A program made the position numbers and the translations under genes. A stretch of DNA of 64,000 nucleotides from assembly GCF_028279465.1 (NCBI RefSeq), contig NZ_JANQNS010000015.1, forward strand, positions 62,001 through 126,000. The letters are read 5' to 3'. The notes beneath the pieces were generated by a model, which saw only the letters and a program-made list of their open reading frames with translations, did no database searches and was not told the DNA's origin. Below, in pieces: positions 1-64,000 of the stretch (positions are counted from its first letter, which is position 1; each line of letters begins with the position of its first letter). The stretch comes from Parasphingopyxis sp. (GTDB lineage: Bacteria > Pseudomonadota > Alphaproteobacteria > Sphingomonadales > Sphingomonadaceae).

Positions 1-386
1 ATGAGTTTCTCAACCGGCGGCTCAGTGTGGACGATGCGGCCGAGGCGCATATCGCGGCGATCGACGGGATTGGCGGGCTTGGATGCGAGACGTTCGTCCT
101 CTCCGCCTCGCCGGCCTTTTCGCGCGACGATTGCGCGGCGCTGAAGCGCGACGCCCGCACCGTCATCGCACTTTACTTCCCCGACGCCGATCAGCTTTAT
201 GCCGAACGCGGCTGGCAACTGCCCGAAACGATCGATCGGGTATATGACCCTTCCAAGGCCGAGCGGCTTTTGGGTTTCCGGCCGAAAACCGATTTCGCCG
301 CCATTCTCGCCGCGATGCGCGCGGATGCGCCGCTGCCCTATAGCCACGATCCCAGCTACAGTTCGCCAAAGGAGTTGGTAGGGTGA
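1..386 (+). CDS. NAD-dependent epimerase/extended SDR, C-terminal part (5' end outside window)
   Basis: The frame is open from base 3 with no credible start, so only about 127 C-terminal residues are visible. They include RRLSVDDAAEAHIAAID near the left edge and YDPSKAERLLGFRPKTDF further on. Both resemble the C-terminal substrate-binding half of extended short-chain dehydrogenases of the nucleotide-sugar epimerase type, where an S-K-A ... L-G-(F/W)-x-P pattern is usual. The Rossmann NAD site and catalytic YxxxK lie upstream of the window, so the substrate is unknown. Its TGA overlaps the GTG start of the next gene (GTGA), so it is probably co-transcribed with the leucine-degradation genes that follow. 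Confidence 0.7.
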   Translation, partial: EFLNRRLSVDDAAEAHIAAIDGIGGLGCETFVLSASPAFSRDDCAALKRDARTVIALYFPDADQLYAERGWQLPETIDRVYDPSKAERLLGFRPKTDFAAILAAMRADAPLPYSHDPSYSSPKELVG

Positions 387-733
387 CCTGGCTCTGGGCA
401 TCCGCGCTGCTGATGGTGCTGACGGCGGCGATCCATTCTTTTTTTGGCGAGAAACGGCTGATCATACCGCTTTTGGCGCAGGACAAGACGGTGCTGACCC
501 AGCCTCTTTCCCGCAAGGTCGTGCGTTTCGCCTGGCATTTCACCTCGCTGTTGATGATCGTCTCGGCCGCACTCGTCGTCTGGCCCGGAACGCCGGACGG
601 GCTTGTTCTGTTCGCCGGCGGCGCCTGGCTGGCGGTCGGTGTTGCGGATGCGATTTTCACGCGCGGCCAGCATATCGGCTGGCCGTTCCTTAGTGCAGCC
701 GGGCTGTTCGCAATTCTAGGAGGGGTATTATGA
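383..733 (+). CDS. Small integral membrane protein, unknown function
   Basis: A 116-residue hydrophobic protein with a GTG start that overlaps the upstream stop and has an AGGAG site about 10 bases before it. Roughly four membrane segments are visible: residues 3-17, 48-66, 71-90 and 98-115. No catalytic motif is recognisable. Its TGA overlaps the ATG of mccB (ATGA), so it is translationally coupled to the carboxylase gene. Co-transcription does not by itself show a role in leucine breakdown. The gene has normal host-like base composition, and its coupling at both ends supports it being real. Confidence 0.75.
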
Positions 734-2331
734 GCGCGCCGGTTCTCGACAGCGCCGTCGACACGAACGGCGAGGCTTTTCGCGCCAATGCCGCGCATAA
801 CCGCGAACTGGTCGAGGCGTTGCGTGCCGATGTCGCGAAGGCGGCGCTTGGCGGGACGGAGAAACATCGCGAGCGGCATCTGTCGCGCGGCAAACTGCTG
901 CCGCGGGATCGCGTCGAGCGGCTGCTCGATCCGGGTTCGCCGTTCCTCGAAATCGGCCAGCTCGCCGCCTGCGATATGTATGGCGGCGAGGTGCCGGGCG
1001 CCGGGATGATCGCGGGCATCGGGCGTGTCTCCGGCCGCCAGTGCATGATCGTCTGCAACGATGCGACGGTGAAGGGCGGTACCTATTACCCCATGACGGT
1101 CAAGAAGCATCTGCGCGCGCAGGAGATCGCGCAGGAGAACCGGTTGCCCTGCATCTATCTCGTCGATAGCGGCGGCGCGAACCTGCCGCATCAGGCCGAG
1201 GTCTTCCCGGATCGCGAACATTTCGGGCGTATCTTCTTCAACCAGGCGAATATGTCGGCGCTCGGCATCCCGCAGATCGCCTGCGTCATGGGGAGCTGCA
1301 CGGCGGGCGGGGCGTACGTCCCGGCGATGTCCGACGAGACGGTGATCGTCCGCAACCAGGGCACGATCTTCCTCGCCGGGCCGCCGCTCGTCAAAGCGGC
1401 GACGGGCGAGGAGATCAGTGCCGAGGATCTGGGCGGCGGCGATCTGCATGGCCGCAAGTCCGGCGTTGTCGATCATGTCGCCGAGAATGACGAACATGCG
1501 CTGACCATCGTCCGCGATATCGTCTCGACGCTGAACGTGCCGCACGATCCGGGCGTCAAACGCGTCGAACCGCGCGCGCCGAAGTTCGACGCCGAAGAGC
1601 TGTACGGCATCATCCCGGACGATGTCCGCGCGCCCTATGACGTGCATGAGATCATCGCGCGGATCGTCGATGGCAGCGAGTTTCACGAGTTCAAGGCGCT
1701 GTACGGATCGACGCTGGTCTGCGGCTTTGCGCATATCTGGGGCATGCCGGTCGCGATCCTCGCCAATAACGGCGTGCTGTTCAGCGAGAGTGCGCAGAAG
1801 GGCGCACATTTTATCGAGCTCGCCTGCCAGCGCCGCATCCCGCTGCTGTTTTTGCAGAATATCTCGGGCTTCATGGTCGGTGGGAAATATGAGGCCGAGG
1901 GGATCGCCAAGCATGGCGCGAAGCTGGTGACGGCGGTCGCGACGGCGACCGTGCCCAAGATCACCGTGCTGATCGGCGGCAGCTTCGGCGCCGGCAATTA
2001 CGGCATGGCGGGGCGGGCATACGGCCCGCGCTTCCTGTTCACCTGGCCCAACAGTAGGATTAGCGTGATGGGCGGCGAACAGGCGGCGAGCGTGCTGGCG
2101 ACCGTCCACCGCGACGCCGACCAATGGACCGAGGACGAAGCCGAAGCCTTCAAGGTCCCGATCCGGCAAAAGTACGAGGATGAAGGCAACCCCTGGCACG
2201 CCACCGCACGCCTCTGGGACGACGGCATCATCGATCCGGCGCAGACGCGCGATGTGCTGGGGTTGGCGTTTGCCGCGACGCTGGAAGCGGAGATACCCGA
2301 GCGGCCGGCGTTCGGCGTGTTCAGGATGTGA
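730..2331 (+). CDS. mccB: Methylcrotonyl-CoA carboxylase, carboxyltransferase (beta) subunit
   Basis: A 533-residue carboxyltransferase, the usual length for the MCC beta subunit. It transfers CO2 from carboxybiotin to 3-methylcrotonyl-CoA in leucine degradation, in a complex with the biotin-carrying alpha subunit (mccA, 3061). The crotonase-fold halves are clear: [12 protein letters not shown] (about residue 136) and [16 protein letters not shown] in the first half, and [18 protein letters not shown] followed by [16 protein letters not shown] in the second. The phrase [20 protein letters not shown] is typical of MCC rather than of propionyl-CoA carboxylase; compare pccB at 17826. The ATG overlaps the upstream TGA and is preceded by AGGAGGGG. 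An unrelated AT-rich gene separates it from mccA, which is unusual. Confidence 0.95.
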
Positions 2332-2338
2332 TGTTCGG

Positions 2339-3061
2339 ATGGAGCAAATTTCAAACCCTCCAATAATTCAAGAATATCATGAGCTTGGTGGTTCATCACT
2401 CTTTTCGTTTTGGTCCGACATAGACGGCTCAATGGGAGTTGTTCGCAAAGCAATAGTTGAGCACATGGCGAGGATGCCGGACACTAATCCGGGTCGCTAC
2501 TTTGTCGAAGTTGAAGACGCATATGCGTACATCAATGCCGATGTTTTAGAAGGAATTGAGCCAGTTTCGCTCAACATTCGCGAATTCTTCGGGCGCTGGT
2601 ATGATTTTAACCGCGGGCTATTGGTTGAACAGGGATACTGGGAGTTTGCCGATGGGAGCAGGATAGAAAACACACCGCTTGTAGATCTGCCGAAATATGC
2701 GACAAAATCGCAAAAAGCTGGGGGTTTCGATTGTCCAGAGATCGAATGTCGTGGAAACTATGCTTACGCTTTTTCCAATGCTGTTCATGGACCGAACCAC
2801 TTCAAGCATGGTCCAAGATTTCAAGAGATATTTGACCTTCTAAACGAGCAAATTTTCCCTAGCGGCTATTCGCCGACCGTGGATCAAGCTGCTCTTAGGA
2901 TCAATTCGACACCAGTAGTTTACGATTGGAGTACCCCTGAATTAGAGCGTTTCTCAAGGTTCTTTGAAGCAGGTTTAGAATGGTGGGGAATTTTTCTGTT
3001 CACGGTGCACGATCCTCTTACTTCGCGCTTAGCTGTCATAAGTGCATCGGAGACTGACTAA
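2339..3061 (+). CDS. Hypothetical protein, AT-rich, inserted between mccB and mccA
   Basis: A 240-residue protein that I do not recognise. The frame is open further upstream, but the first credible start is the ATG at 2339, eight bases after the mccB stop. The upstream part only repeats mccB in another frame. The protein is acidic and aromatic-rich (for example REFFGRWYDFNRGLL and FSRFFEAGLEWWGIF) with no signal peptide or membrane segment. The style resembles small cytoplasmic immunity or contact-system accessory proteins, but that is only an impression. Base composition is clearly more AT-rich than both neighbours, suggesting transfer. Its TAA overlaps the mccA ATG by one base (TAATG), so it has been fitted neatly into the operon. 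Confidence 0.8.
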   Translation: MEQISNPPIIQEYHELGGSSLFSFWSDIDGSMGVVRKAIVEHMARMPDTNPGRYFVEVEDAYAYINADVLEGIEPVSLNIREFFGRWYDFNRGLLVEQGYWEFADGSRIENTPLVDLPKYATKSQKAGGFDCPEIECRGNYAYAFSNAVHGPNHFKHGPRFQEIFDLLNEQIFPSGYSPTVDQAALRINSTPVVYDWSTPELERFSRFFEAGLEWWGIFLFTVHDPLTSRLAVISASETD

Positions 3062-4992
3062 TGATCTCCTCCCTCCTCATAGCCAATCGCGGCGAGATCG
3101 CGTGCCGGATCATCCGCACCGCGCGCAGGCTCGGCATCCGCACCGTTGCCGTCTATTCCGATGCCGACGCCAAGGCGCTGCATGTGCGCGAGGCGGATGA
3201 GGCCGTGCATATCGGGCCGTCGCCGGCCGCTGAGAGCTATCTGGTCGGCGAGAAGATTATCGCGGCTGCCAAAGATAGTGCTGCCGAGGCGATCCATCCG
3301 GGCTATGGGTTTCTCTCCGAGAATGCGGATTTCGCGCAGGCGGTGATCGACGCGGGTCTGATCTGGGTCGGGCCGAAGCCGGAGAGTATCCGCGCCATGG
3401 GCCTCAAGGATGCGGCGAAGAAGCTGATGGACGAGGCGGGCGTGCCGACGACGCCCGGCTATCTTGGCGAGAAGCAGGATGTCGATTTTCTCGCCGAACA
3501 GGCAGAGCAGATCGGCTATCCGGTGTTGATCAAGGCGGTCGCGGGCGGCGGCGGCAAGGGGATGCGCAAGGTCGAGACGGCCGAGGATTTCTCGGACGCG
3601 CTGCAATCCTGCCGCCGCGAGGCCAAGGCCGCGTTCGGCAACGATATCGTGCTCCTGGAAAAATGGATCGAGAGCCCGCGCCATATCGAGGTGCAGGTCT
3701 TTGGCGATAGCCACGGCAATGTCGTCCATCTGTTCGAGCGCGATTGCTCGCTCCAGCGCCGCCATCAGAAAGTGATCGAGGAAGCCCCCGCGCCGGGCAT
3801 GGATGCGGAAACGCGCGAAGAGGTCTGCGCCGCCGCCGTCCGCGCCGCCAAGGCGGTCGATTATGAGGGCGCCGGCACGATCGAATTTATCGCCGATGCG
3901 TCCGAAGGCCTGCGCGCCGATCGTATCTGGTTCATGGAAATGAACACGCGGCTGCAGGTCGAGCATCCGGTGACCGAGGAGATTACCGGGCAGGACTTGG
4001 TCGAATGGCAGCTGCGCGTAGCGAGCGGCGAGAAGCTGCCGAAGACGCAGGACGAACTCAGCATAGATGGCTGGGCGATGGAAGCGCGGCTCTATGCGGA
4101 GGACCCGGCGAGCGGTTTTCTCCCGAGTACGGGACGTCTCGAATTTCTGTCGTTTATTGACGAAAAGCCGGGCGTGTTTCGCGTCGAAACCGGAGTGGAG
4201 CAGGGCGACAGCGTCTCGCCATTTTACGACCCGATGATTGCAAAGCTGGTCGCCCGCGCGCCGACCCGCGAAGATGCGATTGGCGATCTGCAGGTCATGG
4301 TTCGCAACAGCAATATCTGGCCGGTGAAAACCAATGCCGGCTTCCTGTACCGCTGCCTTGAAAGTGAGAGCTTTCGGGCCGGCGACATAACGACGGCGTT
4401 TATCGCCGAGGCAGGAGATAGCCTGATTCCGCCGGCGGAACCCGCCGACGCCGTGTGGGCGGCCGCCGCGCTGCGCTTTCAGGACGAGATCGAGGGGTCT
4501 GCCCAGAAGGACGGCACGGGTGCGAACGGCCCTTGGGTGGCGGGCTCCGGCTTTCGCCTGAATGGTGCGCCGCGCCGCGAAATGGCGATCAGTTCGGGCG
4601 GCGAAAGCCGAGTCTTGCCATTCGACGAGCGCGGGGATGAAGCCGATGGATGGCTGTATCATGCGGCGCGGATGGATCACGGCGATGCCTGGCTGGTGGT
4701 GGATCGGGGACAGCCCTATCGATTTGTAATGGCGCGCAGCGAGGGTGCTGCCGCCGGGGCTGCCTCAGACGGCGCGATCCTCTCGCCCATGCCGGGCAAG
4801 ATCATCGCGGTCAGCGTTGCCGCGGGTGATACGGTGGCCAAGGGCGACAAGCTCGTCACGCTCGAGGCGATGAAGATGGAGCACAGCCTGACCGCGCCGT
4901 TCGATGGGACGGTCGCGGAGCTTAACGCCGAAACCGGCGGGCAGGTCTCCGAAGGCACGCTGCTCGTGCAGATTGAGGCGGGGGAGGAATAG
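3061..4992 (+). CDS. mccA: Methylcrotonyl-CoA carboxylase, biotin carboxylase/BCCP (alpha) subunit
   Basis: A 643-residue biotin-dependent carboxylase subunit that carboxylates biotin using ATP and bicarbonate and hands CO2 to MccB. The N-terminal biotin carboxylase domain begins with LIANRGEIACRIIRTARRLG. The ATP-grasp glycine loop KAVAGGGGKGMRKV is near residue 160, and EMNTRLQVEHPVTEEITG follows near 297. The C-terminal BCCP domain carries the biotinylation site EAMKMEH with the acceptor lysine at residue 605. Pairing with mccB, one gene away, identifies it as the methylcrotonyl enzyme. A second full alpha subunit (pccA) lies at 26970. The ATG overlaps the stop of the AT-rich upstream gene by one base. 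Confidence 0.93.
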   Translation: MISSLLIANRGEIACRIIRTARRLGIRTVAVYSDADAKALHVREADEAVHIGPSPAAESYLVGEKIIAAAKDSAAEAIHPGYGFLSENADFAQAVIDAGLIWVGPKPESIRAMGLKDAAKKLMDEAGVPTTPGYLGEKQDVDFLAEQAEQIGYPVLIKAVAGGGGKGMRKVETAEDFSDALQSCRREAKAAFGNDIVLLEKWIESPRHIEVQVFGDSHGNVVHLFERDCSLQRRHQKVIEEAPAPGMDAETREEVCAAAVRAAKAVDYEGAGTIEFIADASEGLRADRIWFMEMNTRLQVEHPVTEEITGQDLVEWQLRVASGEKLPKTQDELSIDGWAMEARLYAEDPASGFLPSTGRLEFLSFIDEKPGVFRVETGVEQGDSVSPFYDPMIAKLVARAPTREDAIGDLQVMVRNSNIWPVKTNAGFLYRCLESESFRAGDITTAFIAEAGDSLIPPAEPADAVWAAAALRFQDEIEGSAQKDGTGANGPWVAGSGFRLNGAPRREMAISSGGESRVLPFDERGDEADGWLYHAARMDHGDAWLVVDRGQPYRFVMARSEGAAAGAASDGAILSPMPGKIIAVSVAAGDTVAKGDKLVTLEAMKMEHSLTAPFDGTVAELNAETGGQVSEGTLLVQIEAGEE

Positions 4993-5157
4993 CCCTCTCC
5001 CAGTTCGGGAGAGGGAAAGGCGGCGCGAAGCGTCGCCAAGGAGAGGGTACAGAGCGAGCAGAGGCGAGCGTTAAACTTGCCGAGCCGCTACCCCTCTCCA
5101 ATTTCGACTAGGCGCGGGGCGCCGAGTCTTCATATCCTCGCCCGCAAGGGGAGAGGA
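4993..5157. repeat. Intergenic palindromic repeat of the CTCTCCC family
   Basis: The gap between mccA and the next crotonase gene is filled by a repeat. It opens with a perfect hairpin (CCCTCTCCC at 4993-5001, GGGAGAGGG at 5007-5015) and closes with CGCAAGGGGAGAGG at about 5144-5157. A related copy with the same ends occupies 22990-23145. Elements of this type are common between genes in sphingomonads and related bacteria. It may end mccA transcription, but it lacks a U-tract. Confidence 0.7.
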
Positions 5158-5171
5158 ACCGGAGGAACTTT

Positions 5172-6068
5172 ATGGCCGACTATCAAACCATCCTGACCGA
5201 TCTTTCGGACGGCATCTTTACGATCACGCTCAATCGCCCGGAAAAGATGAACGCCTTTACCGAGCGCATGATGCACGAGATGATCGCCGCGTTCGATGAG
5301 GCCGATGCCGACGACGATGTTCGGGCGGTCATCGTGACGGGCGAGGGCGACCGGGCCTTTTGCGCCGGGGCGGATCTGTCTTCCGGCGGCGATACGTTCG
5401 ACTATGACAAGCGGCTAGACCGCGAAACGCCGATCCGGGAAGACGGCACCGTCGACTGGAACCATCGCGGCGCGCGCGATGGCGGCGGGCAGCTCACCTT
5501 GCGCATCTTCAACTGCAGGAAGCCGGTAATCGGCGCGATCAACGGGGCGGCGGTCGGTGTCGGCTCGACGATGACCTTGCCGATGGATGTGCGGCTGGCG
5601 GCCGATACGGCGCGGTTCGGTTTCGTCTTTGCGCGGCGCGGTATCGTGCCCGAGGCGGCATCGAGCTGGTTCCTGCCGCGGCTTGTCGGGATCAGCCGGG
5701 CATTGGAATGGTGCTATTCGGGCAAGGTGTTCGGCGCGGAGGAAGCGCATCAGGGCGGTCTCGTACGCGGCGTCTATACGCCCGGCGCTCTTATCCCGGC
5801 CGCGCGGGCGCTGGCGAAAGAGATGACGGACGAAAGCGCGCCGGTATCGATCGCGATGACGCGGCAGATGCTCTGGCGCATGCTGGGCGCCGACCATCCG
5901 ATCGAAGCGCACCGGATGGATAGCCGCGCGATCTGGTATCGCGGGCGGCAGGAGGATGCGAAAGAGGGCGTCGTGTCGTTCCTCGAAAAGCGCCCGGCCG
6001 ACTATCCGAACACAGTCAGTTCGGACATGCCGGACCTGCATCAATGGTTCGACGATCCGGAATTTTGA
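5172..6068 (+). CDS. Enoyl-CoA hydratase/isomerase (crotonase family)
   Basis: A 298-residue crotonase-fold protein, longer than the usual 260 because of an acidic insert around residues 75-100 (containing DWNHRGARDGGGQ). The oxyanion-hole segments are AFCAGADLSSGG (about residue 60) and GAINGAAVGVGSTMTLPMD (about 120). RGIVPEAASSWFLPR supplies one of the two glutamates normally used for hydration. The first glutamate position, usually GGxxE, is not conserved here because the segment reads GVGSTMTL. Hydratase or isomerase activity on a specific acyl-CoA therefore cannot be assigned. Its position after mcc and before a dienoyl-CoA reductase-like SDR suggests fatty-acid or branched-chain acyl-CoA metabolism. 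GGAGGAAC lies just before the ATG. Confidence 0.85.
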   Translation: MADYQTILTDLSDGIFTITLNRPEKMNAFTERMMHEMIAAFDEADADDDVRAVIVTGEGDRAFCAGADLSSGGDTFDYDKRLDRETPIREDGTVDWNHRGARDGGGQLTLRIFNCRKPVIGAINGAAVGVGSTMTLPMDVRLAADTARFGFVFARRGIVPEAASSWFLPRLVGISRALEWCYSGKVFGAEEAHQGGLVRGVYTPGALIPAARALAKEMTDESAPVSIAMTRQMLWRMLGADHPIEAHRMDSRAIWYRGRQEDAKEGVVSFLEKRPADYPNTVSSDMPDLHQWFDDPEF

Positions 6069-6104
6069 TACCCGGCCCAACCCGATTTCTTGAGAGGATA
6101 GACG

Positions 6105-6884
6105 ATGAGCGCACCCCATTTCGATTTTACAGCCAAGAATGTCATGGTGTTTGGTGGCACCAGCGGGATCAATCTCGGCATCGCCAAGGGTTTTGCCGCG
6201 GCCGGGGCGCGGCTCGGCGTCGCCAGCCGCTCGCAGGATAAGGTCAATGCGGCCGTCGCCCAGCTCGGCAATGATCATGGATCGGCGCTCGGCTTTTCGC
6301 TCGATGTGCGCGATGCGGAGGCGGTGCAGAAAGCCGTGCATGATTTCGTCACCGAGCGCGGTAAGATCGATGTGCTGGTGTCGGGTGCTGCGGGCAATTT
6401 TCTCGCGCCGGCTGCCGGGCTCAGCCCGAACGGGTTCAAGTCGGTCATCGATATCGATCTGCTCGGCACGTTCAACGTGATGCGCGCCGCTTACGAAAGC
6501 CTCAGAAAGCCGGGCGCTTCGGTGATCAACATCTCCGCTCCGCAGGCCTGGATCGCGATGCCGTTTCAGGTCCATGCCTGCGCGGCCAAGGCCGGGATCG
6601 ATCAGGTCACCCGGACACTGGCGATGGAATGGGGGCCGGAAGGCGTGCGCGTAAACTCGATCGCGCCGGGCCCGATCGGCGGGACCGAAGGGATGGAGCG
6701 GCTCGCACCGACCGAAGAGGCCGCCGAGCATTCGAAGAAAGCCGTGCCGCTCGGCCGCTGGGGCGAAATCGAGGAGATAGCGAATATGGCGATGTTCCTG
6801 TCGTCCGATATGGCCGGATATGTGTCGGGCGCTGTGATCCCGGTCGACGGCGCGAGCTCGTGCGGTCGGTCGATGGGTGGGTAG
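6105..6884 (+). CDS. SDR oxidoreductase, 2,4-dienoyl-CoA reductase-like
   Basis: A 259-residue Rossmann-fold short-chain dehydrogenase. The nucleotide-binding loop is GGTSGINLGIAKGFA near the N-terminus. Instead of the canonical Tyr-x-x-x-Lys it has QVHACAAKAGID, followed by MEWGPEGVRVNSIAPGPIGG and TEGMERL. As I recall, this His-containing site and the GPI-x-GTEG stretch are typical of peroxisomal-type 2,4-dienoyl-CoA reductases (DECR2-like), which reduce dienoyl-CoA with NADPH during breakdown of unsaturated fatty acids. The upstream crotonase and the nearby acyl-CoA ligase fit this role. A strong inverted repeat follows the gene. Confidence 0.85.
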   Translation: MSAPHFDFTAKNVMVFGGTSGINLGIAKGFAAAGARLGVASRSQDKVNAAVAQLGNDHGSALGFSLDVRDAEAVQKAVHDFVTERGKIDVLVSGAAGNFLAPAAGLSPNGFKSVIDIDLLGTFNVMRAAYESLRKPGASVINISAPQAWIAMPFQVHACAAKAGIDQVTRTLAMEWGPEGVRVNSIAPGPIGGTEGMERLAPTEEAAEHSKKAVPLGRWGEIEEIANMAMFLSSDMAGYVSGAVIPVDGASSCGRSMGG

Positions 6885-6916
6885 TTTTCGTCAGAATTTT
6901 TCCTCAGCGGAAAAAT

Positions 6917-7002
6917 CGCGGCACCGGCCCGCACCCCCTCCCGACCTCACATTGAGTGTACCCTAGTTGGGAGGTCGGGAGGGGGTGCGGGCCGGTGCCG
7001 CG
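6917..7002. terminator. Long perfect inverted repeat between convergent genes, probable bidirectional terminator
   Basis: Bases 6917-6948 are the exact reverse complement of 6971-7002 (32 bp, GC-rich, 22-base loop). A second perfect hairpin follows (CTCGACC 7003-7009, GGTCGAG 7014-7020). The element lies between the convergent SDR and cysQ genes, where a two-way terminator would be expected. An A-run at about 7025-7029 gives a short U-tract for the leftward transcript. It could also be a mobile palindromic repeat. Confidence 0.65.
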
Positions 7003-7033
7003 CTCGACCGACAGGTCGAGTCTGACAAAAAGC

Positions 7034-7834
7034 CTATCGCCCCCACGCAATAAAATGCGGATTATCGAAGCCGCGCTCGCTCTTGTTGTAGGTGAGCGGC
7101 CCGGTTTCGGTTTCGCCGTCCAGCATCATCACGCGGCCGCCGGCGGCCTCCAGAACCGCCTGGCCCGCGCCCGTATCCCATTCCATCGTCCGACCGAGGC
7201 GTGGATAGACGTCCGCCGATCCCTGCGCGACGAGGCAGAATTTGAGGCTGGAGCCGGCGGGGGTGAAATCCTTGACGCCGATCTTGTCGAGTAGTGCTTC
7301 GGTCTCGGGTGAGCGGTGGCTGCGGCTGGCGACGGCGATCAGGTTCTTGTGGAAAACGGAGCGCGCTTCGATCTCGTGCGGACGCTCGGCTTCCGTGCGG
7401 GGCTGGCCGGGTGCGATTTCCTGATAGAAAGCGCCTTCGCCGCTCGCGCCATAATAGAGCTTCTTGATTGCCGGAGCATAGACGACGCCCGAGATCGGGC
7501 GGCCATGATCGATCAGCGCGATATTGACCGTGAACTCGCCGTTGCGCGAGACGAATTCGCGCGTGCCGTCCAGCGGATCGACGAGGAAGAAGCGGTTGCC
7601 CAATTCCGGGATGCGACCCTCGGACGCTGCCTCTTCGGCGAGGATCGGAATATCGGGCTGGGCGGCCTTGAGCCCCGCTTCGATGACCGCCTCGGCCTCC
7701 TTGTCGGCGGCGGTGACGGGCGAGCCGTCTCCCTTCGCTTCGGCATCGAAATCGGTCTGGTAAATCGCATCGATCGCCGCGCCCCCTTTCAGGGCGAGGT
7801 CAATCATCAGCTCAAGATGGGTTTCGCGTTGCAT
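7034..7834 (-). CDS. cysQ: 3'(2'),5'-bisphosphate nucleotidase, inositol monophosphatase superfamily
   Basis: A 266-residue member of the Mg2+-dependent, lithium-sensitive phosphatase family. The metal-binding motif DPLDGTREF is near residue 88, preceded by AEEAASEG. The second metal site is WDTGAGQAVLEAAGGRV near residue 216. The order of motifs and the REF after DGT match CysQ, which hydrolyses 3'-phosphoadenosine 5'-phosphate from sulfate assimilation and sulfotransfer reactions. Other members of the superfamily act on inositol phosphates, so the substrate is a family-level inference. The window also encodes a sulfotransferase-like protein (57246), whose product PAP this enzyme would recycle, though the genes are far apart. 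Confidence 0.87.
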   Translation of the reverse strand: MQRETHLELMIDLALKGGAAIDAIYQTDFDAEAKGDGSPVTAADKEAEAVIEAGLKAAQPDIPILAEEAASEGRIPELGNRFFLVDPLDGTREFVSRNGEFTVNIALIDHGRPISGVVYAPAIKKLYYGASGEGAFYQEIAPGQPRTEAERPHEIEARSVFHKNLIAVASRSHRSPETEALLDKIGVKDFTPAGSSLKFCLVAQGSADVYPRLGRTMEWDTGAGQAVLEAAGGRVMMLDGETETGPLTYNKSERGFDNPHFIAWGR

Positions 7835-7894
7835 AAGGCCGCCGGAAGTTTGCAGGGTGGGACAATATGGGACAGTGCGGGACGCCGCGCGGCG

Positions 7895-9475
7895 TCAATT
7901 CACCTGCCGCTCCTTGCCTTCCCAATAGGGCGCGCGCAAATCCTTTCTGAGGATTTTTCCGCTGGCGTTGCGCGGCAGCATGTCGATAAAATCGACCGAT
8001 TTCGGGCATTTGAACGCCGCGATCTGCGTGCGTGAGTATGCGATCACATCGTCCTCGCTGAGCTCCTCGCCCGGTGTCCGAACGATGACGGCCTTGACCG
8101 CCTCGCCCCATTTCTCGTCGGGCACTCCGATCACGGCCGCATCGGCGACCTTCGGGTGGCTGTAGAGCGCATTTTCGACTTCGGCCGGATAGACATTCTC
8201 GCCGCCCGAAATGATCATGTCCTTGATCCGGTCCTGGATATAGACATAGCCATCTTCGTCCATGTAACCGGCATCGCCCGTGTGCAGCCAGCCATCGTCG
8301 CGCACGGTTTCGGCGGTCTTTTCCGGCTGTTTCCAATAATAGGCCATGTTTTTGGGCGAGCGCGTCACGATCTCGCCGATCTCGCCATTGGACAGATCAC
8401 TGCCGTTTTCATCGACGATCTTGATCTCGCAGCCCGGCAGCGCCTTGCCCGCCGAGCGCATCCGTTCATTGCCGTCGGGATCATGATCCGCGGGCGGCAG
8501 GATGGCGACGGCGCCGGTCGTCTCCGTCATCCCATAGGACTGCACGAAACCCGCATTGGGGAAGGCCTTGATGCAGGCGCGTAAGAGATCGAGCGGGATC
8601 GGCGAGGCGCCATAGCCGACCTGGGATACATGGCTGGTATCGGTCTCGGCCATCTTCGGATGCATGAGCAGGAACTGAAGCGCTGCCGGCACGAGGAAAA
8701 AGCGCGTTACTTCGCGCCGGTCGATCAGATCGAGAATCTCGCCCGGATCGAATTCGCGCGTAATCGTACAGGCCGATCCGTAATTATAGGGGATCAAACC
8801 ATAGCCCGTGCCCGCGATATGGGCGACGGGCATCGGATCGAGGCCGGATTCCTTCTCCGTCCAATTATCCCAGTCCGGCGTCTGAATATCGGGATCGCTG
8901 CCGAGGTCGAGGAAATTGCCGTGGGTCAGCACCACGCCCTTGGGATTGCCGGTCGTGCCCGAGGTATAGAGCTGGACCAGCGCATCGCCGCGACCTGGTT
9001 TCGGTGGCGCATCGTCCTCGCGCGCCTCATCCGCAATATCGCCGAGCGAGGGCACGTCGCCGCCATCCTCAGATGCCCAGAACACGCGCACCGCGTCGAT
9101 GGAATCGGCCAGCGCCTTACCCGTTTCGAGGAAATCGGGCGTTGCGACGATCGCTTCGGCCTCGGCGTCAGAAATGATAAACTTCATTTCAGGTTCGGCG
9201 AGCCGCCACCCGATCGGCACGATCGTCGCGCCGACCCGCGCCGCGGCGAAGAGCAGGAAGAAATACCAGTCGCTATTCTTGCCGAGCCAGGCGATCCGCT
9301 TGCCCGAGCCGAGATCGGCGCGCTGCAGCCCGCGGGCCAGCGCTTCCATCGTCTCTTTCACCTCGGCGAATGTCGTGACGCGGCCTTCAAAACGATAAGC
9401 GACGCTGTCCGGCCGGTGTTCGGCCCAGAAATCCGCCAGTTCGTCCAGCGTGCTCGCCGTGTGTAGTTGATGCAT
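7895..9475 (-). CDS. AMP-dependent acyl-CoA synthetase (fatty-acid-CoA ligase type)
   Basis: A 526-residue ANL-superfamily enzyme that would activate a carboxylic acid with ATP and couple it to CoA. The P-loop-like motif YTSGTTGNPKGVVLTHGN is near residue 170. SYGMTETTGAVA (about 320) and DGWLHTGDAGYMDEDGYVY (about 405) follow, then DRIKDMIISGGENVYPAEVE. The catalytic C-terminal lysine sits in NASGKILRKDL. The substrate cannot be read from sequence; a medium- or long-chain fatty acid fits the neighbourhood. It is divergent from mmsA, with a 125-base promoter region between them, and is followed at 60 bases by cysQ. Confidence 0.9.
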   Translation of the reverse strand: MHQLHTASTLDELADFWAEHRPDSVAYRFEGRVTTFAEVKETMEALARGLQRADLGSGKRIAWLGKNSDWYFFLLFAAARVGATIVPIGWRLAEPEMKFIISDAEAEAIVATPDFLETGKALADSIDAVRVFWASEDGGDVPSLGDIADEAREDDAPPKPGRGDALVQLYTSGTTGNPKGVVLTHGNFLDLGSDPDIQTPDWDNWTEKESGLDPMPVAHIAGTGYGLIPYNYGSACTITREFDPGEILDLIDRREVTRFFLVPAALQFLLMHPKMAETDTSHVSQVGYGASPIPLDLLRACIKAFPNAGFVQSYGMTETTGAVAILPPADHDPDGNERMRSAGKALPGCEIKIVDENGSDLSNGEIGEIVTRSPKNMAYYWKQPEKTAETVRDDGWLHTGDAGYMDEDGYVYIQDRIKDMIISGGENVYPAEVENALYSHPKVADAAVIGVPDEKWGEAVKAVIVRTPGEELSEDDVIAYSRTQIAAFKCPKSVDFIDMLPRNASGKILRKDLRAPYWEGKERQVN

Positions 9476-9507
9476 TCCACTCTCCGATTATTCTCTTGAG
9501 CCGGCAT

Positions 9508-9527
9508 ATCGATCCGACAAGATCGAT
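9508..9527. promoter_or_regulatory. Perfect dyad in the divergent acyl-CoA ligase / mmsA promoter region
   Basis: ATCGATC, a six-base spacer and GATCGAT form an exact 7-6-7 inverted repeat in the 125-base gap between two divergent catabolic genes. This is the size and position of a dimeric repressor operator. No regulator gene adjoins it and I do not recognise the motif. Chance occurrence is possible in this sequence. Confidence 0.3.
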
Positions 9528-9600
9528 CCCCGGCATAGCCTTGGCCGTTTTTGCACATTATGGCGTGCGCAACTTTCTATTTGGAATTTGGAGGAAAGCA

Positions 9601-11097
9601 ATGCGCACGGTGGAGCATTTCATTGGCGGCAATGCGGCTGGCGGTGGATCGCGCCAGCATGATATCTGGGATCCCAACTCGGGCGAAGTGCAGGCTAAGG
9701 TCTCGCTCGGCACGGGTGACGAGCTGCAAAAGGCCGTCGATGCGGCGCTCGCCGCGCAACCGGCCTGGGCGGCGACCAATCCGCAAAAACGCGCGCGCGT
9801 GCTGTTCGAATATAAGCGGCTCGTCGAAGCGAATATGGACGAGCTGGCGGCGTTGCTCTCGTCCGAACATGGCAAGGTGCTGGCCGATGCGGCTGGCGAC
9901 GTGCAGCGCGGGCTGGATGTCATCGAGTTCTGCTGCGGCATTCCGCACGCGCTGAAGGGCGAATATACGCAAGGGGCGGGCCCCGGCATCGACGTCTATT
10001 CGATGCGCCAGCCGCTTGGCGTTTGCGCCGGGATCACGCCGTTCAACTTCCCGGCGATGATCCCGATGTGGATGTTCGGCGTTTCGATCGCCTGCGGTAA
10101 CGCCTTTATCCTCAAACCTTCCGAGCGCGATCCGAGCGTGCCGGTGCGGCTTGCCGAGCTGATGAAGGAAGCGGGTTTGCCCGATGGCATCCTCAATGTC
10201 GTCCATGGCGACAAGCAGATGGTCGATGCGATCCTCGACCATGACGATATAAAGGCCGTCAGCTTCGTTGGTTCCACCGATATCGCCCATTATGTCTATC
10301 AGCGCGGCACCGAGAACGGGAAGCGCGTGCAGGCGATGGGCGGGGCGAAGAATCACGGCATCGTGATGCCTGACGCCGATCTCGATCAGGTGGTGAACGA
10401 TCTGTCTGGCGCGGCCTTCGGCAGCGCGGGCGAGCGCTGCATGGCGCTGCCCGTCGTCGTGCCGGTCGGCGATGAAACGGCGGACAGGCTGCGCGACAAG
10501 ATGCTGCCTGCCATCGATGCGCTGCGGGTCGGTGTCTCGACCGATCCCGATGCGCATTACGGCCCGGTCGTCACGAAAGAGCATAAGGAGCGGGTCGAAA
10601 ACTGGATACAGACTGGCGTCGACGAAGGCGCGGAGCTCGTCGTCGATGGCCGCGGCTTCAGCCTACAGGGCCATGAAAACGGCTTCTTCATCGGCCCCTC
10701 GCTGTTCGATCATGTGAAGCCGGGCATGGAAAGCTATCGGCAGGAGATTTTCGGGCCGGTGTTGCAGATCGTACGCGCCAAGGAGTTCGAGGAGGCGCTC
10801 GCGCTCGCCAGCAACCATCAGTACGGAAACGGCGTCGCGATCTTCACGCGCAACGGCCATGCGGCCCGCGAATTCGCGGCACGAGTCAATGTCGGCATGG
10901 TCGGCATCAACGTCCCGATCCCGGTGCCGGTCGCCTATCACACCTTCGGCGGCTGGAAACGCTCGGGCTTCGGTGACACCAACCAGCACGGCATGGAAGG
11001 TGTGAAATTCTGGACGAAGATCAAGACCGTCACGCAGCGCTGGCCCGATGGTGGCGGCGATGGCAGCAATGCGTTCGTGATCCCGACGATGGGCTAG
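9601..11097 (+). CDS. mmsA: Methylmalonate-semialdehyde dehydrogenase (CoA-acylating)
   Basis: A 498-residue aldehyde dehydrogenase superfamily enzyme. It oxidises methylmalonate semialdehyde to propionyl-CoA in valine breakdown. The frame is open upstream of 9601, but the ATG at 9601 has a GGAGG site seven bases before it and gives MRTVEHFIGG, the usual family start. The catalytic cysteine is C280 in SAGERCMALPVVVP, and ITPFNFPAMIPMWMF and FTRNGHAAREFA are characteristic of MmsA. The neighbours at 13066 (isobutyryl-CoA dehydrogenase-like), 15035 and 15819 (mmsB) complete most of the valine route. Its product feeds the propionyl-CoA carboxylase encoded downstream. Confidence 0.95.
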   Translation: MRTVEHFIGGNAAGGGSRQHDIWDPNSGEVQAKVSLGTGDELQKAVDAALAAQPAWAATNPQKRARVLFEYKRLVEANMDELAALLSSEHGKVLADAAGDVQRGLDVIEFCCGIPHALKGEYTQGAGPGIDVYSMRQPLGVCAGITPFNFPAMIPMWMFGVSIACGNAFILKPSERDPSVPVRLAELMKEAGLPDGILNVVHGDKQMVDAILDHDDIKAVSFVGSTDIAHYVYQRGTENGKRVQAMGGAKNHGIVMPDADLDQVVNDLSGAAFGSAGERCMALPVVVPVGDETADRLRDKMLPAIDALRVGVSTDPDAHYGPVVTKEHKERVENWIQTGVDEGAELVVDGRGFSLQGHENGFFIGPSLFDHVKPGMESYRQEIFGPVLQIVRAKEFEEALALASNHQYGNGVAIFTRNGHAAREFAARVNVGMVGINVPIPVPVAYHTFGGWKRSGFGDTNQHGMEGVKFWTKIKTVTQRWPDGGGDGSNAFVIPTMG

Positions 11098-11100
11098 CGG

Positions 11101-11553
11101 ATGGCCGCTTGGTTCAGGTTGCTGGCGTTGTCCTGGCTCGCTCTTGCCATGCCGGCGATGGCGCAGTTGGATACCAATGCCGGCGCAGCGATCCCACCGC
11201 CAGGCGAACTGGCCTTCGCGATACCGGAGCAGTTTCACGGACGCTGGGTTCGAGCGGAAACGGGCTGTGCAGCCGGCATTGGATCGACCGAAACGATCAT
11301 TGCCGCAACAGGCTTGCAGCGCGGTAATCACTGGTCGGAACCGGTCGCGTTGATCGAGCAGTCTGCGGACGGCAGGCGGTTGGCAATGCGGGCGGACCTC
11401 TACTTTCAGGCCCCGCCCGTTCTCCATCGCTCCGTGTGGCAGCTTAGCGCAGACGGAAACGGCCTTGTCATCACCGACAGTGAATTGCCTGCTGCCGGAG
11501 AGGAAGAGGGCGGGCCGGTCCGGCGTGTCGAGCTTGTGCGCTGCGGGTCCTGA
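11101..11553 (+). CDS. Exported hypothetical protein
   Basis: A 150-residue protein beginning three bases after the mmsA stop. A Sec signal peptide is clear: hydrophobic residues 5-18 and a probable cut after AMPAMA at about residue 21. The mature part has two cysteines (C60 and C148) that could form a disulfide in the periplasm, and no motif I recognise. Tight spacing suggests it is co-transcribed with mmsA, but nothing in the sequence links it to valine catabolism. Confidence 0.7.
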   Translation: MAAWFRLLALSWLALAMPAMAQLDTNAGAAIPPPGELAFAIPEQFHGRWVRAETGCAAGIGSTETIIAATGLQRGNHWSEPVALIEQSADGRRLAMRADLYFQAPPVLHRSVWQLSADGNGLVITDSELPAAGEEEGGPVRRVELVRCGS

Positions 11554-11608
11554 CTTTAGGCCATACACGCAGCAACGGGACGTTCGCGGCGTCCAACCAA
11601 GGGGGATC

Positions 11609-12613
11609 ATGAGACGCTCGTTATTCGCCATGGCCGGTTGCGCGGCTTTCGTCGCGCAGATCGCTTTGCCCGCGCTTGCTGGCGCTACGCCGCCGCCCCC
11701 GCCGCTGCGCGGTGTAAACGGCCCGATCCAATATTGCGGCGAGGGGTTTGCCATCGACGTGGCGGCCGACGATGCGATTGCCTATCGCACTGGCTCTTGG
11801 ATTACCTATCCCGCACATCGGCTGATGACCGGCACCGATGAGCTCAATATCGAGACCTTTGCAGACGATCGCTATCGCGGTTTCAGACCCTATCGCGAAT
11901 ATTATGACGGTGAAGGCGTAGAGCTCGATATACTGGGCCTTGGCACGGTCTACCGCGTATCGCTTCACTATGACGAGATCGATATCAATTCGCGTTTCCG
12001 GATCGCCTATCTGGTGCGCGCCGAGGCCGAGAGCGGTCGGCCTACGGTTGCGCTGCTTTCGGGCGGTTTCGACGGCACGGAGAACGACTTTCCCCTGTTA
12101 CAGCGCGTCCGCATCGGGTCGATGGAAGCGCTGGGTTGCGCCGAACCGACGGCGCAGACGGCGGCTTTCGCTGCGGCGAGCCGGGACGATATCTTCAACC
12201 ATCGCCCCAATTCCTATCCCGGCCCGATGTTTCTCTGTGACCGGGGATACGGCGTCCATGTCCGCGCGGGCGAGGAAGCGTTGCTGCCGTGGTTGCCGAC
12301 CGGCAGTTTCATCATTCGCTCGGGCGAGACTATCGCACGGGTTTCGGGCGGCAGCTGGCACCGCGCGCCCGAACCGCGCTTTGGCCCGATGGTCGAGGAT
12401 CACCGGATCGATATCGAGTTCCAGTTCGATTGGCGGCGCAATCCTTCGCAATATCGATCCTACACCTTTTTCCGGACGGATTCGGACGGCTATGGCCGCT
12501 CGACCGTTCGGTTCGTCCGGGGCGATATGTCGGCCGATGATCTCGATTTCCTGCGGCGGCTGGAGGTGATCGGGGAGGACGACGAACGCTGTTTCGACGT
12601 CGATGGGTTATGA
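11609..12613 (+). CDS. Exported hypothetical protein with four cysteines
   Basis: A 334-residue protein whose frame is open upstream. The ATG at 11609 is preferred because GGGGGA lies just before it and MRRSLFAMAGCAAFVAQIAL is a good signal peptide, cut near LPALAGA at about residue 25. The mature chain has GPIQYCGEGFAIDVAADDA, and later FLCDRGYGVHVRAGEEALL, which looks like a distant internal repeat of the same pattern (Cys, then a G-rich turn, then valine/acidic). I do not recognise the family. The last codons overlap the next gene (ATGA), implying a shared transcript. Confidence 0.7.
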   Translation: MRRSLFAMAGCAAFVAQIALPALAGATPPPPPLRGVNGPIQYCGEGFAIDVAADDAIAYRTGSWITYPAHRLMTGTDELNIETFADDRYRGFRPYREYYDGEGVELDILGLGTVYRVSLHYDEIDINSRFRIAYLVRAEAESGRPTVALLSGGFDGTENDFPLLQRVRIGSMEALGCAEPTAQTAAFAAASRDDIFNHRPNSYPGPMFLCDRGYGVHVRAGEEALLPWLPTGSFIIRSGETIARVSGGSWHRAPEPRFGPMVEDHRIDIEFQFDWRRNPSQYRSYTFFRTDSDGYGRSTVRFVRGDMSADDLDFLRRLEVIGEDDERCFDVDGL

Positions 12614-12999
12614 CGGATAGAGCGCGCACCGCCTCTGCATCGCCCTTCGAAAAGGCGTTCGGTTTCTCCCGCGCCATTCGCACGGGTAACCGCATCCTCG
12701 TGTCGGGCACCGGACCGATCGAACCCGATGGCAGCTCGACGCCGGGTGACGCAACGGCCCAGGCGTGGCGTTGTTTTGCGATTATCGAGGCGGCGGTTGA
12801 GGAATTGGGCGGTTCGCTGGCCGATATCGTGCGCACGCGGATGTTCGTTACAGACGCGGCGGATGGCGATGCGATCGGCGCTGTCCATGGCGAGATATTC
12901 GGCGATGTCCGCCCGGCCGCGACCATAGTCGTCGTCGCCGCGCTGCTCAGGCCCGAATGGAAGGTCGAGATCGAGGTGGAAGCCGAGATCGGCTGCTAG
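12610..12999 (+). CDS. RidA/YjgF/YER057c/UK114 family protein
   Basis: A 129-residue protein of the size and fold signature of the Rid family, whose best-known member deaminates reactive enamine/imine intermediates from PLP enzymes. Visible hallmarks are NRILVSGTGPIEPDG near the N-terminus, an arginine in DIVRTRMFVTD matching the conserved active-site Arg, and the closing VEIEVEAEI with the conserved glutamate. Subfamilies differ in activity, so only the family is claimed. It overlaps the upstream gene by ATGA and lies in the valine cluster. Confidence 0.87.
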   Translation: MTDRARTASASPFEKAFGFSRAIRTGNRILVSGTGPIEPDGSSTPGDATAQAWRCFAIIEAAVEELGGSLADIVRTRMFVTDAADGDAIGAVHGEIFGDVRPAATIVVVAALLRPEWKVEIEVEAEIGC

Positions 13000-13065
13000 T
13001 AGGCCTTCCGGCGCCGAGCGATTTCGGGATTACGGTCACTCCCAAACACCGCTATAGGGGCGCGC

Positions 13066-14208
13066 ATGACACAATTCGACCTGACCGACGAACAGCGCCA
13101 GATCCAAGAGATGGCGCAGAAATTCACTGCCGACGAAATCACCCCGCACGCCGCCGAATGGGACGAGAAGCATATCTTCCCGCGTGACACGATCAGCAAG
13201 GCCGCCGAACTGGGCTTCGGCGCCATCTATGTGTCCGAGGAGAGCGGGGGCATCGGGCTCGGGCGGCTCGAGGCGGCGCTGATCATGGAGGCGATGGCCT
13301 ATGGCTGTCCTTCGACCAGCGCCTTCATCTCGATCCACAATATGGCGAGCTGGATGATCGACACATTCGGCGCGGACGCGGTGAAGCAGAAATATCTGCC
13401 CGAACTCGTGACGTGTCAACGCGTCGCCAGCTATTGCCTGACTGAACCGGGGTCGGGCTCCGACGCCGCCGCGCTCAAGAGCAAGGCGGTTCGGGACGGC
13501 GATCATTATGTCGTCTCGGGCTCGAAAGCCTTTATCTCGGGCGGCGGTGAGAATGGCGTCTATGTGACCATGGTCCGCACGGGCGAGGAAGGCCCCAAGG
13601 GCATTTCCTGCCTCGTGATCGAGAAGGATATGGAAGGCGTTTCCTTCGGCGCGTTCGAAAAGAAGCTCGGCTGGCATTCCCAGCCGACCGCGCAGGTGAA
13701 CTTTGATTCTGTGCGCGTTCCTTTGGAGAACCGTGTGGGCGATGAGGGGGAAGGTTTTCGCATCGCGATGATGGGACTCGACGGTGGCCGCTTGAACATC
13801 GGCGCCTGTTCACTCGGCGGCGCGCAGCGCTGTCTCGACGAAGCGGTCGCCTATACCAAGGAGCGCAAGCAGTTTGGCCAGGCCATCGCCGATTTCCAGA
13901 ACACCCAGTTCATGCTCGCCGATATGGAAACGGACCTGCAGGCGGCGCGGATGCTGCTCTACACGGCGGCGGCGAAGGTGACGGCAAATGCGCCGGATAA
14001 GACGCGGTTCGCCGCGATGGCCAAGCGGCTTGCAACCGATAATGGCAGCAAGATCGTCAACGATGCGCTGCAGCTGTTCGGCGGCTACGGCTATTTGCAG
14101 GACTATCCGATCGAACGCTTCTGGCGCGATCTGCGCGTCCATTCGATCCTCGAGGGCACCAACCAGATCATGCGCATGATCGTGTCCCGGGATATGTTGC
14201 GGCAGTGA
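13066..14208 (+). CDS. Acyl-CoA dehydrogenase, isobutyryl-CoA dehydrogenase-like
   Basis: A 380-residue FAD-dependent acyl-CoA dehydrogenase. The signatures are YCLTEPGSGSDAAALKSKA near residue 125, ERKQFGQAIADFQNTQF near 265, and DALQLFGGYGYLQDYPIERF followed by ILEGTNQIMRMIVSRDML at the C-terminus. The overall pattern resembles mammalian ACAD8 (isobutyryl-CoA dehydrogenase), the second step of valine breakdown, and the mmsA, hydratase and mmsB genes around it support that. Short-chain 2-methyl acyl-CoA specificity is inferred from context. The gene is preceded by a 66-base gap with a possible -10 element (TATAGG) close to the start. Confidence 0.9.
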   Translation: MTQFDLTDEQRQIQEMAQKFTADEITPHAAEWDEKHIFPRDTISKAAELGFGAIYVSEESGGIGLGRLEAALIMEAMAYGCPSTSAFISIHNMASWMIDTFGADAVKQKYLPELVTCQRVASYCLTEPGSGSDAAALKSKAVRDGDHYVVSGSKAFISGGGENGVYVTMVRTGEEGPKGISCLVIEKDMEGVSFGAFEKKLGWHSQPTAQVNFDSVRVPLENRVGDEGEGFRIAMMGLDGGRLNIGACSLGGAQRCLDEAVAYTKERKQFGQAIADFQNTQFMLADMETDLQAARMLLYTAAAKVTANAPDKTRFAAMAKRLATDNGSKIVNDALQLFGGYGYLQDYPIERFWRDLRVHSILEGTNQIMRMIVSRDMLRQ

Positions 14209-15023
14209 TGCAGAGCGGTCGCGATTATGTGCGGATCGGCGATCCGGACCTGCCCAAGCTCATTTGCGTGCATGGATTCGGCGATGATCTGAGCGCCTTC
14301 GACGCTCTCGGTCGATCGCAGTTGACCGACATGTTCGAGCTTGTGCTCTTAAACCTACCCGGCTTCGGCGGTGCGCCTGCGCCTCTGGAACCCGCCTCCC
14401 TCGACAGTTTCGCGCAGTTTATTCTCGACGTTGCCGATATGGTTTCGCCCGATCGTCCTGTCGTTCTGCTGGCGCATTCGGTTGCGTCCGTTATAGCGAC
14501 GAAAGCGGCGACAGAGCGCCCGGACCGTATCGCCGCACTTATCTCGATTGAGGGTAATCTGACCGCGCCCGATGCCTATTTTTCAGCGCTTGCTGCATGC
14601 TATGATACTGCTCCGGAATTTCTGGCAGGGCTGCTGGCAAAGATCGCGGAATTGGACGCGTCGACCGCACGACCGAGTCGCTATGCGCAAGCCGTCCGCC
14701 GGGCCGACAGTCAGGTGATGTTTGATCTCGGACGGGATGTGGCGTCCCGGAACATTGGCGACAGTTTCGGTGAATCTTTCCTGCAGCTGCAGGATGACGG
14801 CGTGGCATCATTCTATTTTTGGGGGCGGCACAACAGCCCGCCTGAGACAGCGGCATTTGTCGATCGGGCGGCCACGGCCGGAAAACTGCATCACAGGGAG
14901 TTTTTCGAGTCCGGGCATTGGAAATTTGCCGATGCGCCAGCCGAAACGGCGCAGGTGATAATGGAGTTTTGCGCGTCGCTGCCTGGGTCGGAGCTAACGG
15001 CACATCCTTACAAAGAGGTATGA
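14208..15023 (+). CDS. Alpha/beta hydrolase
   Basis: A 271-residue alpha/beta-hydrolase. The ATG overlaps the upstream TGA (TGATG); a GTG one codon earlier is the alternative. The oxyanion loop is CVHGFGD (about residue 20), the nucleophile is S91 in AHSVAS (a variant of G-x-S-x-G lacking the usual glycines), and FESGHWKFADAP near the C-terminus supplies the histidine. The HSVAS elbow and the GHWxF ending resemble C-C hydrolase and esterase relatives, but no substrate can be assigned. Coupling to the acyl-CoA dehydrogenase gene could mean thioesterase or ester hydrolysis in the same route; that is a guess. Confidence 0.82.
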   Translation: MQSGRDYVRIGDPDLPKLICVHGFGDDLSAFDALGRSQLTDMFELVLLNLPGFGGAPAPLEPASLDSFAQFILDVADMVSPDRPVVLLAHSVASVIATKAATERPDRIAALISIEGNLTAPDAYFSALAACYDTAPEFLAGLLAKIAELDASTARPSRYAQAVRRADSQVMFDLGRDVASRNIGDSFGESFLQLQDDGVASFYFWGRHNSPPETAAFVDRAATAGKLHHREFFESGHWKFADAPAETAQVIMEFCASLPGSELTAHPYKEV

Positions 15024-15034
15024 AATAAAGAGTC

Positions 15035-15817
15035 ATGACTTACGAAACCATCCTCACCGAACAGCGCGGCGCTGTCACGTTGATCACGCTCAACCGGCCA
15101 AAGGCGCTCAATGCGCTCAACAGCCATGTGCTCGATGAACTGGTAGATGCCTTTGCGGCGTTCGAGGCCGATGACGGGCAGCGCTGCGCTGTCCTTACCG
15201 GCTCCGGGTACAAAGCGTTCGCGGCAGGCGCGGACATCAAGGAGATGTACGACAAGGCGGCCGCCGATTTCTATCTGGAGGATTTCTTTGCGAAGTGGAC
15301 GAGCGATCTCGTCAAGAAAACGCGCAAGCCCTGGATCGCGGCGGTCAACGGGTTCGCGCTGGGCGGCGGGTGCGAACTGGCGATGATGGCCGATTTCATC
15401 ATCGCATCGGATAAGGCGAAGTTCGGCCAGCCCGAGATCAATCTCGGCGTCGCGCCCGGCATGGGCGGCTCGCAGCGACTAACCCGCGCAATCGGCAAGG
15501 CGAAGGCGATGGAAATGTGCCTGACCGGCCGGATGATGGATGCCGAGGAAGCCGAGCGTTCGGGCCTCGTCGCGCGCGTCGTACCGCATGACGATCTGCT
15601 CGACGAAACACTCAAAACGGCGGAAAAGATCGCCTCGCAAGCGCCGATGGCCGCGATGGTGAACAAGGAGATGGTCAACGCGGCTTTCGAGACAACGCTC
15701 GATCAGGGCGTAGTGCACGAGCGCCGGCTTTTCCAGATTCTGACCGCGACCGAAGACAAGACCGAAGGCATGGGCGCGTTCATCGACAAGCGCGATGCGG
15801 ACTGGAAGGGACGGTAA
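15035..15817 (+). CDS. Enoyl-CoA hydratase
   Basis: A 260-residue crotonase of standard length with both catalytic glutamates. They lie in [15 protein letters not shown] and in [15 protein letters not shown], and the oxyanion segment is [13 protein letters not shown]. It matches short-chain enoyl-CoA hydratase (crotonase proper), which adds water across trans-2-enoyl-CoA. Between the isobutyryl-CoA dehydrogenase-like gene and mmsB it would hydrate methacrylyl-CoA in valine degradation. The next step, the CoA-releasing hydrolase, is probably the gene at 30940. Confidence 0.93.
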
Positions 15818-15818
15818 A

Positions 15819-16712
15819 ATGACCACAATCGCCTTTATCGGGCTCGGCAATATGGGCGCGGGGATGGCCGCCAACCTCGCCAAGGCCGGGCATGACGTTG
15901 CCGCCTTCGATATTTCCGAAGCGGCGCTGGAGACAGCCAAGGCCAATGGCTGCCGGATCGCCGAGTCCGGCGCGGATGCCGTGAAAGGGGCCGAAGCAGT
16001 TGTCACCATGCTGCCCGCGGGCAAGCATGTCCGGGCAGTCTATGTCGACGATGTGTTCGACCATGCGGACCCGGGCACGCTTTTGCTCGACTGCTCGACT
16101 ATCGACGTGGGCACGGCGCGCGATGTCGGCGAGCAGGCTGCGGCCAAAGGCTTCCTCATGGTCGACGCGCCGGTCTCCGGCGGTATCGCCGCGGCGGCGG
16201 GCGGCACGCTGACCTTCATGGTCGGTGGCACGGACAAGGCGTTCGAGCGCGCCGAGCCGATCCTCGACGTGATGGGCAAGGCCGTGATCCATGCCGGCGA
16301 ATCCGGTGCGGGGCAGGCGGCGAAAATCTGCAACAATATGCTGCTCGGCGCGACGATGATCGCGACCTGCGAGACCTTCAACCTCGCCCAGTCGCTGGGC
16401 CTCGATCCGCAGACCTTCTTCGACATTTCATCGAAGGCCTCGGGCCAGAGCTGGTCGATGACGAGCTATTGCCCGGTGCCCGGCGTCGGCCCGGATAGCC
16501 CGGCGGATAATGGCTATGAGGGCGGGTTCGCCGCGCCGCTGATGCTCAAGGACCTGAAACTCGCCATGGAAGCGGCCGACGAAGCGGGCATGCGCACCCC
16601 GATGGGCGCCAAGGCGCGCGCCATGTACGAACAGTTCGTCAAGCATGGCGGCGAAAAAAAGGACTTTTCGGGGATCATCAAATTCCTCGAGACCAGTTCG
16701 ACGGACGGATAA
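15819..16712 (+). CDS. mmsB: 3-hydroxyisobutyrate dehydrogenase
   Basis: A 297-residue beta-hydroxyacid dehydrogenase. It oxidises 3-hydroxyisobutyrate to methylmalonate semialdehyde, the substrate of MmsA. The NAD-binding loop GLGNMGAGMAANLAKAGHD is at the N-terminus, the substrate-binding stretch DAPVSGGIAAAAGGTL is near residue 120, and the catalytic lysine lies in GAGQAAKICNNMLLG near 170. The start is the ATG one base after the upstream TAA, and the length fits the family. Closely related tartronate-semialdehyde reductases exist, but the valine context decides. Confidence 0.94.
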   Translation: MTTIAFIGLGNMGAGMAANLAKAGHDVAAFDISEAALETAKANGCRIAESGADAVKGAEAVVTMLPAGKHVRAVYVDDVFDHADPGTLLLDCSTIDVGTARDVGEQAAAKGFLMVDAPVSGGIAAAAGGTLTFMVGGTDKAFERAEPILDVMGKAVIHAGESGAGQAAKICNNMLLGATMIATCETFNLAQSLGLDPQTFFDISSKASGQSWSMTSYCPVPGVGPDSPADNGYEGGFAAPLMLKDLKLAMEAADEAGMRTPMGAKARAMYEQFVKHGGEKKDFSGIIKFLETSSTDG

Positions 16713-16739
16713 ATTACGGCACCGGGGAGGGATCGGAGC

Positions 16740-17765
16740 ATGGCCAAGACCGCACTTGTGACCGGGGGAACCGGATATATCGGCGGCGAGGTCATCGACC
16801 AGCTGCTCGCTAGGGGCTGGGCCGTGCACACGACCGTACGTTCCACGGCAAAAAGCGAACAGCGGCTGCGCGACCGCTGGCCCGATGCGGGCGAGCGGCT
16901 CAAGATATTCGAAGCCGACCTCGAGAGTGATGCCGGCTGGGCCGAGGCCAATGCCGGCTGCGATGCCGTTGCCCATGTCGCCTCGCCCTTTCCGCTGGCC
17001 GTGCCGGATAATGAGGACGAGCTGATCGTCCCCGCGCGTGAAGGCACGCTGCGCGCGCTGCGTTTCGCCAAGGAAGCCGGCGTGACACGCTTCGCCCAGA
17101 CATCATCGGTCGCTGCTATCGCCTATGGCCATGACGAGAGCCGCACCGAATTCGACGAAAGCGACTGGACAAAGATTGAGACGCCCGGTGTGGCGCCCTA
17201 TACGAAATCGAAGACGATCGCCGAACGCGCCGCGCGCGACTGGGTCGAAGCGAATGCGCCCGATATGGAGTTCTGCAGCGTCAACCCGACTGGCGTTTTC
17301 GGGCCTGTCGTCAACGACGATCTCTCGACCTCCATCGAGCTGATCAAGCGGCTGATCGACGGCAGCATGCCGATGATTCCCGAAATGGGCATCGGCGTCG
17401 TCGATGTCCGCGATGTCGCGAAAATCCATGTGCTAGCGCTCGAAGCGCCGGCCGAGAAGGTGCGCGGCGAACGCTTCGCGGCGGCCAACGGCTTTATGTG
17501 GACGCGGGAGATGGCGGAAGTGCTGCGCGCGCGGATCGGCGACAAGGCGCGCAAGGTGCCCAAACGCAAGATGCCCTATGTCATGGTTGCTATCCTCGCG
17601 CTGTTCATGCCGGCTATGCAACAGATCAAGGCCAATATCGGCAAGAAGCGCGTCACCTCCGGCCGCCATGCCGCTGAAACGCTGGGATTCGAATATATCC
17701 CCGCCGAACAGACCATCGTCGATACCGCCGAAAGCCTAGTCGCGCGGGGCGTCGTGACGCTCTGA
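16740..17765 (+). CDS. NAD-dependent epimerase/dehydratase, dihydroflavonol-4-reductase-like
   Basis: A 341-residue extended SDR. It starts with ALVTGGTGYIGGEVIDQLL (NAD(P) loop) and has THxV-type DFR features: VAHVASPFPL near residue 78, a serine in QTSSVAAIAYG near 120, YTKSKTIAERAA giving Tyr-x-x-x-Lys near 160, and VNPTGVFGP near 185. Bacterial members reduce aldehydes or ketones, and the natural substrate here is unknown. GGGAGGGAT-type spacing before the ATG supports the start. It lies 27 bases after mmsB and may be co-transcribed. Confidence 0.87.
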   Translation: MAKTALVTGGTGYIGGEVIDQLLARGWAVHTTVRSTAKSEQRLRDRWPDAGERLKIFEADLESDAGWAEANAGCDAVAHVASPFPLAVPDNEDELIVPAREGTLRALRFAKEAGVTRFAQTSSVAAIAYGHDESRTEFDESDWTKIETPGVAPYTKSKTIAERAARDWVEANAPDMEFCSVNPTGVFGPVVNDDLSTSIELIKRLIDGSMPMIPEMGIGVVDVRDVAKIHVLALEAPAEKVRGERFAAANGFMWTREMAEVLRARIGDKARKVPKRKMPYVMVAILALFMPAMQQIKANIGKKRVTSGRHAAETLGFEYIPAEQTIVDTAESLVARGVVTL

Positions 17766-17825
17766 TCCGTTGATTTTCGCCGCTGTTCCTGCTTCGACAG
17801 GCGAAACAGCACGTTAGGGGCGATC

Positions 17826-19358
17826 ATGCAGGATGTTATCGAGGATCTTGAACGCCGGCGGGAAGCCGCGCGGATGGGCGGCGGGCAGAAGCGTATCGAC
17901 GCGCAACACGCCAAGGGCAAACTCACGGCGCGCGAGCGGCTCGAAGTCCTGTTCGACGAGGGCTCGTTCGAGGAACTCGACATGTTCGTCGAGCACAATT
18001 GCACCGATTTCGGCATGGAGGAGCAGGTGATCCCGGGCGACGGCGTCGTCACCGGATCGGGTACGATCAACGGGCGACTCGTCTACGCGTTCAGCCAGGA
18101 CTTCACCGTGTTCGGCGGGTCGCTGTCGGAGCGGCATGCGGAAAAGATCTGCAAGGTCATGGACACGGCGATGAAGGTCGGCGCGCCGGTGATCGGGCTC
18201 AACGATAGCGGCGGCGCGCGCATCCAGGAGGGCGTGGCGAGCCTGGGCGGCTATGCCGAGGTGTTCCAGCGCAATGTGCTGGCGAGTGGTGTCGTGCCGC
18301 AGCTTTCGCTCATCATGGGCCCGTGCGCGGGTGGCGCGGTCTATAGCCCGGCGATGACCGACTTCATCTTCATGGTGAAGGATAGCTCCTACATGTTCGT
18401 GACCGGCCCCGATGTCGTGAAGACGGTCACCAACGAAGTCGTGACGCAGGAGGAACTGGGCGGCGCAGTCACCCACACCACAAAATCCGGCGTCGCCGAT
18501 GTCGCGTTCGAGAACGATATCGAGGCGCTGATGGCGGCGCGCGATTTCATCGATTACCTGCCCGCCTCGAACCGCGAAGAGGTGCCTGAGCGGCCGACGG
18601 CCGACGCCTGGGACCGCGAGGAACCGAGCCTCGACACGCTGATCCCGGCCAGCGCGACCATGCCCTATGACATGCATGAGTTGATCCGGAAGACGGTCGA
18701 CGAGGGCGAGTTCTTCGAGCTGCAACCCGCCCATGCCGCGAACATCATCATCGGTTTCGGCCGGATCGAGGGCCGCACGGTCGGCATCGTCGCCAACCAG
18801 CCGATGGTCCTCGCCGGGGTGCTCGATATCGCGGCGAGCAAGAAAGCCGGCCGCTTCGTGCGCTTCTGCGATGCCTTCGATATCCCGATCGTGACGTTCG
18901 TCGACGTGCCGGGCTTCCTCCCCGGCGTCGGGCAGGAGCATAACGGCATTATCAAGAATGGCGCGAAGCTGCTATTTGCCTATGCCGAGGCGACGGTGCC
19001 CAAGATCACGGTGATCACGCGCAAGGCCTATGGCGGGGCGTACGACGTGATGGCGTCAAAACATCTGCGCGGCGATTTGAATTACGCTTGGCCGACCGCC
19101 GAGATCGCGGTGATGGGCGCGAAGGGCGCGGTCGAGATCATCTTCCGCCAGGACCGCGACGATCCCGACAAGATCGCCGAGAAAACCAAGGAATATGAAG
19201 ACCGCTTCGCCAACCCCTTCGTCGCCGCCGCGAAAGGCTTTATCGACGAGGTCATCATGCCGCATTCGACGCGGCGGCGGGTTGCGCTGGGCCTACGGAA
19301 ACTGCGGAACAAGCAGCTCGAGAATCCGTGGAAGAAGCATGACAATATTCCGTTGTGA
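17826..19358 (+). CDS. pccB: Propionyl-CoA carboxylase, carboxyltransferase (beta) subunit
   Basis: A 510-residue carboxyltransferase. It transfers CO2 to propionyl-CoA, giving (S)-methylmalonyl-CoA, together with PccA (26970). Diagnostic segments are [20 protein letters not shown] at the N-terminus, [14 protein letters not shown] near 125, [16 protein letters not shown] near 163, and [19 protein letters not shown] near 360, ending in KKHDNIPL. These match PccB, in contrast to the MCC-type beta subunit at 730. A bulged hairpin (GCTGTT 17782-17787 with AACAGC 17805-17810) lies just upstream. It is the first gene of the propionate-to-succinyl-CoA set. Confidence 0.95.
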
Positions 19359-19370
19359 GTGAGAAGATCT

Positions 19371-19619
19371 ATGAGTGATGTGGATTTGACAGTCGAGGTA
19401 ATCGAAAAGCCCGATCGGATGCGAAATGTCGTAATTATCAAACGTCCTGATGGGCACTTTTCATATTATGAGGCCCTGGGCGAAGGGGATCAAACCAAAT
19501 ACGAGATGTATCCAGATTTTACACCGTGGCCGAAGATGGTTGAAACTGCTGGAATATCCGAAACAGTGGAAAGTGCTAAGAAAGATGCATCTTCGAGAAT
19601 CGACTGGTTCCAGCTCTAA
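19371..19619 (+). CDS. Small hypothetical protein, AT-rich
   Basis: An 82-residue protein starting 12 bases after pccB (an ATG four codons earlier is possible). It reads as a compact acidic protein with VVIIKRPDGHFSYYEALGEG in the middle. No signal peptide, membrane segment or known motif is seen. Composition is visibly more AT-rich than pccB. Similar small AT-rich genes follow mccB (2339) and the mutase gene (25318). Confidence 0.65.
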   Translation: MSDVDLTVEVIEKPDRMRNVVIIKRPDGHFSYYEALGEGDQTKYEMYPDFTPWPKMVETAGISETVESAKKDASSRIDWFQL

Positions 19620-19683
19620 TGAGCTAGAAATTTCATGCCTTCATGCCTCGTAGCTCTTCTCGACGACGTTGCCGCAATAAATA

Positions 19684-19783
19684 CCGTCATTGCGAGCGTA
19701 GCGAAGCAATCCAGGGCCGAGTGCGCAACGCTCTGGATTGCCGCGTCGCCCTGAAACAAGTTCGGGTCTCCTCGCAATGACGG
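19684..19783. repeat. Palindromic intergenic repeat upstream of GIY-YIG gene
   Basis: A 100-base nested palindrome. Outer arms CCGTCATTGCGAG (19684-19696) and CTCGCAATGACGG (19771-19783) match exactly. Inner arms GCAATCCAG (19706-19714) and CTGGATTGC (19733-19741) match exactly too. It belongs to the same family as 20103-20193 on the other side of the small nuclease-like gene. Repeats beginning GTCATTGCGAG are widespread in alphaproteobacteria. Confidence 0.9.
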
Positions 19784-19805
19784 TGGTGGGTGAGGCGGGC
19801 ACGGC

Positions 19806-20096
19806 GTGAAGCAGCCTGCGGTCTATATGGTGGCGAACAGGCGGAATGGGGCGGTTTATACCGGTGTCACGTCCAATCTGGTGCAGCGGGTTTGGCAGCA
19901 TAAAGAAAGCACGTTTCCCGGTTTTTCAAAACGTTATGGCTGCAAGTTGCTCGTCTGGTTCGAGATGCACGAAACGATGGAAGCGGCGATTGCGCGGGAG
20001 AAGCAGATCAAGGGCGGATCGCGGAAGAAGAAGAAGCTGGCATTGATCGAGGTGGACAATCCGACATGGCAGGATTTGTATGAGGATATCACATGA
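19806..20096 (+). CDS. GIY-YIG domain endonuclease-like protein
   Basis: A 96-residue single-domain GIY-YIG protein. The two motif strands are VYMVANRRNG and AVYTGVTSNL, followed by the conserved arginine region VQRVWQHK and the metal-binding glutamate region in MEAAIAREKQIKG; a basic GGSRKKKK segment follows. Small proteins of this kind (UPF0213/YhbQ-like) have been described as having weak DNA-nicking activity in some cases, though their biological role is unclear. The gene starts 23 bases after one palindromic repeat and ends 7 bases before a second copy of the same repeat. A related gene with the same arrangement but different repeats lies at 29025-29312. Confidence 0.93.
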   Translation: MKQPAVYMVANRRNGAVYTGVTSNLVQRVWQHKESTFPGFSKRYGCKLLVWFEMHETMEAAIAREKQIKGGSRKKKKLALIEVDNPTWQDLYEDIT

Positions 20097-20102
20097 GTTC
20101 GC

Positions 20103-20193
20103 CCGTCATTGCGAGCGCAGCGAAGCAATCCAGAGCGGCTAGCTCGCCAGCCGCTCTGGATTGCTTCGTCGCCTGCGGCTCCTCGCAATGACG
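20103..20193. repeat. Palindromic intergenic repeat downstream of GIY-YIG gene
   Basis: The second copy of the repeat at 19684. Outer arms are CGTCATTGCGAG (from 20104) and CTCGCAATGACG (20182-20193). The central hairpin is perfect over 20 bp: 20121-20140 is the exact reverse complement of 20149-20168, with an 8-base loop. The near-perfect stem suggests recent spread or selection on structure. Confidence 0.92.
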
Positions 20194-20462
20194 TCGTTAA
20201 ACACTTCACACTCGGACATTTCCGCTGTCCTACATCACCATCAGCCTGCTAGGATCGGCGGCGGACGGTTGGACGGGCATTCGCGCCCAGGTTTCGGAAA
20301 AAATATGCGGGCATATGGAAGGTCACACACCACGCGCATCGCCTCTGCCGCGTTTGCCGGTTTTCCGGGGTTTTCAGGCGAAAGTCACAGCAAACAAATG
20401 CGGCCTTTGGTGTAAACGTACAGCTCACTTGGCGAGGATGAATTGACGAAAGATCGACGCCC
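20194..20462. other. Intergenic region without a gene
   Basis: After the repeat there are about 270 bases with no convincing reading frame. The stretch 20351-20395 contains near-repeats of TTTGCCGGTTTTCCGG and GTTTTCAGGCGAAA, and an isolated GTAAACGTA. It presumably holds the promoter and leader of the DUF808 gene at 20463, but no clear -35/-10 pair can be defended. Confidence 0.5.
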
Positions 20463-21449
20463 ATGCCCTCCGGCCTAGTCGCCCTTCTCGATGACGTCGC
20501 CGCCATCGCGCGCGCGTCCGCGGCATCGCTCGACGATATCTCGGTCGCCGCCAAGGCTTCCGCAGCGTCGCTAGACGACATCTCCGTCGCCGCGTCGCGG
20601 GCCGGGGCGAAGACGGCGGGTGTGGTCATCGACGATGCCGCCGTAACGCCGCGCTACGTCACCGGTTTCGATCCCTCGCGCGAGCTGCCGATGATCGCGC
20701 GGATTGCGCGCGGGTCGGTCTTCAACAAGATCGTTATCCTGCTGCCCGCCGCCGTGCTGCTTGGCCAGTTCGCGCCGTTTCTGATCCCCTATATCCTCAT
20801 CGTGGGCGGGCTGTTCCTCTGCTACGAGGCAGCCGAGAAGGTGCTCGAATGGTTTCACGTCGACGAGACGAACCTCCATGAAACGCCCGCGATCGTCGAG
20901 GGCGGGGAGCGCGAGGACGATATGGTCTCCGGCGCGATCCGCACGGACCTGATCCTCTCCGCCGAGATCATGGCGATAGCGCTATCCGAAGTGACCGACC
21001 AGGTCTGGTGGACGCAGGCGCTGATCCTTGCCGCGATCGGGATCGTGATTACGGCGGTCGTCTATGGCGCGGTCGCGCTGATCGTGAAGATGGACGATGT
21101 CGGCCTGCATCTCGCCAAGACGCGGGAAGGCGGGATGGCGGCGTTCGGGCGCGGGCTGGTCGGCTTCATGCCGAAGCTGCTGGCGTTCATCTCCGTCGTC
21201 GGCACGCTCGCCATGGCCTGGGTCGGCGGCGGGCTGCTCGTCCACAATATCGCGGCGATCGGCTGGCACGGGCCAGAACACTGGATCGAGGCGGTCGCGC
21301 ATCCGGTGGCCGGGATAATGCCCGCGGGGCTGCACGGCTTTATGGACTGGCTGGTCTTTGCCATATTGTCCGGGCTCGGCGGCGTGGCTATCGGCGCGGT
21401 GATCGCGCCCATCGTCCACCGCTTCATGCCGCATGGCGAGGCGCATTGA
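20463..21449 (+). CDS. DUF808 family inner-membrane protein (YedI-like)
   Basis: A 328-residue membrane protein. The N-terminal part is built of near-identical repeats (ASLDDISVAAKASAASLDD, then DDISVAAS), followed by GAKTAGVVIDDAAVTPRYVTG, a hallmark of the DUF808/YedI family. About six to eight membrane segments follow: near residues 83-125 (one or two), 160-176, 183-205, 228-255 and 290-310. The function of the family is unknown. It stands between the GIY-YIG gene and the methylmalonyl-CoA epimerase gene, with no evident link to propionate metabolism. Confidence 0.88.
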   Translation: MPSGLVALLDDVAAIARASAASLDDISVAAKASAASLDDISVAASRAGAKTAGVVIDDAAVTPRYVTGFDPSRELPMIARIARGSVFNKIVILLPAAVLLGQFAPFLIPYILIVGGLFLCYEAAEKVLEWFHVDETNLHETPAIVEGGEREDDMVSGAIRTDLILSAEIMAIALSEVTDQVWWTQALILAAIGIVITAVVYGAVALIVKMDDVGLHLAKTREGGMAAFGRGLVGFMPKLLAFISVVGTLAMAWVGGGLLVHNIAAIGWHGPEHWIEAVAHPVAGIMPAGLHGFMDWLVFAILSGLGGVAIGAVIAPIVHRFMPHGEAH

Positions 21450-21455
21450 GCTGTG

Positions 21456-21659
21456 ATGACATGGTGGAACTTGCTCGGGATCGCGGTCAGCCTAGTCTGG
21501 TTTTGGCTTGCCTTGCGAACATATCGACTGGGCAGGGTTCCCGGCACGGACCAGCCGAACCGCGCCGATCGTCCGGGACAGTTTTGGTTTGTCTTGCTGC
21601 TGTTCGTTAGCGGCGGGCTATATTTCCTAGTCAGCAACCTTACGAACTTGATGGATTAG
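21456..21659 (+). CDS. Small two-pass membrane protein, unknown function
   Basis: A 67-residue protein with two membrane helices (about residues 4-18 and 42-58) joined by a polar loop rich in R, P and D. The ATG at 21456 follows the DUF808 stop by six bases; a GTG one codon earlier is also possible. It ends four bases before the epimerase gene. Tight spacing on both sides supports it being translated. Confidence 0.65.
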   Translation: MTWWNLLGIAVSLVWFWLALRTYRLGRVPGTDQPNRADRPGQFWFVLLLFVSGGLYFLVSNLTNLMD

Positions 21660-21663
21660 ACTT

Positions 21664-22104
21664 ATGAAACTCGGCCCCCTCAACCATGTCGGCGTGGCGA
21701 CGCCCTCCATTCCCGACAGCATCGCCTTCTGGCGCGACATTATGGGCGCGACGAAGATTCACGAGCCGTTCGACATGCCCGCGCAGGGCGTGAAGGTGTG
21801 TTTCGTCGACACGCCTCCTTCGACAGGCTCAGGACAGGGAACGCAGATCGAGCTGATCGAGCCGTTGGGCGAGGATTCGCCCATCCACGGGTTCCTCAAG
21901 GCCAATCCGCTGGGTGGCCAGCATCATCTCTGTTTCGAGGTGCCGGATATCCATGAAGCCAAGGCCGAGTTCGAGGCGATGGGCAAGCGGGTGCTCGGAG
22001 AGCCCCGGATCGGTGCGCACGGCACGCTGATCTTCTTCGTCCACCCCAAGGATATGGGCGGCGTGCTGACCGAGATCATGGAAACGCCGAAAGAGGCGCA
22101 TTGA
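21664..22104 (+). CDS. mce: Methylmalonyl-CoA epimerase
   Basis: A 146-residue glyoxalase/VOC-fold protein. It interconverts (S)- and (R)-methylmalonyl-CoA, linking PCC to the mutase. Metal-ligand regions are LNHVGVATPS at the N-terminus, GGQHHLCFEV near residue 80 and the glutamate in GGVLTEIMETP near the end. Residues 51-59 (PPSTGSGQG) form an extra loop between strands, where the family as I recall has only one or two residues (VDLPNTQIELIEPL type). The underlying DNA, TCCTTCGACAGGCTCAGGAC, looks like a common intergenic repeat carried into the gene in frame. The conserved text resumes at once (QIELIEPLGE), so the enzyme is probably functional. Confidence 0.93.
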   Translation: MKLGPLNHVGVATPSIPDSIAFWRDIMGATKIHEPFDMPAQGVKVCFVDTPPSTGSGQGTQIELIEPLGEDSPIHGFLKANPLGGQHHLCFEVPDIHEAKAEFEAMGKRVLGEPRIGAHGTLIFFVHPKDMGGVLTEIMETPKEAH

Positions 22105-22140
22105 TCGGTTTGCCGGATTTGACTCATCAGCTTGGGCATG

Positions 22141-22158
22141 GTTTACGTTAACGTAAAC
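22141..22158. promoter_or_regulatory. 18-bp perfect palindrome upstream of crotonase gene, candidate LiuR-type operator
   Basis: GTTTACGTTAACGTAAAC is an exact palindrome 29 bases before the start codon of the crotonase gene at 22187. A TTGACT at 22119-22124 could be the -35 element. In published reconstructions that I recall, MerR-family LiuR regulators of branched-chain amino acid genes use A/T-flanked ACGT-based palindromes much like this. No MerR-type regulator gene is in the window, so the assignment is by motif resemblance only. Confidence 0.6.
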
Positions 22159-22186
22159 TAACGACATCCCCGGGAGACAGAACGCC

Positions 22187-22987
22187 ATGGCCGAATATGA
22201 AACCATCAAGCTCGCCGTTGCCGACACTATCACGACGATCACGCTGAACCGCCCGGAGCGATTGAACGCGATGCCGCCGGCCATGGCCGACGAGATTTCC
22301 GCCGCACTCGACGAGGCGCTGGGCGAGGGCGTGCGCTGCGTCATCATGACGGGCGAGGGCCGGGCCTTCTGCTCGGGCGCCGATCTTGCGGGCGGCGGCC
22401 GCGACGGCAGCAGCGAGATAAGCGGCGGCGATCGCGCCAAGGCCTCGCTCGACGGGCATTACAACCCGATGATGAAGAAGCTCGCAGAGCTGCCCGTGCC
22501 GCTGATCACGGCGGTGAAAGGGCCGGCGGCCGGCGTCGGCTGTTCGGCGGGTCTTGCCGGCGATTTCGTGATTTGCGGGGAATCGGCCTATTTCCTCCAG
22601 GCGTTCGTGAACATTGGCCTCGTGCCCGATGGCGGCGCGACATGGATGTTGCCGCGCCTGATCGGCAAGGCGCGCGCCTTCGAGATGATGATGCTCGGCG
22701 AGAAGATTCCGGCGGATAAGGCGCTCGAATGGGGCATGGCGTACAAGGTCGTGCCCGACGATGCTTTGATGGACGAGGCGCGGGCGCTCGCCGAACGGCT
22801 CGCCAAAGGCCCGACCAAGGCGCTGGGTCTGATGCGCCGCACGGTGATGGAGAATCTCGAGCGCGACTATTCGGACGCGCTGGATGCCGAAGCCAATGCC
22901 CAGCGCGAGGCGGGCAACAGCCAGGACGCCGTGATCGGCGCGGTCGCCTTCCTTAAGAAAGAAAAGGCGCAATTTACCGGGCAGTAG
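22187..22987 (+). CDS. Enoyl-CoA hydratase/isomerase family protein
   Basis: A 266-residue crotonase-fold protein. The oxyanion segments are AFCSGADLAGGGRDG near residue 65 and KGPAAGVGCSAGLAGDFVI near 110. NIGLVPDGGATWMLPRLIG carries Asp rather than Glu at the second acid position, a pattern seen in PaaG-like isomerases and hydratases. The exact reaction cannot be assigned. It has its own palindromic operator-like site and lies between the epimerase and mutase genes. Confidence 0.88.
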   Translation: MAEYETIKLAVADTITTITLNRPERLNAMPPAMADEISAALDEALGEGVRCVIMTGEGRAFCSGADLAGGGRDGSSEISGGDRAKASLDGHYNPMMKKLAELPVPLITAVKGPAAGVGCSAGLAGDFVICGESAYFLQAFVNIGLVPDGGATWMLPRLIGKARAFEMMMLGEKIPADKALEWGMAYKVVPDDALMDEARALAERLAKGPTKALGLMRRTVMENLERDYSDALDAEANAQREAGNSQDAVIGAVAFLKKEKAQFTGQ

Positions 22988-22989
22988 CT

Positions 22990-23145
22990 CCTCTCCCCTT
23001 GCGGGAGAGGACAACGGAGACTTGGCAGCTTGCTGCCTAGTCGGAGTCGGAGAGGGGTGCCATGGCTACCACGCTCGCTTTCGCTCGCTCTGTTTCCCCT
23101 CTCCCTGAGCGCTTCGCGCTCGTCCCTCTCCCGCAAGGGGAGAGG
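22990..23145. repeat. Intergenic palindromic repeat of the CTCTCCC family
   Basis: The ends CCTCTCCCCTTGCGGGAGAG (from 22990) and CCTCTCCCGCAAGGGGAGAG (from 23125) are exact reverse complements over 21 bp, 114 bases apart. Each end is also an imperfect hairpin. The inside has further small palindromes (for example GAGCGCTTCGCGCTC at 23107-23121). It fills the gap before the mutase gene and is related to 4993-5157. Confidence 0.85.
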
Positions 23146-23182
23146 GAGACAAAACGCAGATGCCGCGTTAAGTAACCGCCCT

Positions 23183-25317
<2,135 letters not shown>

Positions 25318-25318
<1 letters not shown>

Positions 25319-25512
25319 TGGCTAAAGAACAAAAAGAGCTAACGCCGGGCAAATGTTACGGTCATTTCATGGTCCGTCTTTTGGATCTCGAAGACATTGC
25401 CGCTTTGTCGGGTTACTCTGAGCGCGGACAGAAGCTACTTAGCGAGGCGCGCAAGGAGTTCTGGGGGGAGTTTACGGAACGCCATCCAAACCAGTGGAGC
25501 GATGAAAAGTAG
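25318..25512 (+). CDS. Small hypothetical protein
   Basis: A 64-residue protein overlapping the mutase stop by one base. It contains GHFMVRLLDLEDIAALSGYS and ends in charged residues, with no signal peptide or membrane segment. Composition is less GC-rich than the mutase gene. I do not recognise it. It is the third small AT-leaning gene tied to an acyl-CoA gene in this window. Confidence 0.6.
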
Positions 25513-25542
25513 CGGTATTATGTTTCATCAAAGGACACTGAA

Positions 25543-26547
25543 TTGACCGAAATCCGTACCGATTGGACGCGCGAGGAGATCGCCGATCTCTTCGACCTGC
25601 CGTTTCACGAGCTGATGTGGCGGGCGCAGACCGTCCATCGCGAGAATCATGCGGCGGGCGAGGTGCAGCTCTGTACGCTGCTGTCGATCAAGACCGGCGG
25701 CTGCCCGGAGGATTGCGGCTATTGCTCGCAGTCGGTCCATGCAGATAGCGGGGTCGAGGCGACCAAGCTGATGGATGTCCGCCAGGTGCTGCAATCGGCA
25801 GCGCAGGCGAAGGATGCCGGGTCGCAGCGTTTCTGCATGGGGGCGGCCTGGCGCAACCCGAAAGACCGCGACATGCCGGCGATCGTCGAGATCGTGAAGG
25901 GCGTCCGCGAGATGGGCATGGAAACCTGCATGACGCTTGGCATGCTGACGCCCAAACAGGCGGAGATGCTCGCCGAAGCCGGTCTCGATTATTACAACCA
26001 CAATATCGATACGTCGCCCGAACGCTATGAAGAGGTGATCACGACGCGGAAGTTCGAGGAGCGGATCGAAACGCTGGGGCATGTCCGCGACGCCGGGATC
26101 AATGTCTGTTCGGGCGGCATTGTCGGCATGGGCGAGAGCCGTGAGGACAGGGTCGGGTTCCTGCATGCGCTGGCGACGCTCGAACGGCATCCGGAAAGCG
26201 TGCCCGTGAATGCGCTGGTGCCCGTGAAAGGCACCGTGCTCGGCGACATCCTTCACGATGTGCCCGAGGCGAAGATCGACGATCTGGAATTCGTCCGCAC
26301 GGTGGCGGTGGCGCGGATTACGATGCCGCGTTCGATGGTGCGGCTATCGGCGGGCCGCGAAAGCATGAGCGAAGCCGTGCAGGCGTTGTGCTTCCTCGCC
26401 GGGGCGAACTCGATCTTTACCGGCGACAAGCTGCTGACCACCGGCAATCGCGGCGACGATGCCGATGCGGAATTGTTCGAGAAGCTAGGCCTCGTGCCGC
26501 TCGACGGCGAAGAGCCGGCGCGCGCGGATCTGGTCGCGGCGGAGTAG
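25543..26547 (+). CDS. bioB: Biotin synthase
   Basis: A 334-residue radical SAM enzyme that inserts sulfur into dethiobiotin. The [4Fe-4S] cysteines C54, C58 and C61 lie in [13 protein letters not shown]. Further signatures are [17 protein letters not shown] near residue 148, [17 protein letters not shown] near 187 and [14 protein letters not shown] near 286. The start is a TTG at 25543, which gives the usual N-terminus. The other biotin genes (bioF, bioA, bioD) are absent. Its place between the mutase and pccA fits local supply of biotin to the two carboxylases. Confidence 0.95.
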
Positions 26548-26551
26548 GGCG

Positions 26552-26947
26552 ATGCTCGGCCTGACCCTCTTTGTGATGATGCAATTCACGCCTAATGCGG
26601 AGACCTGCGCCGATAGCGGTAATCTGCCGCAGCAGCATATGAATGCCTGCGCCTATTGGGATTTTCGGCAGGCTGACGGAGAGCTCAACGCGGTCTATGA
26701 GCAGGTCATCGACTATGCGCGCGGTAACCTGTCCTACATGCCCGATGGCGATACGCGTCCGTCCGGCGAAGAGCGCATCCGCCGCGCCCAGCGCGCCTGG
26801 ATCACGCTGCGCGACGAGCATTGCGAGGCTTGGTCCTATCATATGATCGGCGGCAGTGCGGAGCCCTTGCTGTTCCATGGCTGCCGCGCGCAAATGACCC
26901 GCGAGCGCACGGAAGAGCTGCGTGCATTGATGATCGAAGATCAATAG
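26552..26947 (+). CDS. DUF1311/LprI-like exported protein
   Basis: A 131-residue protein resembling the LprI/DUF1311 domain (lysozyme-inhibitor-like). Typical features are NACAYWDFRQADGELNAVYE and later RRAQRAWITLRDEHCEAWSY, with C25, C33, C90 and C108 placed as in disulfide-bonded periplasmic members. The first dozen residues are hydrophobic and short, so export is likely but the signal peptide is weak. It sits between bioB and pccA with a four-base gap. Confidence 0.8.
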   Translation: MLGLTLFVMMQFTPNAETCADSGNLPQQHMNACAYWDFRQADGELNAVYEQVIDYARGNLSYMPDGDTRPSGEERIRRAQRAWITLRDEHCEAWSYHMIGGSAEPLLFHGCRAQMTRERTEELRALMIEDQ

Positions 26948-26969
26948 GTTTCAGGGAGTTGCTAGGGGC

Positions 26970-28952
26970 GTGTTCAAAAAAATCCTGATCGCCAATCGCG
27001 GCGAAATTGCGTGCCGGGTGATCCGGAGCGCCCAGAAGATGGGGATCGCGACGGTTGCGGTCTATTCGGACGCCGATGCGCGCTCGCCGCATGTCGAGAT
27101 GGCGGACGAGGCTGTGAATCTCGGGCCGCCGCCTGCAGCGGAAAGTTATCTGCTCGCCGACACGATCATCCAGGCCTGCAAGAATACCGGAGCCGAGGCC
27201 GTGCATCCGGGCTATGGCTTCCTCTCTGAGCGCGAGAGCTTCGCCAAGGCCTGCGCGGAGAACGATATCGTTTTCATCGGCCCGCCGCCGGGCGCTATCG
27301 CGGCGATGGGCGACAAGATCGAGTCCAAGAAGCTCGCTAAAAAAGCCGGCGTCAGCGTCGTCCCGGGCCATGTCGGCGAGATCGACGATACCGAGCATGC
27401 GGTGAAGATTTCGACCGAGATCGGCTATCCGGTGATGATGAAGGCCTCGGCGGGCGGCGGCGGTAAGGGGATGCGGCTTGCCTGGAACGAACAGGATGTG
27501 CGCGAGGGCTTCGAGGCGACGAAGCGCGAGGGCAAGGCGAGCTTCGGCGACGACCGCGTCTTTATCGAGAAATTCATCGAGCAGCCCCGTCATATCGAGA
27601 TCCAGGTACTGGGCGATAAACACGGCAGTATCGTTTATCTGGGCGAGCGCGAATGTTCGATCCAGCGCCGCCACCAGAAAGTCGTCGAGGAAGCACCGTC
27701 GCCGTTCGTCGATGAAGAAATGCGCAAGGCGATGGGCGAACAGGCCGTCGCGCTGGCCCGTGCCGTCGATTATCACAGCGCCGGAACGGTCGAACTGATC
27801 GTAGGTGCCGACAAGAGCTTCTATTTCCTCGAAATGAACACGCGGCTGCAGGTCGAGCATCCGGTGACGGAGTTCATCACCGATATCGATCTGGTCGAGC
27901 AGATGATCCGCGTTGCGGCGGGTGAAAAACTGCCCTTCGCGCAGGACGATATCACGCTGACCGGCTGGGCCGTTGAAAATCGCGTCTATGCCGAAGACCC
28001 CTATCGCGGATTTCTGCCGTCGATCGGCCGGCTCGTGCGCTATAACCCGCCCGAAGAAAGCCATGAGGAAGAGGGTTGCACGCGCGTCGATGACGGCGTG
28101 GCCGAGGGCGGCGAAGTCTCGATGTACTACGACCCGATGATCGCCAAGCTGATCACCTGGGCGCCGACGCGCGAGGGCGCGATCGACCGCCAGATCGCCG
28201 AGCTCGACCGGTTCGAGCTTGAGGGCCTCGGCCACAATCTCGATTTCCTGTCCGCGCTCATGCAGCATCCGCGCTTCCGCTCGGGCGAGATCACGACCAA
28301 CTTTATCGCCGAGGAATATCCGGACGGGTTTCAGGGTGCGCCTGTCGATGAAAAGCTACGCAAGCGGCTCGCGGCCGTGGCTGGTTTTGCCGCCGCTGCG
28401 CATGGCGACCGCGCGCGCCGCATTTCAGGCCAGCTCAACGGACCGTTGCAGCCGCCGGCCGAATGGGTGGTGGAGATCGATGGCGTCACGCATGATGTCC
28501 ATATCGATCTCGACGATGTGTCCGTCGATGGGGAGGCGATGGAGCTCGCCATGGCATATGCGCCGGGCGACCGGATGGTCGAAGCCGAATTCGGCGGCGA
28601 CACGCTGGCCGTGAAGATCAAGCCGGGCCGCTACGGCTTTTCGCTTACGACGCGCGGCGCGCGCCACGAGGTGCGCACGCTGCCCAAATATTTCGCCCAT
28701 CTCGCCGCGCACATGATCGAGAAGGAGCCGCCTGACCTTTCGAAAATGCTGATCTGCCCGATGCCGGGGCTCGTCACCGCGCTGCATGTCGGGGAAGGGG
28801 ATCAGGTCGAAGAAGGGCAGCCGCTCGCCGTGATCGAGGCGATGAAGATGGAAAATATCCTGCGCGCCGAAAAGGCGGGCGTGGTGAGCAGCGTCAGTGC
28901 GGCCGAGGGCGACAGCCTTCAGGCCGACGATGTGATCCTGGAGTTTGAGTAG
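26970..28952 (+). CDS. pccA: Propionyl-CoA carboxylase, biotin carboxylase/BCCP (alpha) subunit
   Basis: A 660-residue biotin carboxylase subunit with a GTG start. The N-terminus is FKKILIANRGEIACRVIRSA, the ATP-grasp loop MKASAGGGGKGMRL is near residue 160, and EMNTRLQVEHPVTEFITDID follows near 288. The region from about 480 to 590 is the BT domain that contacts the beta subunit. The BCCP domain ends the protein with EAMKMENIL, the acceptor lysine being K626. It pairs with PccB (17826), although eight genes separate them. Compared with MccA, the BT region differs, as expected for the two enzymes. Confidence 0.95.
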   Translation: MFKKILIANRGEIACRVIRSAQKMGIATVAVYSDADARSPHVEMADEAVNLGPPPAAESYLLADTIIQACKNTGAEAVHPGYGFLSERESFAKACAENDIVFIGPPPGAIAAMGDKIESKKLAKKAGVSVVPGHVGEIDDTEHAVKISTEIGYPVMMKASAGGGGKGMRLAWNEQDVREGFEATKREGKASFGDDRVFIEKFIEQPRHIEIQVLGDKHGSIVYLGERECSIQRRHQKVVEEAPSPFVDEEMRKAMGEQAVALARAVDYHSAGTVELIVGADKSFYFLEMNTRLQVEHPVTEFITDIDLVEQMIRVAAGEKLPFAQDDITLTGWAVENRVYAEDPYRGFLPSIGRLVRYNPPEESHEEEGCTRVDDGVAEGGEVSMYYDPMIAKLITWAPTREGAIDRQIAELDRFELEGLGHNLDFLSALMQHPRFRSGEITTNFIAEEYPDGFQGAPVDEKLRKRLAAVAGFAAAAHGDRARRISGQLNGPLQPPAEWVVEIDGVTHDVHIDLDDVSVDGEAMELAMAYAPGDRMVEAEFGGDTLAVKIKPGRYGFSLTTRGARHEVRTLPKYFAHLAAHMIEKEPPDLSKMLICPMPGLVTALHVGEGDQVEEGQPLAVIEAMKMENILRAEKAGVVSSVSAAEGDSLQADDVILEFE

Positions 28953-28959
28953 TCTCGGT

Positions 28960-29023
28960 ATTCCTGCGAAGGCAGGAATCCAGTCCGGACGGTTCGGGTC
29001 TGGGCTCCTGCCTTCGCAGGAGC
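28960..29023. repeat. Palindromic repeat pair at the 3' side of the second GIY-YIG gene
   Basis: Two hairpins in a row: ATTCCTGC-GAAG-GCAGGAAT (28960-28979) and GCTCCTGC-CTTC-GCAGGAGC (29004-29023). They belong to a different family from the repeats around the first GIY-YIG gene. The next base but one is the stop codon of the leftward GIY-YIG gene. pccA ends just before the first hairpin, so the element may also end pccA transcription. Confidence 0.88.
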
Positions 29024-29024
29024 A

Positions 29025-29312
29025 CTATAGGCTATTATATAGATCGTTCCATTCCGGGTTCAGTTCTTCGATTACCCGCAGTTTCCAGGAGCGCTTCCAT
29101 TTCTTCATTTGCAGTTCGCGGTGCCGCGCCGCCCGGATATCGTCATACGCTTCGCACCACACGAGCCGCTTGCAATCATGCTGCTTGGCGAAACCGTCTA
29201 TCAGCCCGTTTCTGTGCTGGTGGGCGCGTTGTGGCAGGTTGCTCGTGGACCCCAGATACAGCGTTCCGTTGCGCCGATTGGCCATGACATAGACATAGCT
29301 TTGACGGGGCAT
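29025..29312 (-). CDS. GIY-YIG domain endonuclease-like protein
   Basis: A 95-residue single-domain GIY-YIG protein. The frame is open further upstream through the repeat, but the ATG at 29312 gives MPRQSYVYVMANRRNGTLYL, matching the start of the paralogue at 19806. Motif strands are VYVMANRRNG and TLYLGSTSNL, followed by PQRAHQHRNG with the conserved arginine, and the glutamate region in RAARHRELQMKKW. It ends with NPEWNDLYNSL, close to the NPTWQDLYEDI ending of the paralogue. It is bracketed by palindromic repeats (28960-29023, 29326-29390) of a family unlike those around the paralogue. Confidence 0.92.
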   Translation of the reverse strand: MPRQSYVYVMANRRNGTLYLGSTSNLPQRAHQHRNGLIDGFAKQHDCKRLVWCEAYDDIRAARHRELQMKKWKRSWKLRVIEELNPEWNDLYNSL

Positions 29313-29325
29313 GAGAGCTTTCCTT

Positions 29326-29390
29326 GTGCTCCTGCGCAGGCAGGAGCCCAGTTCCACCGCCTGATTGGGCTCCTGCCTGCGCAGGAGCAC
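29326..29390. repeat. Palindromic repeat at the 5' side of the second GIY-YIG gene
   Basis: Bases 29326-29350 are the exact reverse complement of 29366-29390 (25 bp, 15-base spacer), and each arm is itself a small hairpin (CTCCTGCGCAGGCAGGAG). It lies 13 bases upstream of the GIY-YIG start. Its right end nearly touches the stop of the aldehyde dehydrogenase gene (29395), so it may also act as a terminator for that gene. Confidence 0.9.
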
Positions 29391-29394
29391 GGGG

Positions 29395-30849
29395 TTAAAT
29401 CTTCAGCTCCCGTTTGATCGTGCTTTTCGTCGTCTTGCCATAGGGCGGCTTGAATCCGCCGAGCTTCGCAACGTCCATCTTGGGCTGGCTGTAGACGCTC
29501 TTCGCGTGGCTGAACGTCTTGAAGCCCTCATGGCCGGTATAGGCGCCCATGCCCGAGGGGCCGACCCCGCCGAACGGCAGTTCTTCCATCGCGATATGGA
29601 AGATCACGTCATTGACCGTCGCGCCGCCGGAGATCGTTCTCGACAGCACTTTCTCTTCCTCGGCCTTGTCGCTGCCGAAATAATAGAGGCCGAGCGGACG
29701 GTCATGCGCGTTCACATAATCAATCGCCTCGTCGACCGACTTGTATGTCTTGATCGGCAGGACGGGTCCGAAAATCTCTTCCTGCATCACCGTCATATCC
29801 TCGGTTGGATTGCGGACGATGGTGAGCGGCATCTTGCGCTTGTTCGACGCGCTGAAATCCTCATTGCCCGGATTGACCTCGACGAGCTCCGCGCCCTTAT
29901 CCGCAGCGTCCTTCAGATAGCCCTGCAGCCGCTCATAGTGGCGGTCGTTGATGATCGATGTGTAGTCGTCATTCGCGTCGAGCGTCGGATATTGCTCGCC
30001 GACGGCGGCGGCAAGCCCCTGGATGATATCGCCTTCCTTCGCTTCGGGCACCATCATGTAATCGGGCGCGAGGCAGATCTGCCCGGCGTTCATCATCTTG
30101 CCCATGGCGACGCGGCTTGTCCCACGCTCGATATCGGCGCTCTCGCCGAAAATCGTCGGCGATTTGCCACCCAGCTCCAGCGTTACGGGTGTCAGGCTGT
30201 CGGCGGCCGCATGCAGGATGTGCTTGCCGATACTGGTCGCGCCGGTGAAGAGCAGGTGATCGAAGGGCAGGGCAGAGAAGGCCTGTCCGACCTCGGGCCC
30301 GCCATTGAACACGGCGATCTCTTCCGGCGAGAAGGTCTCGCCGATCAGCTTTTCGACGAGCGCGCTGGTGACCGGCGTAAACTCGCTCATCTTGATCATC
30401 ACGCGATTGCCTGCGGCCAGCGCATCGGCGAGCGGGCTGAAGGTCAGCTGCACCGGAAAATTCCAGGGCGCGATGATTCCGACGACGCCCATCGGCTGAT
30501 AGTCTATCCGCGCCTTTGCGCCGAACAGGCCGAGCGGGAAACGGGCGCTGCGCTTTTCGGGCCGCATCCATTTATCGACATGTTTGCGGGCGTATTTCAC
30601 TTCGCCGAGCGCCGAGACGACGTCCGTCATCATCGACTGCTCCCTGGAGCGATGGCCGAAATCCTCGCTCATCGCGGCGCACAGCGCATCGGCATTGTCG
30701 ACCAGCAGCCGCCCGGCGCGGGTCAGCCGCTCCTTGCGCGTTTCGGCGCTCACCGGCAGTTCGGCGGTAAAGGCGGCGCGCTGCTTTTCGAGCGCGGCCA
30801 GCATTGCATCCTTGTTCACGATTTGCAGGTCCGCATCGGCCATCGTCAC
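29395..30849 (-). CDS. Coniferyl aldehyde dehydrogenase-like aldehyde dehydrogenase
   Basis: A 484-residue aldehyde dehydrogenase. The signatures are GVVGIIAPWNFPVQLTFSPL near residue 122, TLELGGKSPTIFGESA near 227, the catalytic cysteine at about 259 in NAGQICLAPDY, and EEIFGPVLPIKTY. The NAGQICLAPDY pattern and the C-terminal SGMGAYTGHEGFKTFSHAK resemble the coniferyl-aldehyde/fatty-aldehyde group that also includes class 3 enzymes. It oxidises an aromatic or aliphatic aldehyde to the acid using NAD(P). The substrate is not settled by context. An alternative start lies two codons in. Confidence 0.88.
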   Translation of the reverse strand: MTMADADLQIVNKDAMLAALEKQRAAFTAELPVSAETRKERLTRAGRLLVDNADALCAAMSEDFGHRSREQSMMTDVVSALGEVKYARKHVDKWMRPEKRSARFPLGLFGAKARIDYQPMGVVGIIAPWNFPVQLTFSPLADALAAGNRVMIKMSEFTPVTSALVEKLIGETFSPEEIAVFNGGPEVGQAFSALPFDHLLFTGATSIGKHILHAAADSLTPVTLELGGKSPTIFGESADIERGTSRVAMGKMMNAGQICLAPDYMMVPEAKEGDIIQGLAAAVGEQYPTLDANDDYTSIINDRHYERLQGYLKDAADKGAELVEVNPGNEDFSASNKRKMPLTIVRNPTEDMTVMQEEIFGPVLPIKTYKSVDEAIDYVNAHDRPLGLYYFGSDKAEEEKVLSRTISGGATVNDVIFHIAMEELPFGGVGPSGMGAYTGHEGFKTFSHAKSVYSQPKMDVAKLGGFKPPYGKTTKSTIKRELKI

Positions 30850-30904
30850 ATCCTCTGTTGCAATTTGAAACCGAGTTTAGGTGAGGATCGGCGCTTTGAA
30901 CAGG

Positions 30905-30924
30905 GTGACGCGGCCATGCGTCAC
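30905..30924. promoter_or_regulatory. Perfect 7-6-7 dyad upstream of the 3-hydroxyisobutyryl-CoA hydrolase gene
   Basis: GTGACGC (30905-30911) and GCGTCAC (30918-30924) flank a six-base spacer, 15 bases before the ATG at 30940 and within the 90-base divergent region with the aldehyde dehydrogenase gene. It could be an operator or a leader hairpin that hides the ribosome-binding site. No matching site was noticed elsewhere in the window. Confidence 0.35.
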
Positions 30925-30939
30925 GGCTAGACGGACTTC

Positions 30940-31989
30940 ATGACCGAAGAACTGATCGCTCAAATCGACGGCAGGACCGCACGCCTGCGGCTCAACCGCC
31001 CCAAGGCGCTCCATGCGTTGACCACAGCGATGTGCGAGGCCGCGATCGACGCGCTGATGGCGTGGCGCGCGGATCTGTCGGTGGAGGCCGTGCTGATCGA
31101 CCATGCCGAGGGACGCGGTTTCTGCGCGGGTGGCGATATCCGGATGCTCGCCGAAAGCGGAGCGAGCGACGGCGTGCGGGCGCGCGAGTTCTTTCACACC
31201 GAATATCGGCTCAACCATCTGCTCTTCACCTATGCCAAGCCGACCGTCGCCTTCATGGACGGGATCACGATGGGCGGCGGCGTCGGCCTGTCGCTGCCGT
31301 GCCAGTACCGGGTCGCGACCGAGCATACGCGCTTCGCCATGCCGGAAACCGGGATCGGACTGTTTCCCGATGTCGGCGGCGGCTGGTATCTGTCGCGGCT
31401 GCCGGGGCGGACGGGTCAGTTTCTGGCGCTGACCGGCGCGCGGATCGACGGGGCGGAGTGCATGGCGCTGGGCCTCGCCACCCATTACCTGCCGTCGGAG
31501 TTGCTGGAAGACATGAAGACGAAGATCGCCGAAAACCCGCAGGAGATTGAAGCGATCCTCAAGGAGGCTTCGGTCGAACCGCCCGAAGCGCGGATCACGG
31601 CGAATCGCGATAAGATCGACCGGCTGTTCGCCTCGGACAAGTATGAGGACATCCTCGCCGCGCTCGCAGAGGACGGTTCGGAATGGGCGCAGAAGGAGCT
31701 GGAAACGCTGCGCACCAAATCGCCCCAAACCTGCAAGGTGTCGCTCTATCTGTTGTGGCAGGGCGCGCAGCAGACCGATTTCGCCGACGAGATGCGGGTC
31801 GAATACCGGGTCGGCGCCCATGTCGTGCAGCGCCATGATTTCCTCGAAGGCGTACGCGCCGTGATCGTCGATAAGGATAACGATCCGCAATGGAATCCGG
31901 CGACGCCCGAGGATGTCAGCGATCACCTGATCGACCAGATTTTCGGGCCGTTGAACGCCGATGAGGAGTGGACGCCGCTCAAATTCTAG
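30940..31989 (+). CDS. 3-hydroxyisobutyryl-CoA hydrolase (enoyl-CoA hydratase/isomerase family)
   Basis: A 349-residue crotonase-superfamily protein whose length and motifs match HIBCH. Features are GFCAGGDIRMLAESG near residue 64, DGITMGGGVGLSLPC near 106, and AMPETGIGLFPDVGGGWYLS near 132. The C-terminal extension has SLYLLWQGAQQTDFADEMRV and DNDPQWNPATPEDVS. HIBCH removes CoA from 3-hydroxyisobutyryl-CoA, supplying the free acid to MmsB. It therefore completes the valine route whose other genes are at 9601-16712. It stands alone, divergent from the aldehyde dehydrogenase gene. Confidence 0.93.
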   Translation: MTEELIAQIDGRTARLRLNRPKALHALTTAMCEAAIDALMAWRADLSVEAVLIDHAEGRGFCAGGDIRMLAESGASDGVRAREFFHTEYRLNHLLFTYAKPTVAFMDGITMGGGVGLSLPCQYRVATEHTRFAMPETGIGLFPDVGGGWYLSRLPGRTGQFLALTGARIDGAECMALGLATHYLPSELLEDMKTKIAENPQEIEAILKEASVEPPEARITANRDKIDRLFASDKYEDILAALAEDGSEWAQKELETLRTKSPQTCKVSLYLLWQGAQQTDFADEMRVEYRVGAHVVQRHDFLEGVRAVIVDKDNDPQWNPATPEDVSDHLIDQIFGPLNADEEWTPLKF

Positions 31990-31998
31990 AGCGAGCGG

Positions 31999-32532
31999 CT
32001 AGCTGGAATCTCCGGGCAGCATTCTGTGCATTAGATCGTCGTCATCGACGAGGAGATGTTTGAGTGCTGCTAACAGGTGCAGCGCTACGAGGGCGATCAT
32101 CGCCTTGCCCATGATCTCATGTGCTTCGTGCAGGAGCTCACCCAGTCCTTCCTGCCCGACAACAGGCAGCATCGGAACATCCACCAGTCCGAACCAGCTG
32201 AACGGGGCAGGGTAGGTCGACATCCAGAGCCAGCCGGATAGCGGCAGGCCAAGCATTAGTGCATAGAACAGAAAATGCGTGCCCTTGGCAATCGCGCGCT
32301 GCCAGCGCGCCATGGTATCCGGCAAGGCCGGCGGGCGATGGCGAAACCACCAGCCGATGCGAGCGGCCGCAAGCAGGAATATGGTGATCCCGATGGCCTT
32401 ATGGGCGTCCATACAGGGTCCGCGTGCTTCGCGGGACAGATCTTCGGAGCCGATGGCGATCGCAATATTGACCATGACCAGCAGCGCGATGATCCAGTGC
32501 AGCGCGATGGCGATATTGGTGTAGCGGGTCAT
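31999..32532 (-). CDS. Cytochrome b561 family protein
   Basis: A 177-residue four-helix membrane protein. Paired heme-ligand histidines are visible: H12 in AIALHWIIALL, H44 in MDAHKAIGIT, and H135/H138 with further candidates near H151 in ELLHEAHEIMGKAMIALVALH. The layout fits bacterial cytochrome b561, which passes electrons from quinol to periplasmic acceptors or quenches superoxide. No partner gene is adjacent. It ends near, and converges with, the HIBCH gene. Confidence 0.88.
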   Translation of the reverse strand: MTRYTNIAIALHWIIALLVMVNIAIAIGSEDLSREARGPCMDAHKAIGITIFLLAAARIGWWFRHRPPALPDTMARWQRAIAKGTHFLFYALMLGLPLSGWLWMSTYPAPFSWFGLVDVPMLPVVGQEGLGELLHEAHEIMGKAMIALVALHLLAALKHLLVDDDDLMHRMLPGDSS

Positions 32533-32550
32533 GGCGGTCCTTCCCGTCGA

Positions 32551-34014
32551 TTATGCGAGCGTCCGTTCGAGCGCCTTGCGCCATCCGGTGAGGAGTTCGC
32601 TCCGCTGATCATCGGCCATTTGCGGGTCGAAATGCGCATTGGCTTCCCATCGCGCGGACAGATCATCGAGCCCGCCCCACACGTCGGTCGCGAGGCCCGC
32701 AAGATAGGCGGCGCCCAATGCAGTCGTTTCATGGCTTTCCGGCCGCTCCACAGGCGCTTCGAGGATATCGCTGAGAAACTGCGCGAACCAGTCATTCTGC
32801 GCCATGCCGCCATCGATGCGCAGTGCGCGGGGATCGTCGGCCCCGTCGGCGCGCATCGCATCGACGAGATCGCGCGTCTGATAGGCGATCGATTCCAGCG
32901 TGGCGCGAACGACATGATCGGCCGTTGTATCGAGCGTCATCCCGGTGATCAGCCCGCGCGCTTCGGGGTCCCAGTGCGGCGCGCCGAGCCCCACAAAAGC
33001 CGGGACGAGATAGACGCCGTGATTGTCGGGTGCGGCCTTGGCGATTGCCGCCGTCTCGCCGGCCTTCTCGATCAGCCCCATCTTGTCGCGCAGCCATTTG
33101 ATCGCCGCACCGGCGACGAAGATCGAGCCTTCGAGCGCATAGGTGATGTCGCCGCCGATCCTGTAGGCAGGTGTGGTGAGCAAGCGGTTTTCGGACGCTA
33201 TCGCCTCGGTTCCCGTGTTGAGCAGCAGGAAGCAGCCCGTACCGTAGGTGGATTTCACCATGCCGGGCGCGAAACAGGCCTGGCCGATCAGCGCCGCCTG
33301 CTGGTCGCCGGCCATGCCCGCGATGGGTATCGCCCGGCCGAACAGCGCCGGGTCGGTCTCGCCGTAAATCTCCGCATTGCCGCGAATCTCCGGCAGCAGG
33401 CTGCGATCGATGCCGAACAGGTCGAGCAGCGCATCGTCCCAATCGCCGTTATGGATATCGCACAGCATCGTGCGCCCGGCATTGGTGATATCGGTCGCGT
33501 GCACGGCGCCGCCCGTCAGCCGCCAGAGCAGGAAACAGTCGATCGTGCCCGCAGCCAGTTCGCCGCGTGACGCAGCCTCCCGCGCGCCCTCGACATGGTC
33601 GAGCAGCCAGGCGAGCTTTGTCGCGCTGAAATAGGGATCGAGCAGCAGCCCGGTCTTCTCGCGGATCATGTCTTCATGGCCGTCCGCTTTCAGTTGACGG
33701 CAGGTATCGGCCGTGCGCCTGTCCTGCCACACGATCGCATTGTGCAGCGCTTTGCCGGTTGCGCGATCCCAGAGGACGATGGTTTCGCGCTGATTGGTGA
33801 TGCCGATCGCGGTCGTCTCGTCCGATAGAATGGCTCTGACGGAGGCGACCGTATCGCGCCAGATATCTTCCGGATCATGCTCGACCCAGCCATCCTCTGG
33901 ATAATGCTGCGGAAACTCCTGTGCGGAACTTGTGAGCGGTCTGCCGGTCTCGTCGAACAGGATTGCGCGGCTCGACGTCGTCCCCTGATCGATGGCGAGA
34001 ATATGCCGTGTCAT
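32551..34014 (-). CDS. glpK: Glycerol kinase
   Basis: A 487-residue FGGY-family kinase that phosphorylates glycerol with ATP. It starts [20 protein letters not shown], a classic GlpK N-terminus. Further signatures are [20 protein letters not shown] near residue 77, [15 protein letters not shown] near 253 and [17 protein letters not shown] near 408. The frame is open upstream, but the ATG at 34014 fits the family and overlaps the glpD stop. It forms a two-gene operon with glpD. A glycerol facilitator (glpF) is not in the window. Confidence 0.95.
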
Positions 34015-35495
34015 ACGTTCACCCTTTCGCGGTCGTCGGCCATATAGGCGGCGAGGCGTGTTTGTTCGTCCGGGCTCATCGGCAAGCCCAGCTTGGTCCG
34101 CCGCCAGAGCACATCCTCGGGCGTGCGCGCCCATTCGCGGTCGATGAGATAGCGCAGTTCGCGCTCCGTCAGGCCCGCGCCGAAATGCGTGCCGAGATCG
34201 TCCATGCGCTTTGCATCGCCCAGTATCTCGGTCATCAAGCTGCCATAGGCGCGGGCGAGGCGCTTCGTAAGGTCAGCGCCGAGAAACGGATAGCGCGCGG
34301 ACATTTGGCCGAGAAAGTCATCGAATTCTCCGCCGAGATCGCCGCCCGGGAACTTCGCATCACGCGTCCATGCCGGGGCCTGCGCTTCCGTTCGCCGGCT
34401 CAACCGGTCGATCGCGTCTTCGGCCAGCGCGCGCGCGGTCGTGATCTTGCCGCCGAACACGGAGAGTATCGGCGCGTTGCCGTCGCCGCCATCGATTTCC
34501 AACACGTAATCGCGCGTGACTTCCTTCGATTGCTTGGCGCCGTCGTCATAGAGCGAGCGGACGCCTGCATAGCTCGACACGATATCTGCCGGCGCAATCT
34601 GTTTGTCGAAATAGGCGTTCACCGCGCGGCACAGATAGTCGATCTCTTCATCGCTCGCATCCGCGTCGCCGGGATCGTCGACGGCGACGTCCGTAGTTCC
34701 GATCAGCGTGAACCGGTCGAGATAGGGCAGGGCGAAGACGATGCGCCGATCCGGCTGCTGAAGAATGTACGCTTGGTCGCCGTCATAGAGCGGCGGAACG
34801 ACGATATGGCTGCCGCGCACCAGCCGCACACCGGCCTTGCCCGAGAGGCCGACCTTCTCACTAAGCAGCTTGGAGACCCAGGGGCCGGCCGCGTTTACCA
34901 TCGCCCGCGCCTCCACCGTCCGTCCGTCGCTCAGTGCCGCTTTCCAGACCGCGCCGGATCGCTCGGCCGACACCAACGCCGTGCGCGTGGCGACGTCAGC
35001 GCCCCGGTCTGCCGCGTCCACCGCGTTCAAAACGACGAGCCGTGCATCGTCGACCCAGCAATCCGAATAGACGAGGCCCTTGGTCGCGGGATCGGCGAAC
35101 GGCGCGGCATAGTGCGGATCGGCCTTGGCCAGCGCGCGGGTGCCTTTCAGCGTTCGGCGGCCGCCGATCATGTCGTAAAGGAACAGCCCGGCGCGGATCA
35201 TCCAGAAGGGGCGGACCTGGTTGTTATGCGGAAACACGAAGCGCATCGGCCAGATGATATGCGGCGCGGACGCCAGCATGACCTCGCGTTCCTTCAGCGC
35301 CTTGCGGACGAGGCCGAACTCGTAAAATTCGAGATAGCGGACGCCGCCATGGATGAGCTTCGACGAGGAAGAACTCGTATGGCTCGCCAGATCGTCGCGT
35401 TCGACGAGCAGCGTCTTCCATCCGCGCCCAGCGGCATCGCGCGCAATCGCGGCGCCGTTTATGCCGCCGCCGACGATCAGGAGGTCGTAGGTCAT
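34011..35495 (-). CDS. glpD: Glycerol-3-phosphate dehydrogenase (aerobic, FAD-dependent)
   Basis: A 494-residue membrane-associated flavoenzyme. It oxidises glycerol 3-phosphate to dihydroxyacetone phosphate and feeds electrons to quinone. It starts with the FAD-binding loop [39 protein letters not shown] follows near residue 42, then [11 protein letters not shown] near 200 and [17 protein letters not shown] near 253. The C-terminal helical domain is present ([18 protein letters not shown]). It is translated upstream of glpK with a 4-base overlap. Confidence 0.95.
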
Positions 35496-35568
35496 GACGC
35501 GTGTTTAGCGGAATTATTTCTGCCGTTACTAGATGGCCGTAACGTGCGACAGCGGCTATGGCGGCGCC

Positions 35569-37791
35569 ATGGCCCGCAAAACGCCCGCCGGTTTCCCGAC
35601 CGAGCAGCAGATCGTCGATTTTCTCGAAAGCTCGGACCGGCCCGCTGGAAAACGCGAGATCGCGCGCGCCTTCGGCCTGAAGGGGCAGGACAAGATTCAA
35701 CTCAAGGCGATGCTCAGGCGCATGGCCGATAAGGGGCTCGTCGACAGAGGCGCGGGGCAGGCGCTCCACAAGGTGGGCGGCTTGCCGCGCGTCACCGTCC
35801 TGCGCGTCGTTAGCGTCGACGATGACGGCGATATCTGGGCCGAGCCCGAACGCTGGGACAGCGATGCGCCGGTGCCCAAATTGCGCGTCAAGGAACGCAG
35901 CCGCCGCCATCCGCTCGGAGTGGGCGACCGTATTCTGGCGCGGACCGAACAGGCTGGGCGCGGCTGGATCGCGCATCCGATGAAAAAGATCGCGCCCGCG
36001 CAGGACGAGCTGATGGGCGTGTTGCACGAGGAAGGCGGCAAGCTCTGGCTGAAAGGACTGGAGAAAGGGAATCGCCGCGATTTCTTCGTTTCCGACGCCA
36101 ATCGCGCCCGGCCCGGCGATCTCGTCATGGCGGAAAAATCGGGACGGCCACCGCGCGTTTGGGTGCGTGTGACAGAAATTCTCGGCGATCCGTTCGAGCC
36201 GCGCAGCTTCTCGCTGATCGCGATCCACAAGCATGAAATCCCGGTCGAATTCTCCGACGAGGCGTTGGCTGAAGCCGGGCGTATGGCGAAGCACGATCTC
36301 GGCGAACGCGAAGACCTGACCCATTTGCCGATCGTCGCAATCGACCCGGCCGATGCCCGCGATCATGATGATGCCTTCTGGGCGGAGCCGGACGGACAGG
36401 GTGGCTGGCGCGTCATCGTCGCGATTGCCGATGTCAGCTATTATGTCCGGCCCGGGTCTGCACTCGACAAGGAGGCGCGCCGGCGCGGCAACAGCGTCTA
36501 TTTCCCGGATCGCGTCGTCCCCATGCTGCCCGAACAGCTGTCCGCTGATATTTGTTCGCTGAAAGCCGGTGAGGATCGCGCCGCGCTCGCCTGCCATATG
36601 GCGATCGACAAAAAGGGGCAGGTCAAAGGCTGGCGCTTCTCTCGCACCAAGCTGCGGATCGCCGCGAATATCGCCTATGAGGACGCGCAGGCGGCGATCG
36701 ACGGGCAGGCGGACGTTGTAGAGCGCGCGCTCGTCGATGGCGTGCTGCGACCGCTCTGGGATTGCTGGCGCGCGCTATACCGCGCGCGCGAAAAGCGGGA
36801 GCCGCTCGATCTCGATCTGCCGGAGCGTCGCATCGAGCTCGACGAAACGGGGCGTATCCTCTCGGTCGCGCCGCGCGAGCGGCTCGATGCGCACAGGCTC
36901 GTCGAGGATTATATGATCGCCGCCAATGTCGCGGCGGCGAAAGCGCTCGAGGCCAAGGCCGCGCCGGTCATGTACCGTGTCCATGAACCGCCGAGCCGGG
37001 AGAAGCTGGTTGCGCTCAAGGAGTATCTTGCCAGCCTCGACGTGCCGTTCACGCTCGGTCAGGTCATCCGGCCGGACACCTTCAACCGCATTCTCGAACG
37101 CGTCGGCGACGACGACTTCCGGCCGCAGGTCATCGAGCAGATCCTGCGCACTCAGACCCAGGCCTATTATGCGCCGCGCAATGCCGGGCATTTCGGGCTG
37201 GCGCTTGGCAGCTATGCGCATTTCACCTCGCCGATCCGCCGCTATGCCGATCTGCTCGTCCATCGCGCATTGGTCGGCGCGTACAATCTCGGACCGGACA
37301 CTACCGAGACCCGGCTAACGGGCGGCGAAACCGAGCGGATGGAGGCGACGGGGGAGGCGATCAGCAAGCTCGAACACCGCGCGATGGAGGCCGAGCGCGA
37401 CACGGTCGATCGCTATGTCGCCGCCTATCTCTCCGAGCGGGTCGGCGAGATCATGCCGGCGCGAATTACGGGCGTGCAGAATTTCGGTTTTTTCGCAACG
37501 GTCGAGGGGCTGGGCGGCGACGGGCTCGTGCCGGCGCGCGATCTGGGCCGCGAATATTATCGCTATGACGAGCGCGCCCAAGCGCTGATCGGCGAAGATA
37601 GCGGGACGCGCTATGCCTTGGGCGACAGGCTGGACCTGCGGCTCGTCGAAGCCAGCCCGATCAGCGGCGGTTTGCGGTTCGAACTGCCCGAAGGGAAGGG
37701 CGGTGGAACGCGGAGCGCGCGCGGAAACCGGGGAATACAACGGCGTTCGGCGGGCAAGAGACGCAAGCCGCGCCGCAAACGCGATCGCTAG
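35569..37791 (+). CDS. rnr: Ribonuclease R
   Basis: About 740 residues, RNB-family 3'-to-5' exoribonuclease that degrades structured RNA. An N-terminal helix-turn-helix-like region (KREIARAFGLKGQDKIQLKA) is followed by cold-shock domains. The catalytic RNB domain has AIDPADARDHDDAFWAE with the metal-binding aspartates near residue 262, and ADICSLKAGEDRAALACHM. The S1 domain (MPARITGVQNFGFFATVEGL) and a very basic tail (SAGKRRKPRRKRDR) close the protein. The frame also has an ATG at 35533, but the one at 35569 gives the family-like MARKTPAGFPTEQQI. Confidence 0.93.
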   Translation: MARKTPAGFPTEQQIVDFLESSDRPAGKREIARAFGLKGQDKIQLKAMLRRMADKGLVDRGAGQALHKVGGLPRVTVLRVVSVDDDGDIWAEPERWDSDAPVPKLRVKERSRRHPLGVGDRILARTEQAGRGWIAHPMKKIAPAQDELMGVLHEEGGKLWLKGLEKGNRRDFFVSDANRARPGDLVMAEKSGRPPRVWVRVTEILGDPFEPRSFSLIAIHKHEIPVEFSDEALAEAGRMAKHDLGEREDLTHLPIVAIDPADARDHDDAFWAEPDGQGGWRVIVAIADVSYYVRPGSALDKEARRRGNSVYFPDRVVPMLPEQLSADICSLKAGEDRAALACHMAIDKKGQVKGWRFSRTKLRIAANIAYEDAQAAIDGQADVVERALVDGVLRPLWDCWRALYRAREKREPLDLDLPERRIELDETGRILSVAPRERLDAHRLVEDYMIAANVAAAKALEAKAAPVMYRVHEPPSREKLVALKEYLASLDVPFTLGQVIRPDTFNRILERVGDDDFRPQVIEQILRTQTQAYYAPRNAGHFGLALGSYAHFTSPIRRYADLLVHRALVGAYNLGPDTTETRLTGGETERMEATGEAISKLEHRAMEAERDTVDRYVAAYLSERVGEIMPARITGVQNFGFFATVEGLGGDGLVPARDLGREYYRYDERAQALIGEDSGTRYALGDRLDLRLVEASPISGGLRFELPEGKGGGTRSARGNRGIQRRSAGKRRKPRRKRDR

Positions 37792-38777
37792 CTGACCGAA
37801 GTGTTATCCTCTGCGTTTTCGCGTTCAGCCTCGCGCTCGGACTCCAGCTCGCCGCCAAGTTGCGCGACGATTGCTTCGAGATTGCGCCGTAACTGGGCCG
37901 GTCGTCCGGTGACGCTTTCCCAGTCGGGATAATTAGAGCGGATCGCCGTGATTGCCGCGTTGATCTCTGTTTCCGTTGCGACATCGTCGGATAGCATGTC
38001 GCGCTCGACAAGGCTGCGCACGAAGGAAATGTACGCCACCTGATTGGCGACCAGCAGACCGATAGGGCCCGGTTCGCCATGACCTGGATAGAGGGTGTAG
38101 CCGCTGAAATCGCGGGTCAGGCGGTCGAGCGCGCGTGGCCAGCTGTCGATATCGGCATCGGTAAAATCGGGATGCATGCGGTTGGCGACGAGATCGACCG
38201 CCAACAGCGCCTGTTCACTCGGTATCGAGAGCATCGTCATCGTTTCGGCCTCCGTGTCCGTCACGACATGAACGATGACTGGTACGCCCGAGACAGACAG
38301 TTCTTCACGATTTTCGATGAGGCGTGTGGGCTCGGGCGGGATCCGGTAATCGTCGCCCAAGGTCTCCCGCAGCCGTTCGACATAGCCGGAAAGATCGCGG
38401 CCGATCTGATCCGCGACTGCCTCGGTCATCAGCAGTTCGGCATCGGGAAAGACATCGGTGAAGGCTTGCAACCCGCCGAAATGGCCGGGATCGTAATGGC
38501 TGATGACGATCGCAGTGACCGGTTTGCCGGTCTCCTGGATTGCCGCGACGACTCGTTCGGCCAAGGCGATTTCACGCTGCGTATCGAAGACAAGGATCTC
38601 GTCTGTACCTTCGAGCCAATAGCTGTTGACCGAACCGGGGCCGGGTCGAAAGGGCCGGTGGATTTCAAGGTCACCGACCGAATCGGCCCCGTCGGTCTGC
38701 TCGGTTTCGCCGCCACCGCATCCGGCGAGCGCCAGCGCGATAGCGAAAAAACCGATCATGAAAGGCGCCGCGCGCAT
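37788..38777 (-). CDS. Metallo-beta-lactamase-fold lipoprotein with a degenerate metal motif
   Basis: A 329-residue exported protein. The N-terminal signal ends in a lipobox (ALALAGC, C20), so it is predicted to be a lipoprotein. The fold is MBL-like: IVISHYDPGHFGGLQAF holds the usual HxHxDH position but reads H-Y-D-P-G-H, so the second His and the Asp of the motif are not in place. The later metal positions look kept (LLAVDLVANRMH, LYPGHGEPGP). It may bind one metal, or act on an unusual substrate, or be non-catalytic. The last 20 residues are highly acidic. It converges with rnr, overlapping its stop by a few bases. Confidence 0.82.
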   Translation of the reverse strand: MRAAPFMIGFFAIALALAGCGGGETEQTDGADSVGDLEIHRPFRPGPGSVNSYWLEGTDEILVFDTQREIALAERVVAAIQETGKPVTAIVISHYDPGHFGGLQAFTDVFPDAELLMTEAVADQIGRDLSGYVERLRETLGDDYRIPPEPTRLIENREELSVSGVPVIVHVVTDTEAETMTMLSIPSEQALLAVDLVANRMHPDFTDADIDSWPRALDRLTRDFSGYTLYPGHGEPGPIGLLVANQVAYISFVRSLVERDMLSDDVATETEINAAITAIRSNYPDWESVTGRPAQLRRNLEAIVAQLGGELESEREAERENAEDNTSVS

Positions 38778-38938
38778 CGTTCAAGGCCTCCGGAACAATT
38801 GGCGAAGACTATATGGCGTTCGCCGGAAATCGCAATTTCCACGCCCGTATGACAGCATTTGGCTGGGGATATCTGCGCCCAAAATTTGGCGGATTCCCGC
38901 TACTTTCCCGTATTTCGGCATCGAAATTTCCGCCGACT
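38778..38938. other. Intergenic region without a gene
   Basis: About 160 bases between the leftward MBL lipoprotein gene and the Pho-box-like array. No reading frame with support. It should contain the promoter of the lipoprotein gene; several AAATTT/AAATTTC blocks (38881-38930) make it AT-rich, but no specific site can be fixed. Confidence 0.4.
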
Positions 38939-38989
38939 TTGTCATCTAACGTTTACATAATCGTCATATAACTGTAATATTAGTGTCAT
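38939..38989 (+). promoter_or_regulatory. Candidate Pho box array (11-bp-spaced TGTCAT-like half-sites)
   Basis: The core GTCAT or a close variant recurs every 11 bases: GTCAT 38941, TTTAC 38952, GTCAT 38963, GTAAT 38974 and GTCAT 38985. The middle reads CGTCATATAACTGTAAT, very near the known PhoB consensus CTGTCAT-AAAA-CTGTCAT, whose direct repeats have the same 11-bp period. Five registered half-sites would allow two PhoB dimers to bind. The array ends 24 bases before the start of the small exported protein at 39014. Confidence 0.65.
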
Positions 38990-39013
38990 TCGAACGTAAC
39001 GTGGAGAGAGTGG

Positions 39014-39382
39014 ATGACAAAATTATTTGCAATCGCAGCCGCTTGCACCCTTCCGATTGCAGCGCATGCCGCGCCCTATCCGGAAGCGAATCCGACTGGC
39101 TACGACCCCTATGCGGCGGACGCGATCGAGCGCGCAGACTATGCTGCGGCCGAAGACCGGTTGATGCGCCGGCTCGCCGAAAATAACGGCGACGTATCGG
39201 CGATGCTTAATCTCGCGACCGTGATGATGGAGACCAATCGGGCTGCGCGCGCCTCTTCGATGCTCGAACGCGTGCTCGACGCCGAGAACGTCCAGTTGAC
39301 CAGCGTGGATGGGCAGCCGGTATGGTCGCATGACGCGGCGACGGCGAGCTTGCGCGGCCGTGTGATGATCGGTTCGCGTTAG
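39014..39382 (+). CDS. Small exported protein with a TPR-like segment
   Basis: A 122-residue protein with a good Sec signal (MTKLFAIAAACTLPIAAHAA, cut near residue 19). The mature part contains DYAAAEDRLMRRLAENNGDV followed by SAMLNLATVMMETNRAARAS, the helix pattern of one or two tetratricopeptide repeats. GGAGAGAG precedes the ATG. A Pho-box-like array directly upstream suggests induction by phosphate starvation. The partner it would bind is unknown. Gene length and composition are ordinary. Confidence 0.75.
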   Translation: MTKLFAIAAACTLPIAAHAAPYPEANPTGYDPYAADAIERADYAAAEDRLMRRLAENNGDVSAMLNLATVMMETNRAARASSMLERVLDAENVQLTSVDGQPVWSHDAATASLRGRVMIGSR

Positions 39383-39424
39383 GACAACACCTGTAAAATT
39401 CGGGTCGTGGTGGCGCTGCCGGGG

Positions 39425-39979
39425 TTAAAGCTTCGGCAGCGTCACGCCTTTCTGGCCCATATATTTGCCGGCCCGGTCGGCATAGCTCGTCTCGCACGGC
39501 TCATTGCCTTGCAAGAACAGGAACTGGCACGCGCCTTCATTGGCATAGACTTTGGCGGGCAGCGGCGTCGTGTTGGAAAATTCTAGCGTCACATGGCCTT
39601 CCCAGCCCGGCTCGAGCGGCGTGACGTTCACGATGATGCCGCAGCGCGCATAGGTCGATTTGCCGAGGCAGATGACGAGGATGTCCTTCGGCACCCGAAA
39701 ATATTCGACCGTCCGGGCGAGGGCGAAACTGTTGGGTGGGATGATGCAGCAATCGGTCTGGCGGTCGACAAAGCTGCTGGACGAGAAATTTTTCGGATCG
39801 ACGATCGCATTGTCGACATTGGTGAAGATCTTGAACTCGTCCGCCGCGCGTGCGTCATAGCCATAGGATGACAGGCCGTAGCTGATCGTGCCGTCGCGCC
39901 GCTGCCCGTCCTCGAACGGTTCGATCATTCCGTCTTCGAGCGCGCGCTCGCGAATCCATCTGTCGGCCATGATGCTCAT
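39425..39979 (-). CDS. dcd: dCTP deaminase
   Basis: A 184-residue enzyme that deaminates dCTP to dUTP, the precursor for dTMP. The start at 39979 gives [20 protein letters not shown], typical of alphaproteobacterial Dcd. Active-site segments are [35 protein letters not shown], and [20 protein letters not shown] with the conserved S-x-x-A-R-x-G and the glutamate region [16 protein letters not shown]. An in-frame ATG nine bases later (MADRW) is an alternative start. Confidence 0.95.
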
Positions 39980-39990
39980 GAGCGCGATCC

Positions 39991-40680
39991 TTAGCCCGGC
40001 TGGTCCGGACGCACCACATTCCAGCGTACGGGGTTTTCCACACCGTCGACGATTCGGATATCGCTGGCTTCCCACATCACCCAGGGCACGGCGCCGAAAT
40101 CCGGTTTGAAGAGCCGGCGTGGCAGCCAGAAGCTCCGCTCGACCCGGCTGGTGACTTCATATTCAGCGTCGAATTCCCGTGTGACGTATAGCAGGGCGGG
40201 GCTTTGGGCGTGCTGCTCCACAATCTCGAGGAAGTTCGCCAGCTCTGCGATAAAAATGTCGATGTCCGGGTGGTCGGTGCAGTTGTCGTTAAAATCGAGG
40301 AGTATGGCGGGGGGAAGGGCGCCCTCACGGTCGGGCACGGTGGCAACGAAGTTCGTCGCCTGATCGATGGCCAAACGGCACAGTTCATAGGTGTGGATGG
40401 CGCCATGCCGCAGTCCTGCCTCCTGCGCGGCTTGCCAATGCGCGGCAAAATTCGGATCGCGATCCGTATCGCCATCGGTTGCATGGATATAGGCGAAATC
40501 GGCGCCCGCAGCGCGCAGCGTTGGCCAATGTACCTCGCCCTGTTCCGCGCCGATCACCGGACCCTGAACCGGATATTGGCTTTCGACGGGATGCCAGCGA
40601 ATCGCGACTTGCCACAGCGCGATCGCGGCGATTGCCGCCAGCAGGAGCCAGAACGCCCCCCATATGATTGCCCGCATCAT
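39991..40680 (-). CDS. GH25-like (lysozyme-fold) membrane-anchored protein with degenerate active site
   Basis: A 229-residue protein with an N-terminal membrane anchor (residues 5-24). The rest follows the glycoside hydrolase 25 layout: [68 protein letters not shown]. The residues that should be catalytic do not fit: the first Asp (as in G-x-D-V-S) appears replaced, and the usual D-x-E after PPA reads L-L-D. It is probably a non-catalytic peptidoglycan-binding relative, unless the alignment is shifted. It starts 11 bases beyond the dcd start and is on the same strand. Confidence 0.75.
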
Positions 40681-40705
40681 ACCCCCGGTTTGAAAATAAC
40701 GGCCA

Positions 40706-41188
40706 TCAGCCCTTGATATGCAGGACGCAGATCAGTGTGAACAGGCGGCGTGCCGTATCAAAATCGACAGCGATCTTGCCCTCCAGCCGTTCTTTGAGCA
40801 GCTCGGCCGCATCGTTGTGAATCCCGCGCCGGGCCATATCGATCGTTTCGATCTGCTGTGGCGTGGCTTGGCGGATCGCCTGGAAATAGCTGTCGCAGAT
40901 GGCGAAATATTCGCGGATCGGCCGGCGGAAACGTGTGAGTCCGATGATGATCGTCTCGAGCAGCGTGTCATTCTCCGCTGCGATATCGAGCGCCAAACGG
41001 CCTTCCTCGACACGCAGCGTGAGCTTGTACGGCCCGGCATAGCCCTGCGGATAATCCCTAGCCGGTTCGAAATGATTGCCTTCGAGTAGATCGAAAATGG
41101 CAATGCGCCGCTCTTGCTCGATATCGGCATTGCGCCAGATGATCGTGCGTTCGTCGAGCTGGACGTCTATGATCCGTGGATCGGCCAT
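40706..41188 (-). CDS. UPF0262 family protein
   Basis: A 160-residue cytoplasmic protein matching the alphaproteobacterial UPF0262 family: RIIDVQLDERTIIWRNADIE at the start, LEGNHFEPARDYPQGYAGPY in the middle, and IIGLTRFRRPIREYFAICDS then FDTARRLFTLICVLHI at the end. The function of the family is unknown; its near-universal presence in the class suggests a core role. It lies 25 bases from the GH25-like gene on the same strand. Confidence 0.92.
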   Translation of the reverse strand: MADPRIIDVQLDERTIIWRNADIEQERRIAIFDLLEGNHFEPARDYPQGYAGPYKLTLRVEEGRLALDIAAENDTLLETIIIGLTRFRRPIREYFAICDSYFQAIRQATPQQIETIDMARRGIHNDAAELLKERLEGKIAVDFDTARRLFTLICVLHIKG

Positions 41189-41282
41189 GGGGGAGGCTTA
41201 GTGGCGTTGATCAGGATTGGGAATAGATTGGCGGTTATTGACCTTCCAGAACGATGCAAGGGAACCGGACGAAAGGCGAAAC

Positions 41283-42116
41283 ATGGATAATTTTGCGGGC
41301 AAGACTGTCGTGATCACGGGTGGAGCAACCGGAATTGGATTCGCTCTCGCTAAGGCCTTCGGCGCAGACGGCGCGAATATCGTTATCGGCGAGCCGCGCG
41401 AGAACCGATTGAAGGAAGCCGTCTCCGCACTCGGCGAACAGGGGATCGATGCCCGCTATATGGTGATGGACGTCACCGACCCCGCAAGCGTCGAGGCGTT
41501 CGCCGATTTTGCCTGGGATGCCTATGGCGCGGTTCATGTGCTGATCAACAATGCCGGGATCAGCATCCCACAGGCGCCGGTTGCAGAAGTGCCACTGAAA
41601 AATGCTCACGCGGTTTTCGACGTCAATTTTTTCGGGGTCTGGCATGGCTGTGCGATATTCGGGAAACGGATGATCGATCAGGGCACGGACGCGGCGATCT
41701 ACAATCTGGCCTCGGAGAATGCGTTCTTCACCGCCGTTGGCAATTCCGCGGCCTATGTGGCGTCGAAACATGCGGTGATGGGTATGACAGAGGCGTTCCG
41801 CGAGGAAATGCCCGACCATATCCGCGTCGGCACGATCTTCCCCGGATTTGTCCAGTCCGAAATGAGCCCGCCCGAGGTTCAAAAGTTCGCGATGGATGCC
41901 GATCATTTTGCCGAAATCGTCCTGAAGCAAATCCGCGCCGGCGAAGACTTCATCGTCTCGCACGCCTACAATATCGAGCATATCGAGGCGCGCTATGAGC
42001 GGCTGGCCCGGGCCTTCGCCACCTATGCGCCGCGCTATGAGGGCGATGACGAATTCGACGTGCCGACGCTTGTGGCCAAGCTTACGGCGCAGAGCGGGCG
42101 CGACGAGGACGGGTAG
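41283..42116 (+). CDS. Short-chain dehydrogenase/reductase
   Basis: A 277-residue classical SDR. The frame is open upstream, but the ATG at 41283 gives MDNFAGKTVVITGGATGIGF with the TGGATGIG nucleotide loop. NNAGIS is near residue 87, a serine in YNLASENAFF is near 140, and the catalytic YVASKHAVMG is near 157. The proline-rich FPGFVQSEMSPPEV and a long C-terminal tail follow. Substrate unknown. It lies alone between the UPF0262 gene (divergent) and dnaB. Confidence 0.88.
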   Translation: MDNFAGKTVVITGGATGIGFALAKAFGADGANIVIGEPRENRLKEAVSALGEQGIDARYMVMDVTDPASVEAFADFAWDAYGAVHVLINNAGISIPQAPVAEVPLKNAHAVFDVNFFGVWHGCAIFGKRMIDQGTDAAIYNLASENAFFTAVGNSAAYVASKHAVMGMTEAFREEMPDHIRVGTIFPGFVQSEMSPPEVQKFAMDADHFAEIVLKQIRAGEDFIVSHAYNIEHIEARYERLARAFATYAPRYEGDDEFDVPTLVAKLTAQSGRDEDG

Positions 42117-42186
42117 GAAACGCCCCACAGAATATCCACAGGCTTGATGGCTTGAGGCCGAAGCCGATCCGCGCGACAAGGAGTCT

Positions 42187-43686
42187 ATGGCGGAACCTGC
42201 TCCACTTATCGGCGACAATGAAAACGGCATCATGGCGCTGCCGCACAATGTGGAGGCGGAGGCCGCGTTGCTCGGCGCGTTGCTGATCGACAACCGGCTT
42301 GTCGACGATGTTCAGAGAATCCTGCGCGAGGATCATTTCTTCGATCCCGTCCATGGCCGCATCTATCAGGCGATCATCAAAATGGTCGTCGACAAGAATA
42401 TGGTCGCCAATCCGGTCACGCTAAAACCGATGTTCGAGAGCGACGAGGGCCTGAAGGAACTGGGCGGTGTCGGCTATCTGGTGAAAATCACCGAGAGCGG
42501 TGTCGCGCTGATCGGCGCCCGCGATTTCGCGACCCAGATTTACGAGCTCGCGCTGCTCCGCGCGCTGATCGGCGTCGGGCGCGAGATGGTCGAAAAAGCC
42601 GTCGATACGAGCGATGCCGTCGATCCCAAGGCGCAGATCGAAGAGGCCGAAGTCGAACTCTACAAAGTCGCCGAAGCCGGCGGCGAGAGCGGCGCAACCA
42701 AGAGCTTCGCCTCGGCCGCCGCCGAAGCCGTTACCATGGCGCAGCGGGCGCTCAATTCCGGCGGCAACGTTTCTGGTTACACGACCGGCTTTTCGAGTTT
42801 GAATCATCATTTCGGCGGGCTGCACAAGTCCGACCTGATCGTCCTCGCGGCACGCCCCGGCATGGGGAAGACAGCGCTCGCGACCAATATCGCCTTCGAA
42901 ACGGCCTTGCGGTTCCAGCGCGATCAGGAGGATGGGATCGAGGAATCGATCGGCGCGCCGGTCGCCTTTTTCAGCCTCGAAATGTCGGCCGACCAGCTGG
43001 CCACGCGTATCCTGTCCGAGCGCTCCCGGATCAGTTCGGAGAAACTCCGCAAGGGCCAGATCAGCCAGGAAGAGTTCCGCAATCTCGCCCGTGCGGCGGC
43101 GGAACTCGAAAGCCTGCCTTTCTATATCGACGATACGCCAGGCCTCACAATTGCGGCGTTGCGCACGCGCGCGCGGCGGCTCAAGCGGCAGCGTGGCATA
43201 TCGATGATCGTCGTCGACTATCTCCAGCTTCTGCAGGGTTCGGCGCGCACCGGAGACAATCGCGTGCAGGAAATCTCCGAGATCAGCCGCGGGCTCAAAA
43301 CGCTGGCCAAAGAGCTTGAAGTGCCGGTGCTCGCGCTATCGCAGCTCAGCCGCGCAGTCGAGCAGCGCGAGGACAAGAAGCCGCAACTCTCCGATCTGCG
43401 CGAATCGGGCTCGATCGAGCAAGATGCCGACATCGTGCTCTTCATTTATCGGGAGGATTATTATCACGGCTTTGCCGAGCCGCCGATGATCACCGAGCAG
43501 AGCTCGCCTGAGGACCGCGAAAAACGCTCCGCCTGGGAGCTGAAGAATCAGGAAGTGGCCGGGCAGGCGCAGATTATCATCGCGAAGCAACGCCATGGCG
43601 CGACGGGCACGGTCACGCTGCGTTTCGATCGCGAATTCACGCGGTTCAGCGACATGGCCTATGAGGATCGGCGGCCCGGCTATTAG
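42187..43686 (+). CDS. dnaB: Replicative DNA helicase DnaB
   Basis: A 499-residue helicase that unwinds DNA at the replication fork and loads primase. The N-terminal domain starts at residue 17 with LPHNVEAEAALLGALLID. The RecA-like motor has Walker A ARPGMGKTALATNIAFETAL near residue 222, Walker B MIVVDYLQLLQG near 340, and LSRAVEQREDKKPQLSDLRE with the Arg finger region SGSIEQDAD. Length is normal, with a short acidic insert (RDQEDGIEESIGA) after the Walker A helix. Confidence 0.97.
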   Translation: MAEPAPLIGDNENGIMALPHNVEAEAALLGALLIDNRLVDDVQRILREDHFFDPVHGRIYQAIIKMVVDKNMVANPVTLKPMFESDEGLKELGGVGYLVKITESGVALIGARDFATQIYELALLRALIGVGREMVEKAVDTSDAVDPKAQIEEAEVELYKVAEAGGESGATKSFASAAAEAVTMAQRALNSGGNVSGYTTGFSSLNHHFGGLHKSDLIVLAARPGMGKTALATNIAFETALRFQRDQEDGIEESIGAPVAFFSLEMSADQLATRILSERSRISSEKLRKGQISQEEFRNLARAAAELESLPFYIDDTPGLTIAALRTRARRLKRQRGISMIVVDYLQLLQGSARTGDNRVQEISEISRGLKTLAKELEVPVLALSQLSRAVEQREDKKPQLSDLRESGSIEQDADIVLFIYREDYYHGFAEPPMITEQSSPEDREKRSAWELKNQEVAGQAQIIIAKQRHGATGTVTLRFDREFTRFSDMAYEDRRPGY

Positions 43687-43717
43687 CGTGTCGCGCGCTT
43701 TCGACTAAAGCGTTTCC

Positions 43718-44332
43718 ATGCAGTTTCGCACCCGCGCCCTTGTCTGCGCTATCCGTCCGCACGGCGAACATGGCACGATCGCCCGGCTGATGACGCCCGG
43801 AAGCGGGCTGATGGCCGGTTACGTCCGGGGCGGCCGGTCGCGCCGCATCCGTCCGATCCTGTTACCGGGCAATATCGTCGAAGCCGAATTTCGCGCGCGT
43901 ACCGAGGAGCAGCTGGCCGGGCTAACGGTCGAACTCGTTACGAGCCGCAGCGGGCTCTTTGCCGAGCCGCTGGCCGCTTCTGGCATCGAATGGGCCTGCG
44001 CGCTGACTGCGGCGACGTTGCCGGAGGGGCAGGCCTATCCGCATATCCATGACGCACTCGATGCGGTACTGAGCGCGATCGAGGCAGCGCCGAGCGCGCG
44101 GCGCTGGGCGTCGGCGCTCGTCCGCTACGAACTGTTGATATTGCGCGAGCTCGGCTTTGGTCTCGATCCGGAAAAGACGGCCATTCCCGACGCAATGGAG
44201 GATTGGCCGGCCATTTTCGAAGGATTCCGCCTGACCGGCCATTTTCTCGGCCGCGACCTGTTGGACGAGCGGCGCAATGATGTAATGGCGGCACGCGAGA
44301 GATTGGTCGAGCGTTTGAAGCGCGCGGCCTGA
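43718..44332 (+). CDS. recO: DNA repair protein RecO
   Basis: A 204-residue protein starting [20 protein letters not shown], the OB-fold N-terminus of RecO, followed by [20 protein letters not shown]. RecO loads RecA onto SSB-coated DNA with RecR. The C-terminal half has [20 protein letters not shown] but no zinc-finger cysteines, and the protein is shorter than the common 230-250 residues, as in several alphaproteobacteria. It lies 31 bases after dnaB and 17 bases before leuB. Confidence 0.9.
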
Positions 44333-44349
44333 GCGAGAAGGACGAAACC

Positions 44350-45399
44350 ATGCTGGTCGCGCTATTGCCGGGAGACGGGATCGGTCCCGAAGTGATTGTC
44401 GAGGCGGTGCGCGTGCTTGAAGCACTCGATATCCACGGGCTGATCTTCGAGGAAGCGCCGATCGGTGGAGCGGCGTACAAGGAATATGGCCATCCTTTGC
44501 CCGACAAAACACTCGATCTTGCAAAGCGCGCCGACGCCATCCTGTTTGGCGCGGTCGGCGACCCGGATTGCGATGCGCTGGAGCGACATTTGCGGCCCGA
44601 ACAGGCGATCCTCGGCGTGCGCAAGGAATTGCAGCTCTTCGCGAATCTCCGCCCGGCGAACCTGTTTCCGGAGCTGGCCGATGCGTCGGCCCTGCGGCCC
44701 GAAATTGCGCGCGATATCGATGTGATGATCGTGCGCGAGCTGACCGGCGACGTCTATTTCGGCGAGAAGGGGATGCGAACGACCGATGACGGATTGCGGC
44801 AGGGCTATGACATTATGGCCTATGACGAGGCGGAGATCGCGCGGATCGCCCGCGCTGGGTTCGAGACGGCTCAGGCGCGGCGCTGCAAGCTGTGTTCAGT
44901 CGACAAGGCCAATGTCCTCGAAACCTCGCAGCTCTGGCGCGATGTCATGGTCGAGGTGTCGGCCGATTATCCGGACGTCGAGCTCCGCCATATGTATGTC
45001 GACAATGCCGCCATGCAGCTCGTGCGCGATCCCGGCCAGTTCGACACGATCGTCACGGGCAACCTGTTCGGCGATATTCTGTCCGACCTTGCCAGCATGT
45101 GCGCGGGCTCGATCGGGATGCTGCCCTCGGCGTCGCTGGATGCAGGCGGCAAGGGATTGTACGAGCCCGTTCACGGTTCCGCGCCCGATATCGCGGGAGA
45201 AGGCAAGGCCAATCCGCTGGCGACGATCCTCTCGGCGGCGATGATGCTGCGCTATTCGCTCGACATGTCGCAACCGGCAGACCGGATCGAACAGGCGGTT
45301 GCCAAGGCACTGGCTGACGGATTGCGGACAGCGGACCTGGGCGGCAGCGCAACGACGCGGCAGGCCGGCGATGCGGTGATCGCTGCGCTAGCGCATTGA
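44350..45399 (+). CDS. leuB: 3-isopropylmalate dehydrogenase
   Basis: A 349-residue NAD-dependent decarboxylating dehydrogenase of leucine biosynthesis. Signatures are [20 protein letters not shown] at the N-terminus, LRKEL-like [20 protein letters not shown] near residue 90, [13 protein letters not shown] near 127, [17 protein letters not shown] near 182, and the metal-binding [20 protein letters not shown] near 237. Leucine breakdown genes (mccA/mccB) and this biosynthetic gene are in the same window but far apart. Confidence 0.96.
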
Positions 45400-45432
45400 C
45401 GCGGCGCACCATCGCTTGGCAAAGCGGACACA

Positions 45433-46641
45433 ATGAAACGTAGTACGGGACAGGATCGCGCAACCACCGCCAAATGGCGCCCGGCCACTCAGGCCGTGCG
45501 CGGCGGCACCGCGCGTTCGGAATTCGGGGAAACCTCCGAAGCGATATTCCTGACATCCGGCTATGCCTATGACTGCGCGGCCGATGCGGCCGACCGCTTC
45601 GCCGGTGAGCAGCAGGGCATGACCTATTCGCGGCTGCAGAACCCGACGGTGGAAATGCTCGAACAGCGGATCGCGCTGATGGAAGGCGCGGAGGCCGCGC
45701 GCTGTACGGCGAGCGGCATGGCGGCGATGACGGCGGCGTTGCTCTGTCAGCTCGAGACCGGCGATCATGTCGTCGCCGGCCGGGCGCTGTTTGGCTCCTG
45801 CCGCTGGCTGACCGACACGCTGCTGCCGAAATTCGGGATCGAAACGACCACCATCGATGCGCGCGATCCTGATCTGTGGAAGGCCGCCATCACGCCCAAC
45901 ACAAAGGCCTTCTTCTTCGAAACGCCCGCCAATCCGACAATGGATATCGTCGATCTGAAAGCCGTGTGCGATATCGCGCACGAAAATGGCATTGTCTCGA
46001 TCGTCGACAATGCCTTTGCCACACCTGCGCTCCAGCGGCCGATGGAGTTCGGGGCGGACATCGTCGCCTATAGCGCGACCAAGATGATGGACGGTCAGGG
46101 GCGGGTGCTTGCGGGCGCGATCTGCGGCACCGAGGAATTCATTCTCGAAACCCTGCTGCCCTTTACTCGCAATACCGGGCCGACGCTCTCCGCCTTCAAC
46201 GCCTGGGTCGTGCTCAAGGGCCTCGAAACGCTCGACCTGCGCATCCGCCGCCAGAGCGAGAGTGCGGTGACGGTCGGGAATTTCCTGGAAGGCCGCGTTC
46301 CGCGCATCCTGCATCCGGGCCTTGCCAGCCACCCCCAGCATAATCTCGCAATGGCGCAGATGGACGCCTGTGGCCCGATCTTCTCCTTCTTTGTCGATGG
46401 CGGTCGCCGGGAGGCCCATGCCTTGCTCGATGCGCTTGAGCTCATCGACATTTCGAACAATATCGGCGACTCTCGCAGCCTGATGACGCATCCGGCGTCG
46501 ACCACGCATAGCGGGCTGGACGAAAGCGTACGGGAGGAAATGGGGATCGAAGAGAGCATGCTCCGGATCAATGTCGGCCTCGAAGACCCGCAGGATCTGA
46601 TCGACGATCTCGATTGCGCGCTGAAGGCGGCGGGGCTGTGA
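45433..46641 (+). CDS. metZ: O-succinylhomoserine sulfhydrylase
   Basis: A 402-residue PLP enzyme of the Cys/Met metabolism family that makes homocysteine from O-succinylhomoserine and sulfide. Key parts are TYSRLQNPTVEMLEQRIALM near residue 62, ASGMAAMTAALLCQLETGDH near 92, FETPANPTMDIVDLKAVCDI near 158 and the PLP lysine K217 in AYSATKMMDGQG. The MetZ identity rests on overall pattern and on the apaG neighbour, a common pairing in alphaproteobacteria. The 33 bases upstream are too short for a normal SAM riboswitch. Confidence 0.92.
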   Translation: MKRSTGQDRATTAKWRPATQAVRGGTARSEFGETSEAIFLTSGYAYDCAADAADRFAGEQQGMTYSRLQNPTVEMLEQRIALMEGAEAARCTASGMAAMTAALLCQLETGDHVVAGRALFGSCRWLTDTLLPKFGIETTTIDARDPDLWKAAITPNTKAFFFETPANPTMDIVDLKAVCDIAHENGIVSIVDNAFATPALQRPMEFGADIVAYSATKMMDGQGRVLAGAICGTEEFILETLLPFTRNTGPTLSAFNAWVVLKGLETLDLRIRRQSESAVTVGNFLEGRVPRILHPGLASHPQHNLAMAQMDACGPIFSFFVDGGRREAHALLDALELIDISNNIGDSRSLMTHPASTTHSGLDESVREEMGIEESMLRINVGLEDPQDLIDDLDCALKAAGL

Positions 46642-47036
46642 ACGCGCTCTTCCCCCATGCGGCGCGGACCGGAGATGTGATCGTGCGCGTTTCGGTCAGC
46701 TTCCTTCCGGAACAGTCAGAACTCGCCAAGGAACGCTGGTTCTGGGCCTATCATATCCGGATCGAGAATTGCGGCGATGCGCCCGTGCAGCTGCTCACGC
46801 GCCACTGGTTCATCACCGATGCCAATGGGCGCCAGCAGGAGGTTGCGGGCGAGGGCGTGGTCGGCGAACAGCCGGTGATCGAGCCGGGCGGCGCGTTCGA
46901 CTATGTGTCGGGTTGCCCGCTCTCCACGCCCAGCGGGTCGATGGAAGGCAGCTATGCGATGGTCGGCAACGATGGTGCGCAGTTCGACGTGGCGATCCCG
47001 CGCTTTCCGCTGGACGCACCGGCAGTCGCGGGATGA
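46638..47036 (+). CDS. apaG: ApaG domain protein
   Basis: A 132-residue FN3-like beta-sandwich protein. The GTG at 46638 overlaps the metZ TGA and gives the normal length; an ATG eight codons earlier is inside metZ. Conserved segments are FWAYHIRIENCGDAPVQLLT, RHWFITDANG, VAGEGVVGEQPVIEPGGAFD, YVSGCPLSTPSGSMEGSY. The cellular role is unclear (linked to Mg/Co resistance in enteric bacteria). Its stop overlaps the LysR gene start (ATGA). Confidence 0.94.
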   Translation: MNALFPHAARTGDVIVRVSVSFLPEQSELAKERWFWAYHIRIENCGDAPVQLLTRHWFITDANGRQQEVAGEGVVGEQPVIEPGGAFDYVSGCPLSTPSGSMEGSYAMVGNDGAQFDVAIPRFPLDAPAVAG

Positions 47037-47788
47037 AGCGCACACTGCTTCCGTTAAACGGGCTGCGCGTGTTCGACGCGGCCGCGCGGCATCTGTCCTT
47101 CACGCGGGCGGCTGACGAGCTGGCGGTGACGCCGGCCGCCGTTGGGCAGCAGATACGCGCGCTCGAAGATACACTCGGCGTGGTCCTCTTCCGCCGCACG
47201 CCCAAGGGCCTTAAGCTCACGCCCGAGGGCGAACGCGGGCTCGACGCGTTGCGCGCCGGTTTCCTGCAGTTCGAGGAAAGCGTGCAGGCGATGCGGCAGG
47301 GCCAGTCCTCCAACCGGCTGACCATCGCCGCACCGCGCGATTTCAGCCGTTACTGGCTGCTCCCGCGCCTCGCCGAATTCGGCAAGACCGATCCCGATAT
47401 GCGCTTCCAGCTGATCGCGAGTGACGAGCCGCTCGATTTTACGGAGGCCAATCTCGATCTTGCGATCCGGCTTGCCGACGGGCCGGGCGACCATATGGGC
47501 GTGAAGCTGGCCGAGCCCGAAGCCGTCTGGGTCGGCAAGGGTGAGATCATCTGCTGGGAGGGCGGCAAGGCGGACGAGATTCGGCTGATCGTTGCCGATG
47601 CGGGGCTTGCACTGGAGGCGGCAATGGCCGGGATCGGCAAGGCGCGCGTGCCGCGGCTGCTCGCCGAAGCGGCGGGTGCCGAGATCGGCGAGAGCGAGGA
47701 GGCGCAGCGAGCCTATTGGCTGATGGCCCCGCTCCCGCAATGGCGGCAGCAAAAGGTCCGCAAGCTCGTCGCCGCGCTCACCGGCTAA
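47033..47788 (+). CDS. LysR-family transcriptional regulator
   Basis: A 251-residue regulator, shorter than the typical 300. The N-terminal winged helix-turn-helix is complete: NGLRVFDAAARHLSFTRAAD, ELAVTPAAVGQQIRALEDTL, GVVLFRRTPKGLKLTPEGER. The first repeat resembles GcvA-type regulators. The effector domain (from about residue 90, RLTIAAPRDFSRYWLLPRLA) appears abbreviated, with a possible loss of part of the second subdomain. The start overlaps apaG by ATGA. Its targets are not evident; the metZ-apaG operon is a candidate. Confidence 0.88.
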   Translation: MKRTLLPLNGLRVFDAAARHLSFTRAADELAVTPAAVGQQIRALEDTLGVVLFRRTPKGLKLTPEGERGLDALRAGFLQFEESVQAMRQGQSSNRLTIAAPRDFSRYWLLPRLAEFGKTDPDMRFQLIASDEPLDFTEANLDLAIRLADGPGDHMGVKLAEPEAVWVGKGEIICWEGGKADEIRLIVADAGLALEAAMAGIGKARVPRLLAEAAGAEIGESEEAQRAYWLMAPLPQWRQQKVRKLVAALTG

Positions 47789-48339
47789 TGGCCGAACTTC
47801 CGACGCTGCGATCCCAACGGCTGACGCTCCGTCCCCTGGTCGAGGCCGATGCCGAAGCGATGCATCATTTCTTCTCGGACGAAGAGGCGATGCGCTACTG
47901 GTCGAGCGGGCCGCACAAGACGCTGCAGGAAACGCGCGACTATGTCCGCATCAATGCGACGGACGAGAAATATCTGACCTGGGCGATCACGGAGGATGGC
48001 GGCGAGGCGCTGGGCTGGGTCTGCCTGATTCCGGGCCGGGAGGGCGTGGCGGAGATCGGCTATAATCTCCGCCGCAGCCATTGGCGGAAGGGCTATGTCG
48101 GGGAAGCGGTGTCGCGCGTGATCGATCATGCGTTTGCGGAGATGGGCCTGCGCCGGATCACGGCCGATGTCGATCCCGACAATCATGGCTCCAACGCGTT
48201 GCTCGAAAAGCTTGGCTTCCAGCGCGAGGGCTATCTGCGCGAAGAATGGACGACGCATCTCGGCGTGCGGGATAGTATCGTCTGGGGCTTGCTCAAGCGT
48301 GAGTGGGAAGGGGGTTGGACGCGGGCCGATCCTGAATAG
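47788..48339 (+). CDS. GNAT-family N-acetyltransferase (RimJ/RimL-like)
   Basis: A 183-residue acetyltransferase. The ATG shares one base with the upstream TAA (TAATG). It starts LRSQRLTLRPLVEADAEAMH, as in RimJ/RimL-type enzymes. EIGYNLRRSHWRKGYVGEAV near residue 90 is the acetyl-CoA loop (R/Q-x-x-G-x-G/A variant), and NHGSNALLEKLGFQREGYLR near 131 is the C-terminal helix. The substrate (a protein N-terminus or a small amine) is unknown. It is the last gene before the Rhs island. Confidence 0.9.
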   Translation: MAELPTLRSQRLTLRPLVEADAEAMHHFFSDEEAMRYWSSGPHKTLQETRDYVRINATDEKYLTWAITEDGGEALGWVCLIPGREGVAEIGYNLRRSHWRKGYVGEAVSRVIDHAFAEMGLRRITADVDPDNHGSNALLEKLGFQREGYLREEWTTHLGVRDSIVWGLLKREWEGGWTRADPE

Positions 48340-48354
48340 TTGTAGCCGGAGCGG

Positions 48355-48700
48355 ATTTTTGCCAATCTCGACGCGCGTCAGCCGGTTCAGCGCGTCATAA
48401 TAATAGGTGGAGCCGTCATAGCCGGTGAGATTGCCGCGCCCGCCATAGCTGGGCGTGCCTACGCTATGCCAACTAATGCAATGTCACCATAAACCGTAAA
48501 CTTAGGCGGCCGACCGGTCCTGTCCACCGTCGCCTGTGTCAACCGTTTCAGGCTGTCACAGGCGGTGACGTTGCCGCGCGCATCATACAGCGGCTACAGC
48601 GAGTCCGGAGCCGGCGGATTGAGGGTCGCGCATTTATCGAGAGCCAGGAAACCGATAAGAGAGTTCGTTGCGTCTGAACTCCATTGCGTTGTTGTCGTAA
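48355..48700 (-). pseudogene. Decayed Rhs fragments downstream of the Rhs locus
   Basis: On the minus strand 48457-48363 encodes TPSYGGRGNLTGYDGSTYYY and DALNRLTRVEI, matching 50458-50364 inside the intact Rhs gene at about 89 of 95 bases. A second piece, about 48593-48480, reads PLYDARGNVTACDSLKRLTQ and so on, another YD-like repeat, and is continuous with an upstream frame (ATLNPPAPDSL) except for a TAG at 48594-48596. Frames are broken between pieces. These look like leftovers of an older Rhs core displaced by the present tip and immunity gene. The 411-base gap 48340-48750 contains nothing else I can support. Confidence 0.75.
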
Positions 48701-48750
48701 CATTCAAATTGGCGAAATAAGACAGTTTCAGCACCATTGAAATCACTAAT

Positions 48751-49176
48751 TCATATACCCAGAATTTTCGCAAACTTATCATCCACAAAATTTCGGAATA
48801 TGGCAGGCATTAGCGGAGAAAAAATAATTGCAGCAAATATATTCAGCTGGAACATAAGGCCTATAAATGTAAAGACTGGCAAACCTATCAGTATTATGCT
48901 GGGAGCATAAATAGAGTAATCAGTTCTTTCTTTGAAAATCTCTATTTTTCCTTTTCTTATATATGTAAATGGATGATAATTATGCGGGAAAAACTCAAAT
49001 TTTTTTCTGTTAAATATTATGATCTTCTTTTCGTCAAAATCTTCTATTGATAAATTATAGTAATCAGATAGAGTTTCTTGTATATTTATAATATCTAAAT
49101 CGGTATTGTCCTGTTTAGAAGTTCTATCTACCCAGCCCAAGAAAAAACGAAATATTGTTATAATCCAACTATTCAT
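48751..49176 (-). CDS. AT-rich two-helix membrane protein, candidate immunity protein for the Rhs tip
   Basis: A 141-residue protein in the most AT-rich stretch of the window. The ATG directly follows the Rhs TAA, and the sequence GGGAGGA that encodes the last Rhs residues serves as its ribosome-binding site. The N-terminal half is hydrophilic and rich in D, I, K and N (DNTDLDIINIQETLSDYYNL). Two hydrophobic helices follow at about residues 90-109 and 111-128 (YAPSIILIGLPVFTFIGLMF and on). Position, composition and size match immunity genes beside polymorphic toxins, and membrane immunity proteins often guard against pore-forming or envelope-acting toxins. The function is inferred from context only; no family is recognised. 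Confidence 0.75.
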   Translation of the reverse strand: MNSWIITIFRFFLGWVDRTSKQDNTDLDIINIQETLSDYYNLSIEDFDEKKIIIFNRKKFEFFPHNYHPFTYIRKGKIEIFKERTDYSIYAPSIILIGLPVFTFIGLMFQLNIFAAIIFSPLMPAIFRNFVDDKFAKILGI

Positions 49177-52100
49177 TTATCCTCCCGGGCAAAAATATGG
49201 GCCTAGTTTTGTTACCGTAGTCTGTCGCGAAACGCCAATGGGAAAACCAAAACTCGGCCCAGCCGAGCTTGAGGTTGGTGGTGAAAAGAATCCGCTGTCA
49301 GGTTGTTGATTTATTGTAACGGAAGCAGGTCCGGCTGAAATCGAGGTTGTACGAGCAGCGCCTACAAAATCTCTAATACTATCTGCTCCACCCTGCTCAA
49401 CAGACACTCCGACGTCGCCGAAGCCGCCTCCAAGACCTCTAGTTGTAAAAACACCGAACGCACCAAGGTCAGTTCTAAAGAGTCCGACAGTGCTGGTGCC
49501 ACCGGCTCCCATCACACTTGTCACTGTCACAGATGCGGTATGCACTCGACCCAAGAGACATGGACGATCCAGCTCACTAGAGAAATTATGCGTTACAGCA
49601 CCTCCCCGACCACCGCTCGATCCACCAGAGAGTTGTGGAGCCGTCACCACAATTTCCGGATACAGAAATCCAATGTCTTGTACGACACTTCCAAGCAGAT
49701 CGGTAAAGAAGCTATCCAGAGCAAATTCCTGCGCTGCCAAAGATGCCCTGCAAAAATAGGGGTCGATTTGGCACCCGCCCTGCACAACGATAGTGTCCCC
49801 ATAAAATGCAATAGTCGCGGGATCGAACCGTTCGAAGAGTCCCAACGGATCGACCCTATTCACCGGATCGTTTCCGACATAGGCGTAGAGGTTCATGCCG
49901 CCCTGGTATCCGATCGGGTCGGGCTGGACGAACCGGCCGAGTTCGGGGTGATAGAAGCGGTTGCGCATATAGTAGAGGCCGATATCCGCGAGCCACATCT
50001 GGCCGGCATATTGGAACACGCCGGCATTGCCCGCGCCCGGCTCGCCATGGGGGCCATAGGTGTTGATGCTCTCCATCGTGCCGTCCGTCGCATTGGCGAT
50101 GGCGATCACGCTGCCGCGCTCGTCGCGGTGCAGATAGCGGCGGTCGGCGATGGCCGTGCCCGGGCCCTCGATCGTCAGCATCGGCGCGCCCAATGAACCG
50201 GGCACATAGGCATAGCGGCGCAGCACATCGGTGCTCGTATCGGCATGTTCGGAGATGATCACATCGCCATCCCACAGGAAGCGCCGGTCATCCGCCGTGC
50301 CGGGCGCGTCGATCCGGTAGAGCCGCCCGAGCGGATCATAGGTAAAGCGGGTGTTCTGCCCGTCAATCTCGACGCGGACCAGCCGGTTCAGCGCGTCATA
50401 ATAATAGGTGGAACCGTCATAGCCGGTGAGATTGCCGCGCCCGTCATAGCTCGGCGTGATCGCGCCCGAACCCGGCGGAGTAACGCTCGTATATTGGTTG
50501 AGGCCGTTGTCCGCATAGCTGGTCGTGCCCGGCGTCTGGCCGTCATAGACATAGGCGCTGTTCGTGCGGCTGCGCGTCGCGATCTGGCCGGGCGGATTAT
50601 AGGTGAAATCCGTGGTGAGATCGTTGGCCGCGCCGCCGGTCAGTTCCTGGAACACACTGCTGACCCGCGATACGGGGTCATAGCTGTTCTGCTGCACGGT
50701 GTGGTTCGGCGTCGTATTGTCGCCCCAGACGCGGCGAAACAGCCGTTGTTCGACATCGTAGACGGACGCGAATACCCGCGATGCCGTCCCGCTTGTCGCG
50801 TTGATCCGCGTCGCGGCGGGGGCGCCTGTGTTCCAATATTGGGTGAAGAAATAGGTGTTGTCCGGATGGGTCAGCCGCGTCCGCACGCCATCGTCGCGAT
50901 AGGCGGACTGCACCGTGCCCAGCGGCCCGGTCTCCGTCAGCTGGCGACCGAGCGCGTCATAGGTGAAGGTCAGGTTGTGACCGGTTTGCGATGCCGATGT
51001 CAGCCGCGAGAAATTATCATAGGCGTAGGTGACATCCGGTGCGGCGCCTGGCGGGTCCATGAGCGTCCGGCGGTTGAGATTGTCATAGGCAAAATTAATT
51101 GCTGCGCCTGTGCGTGGCCGGAAAGATTCCAGGTTGGAATTGGCGTCATAGGTATAGGTCTCCCGGTCGGTGATCGATGAACCGCCGCCGGTGGCGTTAG
51201 GATACCGTGTCTGTATCAGCCGGTCATGGCCGTCATATACATATGTCGTGCGATTATCTTCGCCATCCTCGACAAAGCGGACCGTGCCGTTGGGATTGAA
51301 ACGCATATCGAAGGTTGCGCGCTGATCAGGCGTGTTGATGGCCTCGATACGCGCATAGAGCCGATTGTCGGCGAGATAATAGTTGCGCGATATGCGGTCG
51401 GGCCCGAAACTTCCCACAGTGCCGATCGTGCAGGCATTGGTCGGCCCACCGCCCGCGAAAAATGCCGGGTTCATGCGCACGGCCGTGCACAGGGGCTGGC
51501 TTTGCTCGTTATAGTTATAATCGGTCCTGGACGTGACGACATTGTCCGATCCGCGCAGGCGCGCGCGGACGCGCCGGCCGATATCGTCATATTCGAACAG
51601 CCGGGTCGTCGAGACATTCAGCGTGTTGAGATCAGTAAGCGTGGCGCCGTCCGTCCAGCCGCTAATCTCTTCGGTGACATTGCCATTATCGTCATAGACA
51701 AAGCGTTGCGCACGCCGCTCGATATCCGTGCCCGTGCTCGGGTCCATGCCGATCACGCCACGTAGCTGGATCCCGGCATTGTAGAAATAATAGGTTTCGT
51801 CGTCGGGGATCGGGCCATCATGGATGGTGAGATTGCCGAACGGATCGTAGGTGTAGCTGTTCGTTGCCGAAACAGAAGCGTCGCCGGCTTGCGTGGTAAC
51901 CTGGGCGAGCAACAGGTTTGTCGCAGTGCTGCCGTTGTCATAGCTCAGGATCGTTTCGGTTTCATCGTCGGTTCCGTCGCATGTCGAGCCAGTCGCACAG
52001 CTTTCGGCACGCGTCAGCCGCCAGACATCGCTCGGTGCATCGATTGGTGAGCCGCCTGAGGACTGGATATAGCGCGCGGTCTGTTCTTCATAGCTATAGC

Positions 52101-53562
52101 GCGTCTGCGGACTCACCTGAGGGCCGCCACCGTCCGGATCGGGCAGCGTGACGCTCAACAAGCCGCCATGCGTAGCGCTCCAGTTATAATTGGTGACATT
52201 GCCCTCGGCGTCGGTAGTTGTAGCAGGCCGGTTGCAGGTGACGCTGCTCGTGCAAGGATAGGTTGCGGAGGTTTCGATTGTATCCGTGCCGGATTTCGGG
52301 CGACGAATGACGGTCGTGATATTGCCGTTGCTGTCATAGCTGTACTCGACCGAATTGCCCTCCGGCATTGTCATCTCTGTCATTCGTCCGAAGCTGTCAT
52401 ACTCGTAGGTCGTTTCATTGCCTGCGCCGTCGGTCACGGATGTGGGGCGCAAACTTTGCGGTGGGTCGAATTCGACCACAACGTCGCCGCCTACAGGCGC
52501 ATCGATAGTGGTTTGAAGGAGGGTTCCACCCGGAAACGCATAGCTGTAGTTCCAGACACCTGCGCCGTCGTCGACCGACGATACGCGACCATCGATCCCA
52601 TAGCTGATATCTATCGGTTCATCGCCAGCCTCCGGCCGTTCGACCCGTGTAACCCTGAGCGCGCTGTTACGGGTTACGCGCGTCGTGCGGCTCAGATTAT
52701 CGGTTGCGGTTATGATGGTCGGCGCACTGACATCATTGTAGGTAAATGTAACGCTTGGCCAGTTTTGCGTCAGGCTGCAGCTGTCTGCCAGTGGATCGCA
52801 ATACTCCTCGGCATTGTTGATCGCGATTACGCCAGTGACGAGGTTGAATCGGTCGAGCGTAGTGACACCGGTAATGAAGTCGGACAGATAATCGATATGG
52901 AGTTGATAGCCGAGATTGTTAGTGATCGACTGAACACGGTCAGCGCGAACAAGCACGACCTGTCCTTCATAGTCGATGACGTCTTGCTCGGTCTTGTAGT
53001 GGAATGTCGTGACGATACCTGATGGCTCACTGATTTCCGTCACCCGGGCGATGATATCTTCTTCCGGATAGTCAGCGTTTAGCGACGTATCGAATTCATA
53101 GGCTGTGCCATTCGTCTGCGCATAGGTGTAGATACCGCTCCCGCCATTGAAGGCCAGTGTCGATCCTGTGCCTTCCTGCGCAGTAAACACGCCAGCGGTT
53201 TCGGTGAACGATTCGGAAGTATTGCCGAAGGTCACATAGTAGGTGGTACCCGTGCTATCGGTTATGCGCTGTATCCAGCCAAGTGTAAGATCGCGGCGCG
53301 CTGTACCATAGAATTCCATCGCGAAGCCCAGCGCCTCACCGACCGATCCGCCTGTGGAAATTTGGCCGAACGTAAAGTTGAACTCGCCGTTAGACAGGTT
53401 GACGCCGTTCGTATCGATTGTCTGATAAGGTTCGGGAGGGTTCGCTGGATTACTTGGCGGTCCAGACTGTGAAACAGCCGGCGCGGCCAGGCCAAAGCTC
53501 AGGATCGTGGTCAGGAGGAATTTGGCGGCGCGGCGGCGGGTATTGGTTTTCGGTGCGGTCAT
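49177..53562 (-). CDS. Sec-exported Rhs-repeat protein with novel C-terminal tip
   Basis: A 1461-residue Rhs/YD-repeat protein. A signal peptide (residues about 15-31, SFGLAAPAVSQ) shows Sec export rather than a PAAR/VgrG-type start. Residues about 50-1180 are many YD repeats (YEYDSFGRMTEM, FAYDNLNRRTLM, YYYDALNRLVRVEI), expected to form the hollow beta cocoon. The core ends with YYMRNRFYHPELGRFVQPDP, then NLYAYVGNDPVNRVDPLGL at about residue 1240, the conserved autocleavage region. The last about 220 residues are unlike any tip I recognise: C-x8-C near the start (GGCQIDPYFC), a glycine-rich stretch (SGGSSGGRGGAVTH), many short beta-like segments (GGGFGDVGVSVEQGG) and the end YFCPGG. The tip is presumably the effector. 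Confidence 0.93.
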   Translation of the reverse strand: MTAPKTNTRRRAAKFLLTTILSFGLAAPAVSQSGPPSNPANPPEPYQTIDTNGVNLSNGEFNFTFGQISTGGSVGEALGFAMEFYGTARRDLTLGWIQRITDSTGTTYYVTFGNTSESFTETAGVFTAQEGTGSTLAFNGGSGIYTYAQTNGTAYEFDTSLNADYPEEDIIARVTEISEPSGIVTTFHYKTEQDVIDYEGQVVLVRADRVQSITNNLGYQLHIDYLSDFITGVTTLDRFNLVTGVIAINNAEEYCDPLADSCSLTQNWPSVTFTYNDVSAPTIITATDNLSRTTRVTRNSALRVTRVERPEAGDEPIDISYGIDGRVSSVDDGAGVWNYSYAFPGGTLLQTTIDAPVGGDVVVEFDPPQSLRPTSVTDGAGNETTYEYDSFGRMTEMTMPEGNSVEYSYDSNGNITTVIRRPKSGTDTIETSATYPCTSSVTCNRPATTTDAEGNVTNYNWSATHGGLLSVTLPDPDGGGPQVSPQTRYSYEEQTARYIQSSGGSPIDAPSDVWRLTRAESCATGSTCDGTDDETETILSYDNGSTATNLLLAQVTTQAGDASVSATNSYTYDPFGNLTIHDGPIPDDETYYFYNAGIQLRGVIGMDPSTGTDIERRAQRFVYDDNGNVTEEISGWTDGATLTDLNTLNVSTTRLFEYDDIGRRVRARLRGSDNVVTSRTDYNYNEQSQPLCTAVRMNPAFFAGGGPTNACTIGTVGSFGPDRISRNYYLADNRLYARIEAINTPDQRATFDMRFNPNGTVRFVEDGEDNRTTYVYDGHDRLIQTRYPNATGGGSSITDRETYTYDANSNLESFRPRTGAAINFAYDNLNRRTLMDPPGAAPDVTYAYDNFSRLTSASQTGHNLTFTYDALGRQLTETGPLGTVQSAYRDDGVRTRLTHPDNTYFFTQYWNTGAPAATRINATSGTASRVFASVYDVEQRLFRRVWGDNTTPNHTVQQNSYDPVSRVSSVFQELTGGAANDLTTDFTYNPPGQIATRSRTNSAYVYDGQTPGTTSYADNGLNQYTSVTPPGSGAITPSYDGRGNLTGYDGSTYYYDALNRLVRVEIDGQNTRFTYDPLGRLYRIDAPGTADDRRFLWDGDVIISEHADTSTDVLRRYAYVPGSLGAPMLTIEGPGTAIADRRYLHRDERGSVIAIANATDGTMESINTYGPHGEPGAGNAGVFQYAGQMWLADIGLYYMRNRFYHPELGRFVQPDPIGYQGGMNLYAYVGNDPVNRVDPLGLFERFDPATIAFYGDTIVVQGGCQIDPYFCRASLAAQEFALDSFFTDLLGSVVQDIGFLYPEIVVTAPQLSGGSSGGRGGAVTHNFSSELDRPCLLGRVHTASVTVTSVMGAGGTSTVGLFRTDLGAFGVFTTRGLGGGFGDVGVSVEQGGADSIRDFVGAARTTSISAGPASVTINQQPDSGFFSPPTSSSAGPSFGFPIGVSRQTTVTKLGPYFCPGG

Positions 53563-53614
53563 GGCGGTCTCTCATCAGCATTCGGGTTTCGGATTGGGCG
53601 GATTTCGGCCGGAG

Positions 53615-53905
53615 TTAGTCGGGCTGGGCCGCTTGTCCGGGCTGCGCAGTGCTCAAGGGTTCGGGAGGTACCGCCGCTGATGAGGTCGTTTCGGTGACAC
53701 CCGCCGATGTCCGGTTGTCGGCAGCGTCATAAGAAAATTCGAAATCGACCGTTTCGGTTGAACGATCCGATTCAACTTCGATGACACGCCCGAGCGCGTC
53801 ATAGGTGAATGTAGCAGTTTCGGCCTGCATGGCGTTTGCGGCTGCGCTTTGGGTGGCCAAAGCCGCCGAGGCGAGAATGGCTGAAACGATGTGGCGATTG
53901 GTCAT
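53615..53905 (-). CDS. Small exported protein with a single YD repeat (mini-Rhs)
   Basis: A 96-residue protein upstream of the large Rhs gene in the same direction, 52 bases apart. It has a signal peptide (IVSAILASAALATQSAAANA). One complete YD repeat follows (TFTYDALGRVIEVESDRSTE, then FEFSYDAADNRTS), and the tail is rich in P, Q, A and S (PPEPLSTAQPGQAAQPD). It is too short to form a cocoon. It might cap, chaperone or nucleate the large Rhs shell, or be a remnant of a longer gene. The intact signal and start argue for a functional gene. Confidence 0.75.
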   Translation of the reverse strand: MTNRHIVSAILASAALATQSAAANAMQAETATFTYDALGRVIEVESDRSTETVDFEFSYDAADNRTSAGVTETTSSAAVPPEPLSTAQPGQAAQPD

Positions 53906-54181
53906 GGTGATCTCCCGGTTACGAATCAGGAGGTATCAACGCATTTCCAACATTAGAACAAAAAAAGAACAAATAGGTGGCGATGGCCTATCGAGCCGCT
54001 ATCACGCTCTCTTTTCTGGTATATTAAGCAATATGTTAGACGAGAAGCCCGTGAGAAGACGCGGAATTGGACGTCTCGGATTGATCGCAGTCTGGACTAA
54101 GGACCAAGCGGTTGCTCCAGATCTGAATCTAGTACGTAGCGCCATCGCCTCTCAATCTCCGACTGTAAAAGGCAATTGCCG
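53906..54181. other. Intergenic region between the Rhs operon and parE
   Basis: About 276 bases, more AT-rich than the flanks on the left side. It should hold the leftward promoter of the mini-Rhs/Rhs operon, and GGGAG lies just before the start codon at 53905. The right half reads as a possible protein on the plus strand from 54033 (MLDEKPVRRRGIGRLGL), but that frame then runs antisense into parE and has no homologous look, so it is not called. Confidence 0.5.
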
Positions 54182-56164
54182 TCAGACGTCGATCGCCTCT
54201 TCATCCAGCATCGCCGCATTCTCCTGGATGAAGACGAAGCGGTGCTCGGGATGCTTGCCCATCAGCCGGTCGACGAGATCCTTCACTCCGGCCTCTTTCT
54301 GGAATTCCTGCGGCAGCGTGACTTTCAACAGCGAGCGTGTGTCCGGGTCCATCGTCGTCTCGCGCAGCTGTTTCGGGTTCATCTCACCCAAGCCCTTGAA
54401 GCGCGCGACATCGACCTTCTTGCCCTTGAATACGGTCGCTTCGATCTCGGCGCGCTCGGCATCGTCCTGCGCATAATGGCTCGTGCCGCCCGCAGTCAGG
54501 CGGTAGAGCGGCGGGCGGGCGAGGAAGACATGGCCGGCCTTCACTATTGCGCCCATCTCCTGGAAGAAGAAGGTCATCAGCAGCGTTGCGATATGCGCGC
54601 CGTCGACATCTGCATCTGTCATGATGATGATTCGTTCGTAGCGCAGCTGATCGGGATCGCATTGCTCGCGCGTGCCGCAGCCGAGCGCGAGGATGATGTC
54701 GGCAATTTCCTGATTTGCCAATATCTTGGCGGAGGTTGCTGAGGCGACGTTGAGGATCTTGCCGCGAATCGGGAGGATCGCCTGTGTCTTGCGGTTGCGC
54801 GCCTGCTTGGCCGATCCACCCGCGCTGTCGCCCTCGACGATAAAGAGCTCGGTGCCTTCGGGCCCCGCTTCAGAGCAATCGGTCAGCTTGCCGGGGAGGC
54901 GCAGTTTGCGGGCGCTCGTCGCGGTCTTGCGCTTGACCTCTTTTTCCGCCTTGCGCGCGAGCCGCTCTTCCATTCGCTCGACGCAATAGGTGAGCAGTGC
55001 TTTGCCCCGCTCCATATTGTCCGTGCAATAATGGTCGAAATGGTCGCGGATCGCATTTTCGACGAGTTTCGCGGCTTCGGGACTCGTTAGCCGGTCCTTG
55101 GTCTGGCTCTGAAATTGCGGATCCTTGAGGAACACCGAGAGCATCAGCTCGCTGCCGGACATGATATCGTCGGCCGTGATGCCCGACGCTTTCTTGATGC
55201 CGACCAGTTCGCCGAAGGCCCGGATGCCTTTGACGAGCGCTGCGCGCAGGCCCGCTTCGTGGGTGCCGCCGTCGCGGGTCGGTATCGTGTTGCAATAATA
55301 GCTGTAGGCGCCGTCCGAATAGAGCGGCCAGGCGACCGCCCATTCGACCGAGCCCAAGCCATCCGGGAAATCCTGCTTGCCCGCAAAGAAGTCCGTCGTC
55401 GCGCAGGGGCGCTCGCCGACTTCTTCGGCGAGATGGTCGGCGAGACCGCCGGGAAACTGGAAGACGGCCTCGGGCGGCGTATCGTCCTTGATCAGGCTTT
55501 CGTCGCATTTCCAACGGATCTCGACCCCGGCGAACAGATAGGCCTTGGAGCGCGCGAGCTGGTGCAACCGCTGCGGCTTGAACTGTGCTTTCTTGCCGAA
55601 GATTTCGGGGTCGGGAATAAAGGCGACCGTCGTCCCGCGCCGGTTCGGCGTATCGCCGACCTTTGCGAGCTTCGACGTCACCTCGCCGCGCGCATAGGTT
55701 TGGCGATGGACTTCCTTGTTCTTCGCCACCTCGACGATCGTTTCCTTGGACAGCGCATTGACAACGCTGACGCCGACGCCGTGCAGCCCGCCTGACGTTG
55801 CATAGGCTTTGTCGGTGAATTTGCCGCCCGAATGGAGCGTCGTCATGATGACTTCGAGCGCCGATTTCTTTTTGAATTTCGGATGCGGATCGATCGGAAT
55901 GCCCCGGCCGTTATCGCTGATCGTCAGCCGGTTTCCCGGTTCGAGGCTGATCTCAATCCGGCTCGCATGACCCGCGACTGCCTCGTCCATCGCATTGTCG
56001 AGCACTTCGGCCGCAAGATGATGCAGCGCGCGCTCGTCGGTGCCGCCGATATACATGCCGGGCCGCCGCCGGACGGGTTCAAGCCCTTCCAGCACCTCGA
56101 TCGCGGAGGCGTCGTATTCGTCGGAGGCGCCGCCTCCCGATGATCCGGAGAACAGATCGGTCAT
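54182..56164 (-). CDS. parE: DNA topoisomerase IV subunit B
   Basis: A 660-residue type IIA topoisomerase ATPase subunit that works with ParC to unlink daughter chromosomes. The GHKL ATPase part has EVLEGLEPVRRRPGMYIGGT, EVLDNAMDEAVAGHASRIEI, LTISDNGRGIPIDPHPKFKK, and SGGLHGVGVSVVNALS. The Toprim part has ELFIVEGDSAGGSAKQARNR and IIIMTDADVDGAHIATLLMT. The length, below GyrB (about 800), and the HPKFKKKSALEVI segment indicate ParE rather than GyrB. Confidence 0.94.
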   Translation of the reverse strand: MTDLFSGSSGGGASDEYDASAIEVLEGLEPVRRRPGMYIGGTDERALHHLAAEVLDNAMDEAVAGHASRIEISLEPGNRLTISDNGRGIPIDPHPKFKKKSALEVIMTTLHSGGKFTDKAYATSGGLHGVGVSVVNALSKETIVEVAKNKEVHRQTYARGEVTSKLAKVGDTPNRRGTTVAFIPDPEIFGKKAQFKPQRLHQLARSKAYLFAGVEIRWKCDESLIKDDTPPEAVFQFPGGLADHLAEEVGERPCATTDFFAGKQDFPDGLGSVEWAVAWPLYSDGAYSYYCNTIPTRDGGTHEAGLRAALVKGIRAFGELVGIKKASGITADDIMSGSELMLSVFLKDPQFQSQTKDRLTSPEAAKLVENAIRDHFDHYCTDNMERGKALLTYCVERMEERLARKAEKEVKRKTATSARKLRLPGKLTDCSEAGPEGTELFIVEGDSAGGSAKQARNRKTQAILPIRGKILNVASATSAKILANQEIADIILALGCGTREQCDPDQLRYERIIIMTDADVDGAHIATLLMTFFFQEMGAIVKAGHVFLARPPLYRLTAGGTSHYAQDDAERAEIEATVFKGKKVDVARFKGLGEMNPKQLRETTMDPDTRSLLKVTLPQEFQKEAGVKDLVDRLMGKHPEHRFVFIQENAAMLDEEAIDV

Positions 56165-56197
56165 GCCAATCGATATAAGAATCGCGGAGTCGCTGCG

Positions 56198-57217
56198 CTA
56201 GCGCTCGGTCGGCGACTTATCCCCAACGTCGCGCCAGGGCTGCCCGACAAAGCGTTTCCAGCGATCGCGAAAGCCCCAGAGATAGTTCACGCGCCGCTCG
56301 GCGATGCCGGACAGGCTGAACGGATCGAGGCCGGTCCATGGGAGATAGGGATTGCGCCGGCCATAGGCCCAGATCTCCACGCGCGTGGAGGGCCGCACGG
56401 ACGGCCCGCGCGCGTGAAAGCCGAACGTGTCGCCGACGACGAGCGTGTTGGCGAGTACAGCGAAGGACTGGGGCTCTGGTAAGCGGAGGCCGGGCAACTC
56501 TTCGCGCGTCACCCGGAAGGAACCACGCGATGAGAGGCGATCGACACCGTCCGGCGCCTTGATGCTCATCTGCCGTTCCCATTCCAGCCGCTCGGGCGTC
56601 AGCCGATGCGAGCCGGGCACATAGCAAAACGGCCCCTCGTCCTCGGCGACATCGGTCAGGAACAGCCATGCCTTGACCGTCGGATGAAACGTATCGGCGT
56701 GGAAATGGGTCTGCGGGTCGGGATCGGCGTCGCGCATATGCGAAAGGATCGATTGAATATATGTGAGCGGCTCCTGGTCGAAGCTGCCCGCATAGCGGAT
56801 CAGTCCGCGCCAGTCGGGATTGGACAGCAGCGCGCGGGCCTCTGGAATCTTCGCAAGCAAGACCGGGTCGAGCGCGAACCGCCGCGTGATCGTGTCGCCC
56901 TGCACCATGTCGCGGGCCGGGCCGCGATGGGCGAGCACCGCATCGCGCAGCCGCGCGAACTGGTCCGCCGGCAGGAAATCGGGCTTGGCGACGAAGCCGT
57001 CCCGGTCGAACGCCGCGCGGTCCGCCGGATCGATCAGTTTCGCGAGTCTTTCACGCCGCTTCCACGCCATCGCATGCGCGCGCTTGACCCGCGTCGCATG
57101 CAGCCCGCGGGTATTGAGCCGGTGCGAGCCGATGATCGGATTCTTGCTGAAATTCTTCGCGCCCGTAGCGAGCTGCGCGACCCATATTGGAGCAAGGAGA
57201 TAGCGGGCAAGACGCAT
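56198..57217 (-). CDS. Phytanoyl-CoA dioxygenase (PhyH) family protein
   Basis: A 339-residue non-heme Fe(II)/2-oxoglutarate oxygenase-like protein. The frame extends upstream, but the ATG at 57217 gives MRLARYLLAPIWVAQ and avoids overlap with the divergent gene. Iron-binding residues are likely H and D in TQTHF-type QTHFHADTFHPTVKAWLF near residue 190 (H-x-D), and the distal histidine in DTFGFHARGPSVRPSTRVEI near 290, with the following Arg for 2-oxoglutarate. EDEGPFCYVPGSHRLTPERL is typical of the family. The substrate is unknown; it is divergent, with a 28-base gap, from the sulfotransferase-like gene. Confidence 0.86.
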   Translation of the reverse strand: MRLARYLLAPIWVAQLATGAKNFSKNPIIGSHRLNTRGLHATRVKRAHAMAWKRRERLAKLIDPADRAAFDRDGFVAKPDFLPADQFARLRDAVLAHRGPARDMVQGDTITRRFALDPVLLAKIPEARALLSNPDWRGLIRYAGSFDQEPLTYIQSILSHMRDADPDPQTHFHADTFHPTVKAWLFLTDVAEDEGPFCYVPGSHRLTPERLEWERQMSIKAPDGVDRLSSRGSFRVTREELPGLRLPEPQSFAVLANTLVVGDTFGFHARGPSVRPSTRVEIWAYGRRNPYLPWTGLDPFSLSGIAERRVNYLWGFRDRWKRFVGQPWRDVGDKSPTER

Positions 57218-57245
57218 AGGGGCTTTCTGGCAAAATCGATTAGCG

Positions 57246-58259
57246 ATGTTATTAGCCGGAATTGTCAGCGAAAAGGAACGGGATATCGAGCAGAAAGCCA
57301 AGCGCCTCGTTGTGCATATCGGAATGCCGAAAACCGGAACGTCCGCGCTGCGGCATCTTTTGGCCGACAATGCCGATTACTTGGCCTCACACGATATTCT
57401 CGTGCCGATGCCGATGGCGGACAAAAAAGCCTGGCATCGTAGATTCGCGCGCGAATTGGCTGGTCGCTCGGAAGAGGGTAGTGCGACGGGCTATTGTGAG
57501 CGCATGTCTCACGCCATCGGCGGCTCGGGCGCGACAACAGCAATTTTGTCGGCGGAGACATTCTCGACGCTTGGGCCATCTTCGGATGTCGCGAACCGCC
57601 TTGCCGATTTCGCGCAGTCGATTGGCCGACGTGTCACCATAATCATCTTTCTCAGGCGGCAGCAGGATTATGCGGAATCGCTATACGTACAACGAGTCAA
57701 AACGGGATATCTAAACAGCGATTTCGAGACATTCGTAGAAGAGAATCTCGGAAAACCGGTGTTCGACTATACGAAGCTGTTGGCGCCCTGGGAGACTGCC
57801 TTTGACGACATCGTCGTGCGCAAATTCGTCCCCGAAAACATCGCTACGGATTTTTTCGATGCGACGGGCCTCCATGTTTCACCCGAGCAGCTGCCGGCGC
57901 CCATCGGGCGGTACAATCTCAGGATGACAGCACGAACAGTGGAGCAATTGCGCTTCTGTACAAGTCTGTTGGAGAAAGAGGGTGTCGGCAGGTTCGAACG
58001 GGGCAAGTTGCTCGCTCGTGTGATGGAGGTGTTGCCCGATTCCCATGGCCCGGCCTTTCACGCGCTGACGCCCCAACTGTCGGAACGTATCCGGCGGACA
58101 TGCGATGACACGAATGACGAAATTGCGCGCCGCTATTTCGATAGCCCACCACTGTTTCCGGATACCGGCCCATTACCCGAACCGACGGTAGTGCGAATCG
58201 ACGACCCTCAGGAACAAGCGCGATTAACCGACTTGGTGGCGCGTCTCCACGGACCGTAG
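57246..58259 (+). CDS. Sulfotransferase-like protein
   Basis: A 337-residue protein with the PAPS-binding signature near its N-terminus: LVVHIGMPKTGTSALRHLLA (residues about 21-40), the 5'-phosphosulfate loop. A second segment, TIIIFLRRQQDYAESLYVQR (about 140), matches the region binding the 3'-phosphate of PAPS, with Arg and Ser/Tyr variants. FDYTKLLAPWETAFDDIVVR follows. Such proteins sulfate glycans or lipids. The acceptor is unknown. It is divergent from the PhyH gene and converges on gcrA. CysQ (7034) could remove the by-product PAP. Confidence 0.83.
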   Translation: MLLAGIVSEKERDIEQKAKRLVVHIGMPKTGTSALRHLLADNADYLASHDILVPMPMADKKAWHRRFARELAGRSEEGSATGYCERMSHAIGGSGATTAILSAETFSTLGPSSDVANRLADFAQSIGRRVTIIIFLRRQQDYAESLYVQRVKTGYLNSDFETFVEENLGKPVFDYTKLLAPWETAFDDIVVRKFVPENIATDFFDATGLHVSPEQLPAPIGRYNLRMTARTVEQLRFCTSLLEKEGVGRFERGKLLARVMEVLPDSHGPAFHALTPQLSERIRRTCDDTNDEIARRYFDSPPLFPDTGPLPEPTVVRIDDPQEQARLTDLVARLHGP

Positions 58260-58268
58260 AGCCGCCTC

Positions 58269-58919
58269 CTACCGCACCCGCGGACCGCCGAAGGGCAGGG
58301 GTGGCGGCGGGCGTCGGTCCTTGCGCGGGAGCTGCGCCTGATAGGCGCGGCCGCAATGCTCGACGCAATAGGGAAAGCCCGGATTCACCGGCTTGCCGCA
58401 GAAATGGAAATCGGATTCGCCAGGATGGCCTATCGGCCATTTGCAGATCCGCTCTGTTAGGTCGAGCAGGCCCGTCTTGTCCTCATATTCGGGATCGAGC
58501 TTTTGTGGAACGAGTCGGCGCGGCGGCGCTGGCGGCAGTGGCTGCTGATCGGCCGGCGATTGGCGGGTAAAGCCGCCCGGACCAATCGAACGGTACTGCG
58601 GCCCCGAAGGCGCGGGTGCGGCTTTCTGTTGCGGCGCTTCCGCGGGCTTGGCCGTTTTTGCGGGCGTTTTCGGCGCGGTTTTCGCTTTCGCCTTAGTGGC
58701 TGTCTTGGTCTTCGGAGCGGCCTTCTTCGCAGCAGGCTTTTTCTTCGCCTTCGACTTGGCTTTCACGGGCGAGGGGCGGGATTTGAGGCCCAGGCGATGG
58801 GCCTTGCCGATCACCGCGTTGCGGCTCACGCCGCCAAGCTTCTCGGCGATCTGGCTCGCCGTCATGCCTTTTTCCCACATCTTTTTCAGATCATCGATGC
58901 GTTCGTCGGTCCAGGCCAT
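58269..58919 (-). CDS. gcrA: GcrA cell cycle regulator
   Basis: A 216-residue regulator. The frame is open upstream, but the ATG at 58919 gives MAWTDERIDDLKKMWEKGMT, the classic GcrA N-terminus, continuing ASQIAEKLGGVSRNAVIGKA as the DNA-binding helix-turn-helix. A long Lys/Ala/Pro-rich linker (KAKSKAKKKPAAKKAAPKTK) follows, then the sigma-70-binding C-terminal domain with LLDLTERICKWPIGHPGESD, FHFCGKPVNPGFPYCVEHCG (two zinc-type cysteine pairs). GcrA activates sigma-70 promoters at sites methylated at GANTC by CcrM. The linker is longer than in Caulobacter, as in other sphingomonads. Confidence 0.95.
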   Translation of the reverse strand: MAWTDERIDDLKKMWEKGMTASQIAEKLGGVSRNAVIGKAHRLGLKSRPSPVKAKSKAKKKPAAKKAAPKTKTATKAKAKTAPKTPAKTAKPAEAPQQKAAPAPSGPQYRSIGPGGFTRQSPADQQPLPPAPPRRLVPQKLDPEYEDKTGLLDLTERICKWPIGHPGESDFHFCGKPVNPGFPYCVEHCGRAYQAQLPRKDRRPPPPLPFGGPRVR

Positions 58920-58990
58920 CAATATTCCTTCTTTAGTGCAAAGCTCATCTGGCTTGCCGGAGCGTGCCGCAGCGGATAATCGCGTTGGCA

Positions 58991-59860
58991 ATGTCAGACC
59001 AGCCCAAATCGCACCAGACCCAATCGCGCGATACCGATTTTCCAATACCGGAAGCCCGAACACTGCCCGAACCGGGCGTACCCTCGATCGCTTTCGTCAA
59101 CTGGGTTGGATTACGAACGCTCTACATTAAGGAGGTTCGCCGTTTCTTCAAGGTCCAGCTGCAAACCGTCTGGGCTCCGGCCGTCACGACATTACTGTTC
59201 TTGGTGATATTCACTGTGGCGCTCGGCCGTGGCGATCGCGAAGTGCTGGGCGTCCCGTTCAACACCTTTCTCGCGCCCGGCCTCATCGTGATGGGCATGA
59301 TTCAGAATGCCTTCGCCAATTCCAGCTTCTCCCTGCTCGTCGGGAAGATCCAGGGCACGATCGTCGACTATCTGATGCCGCCATTGTCCACGCTCGAACT
59401 GCTCATTGCGCTCGTCGCCGGTGCCGTGACCCGGGCGTTCTGTGTCGGCATCGCCGTTTGGGTTGCGATGTGGCTCTGGGGTATCGACGTTTCGACAGAG
59501 CATGTCTGGGCCATCGTCTATTTCGGCCTGATGGGCTCGATCATGCTCGCCTTTCTCGGCGTGCTGACATCGATCTGGGCAGAAAAATTCGACCATGCCG
59601 CAGCCGTGACCAATTTCGTCGTTGCTCCGCTCGCCTTGTTGTCCGGCACCTTCTACACGATCGAGCGGCTCGATCCGATCTTCCAGGCGGTGAGCGCGCT
59701 CAATCCGTTTTTCTATGTGATTTCCGGTTTCCGATATGGGTTTATCGGCGCGACGGATTCCAATCTGGCGATGGGCGTTGTCGTACTGCTGGCCCTCAAC
59801 GTTGCCCTGTGTGCGCTGTGCTACTGGCTGCTCGTGCGCGGGTGGAAGATAAAGAGCTGA
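58991..59860 (+). CDS. ABC-2 type transporter permease
   Basis: A 289-residue membrane protein with about six helices. A short amphipathic N-terminal stretch (VNWVGLRTLYIKEVRRFFKV) precedes the first helix near residue 63. Helices then fall near 95-115, 130-160, 170-195, 205-225 and 255-280. The ABC-2 signature region reads APLALLSGTFYTIERLDPIF, followed by ALNPFFYVISGFRYGFIGAT. It would export a drug, lipid or polysaccharide with an ATPase, but no ATPase gene is adjacent, so the partner lies elsewhere or is missing. It is divergent from gcrA by 71 bases. Confidence 0.9.
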   Translation: MSDQPKSHQTQSRDTDFPIPEARTLPEPGVPSIAFVNWVGLRTLYIKEVRRFFKVQLQTVWAPAVTTLLFLVIFTVALGRGDREVLGVPFNTFLAPGLIVMGMIQNAFANSSFSLLVGKIQGTIVDYLMPPLSTLELLIALVAGAVTRAFCVGIAVWVAMWLWGIDVSTEHVWAIVYFGLMGSIMLAFLGVLTSIWAEKFDHAAAVTNFVVAPLALLSGTFYTIERLDPIFQAVSALNPFFYVISGFRYGFIGATDSNLAMGVVVLLALNVALCALCYWLLVRGWKIKS

Positions 59861-59917
59861 GGCGCGTTTTCGGCATTTGACGGACTCGTTCCGCGCTCGG
59901 TATAAGGCGGTCCGATT

Positions 59918-59945
59918 GGCGGCCATCGGGGCCGCCTTTTGCTTT
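59918..59945 (+). terminator. Intrinsic terminator after the ABC permease gene
   Basis: Stem GGCGGCC (59918-59924) and GGCCGCC (59930-59936), loop of five bases, followed by TTTTGCTTTT. It lies 58 bases after the permease stop and 27 bases before the argD start, so it may also act as a leader terminator for the arginine genes. Confidence 0.8.
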
Positions 59946-59971
59946 TGCGAACGCCGAACAGGAACGCCACA

Positions 59972-61159
59972 ATGACGATCACGCCGCTGATGCCCGTTTA
60001 TCCCCGCAGCCCGGTGCGTCCGGTGCGCGGCGAGGGCGCCTATCTGTTCGGCGAAGAGGGCGAGCGCTATCTCGATTTCGCAAGCGGCATTGCGGTCAAC
60101 CTGCTCGGCCACAGCCATCCGCACCTGACGAAGGCGATCCAGGACCAGGCGGCGCAGCTCGTCCATGTCTCGAACATGTATGGCTCTCCGCAGGGCGAGC
60201 ATCTGGCGCAGCGGATTTGCGATAACAGTTTCGCCGATACGGTCTTCTTCACCAATTCGGGTGCCGAAGCGGTCGAGTGCGCGATCAAGACGGCGCGGCG
60301 CTATCATCACGCGAACGGCGCGCCCGAACGCAAGAAGCTGATCACCTTCTCCGCCGCTTTCCACGGCCGGACGATGGCGACGATCAGCGCTGCGGGATCG
60401 GAAAAAATGGTTGGGGGCTTCGAGCCGGTGCTGCCGGGTTTCGAAACGGTCGAGTTCGACAATCTCGACGCAGCCGAAGCGGCGATCGATGCGCACACGG
60501 CGGGCTTCCTCGTCGAGCCCGTGCAGGGCGAGGGCGGTATCCGCCCGGCTAGCGAAGAGTTCATGCAGGGCTTGCGCAAGCTTGCGGACGAGCACGATCT
60601 GATTCTGGCGCTCGACGAGGTGCAGTGCGGCTATGGCCGGACCGGCACCTTCTTCGCCTATGAGCAATATGGGATCGAGCCCGATATCCTCGCCTCGGCC
60701 AAGGGCATTGGCGGCGGTTTCCCGTTGGGCGCGTGCCTCGCGACCGAAAAGGCAGCCTCCGGGATGGTCATCGGCACGCACGGTTCGACCTATGGCGGCG
60801 GTCCGCTCGCGATGGCGGCGGGCGAGGCGGTGCTCGACGTGATCCTCGAAGACGGCTTCTTCGATCATGTGAAGCAGATGGGCGACCGGCTCCGCCAGGC
60901 GCTGGAGCAGATGCTGCCCAATCACGATCATTTGTTCGAAGGCGTACGCGGCAAAGGGTTGATGCTCGGCATCAAGATGAAGGTCGATAGCAAGCCGTTC
61001 GTCCCGTATCTGCGCAGCAAGGGCCTGTTGATGGTCGCGGCGGCCGGCGATGTGGTCCGCGTTCTGCCACCGCTCAATATCGAAGAAAATCATATTGCCG
61101 AGTTCATCGAACTGCTCTCCGACGCCGCGCGGGATTACGAACCGCCGCAGGACTCATGA
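59972..61159 (+). CDS. argD: Acetylornithine aminotransferase
   Basis: A 395-residue class-III PLP aminotransferase of arginine (and possibly lysine) biosynthesis. The ATG at 59972 gives [20 protein letters not shown]. Key parts are [20 protein letters not shown] near residue 30, [20 protein letters not shown] near 95, [20 protein letters not shown] near 213, and the PLP lysine in [14 protein letters not shown] near 245. The stop overlaps the argF start (ATGA), forming an operon with argF and hslO. Confidence 0.95.
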
Positions 61160-62085
61160 CGCGGCATTTCCTCGATATCGCGGAGCTGGACGGCGACGCG
61201 CTGGCGGCAATCCTCGACGATGCGCTGACGGCCAAGGCCGCGCGCACCGGCAAGCCGAAGGGCGCGGCTGACGATGACGCGTCGCTGGCGGGCCATGCGC
61301 TGGCGATGATTTTCGAGAAGAATTCGACCCGCACGCGTACCTCATTCGATATGGCGATCCGGCAGCTCGGTGGCTCGTCGATGGTGCTGGAGTCCGGTGC
61401 AATGCAACTCGGCCGCGGCGAAACCATCGCCGACACCGCCCGCGTACTTTCCCGTTATGTCGACGCGATCATGATCCGCACCGATGATCATTCGAAGCTC
61501 ACGGAAATGGCGGACTATGCGAGCGTGCCTGTCATCAATGGGCTGACGGACCGTTCACATCCCTGCCAGATCATGGCGGATATGCTGACGGTGCTGGAAA
61601 AGCTTAACCGCCTAGCGAGAACGAAATGGGCCTGGCTGGGTGATGGCAATAATGTTCTGACCTCGATCATCGAGGCAGGCAGCCTGCTCAAATTCGATGT
61701 CGCTGTCGCCTGTCCTGAAAATCTGCCGCCTCCCGAGGATGTCGTAAGCGCCGCGCGCAAACGGGGCGGCATGGTCGAGATCACGCGCGATCCGATGATT
61801 GCGGTCGTCGATGCCGATGTCGTCGTAACGGACACCTGGATTTCGATGGGTCAGAAGGGCGGGGAGGCTAAGCTTGCCGCGCTCGAACCCTATCAGGTGA
61901 GGGAAACCGTAATGGCCGCCGCGAAGCCCGATGCGATCTTCCTCCACTGTTTGCCCGCGCATCGCGGTGAGGAGGTGACGGCGGAGGTGATCGACGGGCC
62001 GCAATCGGCGATCTGGGACGAAGCGGAAAACCGTCTGCATGCGCAAAAGGCAATCCTGCGGTGGTGCTTCGGCCTGATCGGATGA
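61156..62085 (+). CDS. argF: Ornithine carbamoyltransferase
   Basis: A 309-residue enzyme that makes citrulline from ornithine and carbamoyl phosphate. The carbamoyl phosphate motif STRTRTSFD is near residue 57, followed by [14 protein letters not shown] near 135, [14 protein letters not shown] near 224 and the catalytic [16 protein letters not shown] near 263. This completes an argD-argF pair, linked by a 4-base overlap. The same overlap leads on to hslO. Confidence 0.96.
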
Positions 62086-62978
62086 CGACTGCGGTGATGG
62101 ACAGTTCGCTCGGTTTTTCGATACCGGGCAGCAACGCGCGCGGCCGCATCGTGCGCATCGGCCCGGCACTGGACGCTGTGCTGGAGGCACATGCCTATCC
62201 CGAACCACTTGCCCGGCTGTTGGCCGAAGCGCTGGTTCTGGCCGGGCTTCTCGGATCGACGCTGAAAGAGGCGGGCGGCCAGCTGACGATCCAGGCGCAG
62301 ACGCAGAATGGCGTCGTCGAGCTGCTGGTCGCGGATTACAAAGGCGGCGAATTGCGTGGCTATATCCGGCATGATGCCGAGCGATTGGCGGCAGCGCCGG
62401 CCGACCCCTCGCTCTTCGCGCTGTTCGGGCAGGGCTATCTCGCGATCACCTTCGACCAGGCCGTTACCGGCGAGCGCTATCAGGGCATTGTTCCGTTGGA
62501 AGGCGGATCGCTGGCCGAAGCGGCCGAGCATTATTTCGTGCAATCGGAACAGATTCCGAGTCTAATCCGGATTGCTGTGCGGAAGAATGGGAAAGGTGGC
62601 TGGGTTGCAGGCGGCCTGCTGTTACAGCATCTGGCCGAGGGCGAAGAGGGGCGCGAGCGGCTGCATGTCCGGCTCGATCATCCCGAATGGGAGCATATCC
62701 GTACGCTGGGCGAAACGGTCACCGCAGACGAACTCGCCAGCGATGCGTTGGAGATGGATGCGCTCGTCTGGCGGCTCTTTCACGACGAGGGCGAGATTCG
62801 GGTGCTGCCGCAAAATCCGCTCGGCAAAGGCTGTCGCTGCGATCCGGTCCATATCCGGCAGGTCATCGGTCAATTCAGTGCGGAAGAGCGTGTCGAAATG
62901 GCAGATTCCGACGGCATAATCCGCGTGAATTGCGAATTCTGCGCCAAGAGTTTTCCGATAGAAGCTGCTGAGCTTTAA
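62082..62978 (+). CDS. hslO: Hsp33 redox-regulated chaperone
   Basis: A 298-residue holdase activated by oxidation. The zinc-binding redox switch at the C-terminus is complete: C251 and C253 in [12 protein letters not shown]284 and C287 in NCEFCAKSF. The N-terminal domain has [20 protein letters not shown] and [20 protein letters not shown]. The start overlaps argF by four bases, so the chaperone is made with arginine enzymes, a usual arrangement in this group. Confidence 0.95.
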
Positions 62979-63070
62979 GCCAAATTTGTGACTTTCAGCA
63001 CTGGTTCACCTTGTTTCGGTTATAAAATGGTCGTGATGGCGGAGTATCGCCGTCCGCTATGGGAGTGAAC

Positions 63071-63475
63071 ATGCGTAAATTTCCGCGCCTCAAGCCGGCC
63101 CTGATGGGTGCGGCCGCATCGATGCTGCTCGCGACGCCGGGTGCCGCGCAGGCGCCCGCCGCGCTATCCGGCTTGCAAAGCGGCAACTGGGAATTGCGCG
63201 ACCTGGGGCGTTCGGGCGCGCGTACGCAGATTTGCGTCCGCAATCCCGCGCGTTTGCTGCAAATTCGCCATACGGGCCGATCCTGTCCGCGCCGTGTATT
63301 GAGCGAAGACGGCCGTTCGGTCACAGTGCGTTACGATTGTTCGGGGGCGGGTTGGGGCCAGACTGAAGTGTCGGTCGAAACGCCGCGGCTCGCGCGGATC
63401 GATACCCAGGGCATCGCGAATGGCAGCCCTTTTCATAACGTCTATGAGGCGCGCCGGACGGGCGAGTGCCGCTAA
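63071..63475 (+). CDS. Small exported protein, DUF3617-like
   Basis: A 134-residue protein with a Sec signal peptide (KPALMGAAASMLLATPGAAQ). The ATG at 63071 is chosen because the alternative at 63059 adds residues before a normal n-region. The mature part (GNWELRDLGRSGARTQICVR, later GRSVTVRYDCSGAGWGQTEV) has four cysteines and the G-x-W-E-L opening and later redox-free beta pattern of DUF3617 proteins. Role unknown. It stands alone between hslO and queC. Confidence 0.78.
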   Translation: MRKFPRLKPALMGAAASMLLATPGAAQAPAALSGLQSGNWELRDLGRSGARTQICVRNPARLLQIRHTGRSCPRRVLSEDGRSVTVRYDCSGAGWGQTEVSVETPRLARIDTQGIANGSPFHNVYEARRTGECR

Positions 63476-63518
63476 CCAGCCTTAACCCGTTGTTTACCAT
63501 CTTTGTTTAGGACCATGT

Positions 63519-63540
63519 GCGTGCCTTTCATGGGGCACGC
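63519..63540 (+). terminator. Hairpin downstream of the small exported protein gene
   Basis: GCGTGCC (63519-63525) and GGCACGC (63534-63540) form a 7-bp stem with an 8-base loop, 43 bases after the stop codon at 63475. It is followed by TTTCCTCC, a weak U-tract. A second small hairpin (GGGCC 63554-63558, GGCCC 63564-63568) comes next. Confidence 0.5.
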
Positions 63541-63573
63541 TTTCCTCCCTAGCGGGCCGAGTTGGCCCAACCT

Positions 63574-63600
63574 GGCCGCCTTTACGGGCGGCCTTTTATT
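63574..63600 (+). terminator. Intrinsic terminator before queC
   Basis: Stem GGCCGCC (63574-63580) and GGCGGCC (63587-63593), six-base loop, followed by TTTTATTT. It has the same stem as the terminator at 59918. It lies 50 bases before the queC start and ends the exported-protein transcript, or attenuates queC. Confidence 0.8.
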
Positions 63601-63649
63601 TGCGGGCTAAGCTTGCGCCGGGCCGCGCGCGCGCATAGCTGCGTCGCCG

Positions 63650-64000
63650 ATGGGTGACGATACGGAAAAATATGCGGTGCTGCTCCTGTCGGGCGGGCTC
63701 GATTCCATGGTGACGGGCGGCTTCGCGCGCGAAGCCGGATATCGGCTGTTCGCCTTGACCATCGACTATAATCAGCGCCATCGGATCGAATTGGAGGCGG
63801 CCGCGCGCGTCGCCAACGCGCTTCGGGTTGCAAAGCATATCATTTTGCCGCTCGATCTATCGCAATTCGGCGGATCGGCGCTGACCGACGATATCGACGT
63901 GCCGAAAAGCGGCGTCGGCGACGATATTCCGATCACCTATGTTCCCGCGCGCAATACGATCTTCCTTTCGCTGTGCCTGGGCTGGGCCGAGGCCGTGGAC
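63650..64000 (+). CDS. queC: 7-cyano-7-deazaguanine synthase, N-terminal part (3' end outside window)
   Basis: The first 117 codons of a gene that runs off the right edge. The ATG at 63650 gives MGDDTEKYAVLLLSGGLDSM, where SGGLDS is the PP-loop that binds ATP in the QueC family, followed by ALTIDYNQRHRIELEAAARV and VPARNTIFLSLCLGWAEAV. QueC converts carboxy-deazaguanine to preQ0 on the route to queuosine (and in some bacteria to deazapurine DNA modification). The zinc-binding cysteines lie beyond the window. No preQ1 riboswitch was recognised upstream. Confidence 0.95.
   Translation, partial: MGDDTEKYAVLLLSGGLDSMVTGGFAREAGYRLFALTIDYNQRHRIELEAAARVANALRVAKHIILPLDLSQFGGSALTDDIDVPKSGVGDDIPITYVPARNTIFLSLCLGWAEAVD

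Follow-up and report, generated by a model that had tools for sequence, protein, structure and literature searches.

Rhs proteins undergo self-cleavage after the end of the core, which is marked by a sequence such as DPLGL. The Rhs locus of Salmonella Typhimurium LT2, in which orphan Rhs tips and the immunity genes specific to them have been tested experimentally, is described as a full-length Rhs gene with a downstream core fragment and tip, each followed by its own small immunity gene, and exchange is made possible by ≈0.5 kb of common core (522 bp, 95%) (PMC3967940). Cassette exchange of this type is presented as general for polymorphic toxins, and two-helix CdiI immunity proteins are tabulated in the same source (PMC3482391). 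Several described systems pair a toxin with protectors at the membrane. The CDI ionophore toxins combine a toxin tip with a hydrophobic, membrane-localized immunity protein, and their CdiI proteins are ≈30% identical within a group and diverge faster than the toxins (PMC11630599). The bacterial teneurin-like protein BiTLP has a YD shell and a polymorphic C-terminal toxin; its C-terminal domain is reported to block growth only with a signal peptide, membrane damage was assayed by propidium uptake, and by analogy it may serve as a precedent for a membrane-acting tip (PMC13018210). We also count as a precedent the EsxX system, a membrane-acting toxin with the membrane protectors ExiCD and ExiAB (PMC12744356).

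The window analyzed here, a 64,000-nucleotide stretch of DNA from Parasphingopyxis sp., contains an Rhs gene that is followed by a small gene on the same strand. Judged from the sequence, this small gene probably provides the cognate immunity to the toxin tip on the adjoining Rhs protein, a reading to which we assign a probability of about 0.82. The locus resembles that of LT2 in its arrangement, and the shared core described below is the counterpart of the 522-bp stretch. Unlike the LT2 locus, however, its Rhs protein carries what appears by eye to be a Sec-type signal peptide, no VipB was found in its genome, and its tip and immunity protein match no family searched. It shares with the CDI ionophores the hydrophobic membrane protein behind a toxin tip and the fast divergence of that protein, but the CDI ionophore domains are predicted five-helix bundles carried by CdiA rather than Rhs (PMC11630599), whereas the window tip is Gly/Ser/Thr-rich and beta-looking by composition; neither the tip nor the immunity protein gave a meaningful Pfam or NCBIfam match that would place them in the CDI ionophore or membrane CdiI families. 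BiTLP differs from the window Rhs protein in carrier architecture, and its likeness rests on description. The likeness to EsxX, which unlike the window Rhs protein is a T7SS substrate of Staphylococcus, likewise rests on description (PMC12744356). Overall, the locus encodes a known kind of toxin-immunity pair whose tip and protector match no catalogued family, and the literature searched on Rhs and polymorphic toxins in Sphingomonas and Sphingomonadaceae yielded no description of this system.

The Rhs carrier and its variable tip

The carrier is a Rhs/YD-repeat protein of 1461 residues encoded at 49177–53562 of the reverse strand. Its RHS/YD repeats match Pfam PF05593 (E 2.2e-27), and the RHS repeat-associated core domain (TIGR03696, E 5.5e-23; 49837–50052, reverse strand) ends at DPLGL and matches, by sequence, Rhs effectors of solved structure as well as related YD proteins. 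The N-terminus, judged by eye, looks like a Sec signal peptide. The two features expected of a T6SS PAAR-Rhs effector, a PAAR domain and a T6SS in the genome, were not found here: the Pfam search of the 1461-residue protein returned no PAAR domain, and VipB, which encodes the T6SS sheath, did not turn up in the genome of the window in a search for which the E. coli control gave a match.

The variable tip of 219 residues (49177–49836, reverse strand) begins after the DPLGL core end. It has no meaningful match in Pfam or NCBIfam (best PF17750 at E 0.0094, its 16.2 bits falling short of the 25-bit cut-off), a PDB profile search returned weak matches only (best E 0.35), and a structure model built from the single window sequence was unusable (pLDDT 39). 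Within the tip, a Gly/Ser/Thr-rich, toxin-like domain (49189–49560, reverse strand) is flanked by two cysteines 123 residues apart.

A decayed orphan remnant of an Rhs core, corresponding to core residues 1020–1074 and lying in two frames with a stop, is located at 48355–48644 of the reverse strand, downstream of the small gene, and its presence there indicates that modules have been exchanged at this locus. At the other end, a small secreted ORF with a single YD repeat (53615–53905, reverse strand) adjoins the Rhs 5′ end. This ORF has matches in genomes G002, G003, G005, G009, and G027, some of which share a contig with nearby Rhs core matches, at times in divergent orientation, and a role as an accessory gene conserved at these Rhs loci is possible.

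The small gene and its junction with the Rhs gene

The putative immunity gene occupies 48751–49176 of the reverse strand, starts with ATG, and encodes 141 residues; the coordinates, strand, start, and AT-richness given in an earlier note on this DNA were all correct. At 29.6%, its GC content is the lowest that a scan of 426-nt stretches, moved in steps of 10, found in the window (mean 61.5%, SD 4.5%), and its GC content by codon position is 34/28/28% for positions 1/2/3 versus 57/51/66% in the Rhs gene. The product, which has no Pfam or NCBIfam family, consists of a soluble N-terminal part with the motif NYHPFTYIR followed by a C-terminal hydrophobic block. Kyte-Doolittle analysis predicts membrane-spanning hydrophobic segments of the kind expected of a membrane-embedded immunity protein, at residues 87–131 in the window protein and at 94–148 and 87–143 in its two homologs from the congener G005. 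The earlier note had described two membrane helices. Residues 87–131 are long enough for two, but they form a single block, and an AlphaFold2 single-sequence model draws residues 90–139 as one helix (pLDDT 58; reliable in the C-terminal helix only, most of the model being unusable). Because hydropathy gives one block and AlphaFold2 one helix, the two helices are an inference.

The junction of the two genes reads ...TTTTGCCCGGGAGGATAAATG..., in which the ATG abuts the Rhs TAA with zero gap and in the identical frame. A ribosome-binding-like GGGAGGA, read from the sequence at 49180–49186 of the reverse strand, lies inside the terminal Rhs codons, its GGAGGA constituting the two last Gly codons of Rhs, so that both the missing gap and the origin of this site in the final Rhs codons, as claimed previously, are visible in the junction itself. 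The in-frame zero gap is not conserved in the two G005 relatives, one of which has a 4-nt gap and the other an overlap, and a read-through fusion by way of the in-frame TAA/ATG junction was rejected for this reason. Across the 111 family modules described below, the commonest spacings between tip and downstream gene are −4 (23 modules) and −1 (16 modules), with zero in 2.

Core, tip, and downstream gene in G005 and across the family

In G005, three orphan modules lie behind a full Rhs gene and its small gene, and each of them combines a core fragment with a tip and small gene of its own. Core protein identity across the four modules is 89–94%, whereas the tips differ. At the DNA level, the shared core extends over 663, 605, and 475 nt (88, 89, and 93% identity) and stops at nt 3885–3887 of the full gene, no more than 2 nt from the core/tip junction at 3885; beyond it lie different tips and different small genes. 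Tip and gene thus form an interchangeable cassette behind a constant core. The window and G005 loci together display the hallmarks of Rhs modules: an RHS-associated core running to DPxGL and then a variable tip, orphan or displaced fragments nearby (the window core remnant and the three G005 orphan modules), and, by position and replacement in G005 and in the 111 modules, a small gene that sits directly behind the tip and is replaced with it.

The G005 array lies at L004:9739-14205 (reverse strand) and downstream, and comprises, besides the four modules, one further short core fragment. Its last module has an insertion between core and tip that is transposase-like by eye. The array is flanked by small secreted proteins that resemble one another and carry a "CRGP" motif behind the signal peptide, also recognized by eye (L004:1682-2128, reverse strand; 868-1488, forward strand; and 14648-15049, reverse strand).

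Relatives of the window gene are few and occupy the same context. When the immunity protein alone was used as the query against 60 related genomes, it retrieved, besides itself, two places, both in G005 (E 2.6e-6 and 8.2e-4) and both directly behind Rhs tips with 38% and 40% identity to the window tip. Identity to the window protein is 29% and 24% for the two gene products, which are similar to it in length, and NYHPF is common to all three. We then built immunity and tip profiles from these three places. Against 397 family genomes, the immunity profile found just the same three places, and the tip profile gave strong matches there and nothing else better than E 0.002; because the profiles derive from these places, the result speaks to absence elsewhere and not to independent co-occurrence, for which the 60-genome search is the independent test. 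Family-level tip matches at E 0.002–0.01 were dropped as weak, as were doubtful order-level immunity matches with in-frame stops in G424 and G475 (E 0.004 and 0.008; 396 genomes). Genome and viral contig collections contained no detectable relatives of the tip or the immunity protein, and a plasmid collection searched with the immunity protein contained none either. More distant relatives of the tip occur in module 17 (E 1.7e-8) and, marginally, in module 3 (E 0.09; z 7.3 to the window tip), and the genes downstream of these, a single-anchor protein in module 17 and a lipoprotein in module 3, are unrelated to the window gene.

The Rhs core segment is present in 94 of the 397 Sphingomonadaceae genomes, with 91 loci yielding 126 distinct modules, 118 of them with an ORF; 111 were kept after leaving out modules with a tip shorter than 120 residues or without a downstream ORF. 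In these 111, GC content averages 58.6% for the core segment, 52.4% for the tip, and 41.2% for the downstream gene, which is less GC-rich than the core in 108 modules; the window gene is within the ten most AT-rich. AT-rich, tightly coupled downstream genes are therefore the rule in this family, and the layout in the window follows it. The cores of 400 random pairs are ≈64% identical on average, whereas the tips are mostly unrelated, with BLAST matching only 45 tip pairs among the 126 modules at an E-value of 1e-3 or below.

The earlier note had gone further, proposing that the gene is kept in strict step with its toxin. Among homologous tip pairs (at least 90 residues, both genes present), the downstream genes were related at z > 4 in 3 of 26, compared with ≈1% of 300 random pairs; the three scored 13.9 (the window pair), 7.6, and 111, and a Mann-Whitney test over the whole distribution gave p = 0.06. 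The downstream ORF was picked automatically here, and sometimes wrongly. With all candidate ORFs allowed to compete, z exceeded 4 in 4 of 27 pairs versus 6 of 250 random ones (Fisher p = 0.01; Mann-Whitney p = 0.09). Related tips and genes are thus clearly inherited together in the window/G005 pair, whereas overall the signal is weak, and since related tips often stand before unrelated downstream genes, the notion of strict step applies to the close pair, which does move together, but does not extend to homologous tips in general. The faster divergence of immunity proteins than of toxins seen among the CDI ionophores (PMC11630599) may, by analogy, explain part of this weakness.

Site of action and alternative readings

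Good support for the assignment as cognate immunity gene comes from its position, from the two homologs behind related G005 tips, and from the way tip and gene change behind a constant core. Following known Rhs biology, the Rhs shell would be exported by Sec and would cleave itself after DPLGL, freeing the tip into a neighboring cell, and translational coupling would ensure that the protector is made along with the toxin. The Gly-rich, disulfide-capable tip may then hit the inner membrane of the target, either as an ionophore or pore or through damage from the periplasmic side, and the immunity protein, held by its hydrophobic hairpin, could neutralize it there; for these last two steps we put the odds at about even.

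That estimate draws on the precedents above (PMC11630599, PMC12744356, and PMC13018210) and on a correlation within the family. The charged residues in the invariant columns of the three related tips, which are limited to Asp and Glu, also speak for a membrane site. The window tip has a C-terminal cysteine pair, defined here as a second Cys within 14 residues of the tip end and a spacing of 90–160 residues, and in the 111 modules a downstream membrane gene, meaning one with a membrane segment beyond the N-terminus, accompanies 27 of 51 tips with such a pair versus 11 of 60 other tips (Fisher p = 2.5e-4); collapsing related tips leaves 78 clusters and gives p = 0.02 or p = 0.0004, according to which representative is taken. 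These p-values are exploratory because the rule was chosen after inspecting the tips and a hydropathy threshold decided what counted as a membrane segment. The remaining 24 of the 51 lack such a membrane gene, and lipoprotein genes show no link to the pair (12 of 51 versus 13 of 60). Disulfides have been described as important for some CdiA entry domains (PMC9424206). The correlation lends the membrane-acting tip predicted in the earlier note weak support and leaves it plausible.

A different target would be compatible with the same gene assignment. The tip could be an enzyme that attacks peptidoglycan, lipid, or envelope proteins in the periplasm, in which case the protector would need its membrane anchor only for positioning, as in lipoprotein immunities. 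The lipoprotein and single-anchor genes behind the distant tip relatives in modules 3 and 17 suggest a periplasm-facing target, and the conserved cysteine pair suits an oxidizing compartment. The tip family, however, has few invariant polar residues: in the three related sequences Gly, Ser, and Thr columns are invariant, Asp141 and Glu147 are the sole invariant charged residues, no His, Lys, or Arg is invariant, and the window tip shows no catalytic signature. We consider an enzymatic tip of this kind rather unlikely.

Readings that detach the gene from its tip fare worse. The decayed core fragment just downstream and the existence of orphan immunity genes elsewhere (PMC12744356) could indicate that the gene is the leftover of an older, displaced module and protects against another tip, but both G005 relatives sit behind tips related to that of the window and the spacing to Rhs is zero, which makes this very improbable. 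It is similarly hard to regard the gene as an ordinary AT-rich hypothetical gene or a spurious ORF unconnected to the tip: the missing family match and the very restricted distribution would fit, yet NYHPF is conserved in three homologs of similar length, all in the same context, and AT-rich coupled downstream genes are usual in the 111 modules. Finally, with no secretion apparatus identified and no VipB found in this genome, the Rhs protein might be imagined as an adhesin or a shell whose antigenic ends vary, with a partner or chaperone encoded by the small gene. We give this idea very little credence because orphan tip-and-gene arrays are a hallmark of Rhs toxin-immunity loci, and such loci have been tested in Salmonella (PMC3967940).

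The pairing of a putative toxin with its candidate immunity gene offers a concrete, testable system in which neither partner matches a catalogued family, located inside a family-wide reservoir of Rhs modules. A cysteine pair at the tip C-terminus together with a downstream membrane protein provides a simple sequence rule with which to guess envelope-acting tips among uncharacterized ones, and the locus leads one to ask by what route Rhs proteins exported through Sec leave the cell without a T6SS. As a tentative extension that we judge somewhat improbable as a whole, Sphingomonadaceae may possess a large T6SS-independent arsenal of Sec-exported Rhs proteins in which a terminal cysteine pair marks inner-membrane tips with integral-membrane protectors, and the window pair would then be the first described member of a new Gly-rich, disulfide-stapled, beta-type membrane toxin with an NYHPF-motif hairpin immunity protein.

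Follow-up and report, generated by a model that had tools for sequence, protein, structure and literature searches.

A probable envelope-acting effector tip with a candidate inner-membrane immunity protein on a Sec-exported Rhs protein of Parasphingopyxis

Rhs polymorphic toxins with an immunity gene and orphan cassettes are already known (PMC3150448). In the Rhs-CT/RhsI modules of Dickeya dadantii, a DPxGL border is followed by a swapped tip, a small immunity gene adjoins it, and orphan tip/immunity cassettes occur as well (PMC3150448). The locus described here is alike in all of these respects. It differs in that its tip and immunity protein belong to unrelated families, its Rhs protein carries a Sec signal rather than depending on T6SS, and its immunity protein is of an envelope type. 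Tse5-CT/Tsi5 of P. aeruginosa resembles it in having an Rhs-encapsulated tip and an immunity protein with two predicted TM segments (PMC9637101). However, Tse5-CT is T6SS-delivered and membrane-spanning, whereas the tip studied here is glycine-rich, apparently beta-type and lacks a TM helix. Ntox25 (PF15530) and Tse4 are mostly-beta, beta-barrel ionophores that depolarise membranes (PMC11630599); these are carried by CdiA or T6SS, whereas the present tip sits on a Sec-exported Rhs protein. Teneurin-like proteins share with our locus a Sec-exported YD shell, a swapped C-terminal toxin and an immunity gene (PMC13018210). They have no known delivery machine, one of their tips is toxic only on export, and some carry OMP-like predictions (PMC13018210). 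Gram-negative teneurin-like proteins are predicted SPII lipoproteins, in contrast to the Rhs protein here, whose signal is of type I, whose gene is accompanied by a mini-YD gene and which belongs to a different lineage.

The locus bears on how Gram-negative Sec-exported Rhs/YD proteins reach and harm other cells. We analysed a window of 64,000 nucleotides (the whole stretch of DNA under study) and surveyed Rhs tips across the family. Together, the locus and the survey offer a testable picture in which the tips of these proteins would be mostly envelope weapons, with the compartment readable from the immunity gene. Many tips carry a cysteine bracket closable only via an oxidising route, and the Rhs gene is preceded by that of a small, conserved partner protein. 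What is new is both families, that of the tip and that of the immunity protein, together with the mini-YD partner and, among Sec-exported Rhs tips, the bias towards the envelope and the cysteine bracket; a limited literature search found no earlier description of any of these. Tip and immunity protein form a compact pair and are candidates for a new family of membrane-active toxins.

The Rhs gene and its islet

The host genome is 3.3 Mb and 99.99% complete, with the window on contig 7. The Rhs gene occupies 49177-53562 on the minus strand, starts with ATG and encodes 1461 aa. Its conserved parts and surroundings are as follows.

48340..54181, no strand: Rhs islet inserted between two genes, one for a GNAT protein and one for a topoisomerase of the GyrB/ParE type
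48363..48618, minus strand: displaced Rhs core remnants
49837..53466, minus strand: Rhs/YD shell and core (RHS_repeat and TIGR03696), ending with DPLGL (residues 1238-1242)
53467..53562, minus strand: Sec signal sequence at the N-terminus of the Rhs protein (residues 1 to ~32; MTAPKTNTRRRAAKFLLTTILSFGLAAPAVSQ)
53615..53905, minus strand: small Sec-exported mini-YD protein, 96 aa

The membership feature of Rhs polymorphic toxins, YD repeats plus an Rhs-associated core ending in PxxxxDPxGL, is present. The protein matched Pfam RHS_repeat (E=2.2e-27) and Rhs_assc_core (TIGR03696, E=5.5e-23, residues 1171-1242), both matches ending exactly at DPLGL. The core contains a second aspartate motif, DPIGY, at residue 1215. 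A DPxGL motif and a second DPxG aspartate are features of autocleaving Rhs proteins (PMC8636562).

An earlier note, made from the letters of the window, had ended the core at DPLGL, and the ends of the RHS_repeat and Rhs_assc_core matches confirm this position. Its tip borders, 49177-49845, were correct to within 3 codons. It had also treated everything after DPLGL as a variable module, which agrees with the comparison to the full-length Rhs protein of a congener (G005): identity is 0.67 over residues 1201-1260 but 0.18 over 1261-1320, the usual pattern of C-terminal displacement. Identity returns to about 0.4 over the last 140 residues because the window and congener tips are related. Finally, the note had proposed export by a signal peptide and not by T6SS. 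By inspection, the N-terminus has a Sec-type signal comprising RRR, a hydrophobic stretch and an AxA-like site, with no lipobox cysteine. T6SS TssC/VipB had no match in the 99.99%-complete genome; the tip is therefore not T6SS cargo, and the proposal stands. Judged by eye, the 20 other full-length Rhs genes taken from the family as a sample likewise begin with a hydrophobic export-type N-terminus.

For the outer membrane, the genome contains a full-length gene for the T2SS secretin GspD. Passage by Sec and then across the outer membrane, through T2SS or otherwise, conflicts with none of the observations and may tentatively be proposed, the sequence evidence bearing on the Sec step only. An SpvB/Tc-type architecture was considered and rejected, as SpvB is absent from the genome.

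Base composition falls along the locus, with GC at 0.62 for the window, 0.59 for the core, 0.52 for the tip and 0.30 for the 141-aa gene behind it, and with GC3 at 0.41 in the tip vs 0.70 in the core. The module has the character of horizontally acquired DNA. The GNAT and GyrB/ParE-type genes lie 5.8 kb apart here vs 8-584 bp in seven congeners. Within this islet, two remnant segments of a displaced core (48363-48457 and 48555-48618) are 93.7% and 73% identical to the core, respectively (blastn).

The tip and its downstream gene

48751..49176, minus strand: putative cognate immunity gene, 141 aa, abutting the tip's stop, with homologues behind congener tips
49177..49836, minus strand: effector tip at the variable C-terminus, residues 1243-1461 with the stop codon, delimited by GC and by the identity drop past DPLGL
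49189..49560, minus strand: conserved glycine-rich domain, seemingly beta-type, with the C1335-C1458 bracket (from congener tip alignments and cysteine layout)
49750..49773, minus strand: first cysteine pair (CX6C: C1264 and C1271), part of the linker before the domain

The tip proper comprises 219 residues (1243-1461, at 49836-49180) followed by the stop. Glycine makes up 16% of it, and its four cysteines lie at 1264, 1271, 1335 and 1458. The glycine-rich domain is the portion held in common with relatives. No TM helix was predicted from hydropathy.

Searches against Pfam (E<=10), NCBIfam and PDB sequences gave no real match. The sole Pfam signal, a reovirus beta-spiral, was sub-threshold at 16 bits vs a 25-bit cut-off. 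The earlier note's impression that the tip resembles no toxin family thus held in all three resources, where the tip matched no ordinary structural domain either. Profile searches with the tip group and the immunity group found nothing in the PDB, and the tip matched no pore-former family. The Ntox25 profile matched neither the window tip (E<=10) nor any of 83 tips surveyed in the family (E<=0.01), and 299 genomes held no Ntox25 members. Its FGPY motif is not conserved in the tip group; the window tip has a single LGPY close to its C-terminus, which its relatives lack. Close tip relatives were found only in one congener, along with one weak match in another genus of the family. No relatives of tip or immunity protein turned up among plasmids, in IMG/VR contigs or in 85,000 species genomes, and across 385 genomes class-wide the window genome was the sole match to the tip profile. 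A match in G080, antisense to a Cys/Met-type enzyme gene, was discarded.

Invariant columns across five aligned tips consisted of Gly, Phe, Thr and Cys, and a conserved His/Asp/Glu/Ser/Lys catalytic set was absent. This combination speaks more for a membrane-active structure than for an enzyme. A single-sequence AlphaFold model of the tip reached a pLDDT of 36.5, so that its strands at 109-156 are a hint only. Beta amphipathicity of the tip was no better than in shuffles (z 0.31), with z>=2 in 4 members of its nine-member group (maximum 4.6). The earlier description of a glycine-rich, cysteine-paired tip with beta-type segments therefore stands for glycine and cysteine and is a prediction for the beta fold.

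The 141-aa gene is the key to interpreting the tip. It starts on the base after the tip's stop, in a GGAGG-ATAA-ATG junction that places the Shine-Dalgarno sequence inside the Rhs gene. Hydropathy divides its product into a soluble N-terminal part with NYHPFTYIR and a C-terminal membrane hairpin (93-109 and 111-127), and its structural model predicts a helix at 90-139, at high local pLDDT, that spans both hydrophobic segments. The closest relatives of the window tip are the main tip and a broken orphan tip of the congener, 40 and 45% identical over the shared region, the latter being interrupted by an insertion sequence (IS) and compared from its 3' part alone. Homologues of the 141-aa gene (L008:5272-5727 and L008:11255-11734) sit directly behind both of them (BLASTP E 2.9e-9 and 4.5e-8). 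As tip homologues thus lie directly ahead of immunity homologues in the congener, the tip and the 141-aa gene are, on sequence grounds, a predicted effector/immunity pair, co-segregating as such a pair should. No homologues beyond these two appeared in 398 family genomes, a search in which very low E-values are partly circular since the members built the profile. Two more distant orphan tips of the congener are followed by other genes, with lipoprotein-type N-termini (...ILTSC, ...YLSSC).

The most conserved stretch of the immunity family is NYHPF[TS]YI, just before the membrane hairpin. The congener array (L008:4500-16217) consists of a main gene and three orphan tip/immunity cassettes, of which one has its tip split by an insertion sequence/transposase gene and two have lipoprotein-type immunities. 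Two further Rhs tips lie nearby (L115:1165-3607) with soluble neighbours; a single congener cell thus holds envelope-type plus cytosol-type tips.

Rhs tips across the family

An Rhs-associated core was detected in 47 of 200 family genomes, from which 83 tips with an adjacent downstream ORF were extracted (L047-L114). Mean column identity among them was 7%. A simple hydropathy and lipobox rule assigned 27 neighbours as TM, 17 as lipoproteins, 15 as having a single N-terminal hydrophobic segment and 24 as soluble. Envelope-type neighbours accordingly accompany 59 of the 83 tips vs 13 of 48 window genes under identical rules (Fisher p=1.4e-6, with tips non-independent owing to arrays and shared ancestry).

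Tips of recognisable fold served as calibration. All four nuclease-like tips (RNase A, Ntox37, DUF4258 and UPF0102-like) had soluble neighbours, while the M15 D,D-carboxypeptidase, phospholipase A2 and M91-like tips had exported, TM and lipoprotein neighbours (3/3). The association between tip type and neighbour type gave p=0.029 from seven cases only. From this calibration, the neighbour's compartment appears to report that of the tip, and by the same rule the compartment of the window tip appears to be the inner membrane. The survey suggests that Sec-exported Rhs proteins of the family carry mainly envelope-targeting tips. Glycine content peaks where the neighbour is a TM protein (p=0.0004).

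For most of the 83 tips there was no match at all; recognisable ones also included a Colicin M-like tip and several metallopeptidases. Examples of tips with a recognisable domain are found at L093:2852-3478, L080:472-1083 and L054:973-1560.

A second regularity concerns cysteines. The window tip, the three congener tips that are intact and four tips of other genera have one layout in common. Around the glycine-rich domain, two cysteines lie close together near the start, a third lies 122-145 residues before the end and a fourth 1-6 residues before it. The close pair occupies a similar position in 8 of 9 glycine-rich tips. Across the survey, a bracket of about 115-150 residues ending <=6 residues from the C-terminus occurred in 15 of 83 tips vs 0.65 expected from shuffles, for a pattern that was defined post hoc, after inspection of the data. 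All 15 bracketed tips, the window tip included, have envelope-type neighbours (p=0.004). Helical glycine-rich tips and the M15 enzyme, whose folds are unrelated, have the bracket too. Being present on such unlike folds, it looks like a trait of tips that mature in an oxidising periplasm rather than of one fold. The bracketing cysteines of the window tip would fit oxidation in the periplasm, where disulphides are predicted.

Proposed action and its alternatives

On balance, we favour reading the locus as a Sec-exported Rhs polymorphic toxin with an envelope-acting, probably membrane-depolarising beta-type effector and an inner-membrane immunity protein. The parts of this reading differ in strength. 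That the tip acts in the envelope is highly probable. A beta-barrel fold and depolarisation are more tentative; by analogy, the tip may work like the Ntox25/Tse4 ionophores. Since structure prediction failed and amphipathicity was not significant, the pore step is one that we infer, as we do toxicity and cleavage. Such a step agrees with these ionophores (PMC11630599), with Tse5/Tsi5 (PMC9637101) and with the teneurin-like proteins, for which OMP-like tips and toxicity dependent on export are reported (PMC13018210). The earlier note had suggested that the tip may be an envelope-acting or pore-type effector and not a nuclease. Its envelope claim gains from the membrane immunity gene, the link between tip and neighbour types and the cysteine bracket; pore formation is the more tentative proposal.

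In the proposed sequence of events, the Rhs protein would pass the inner membrane by Sec, and its YD shell would enclose the tip as it folds in the periplasm, a compartment in which disulphides could form among the four cysteines. The DPxGL aspartyl site would separate the tip from the Rhs protein. After exit across the outer membrane, possibly through T2SS, the tip would strike the envelope of a neighbouring cell, with its glycine-rich beta structure entering the inner membrane and depolarisation as the most likely outcome. The 141-aa protein, with its two inner-membrane helices, would block the tip in the producer.

A less probable account, which nonetheless deserves weight, makes the tip an unrecognised envelope enzyme and not a pore. 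It would hydrolyse or bind peptidoglycan, lipid or some protein of the periplasm, and the membrane immunity protein would intercept it at the inner-membrane surface. Tips acting on peptidoglycan (M15), lipid (PLA2) and protein do occur in the family with exported or membrane neighbours, and the lipoprotein rather than TM neighbours of two glycine-rich congener tips would suit a periplasmic target better. However, the five aligned tips have no conserved catalytic set and the window tip is very glycine-rich.

It is improbable that the tip is instead an OMP-like beta domain for surface display, attachment or outer-membrane insertion, with toxicity secondary or absent. Some teneurin-like Sec-exported YD proteins have predicted OMP-like C-termini (PMC13018210), and a glycine-rich sequence of apparent beta type without TM helices is of that kind; but a tip with a structural role would have no need of a membrane partner gene that is swapped, AT-rich and inherited with it, or of orphan cassettes of tip and partner. 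Still less credible is an ordinary cytosolic toxin, such as a nuclease, with a membrane-bound immunity protein by chance: although the L115 tips of the congener have soluble neighbours and the export route is compatible with cytosolic toxins, the tip matched no nuclease, and nuclease-like tips of the family consistently have soluble neighbours. A decaying module, with a non-functional tip left by recombination at a hotspot that also holds remnants of another Rhs core downstream, is the faintest prospect, given an intact tip frame fused to an intact core, an intact immunity gene with a coupled start, and cysteines and a domain conserved with the congener.

The depolarising-effector reading can be extended, though we consider the extension rather unlikely. 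The tip would then found a family of disulphide-closed, glycine-rich beta ionophores within a distinct Sec-routed Rhs system that kills without an injection machine, from the periplasmic side. That system would comprise the mini-YD partner, the Rhs shell, cysteine-bracketed envelope tips and membrane or lipoprotein immunities.

The mini-YD gene lies directly upstream of the Rhs gene across a 52 bp gap, and its product matched RHS_repeat (E=5.9e-8). Of 20 full-length Rhs genes from the family, 16 have an equivalent gene directly upstream. The protein may serve the shell as a lid, as an anchor or as a partner in export. Mini-YD proteins contain one or two YD repeats, to which a proline spacer and a further C-terminal domain are sometimes added, and their genes are found in the window and at L116-L122, L126-L129 and L131-L135.
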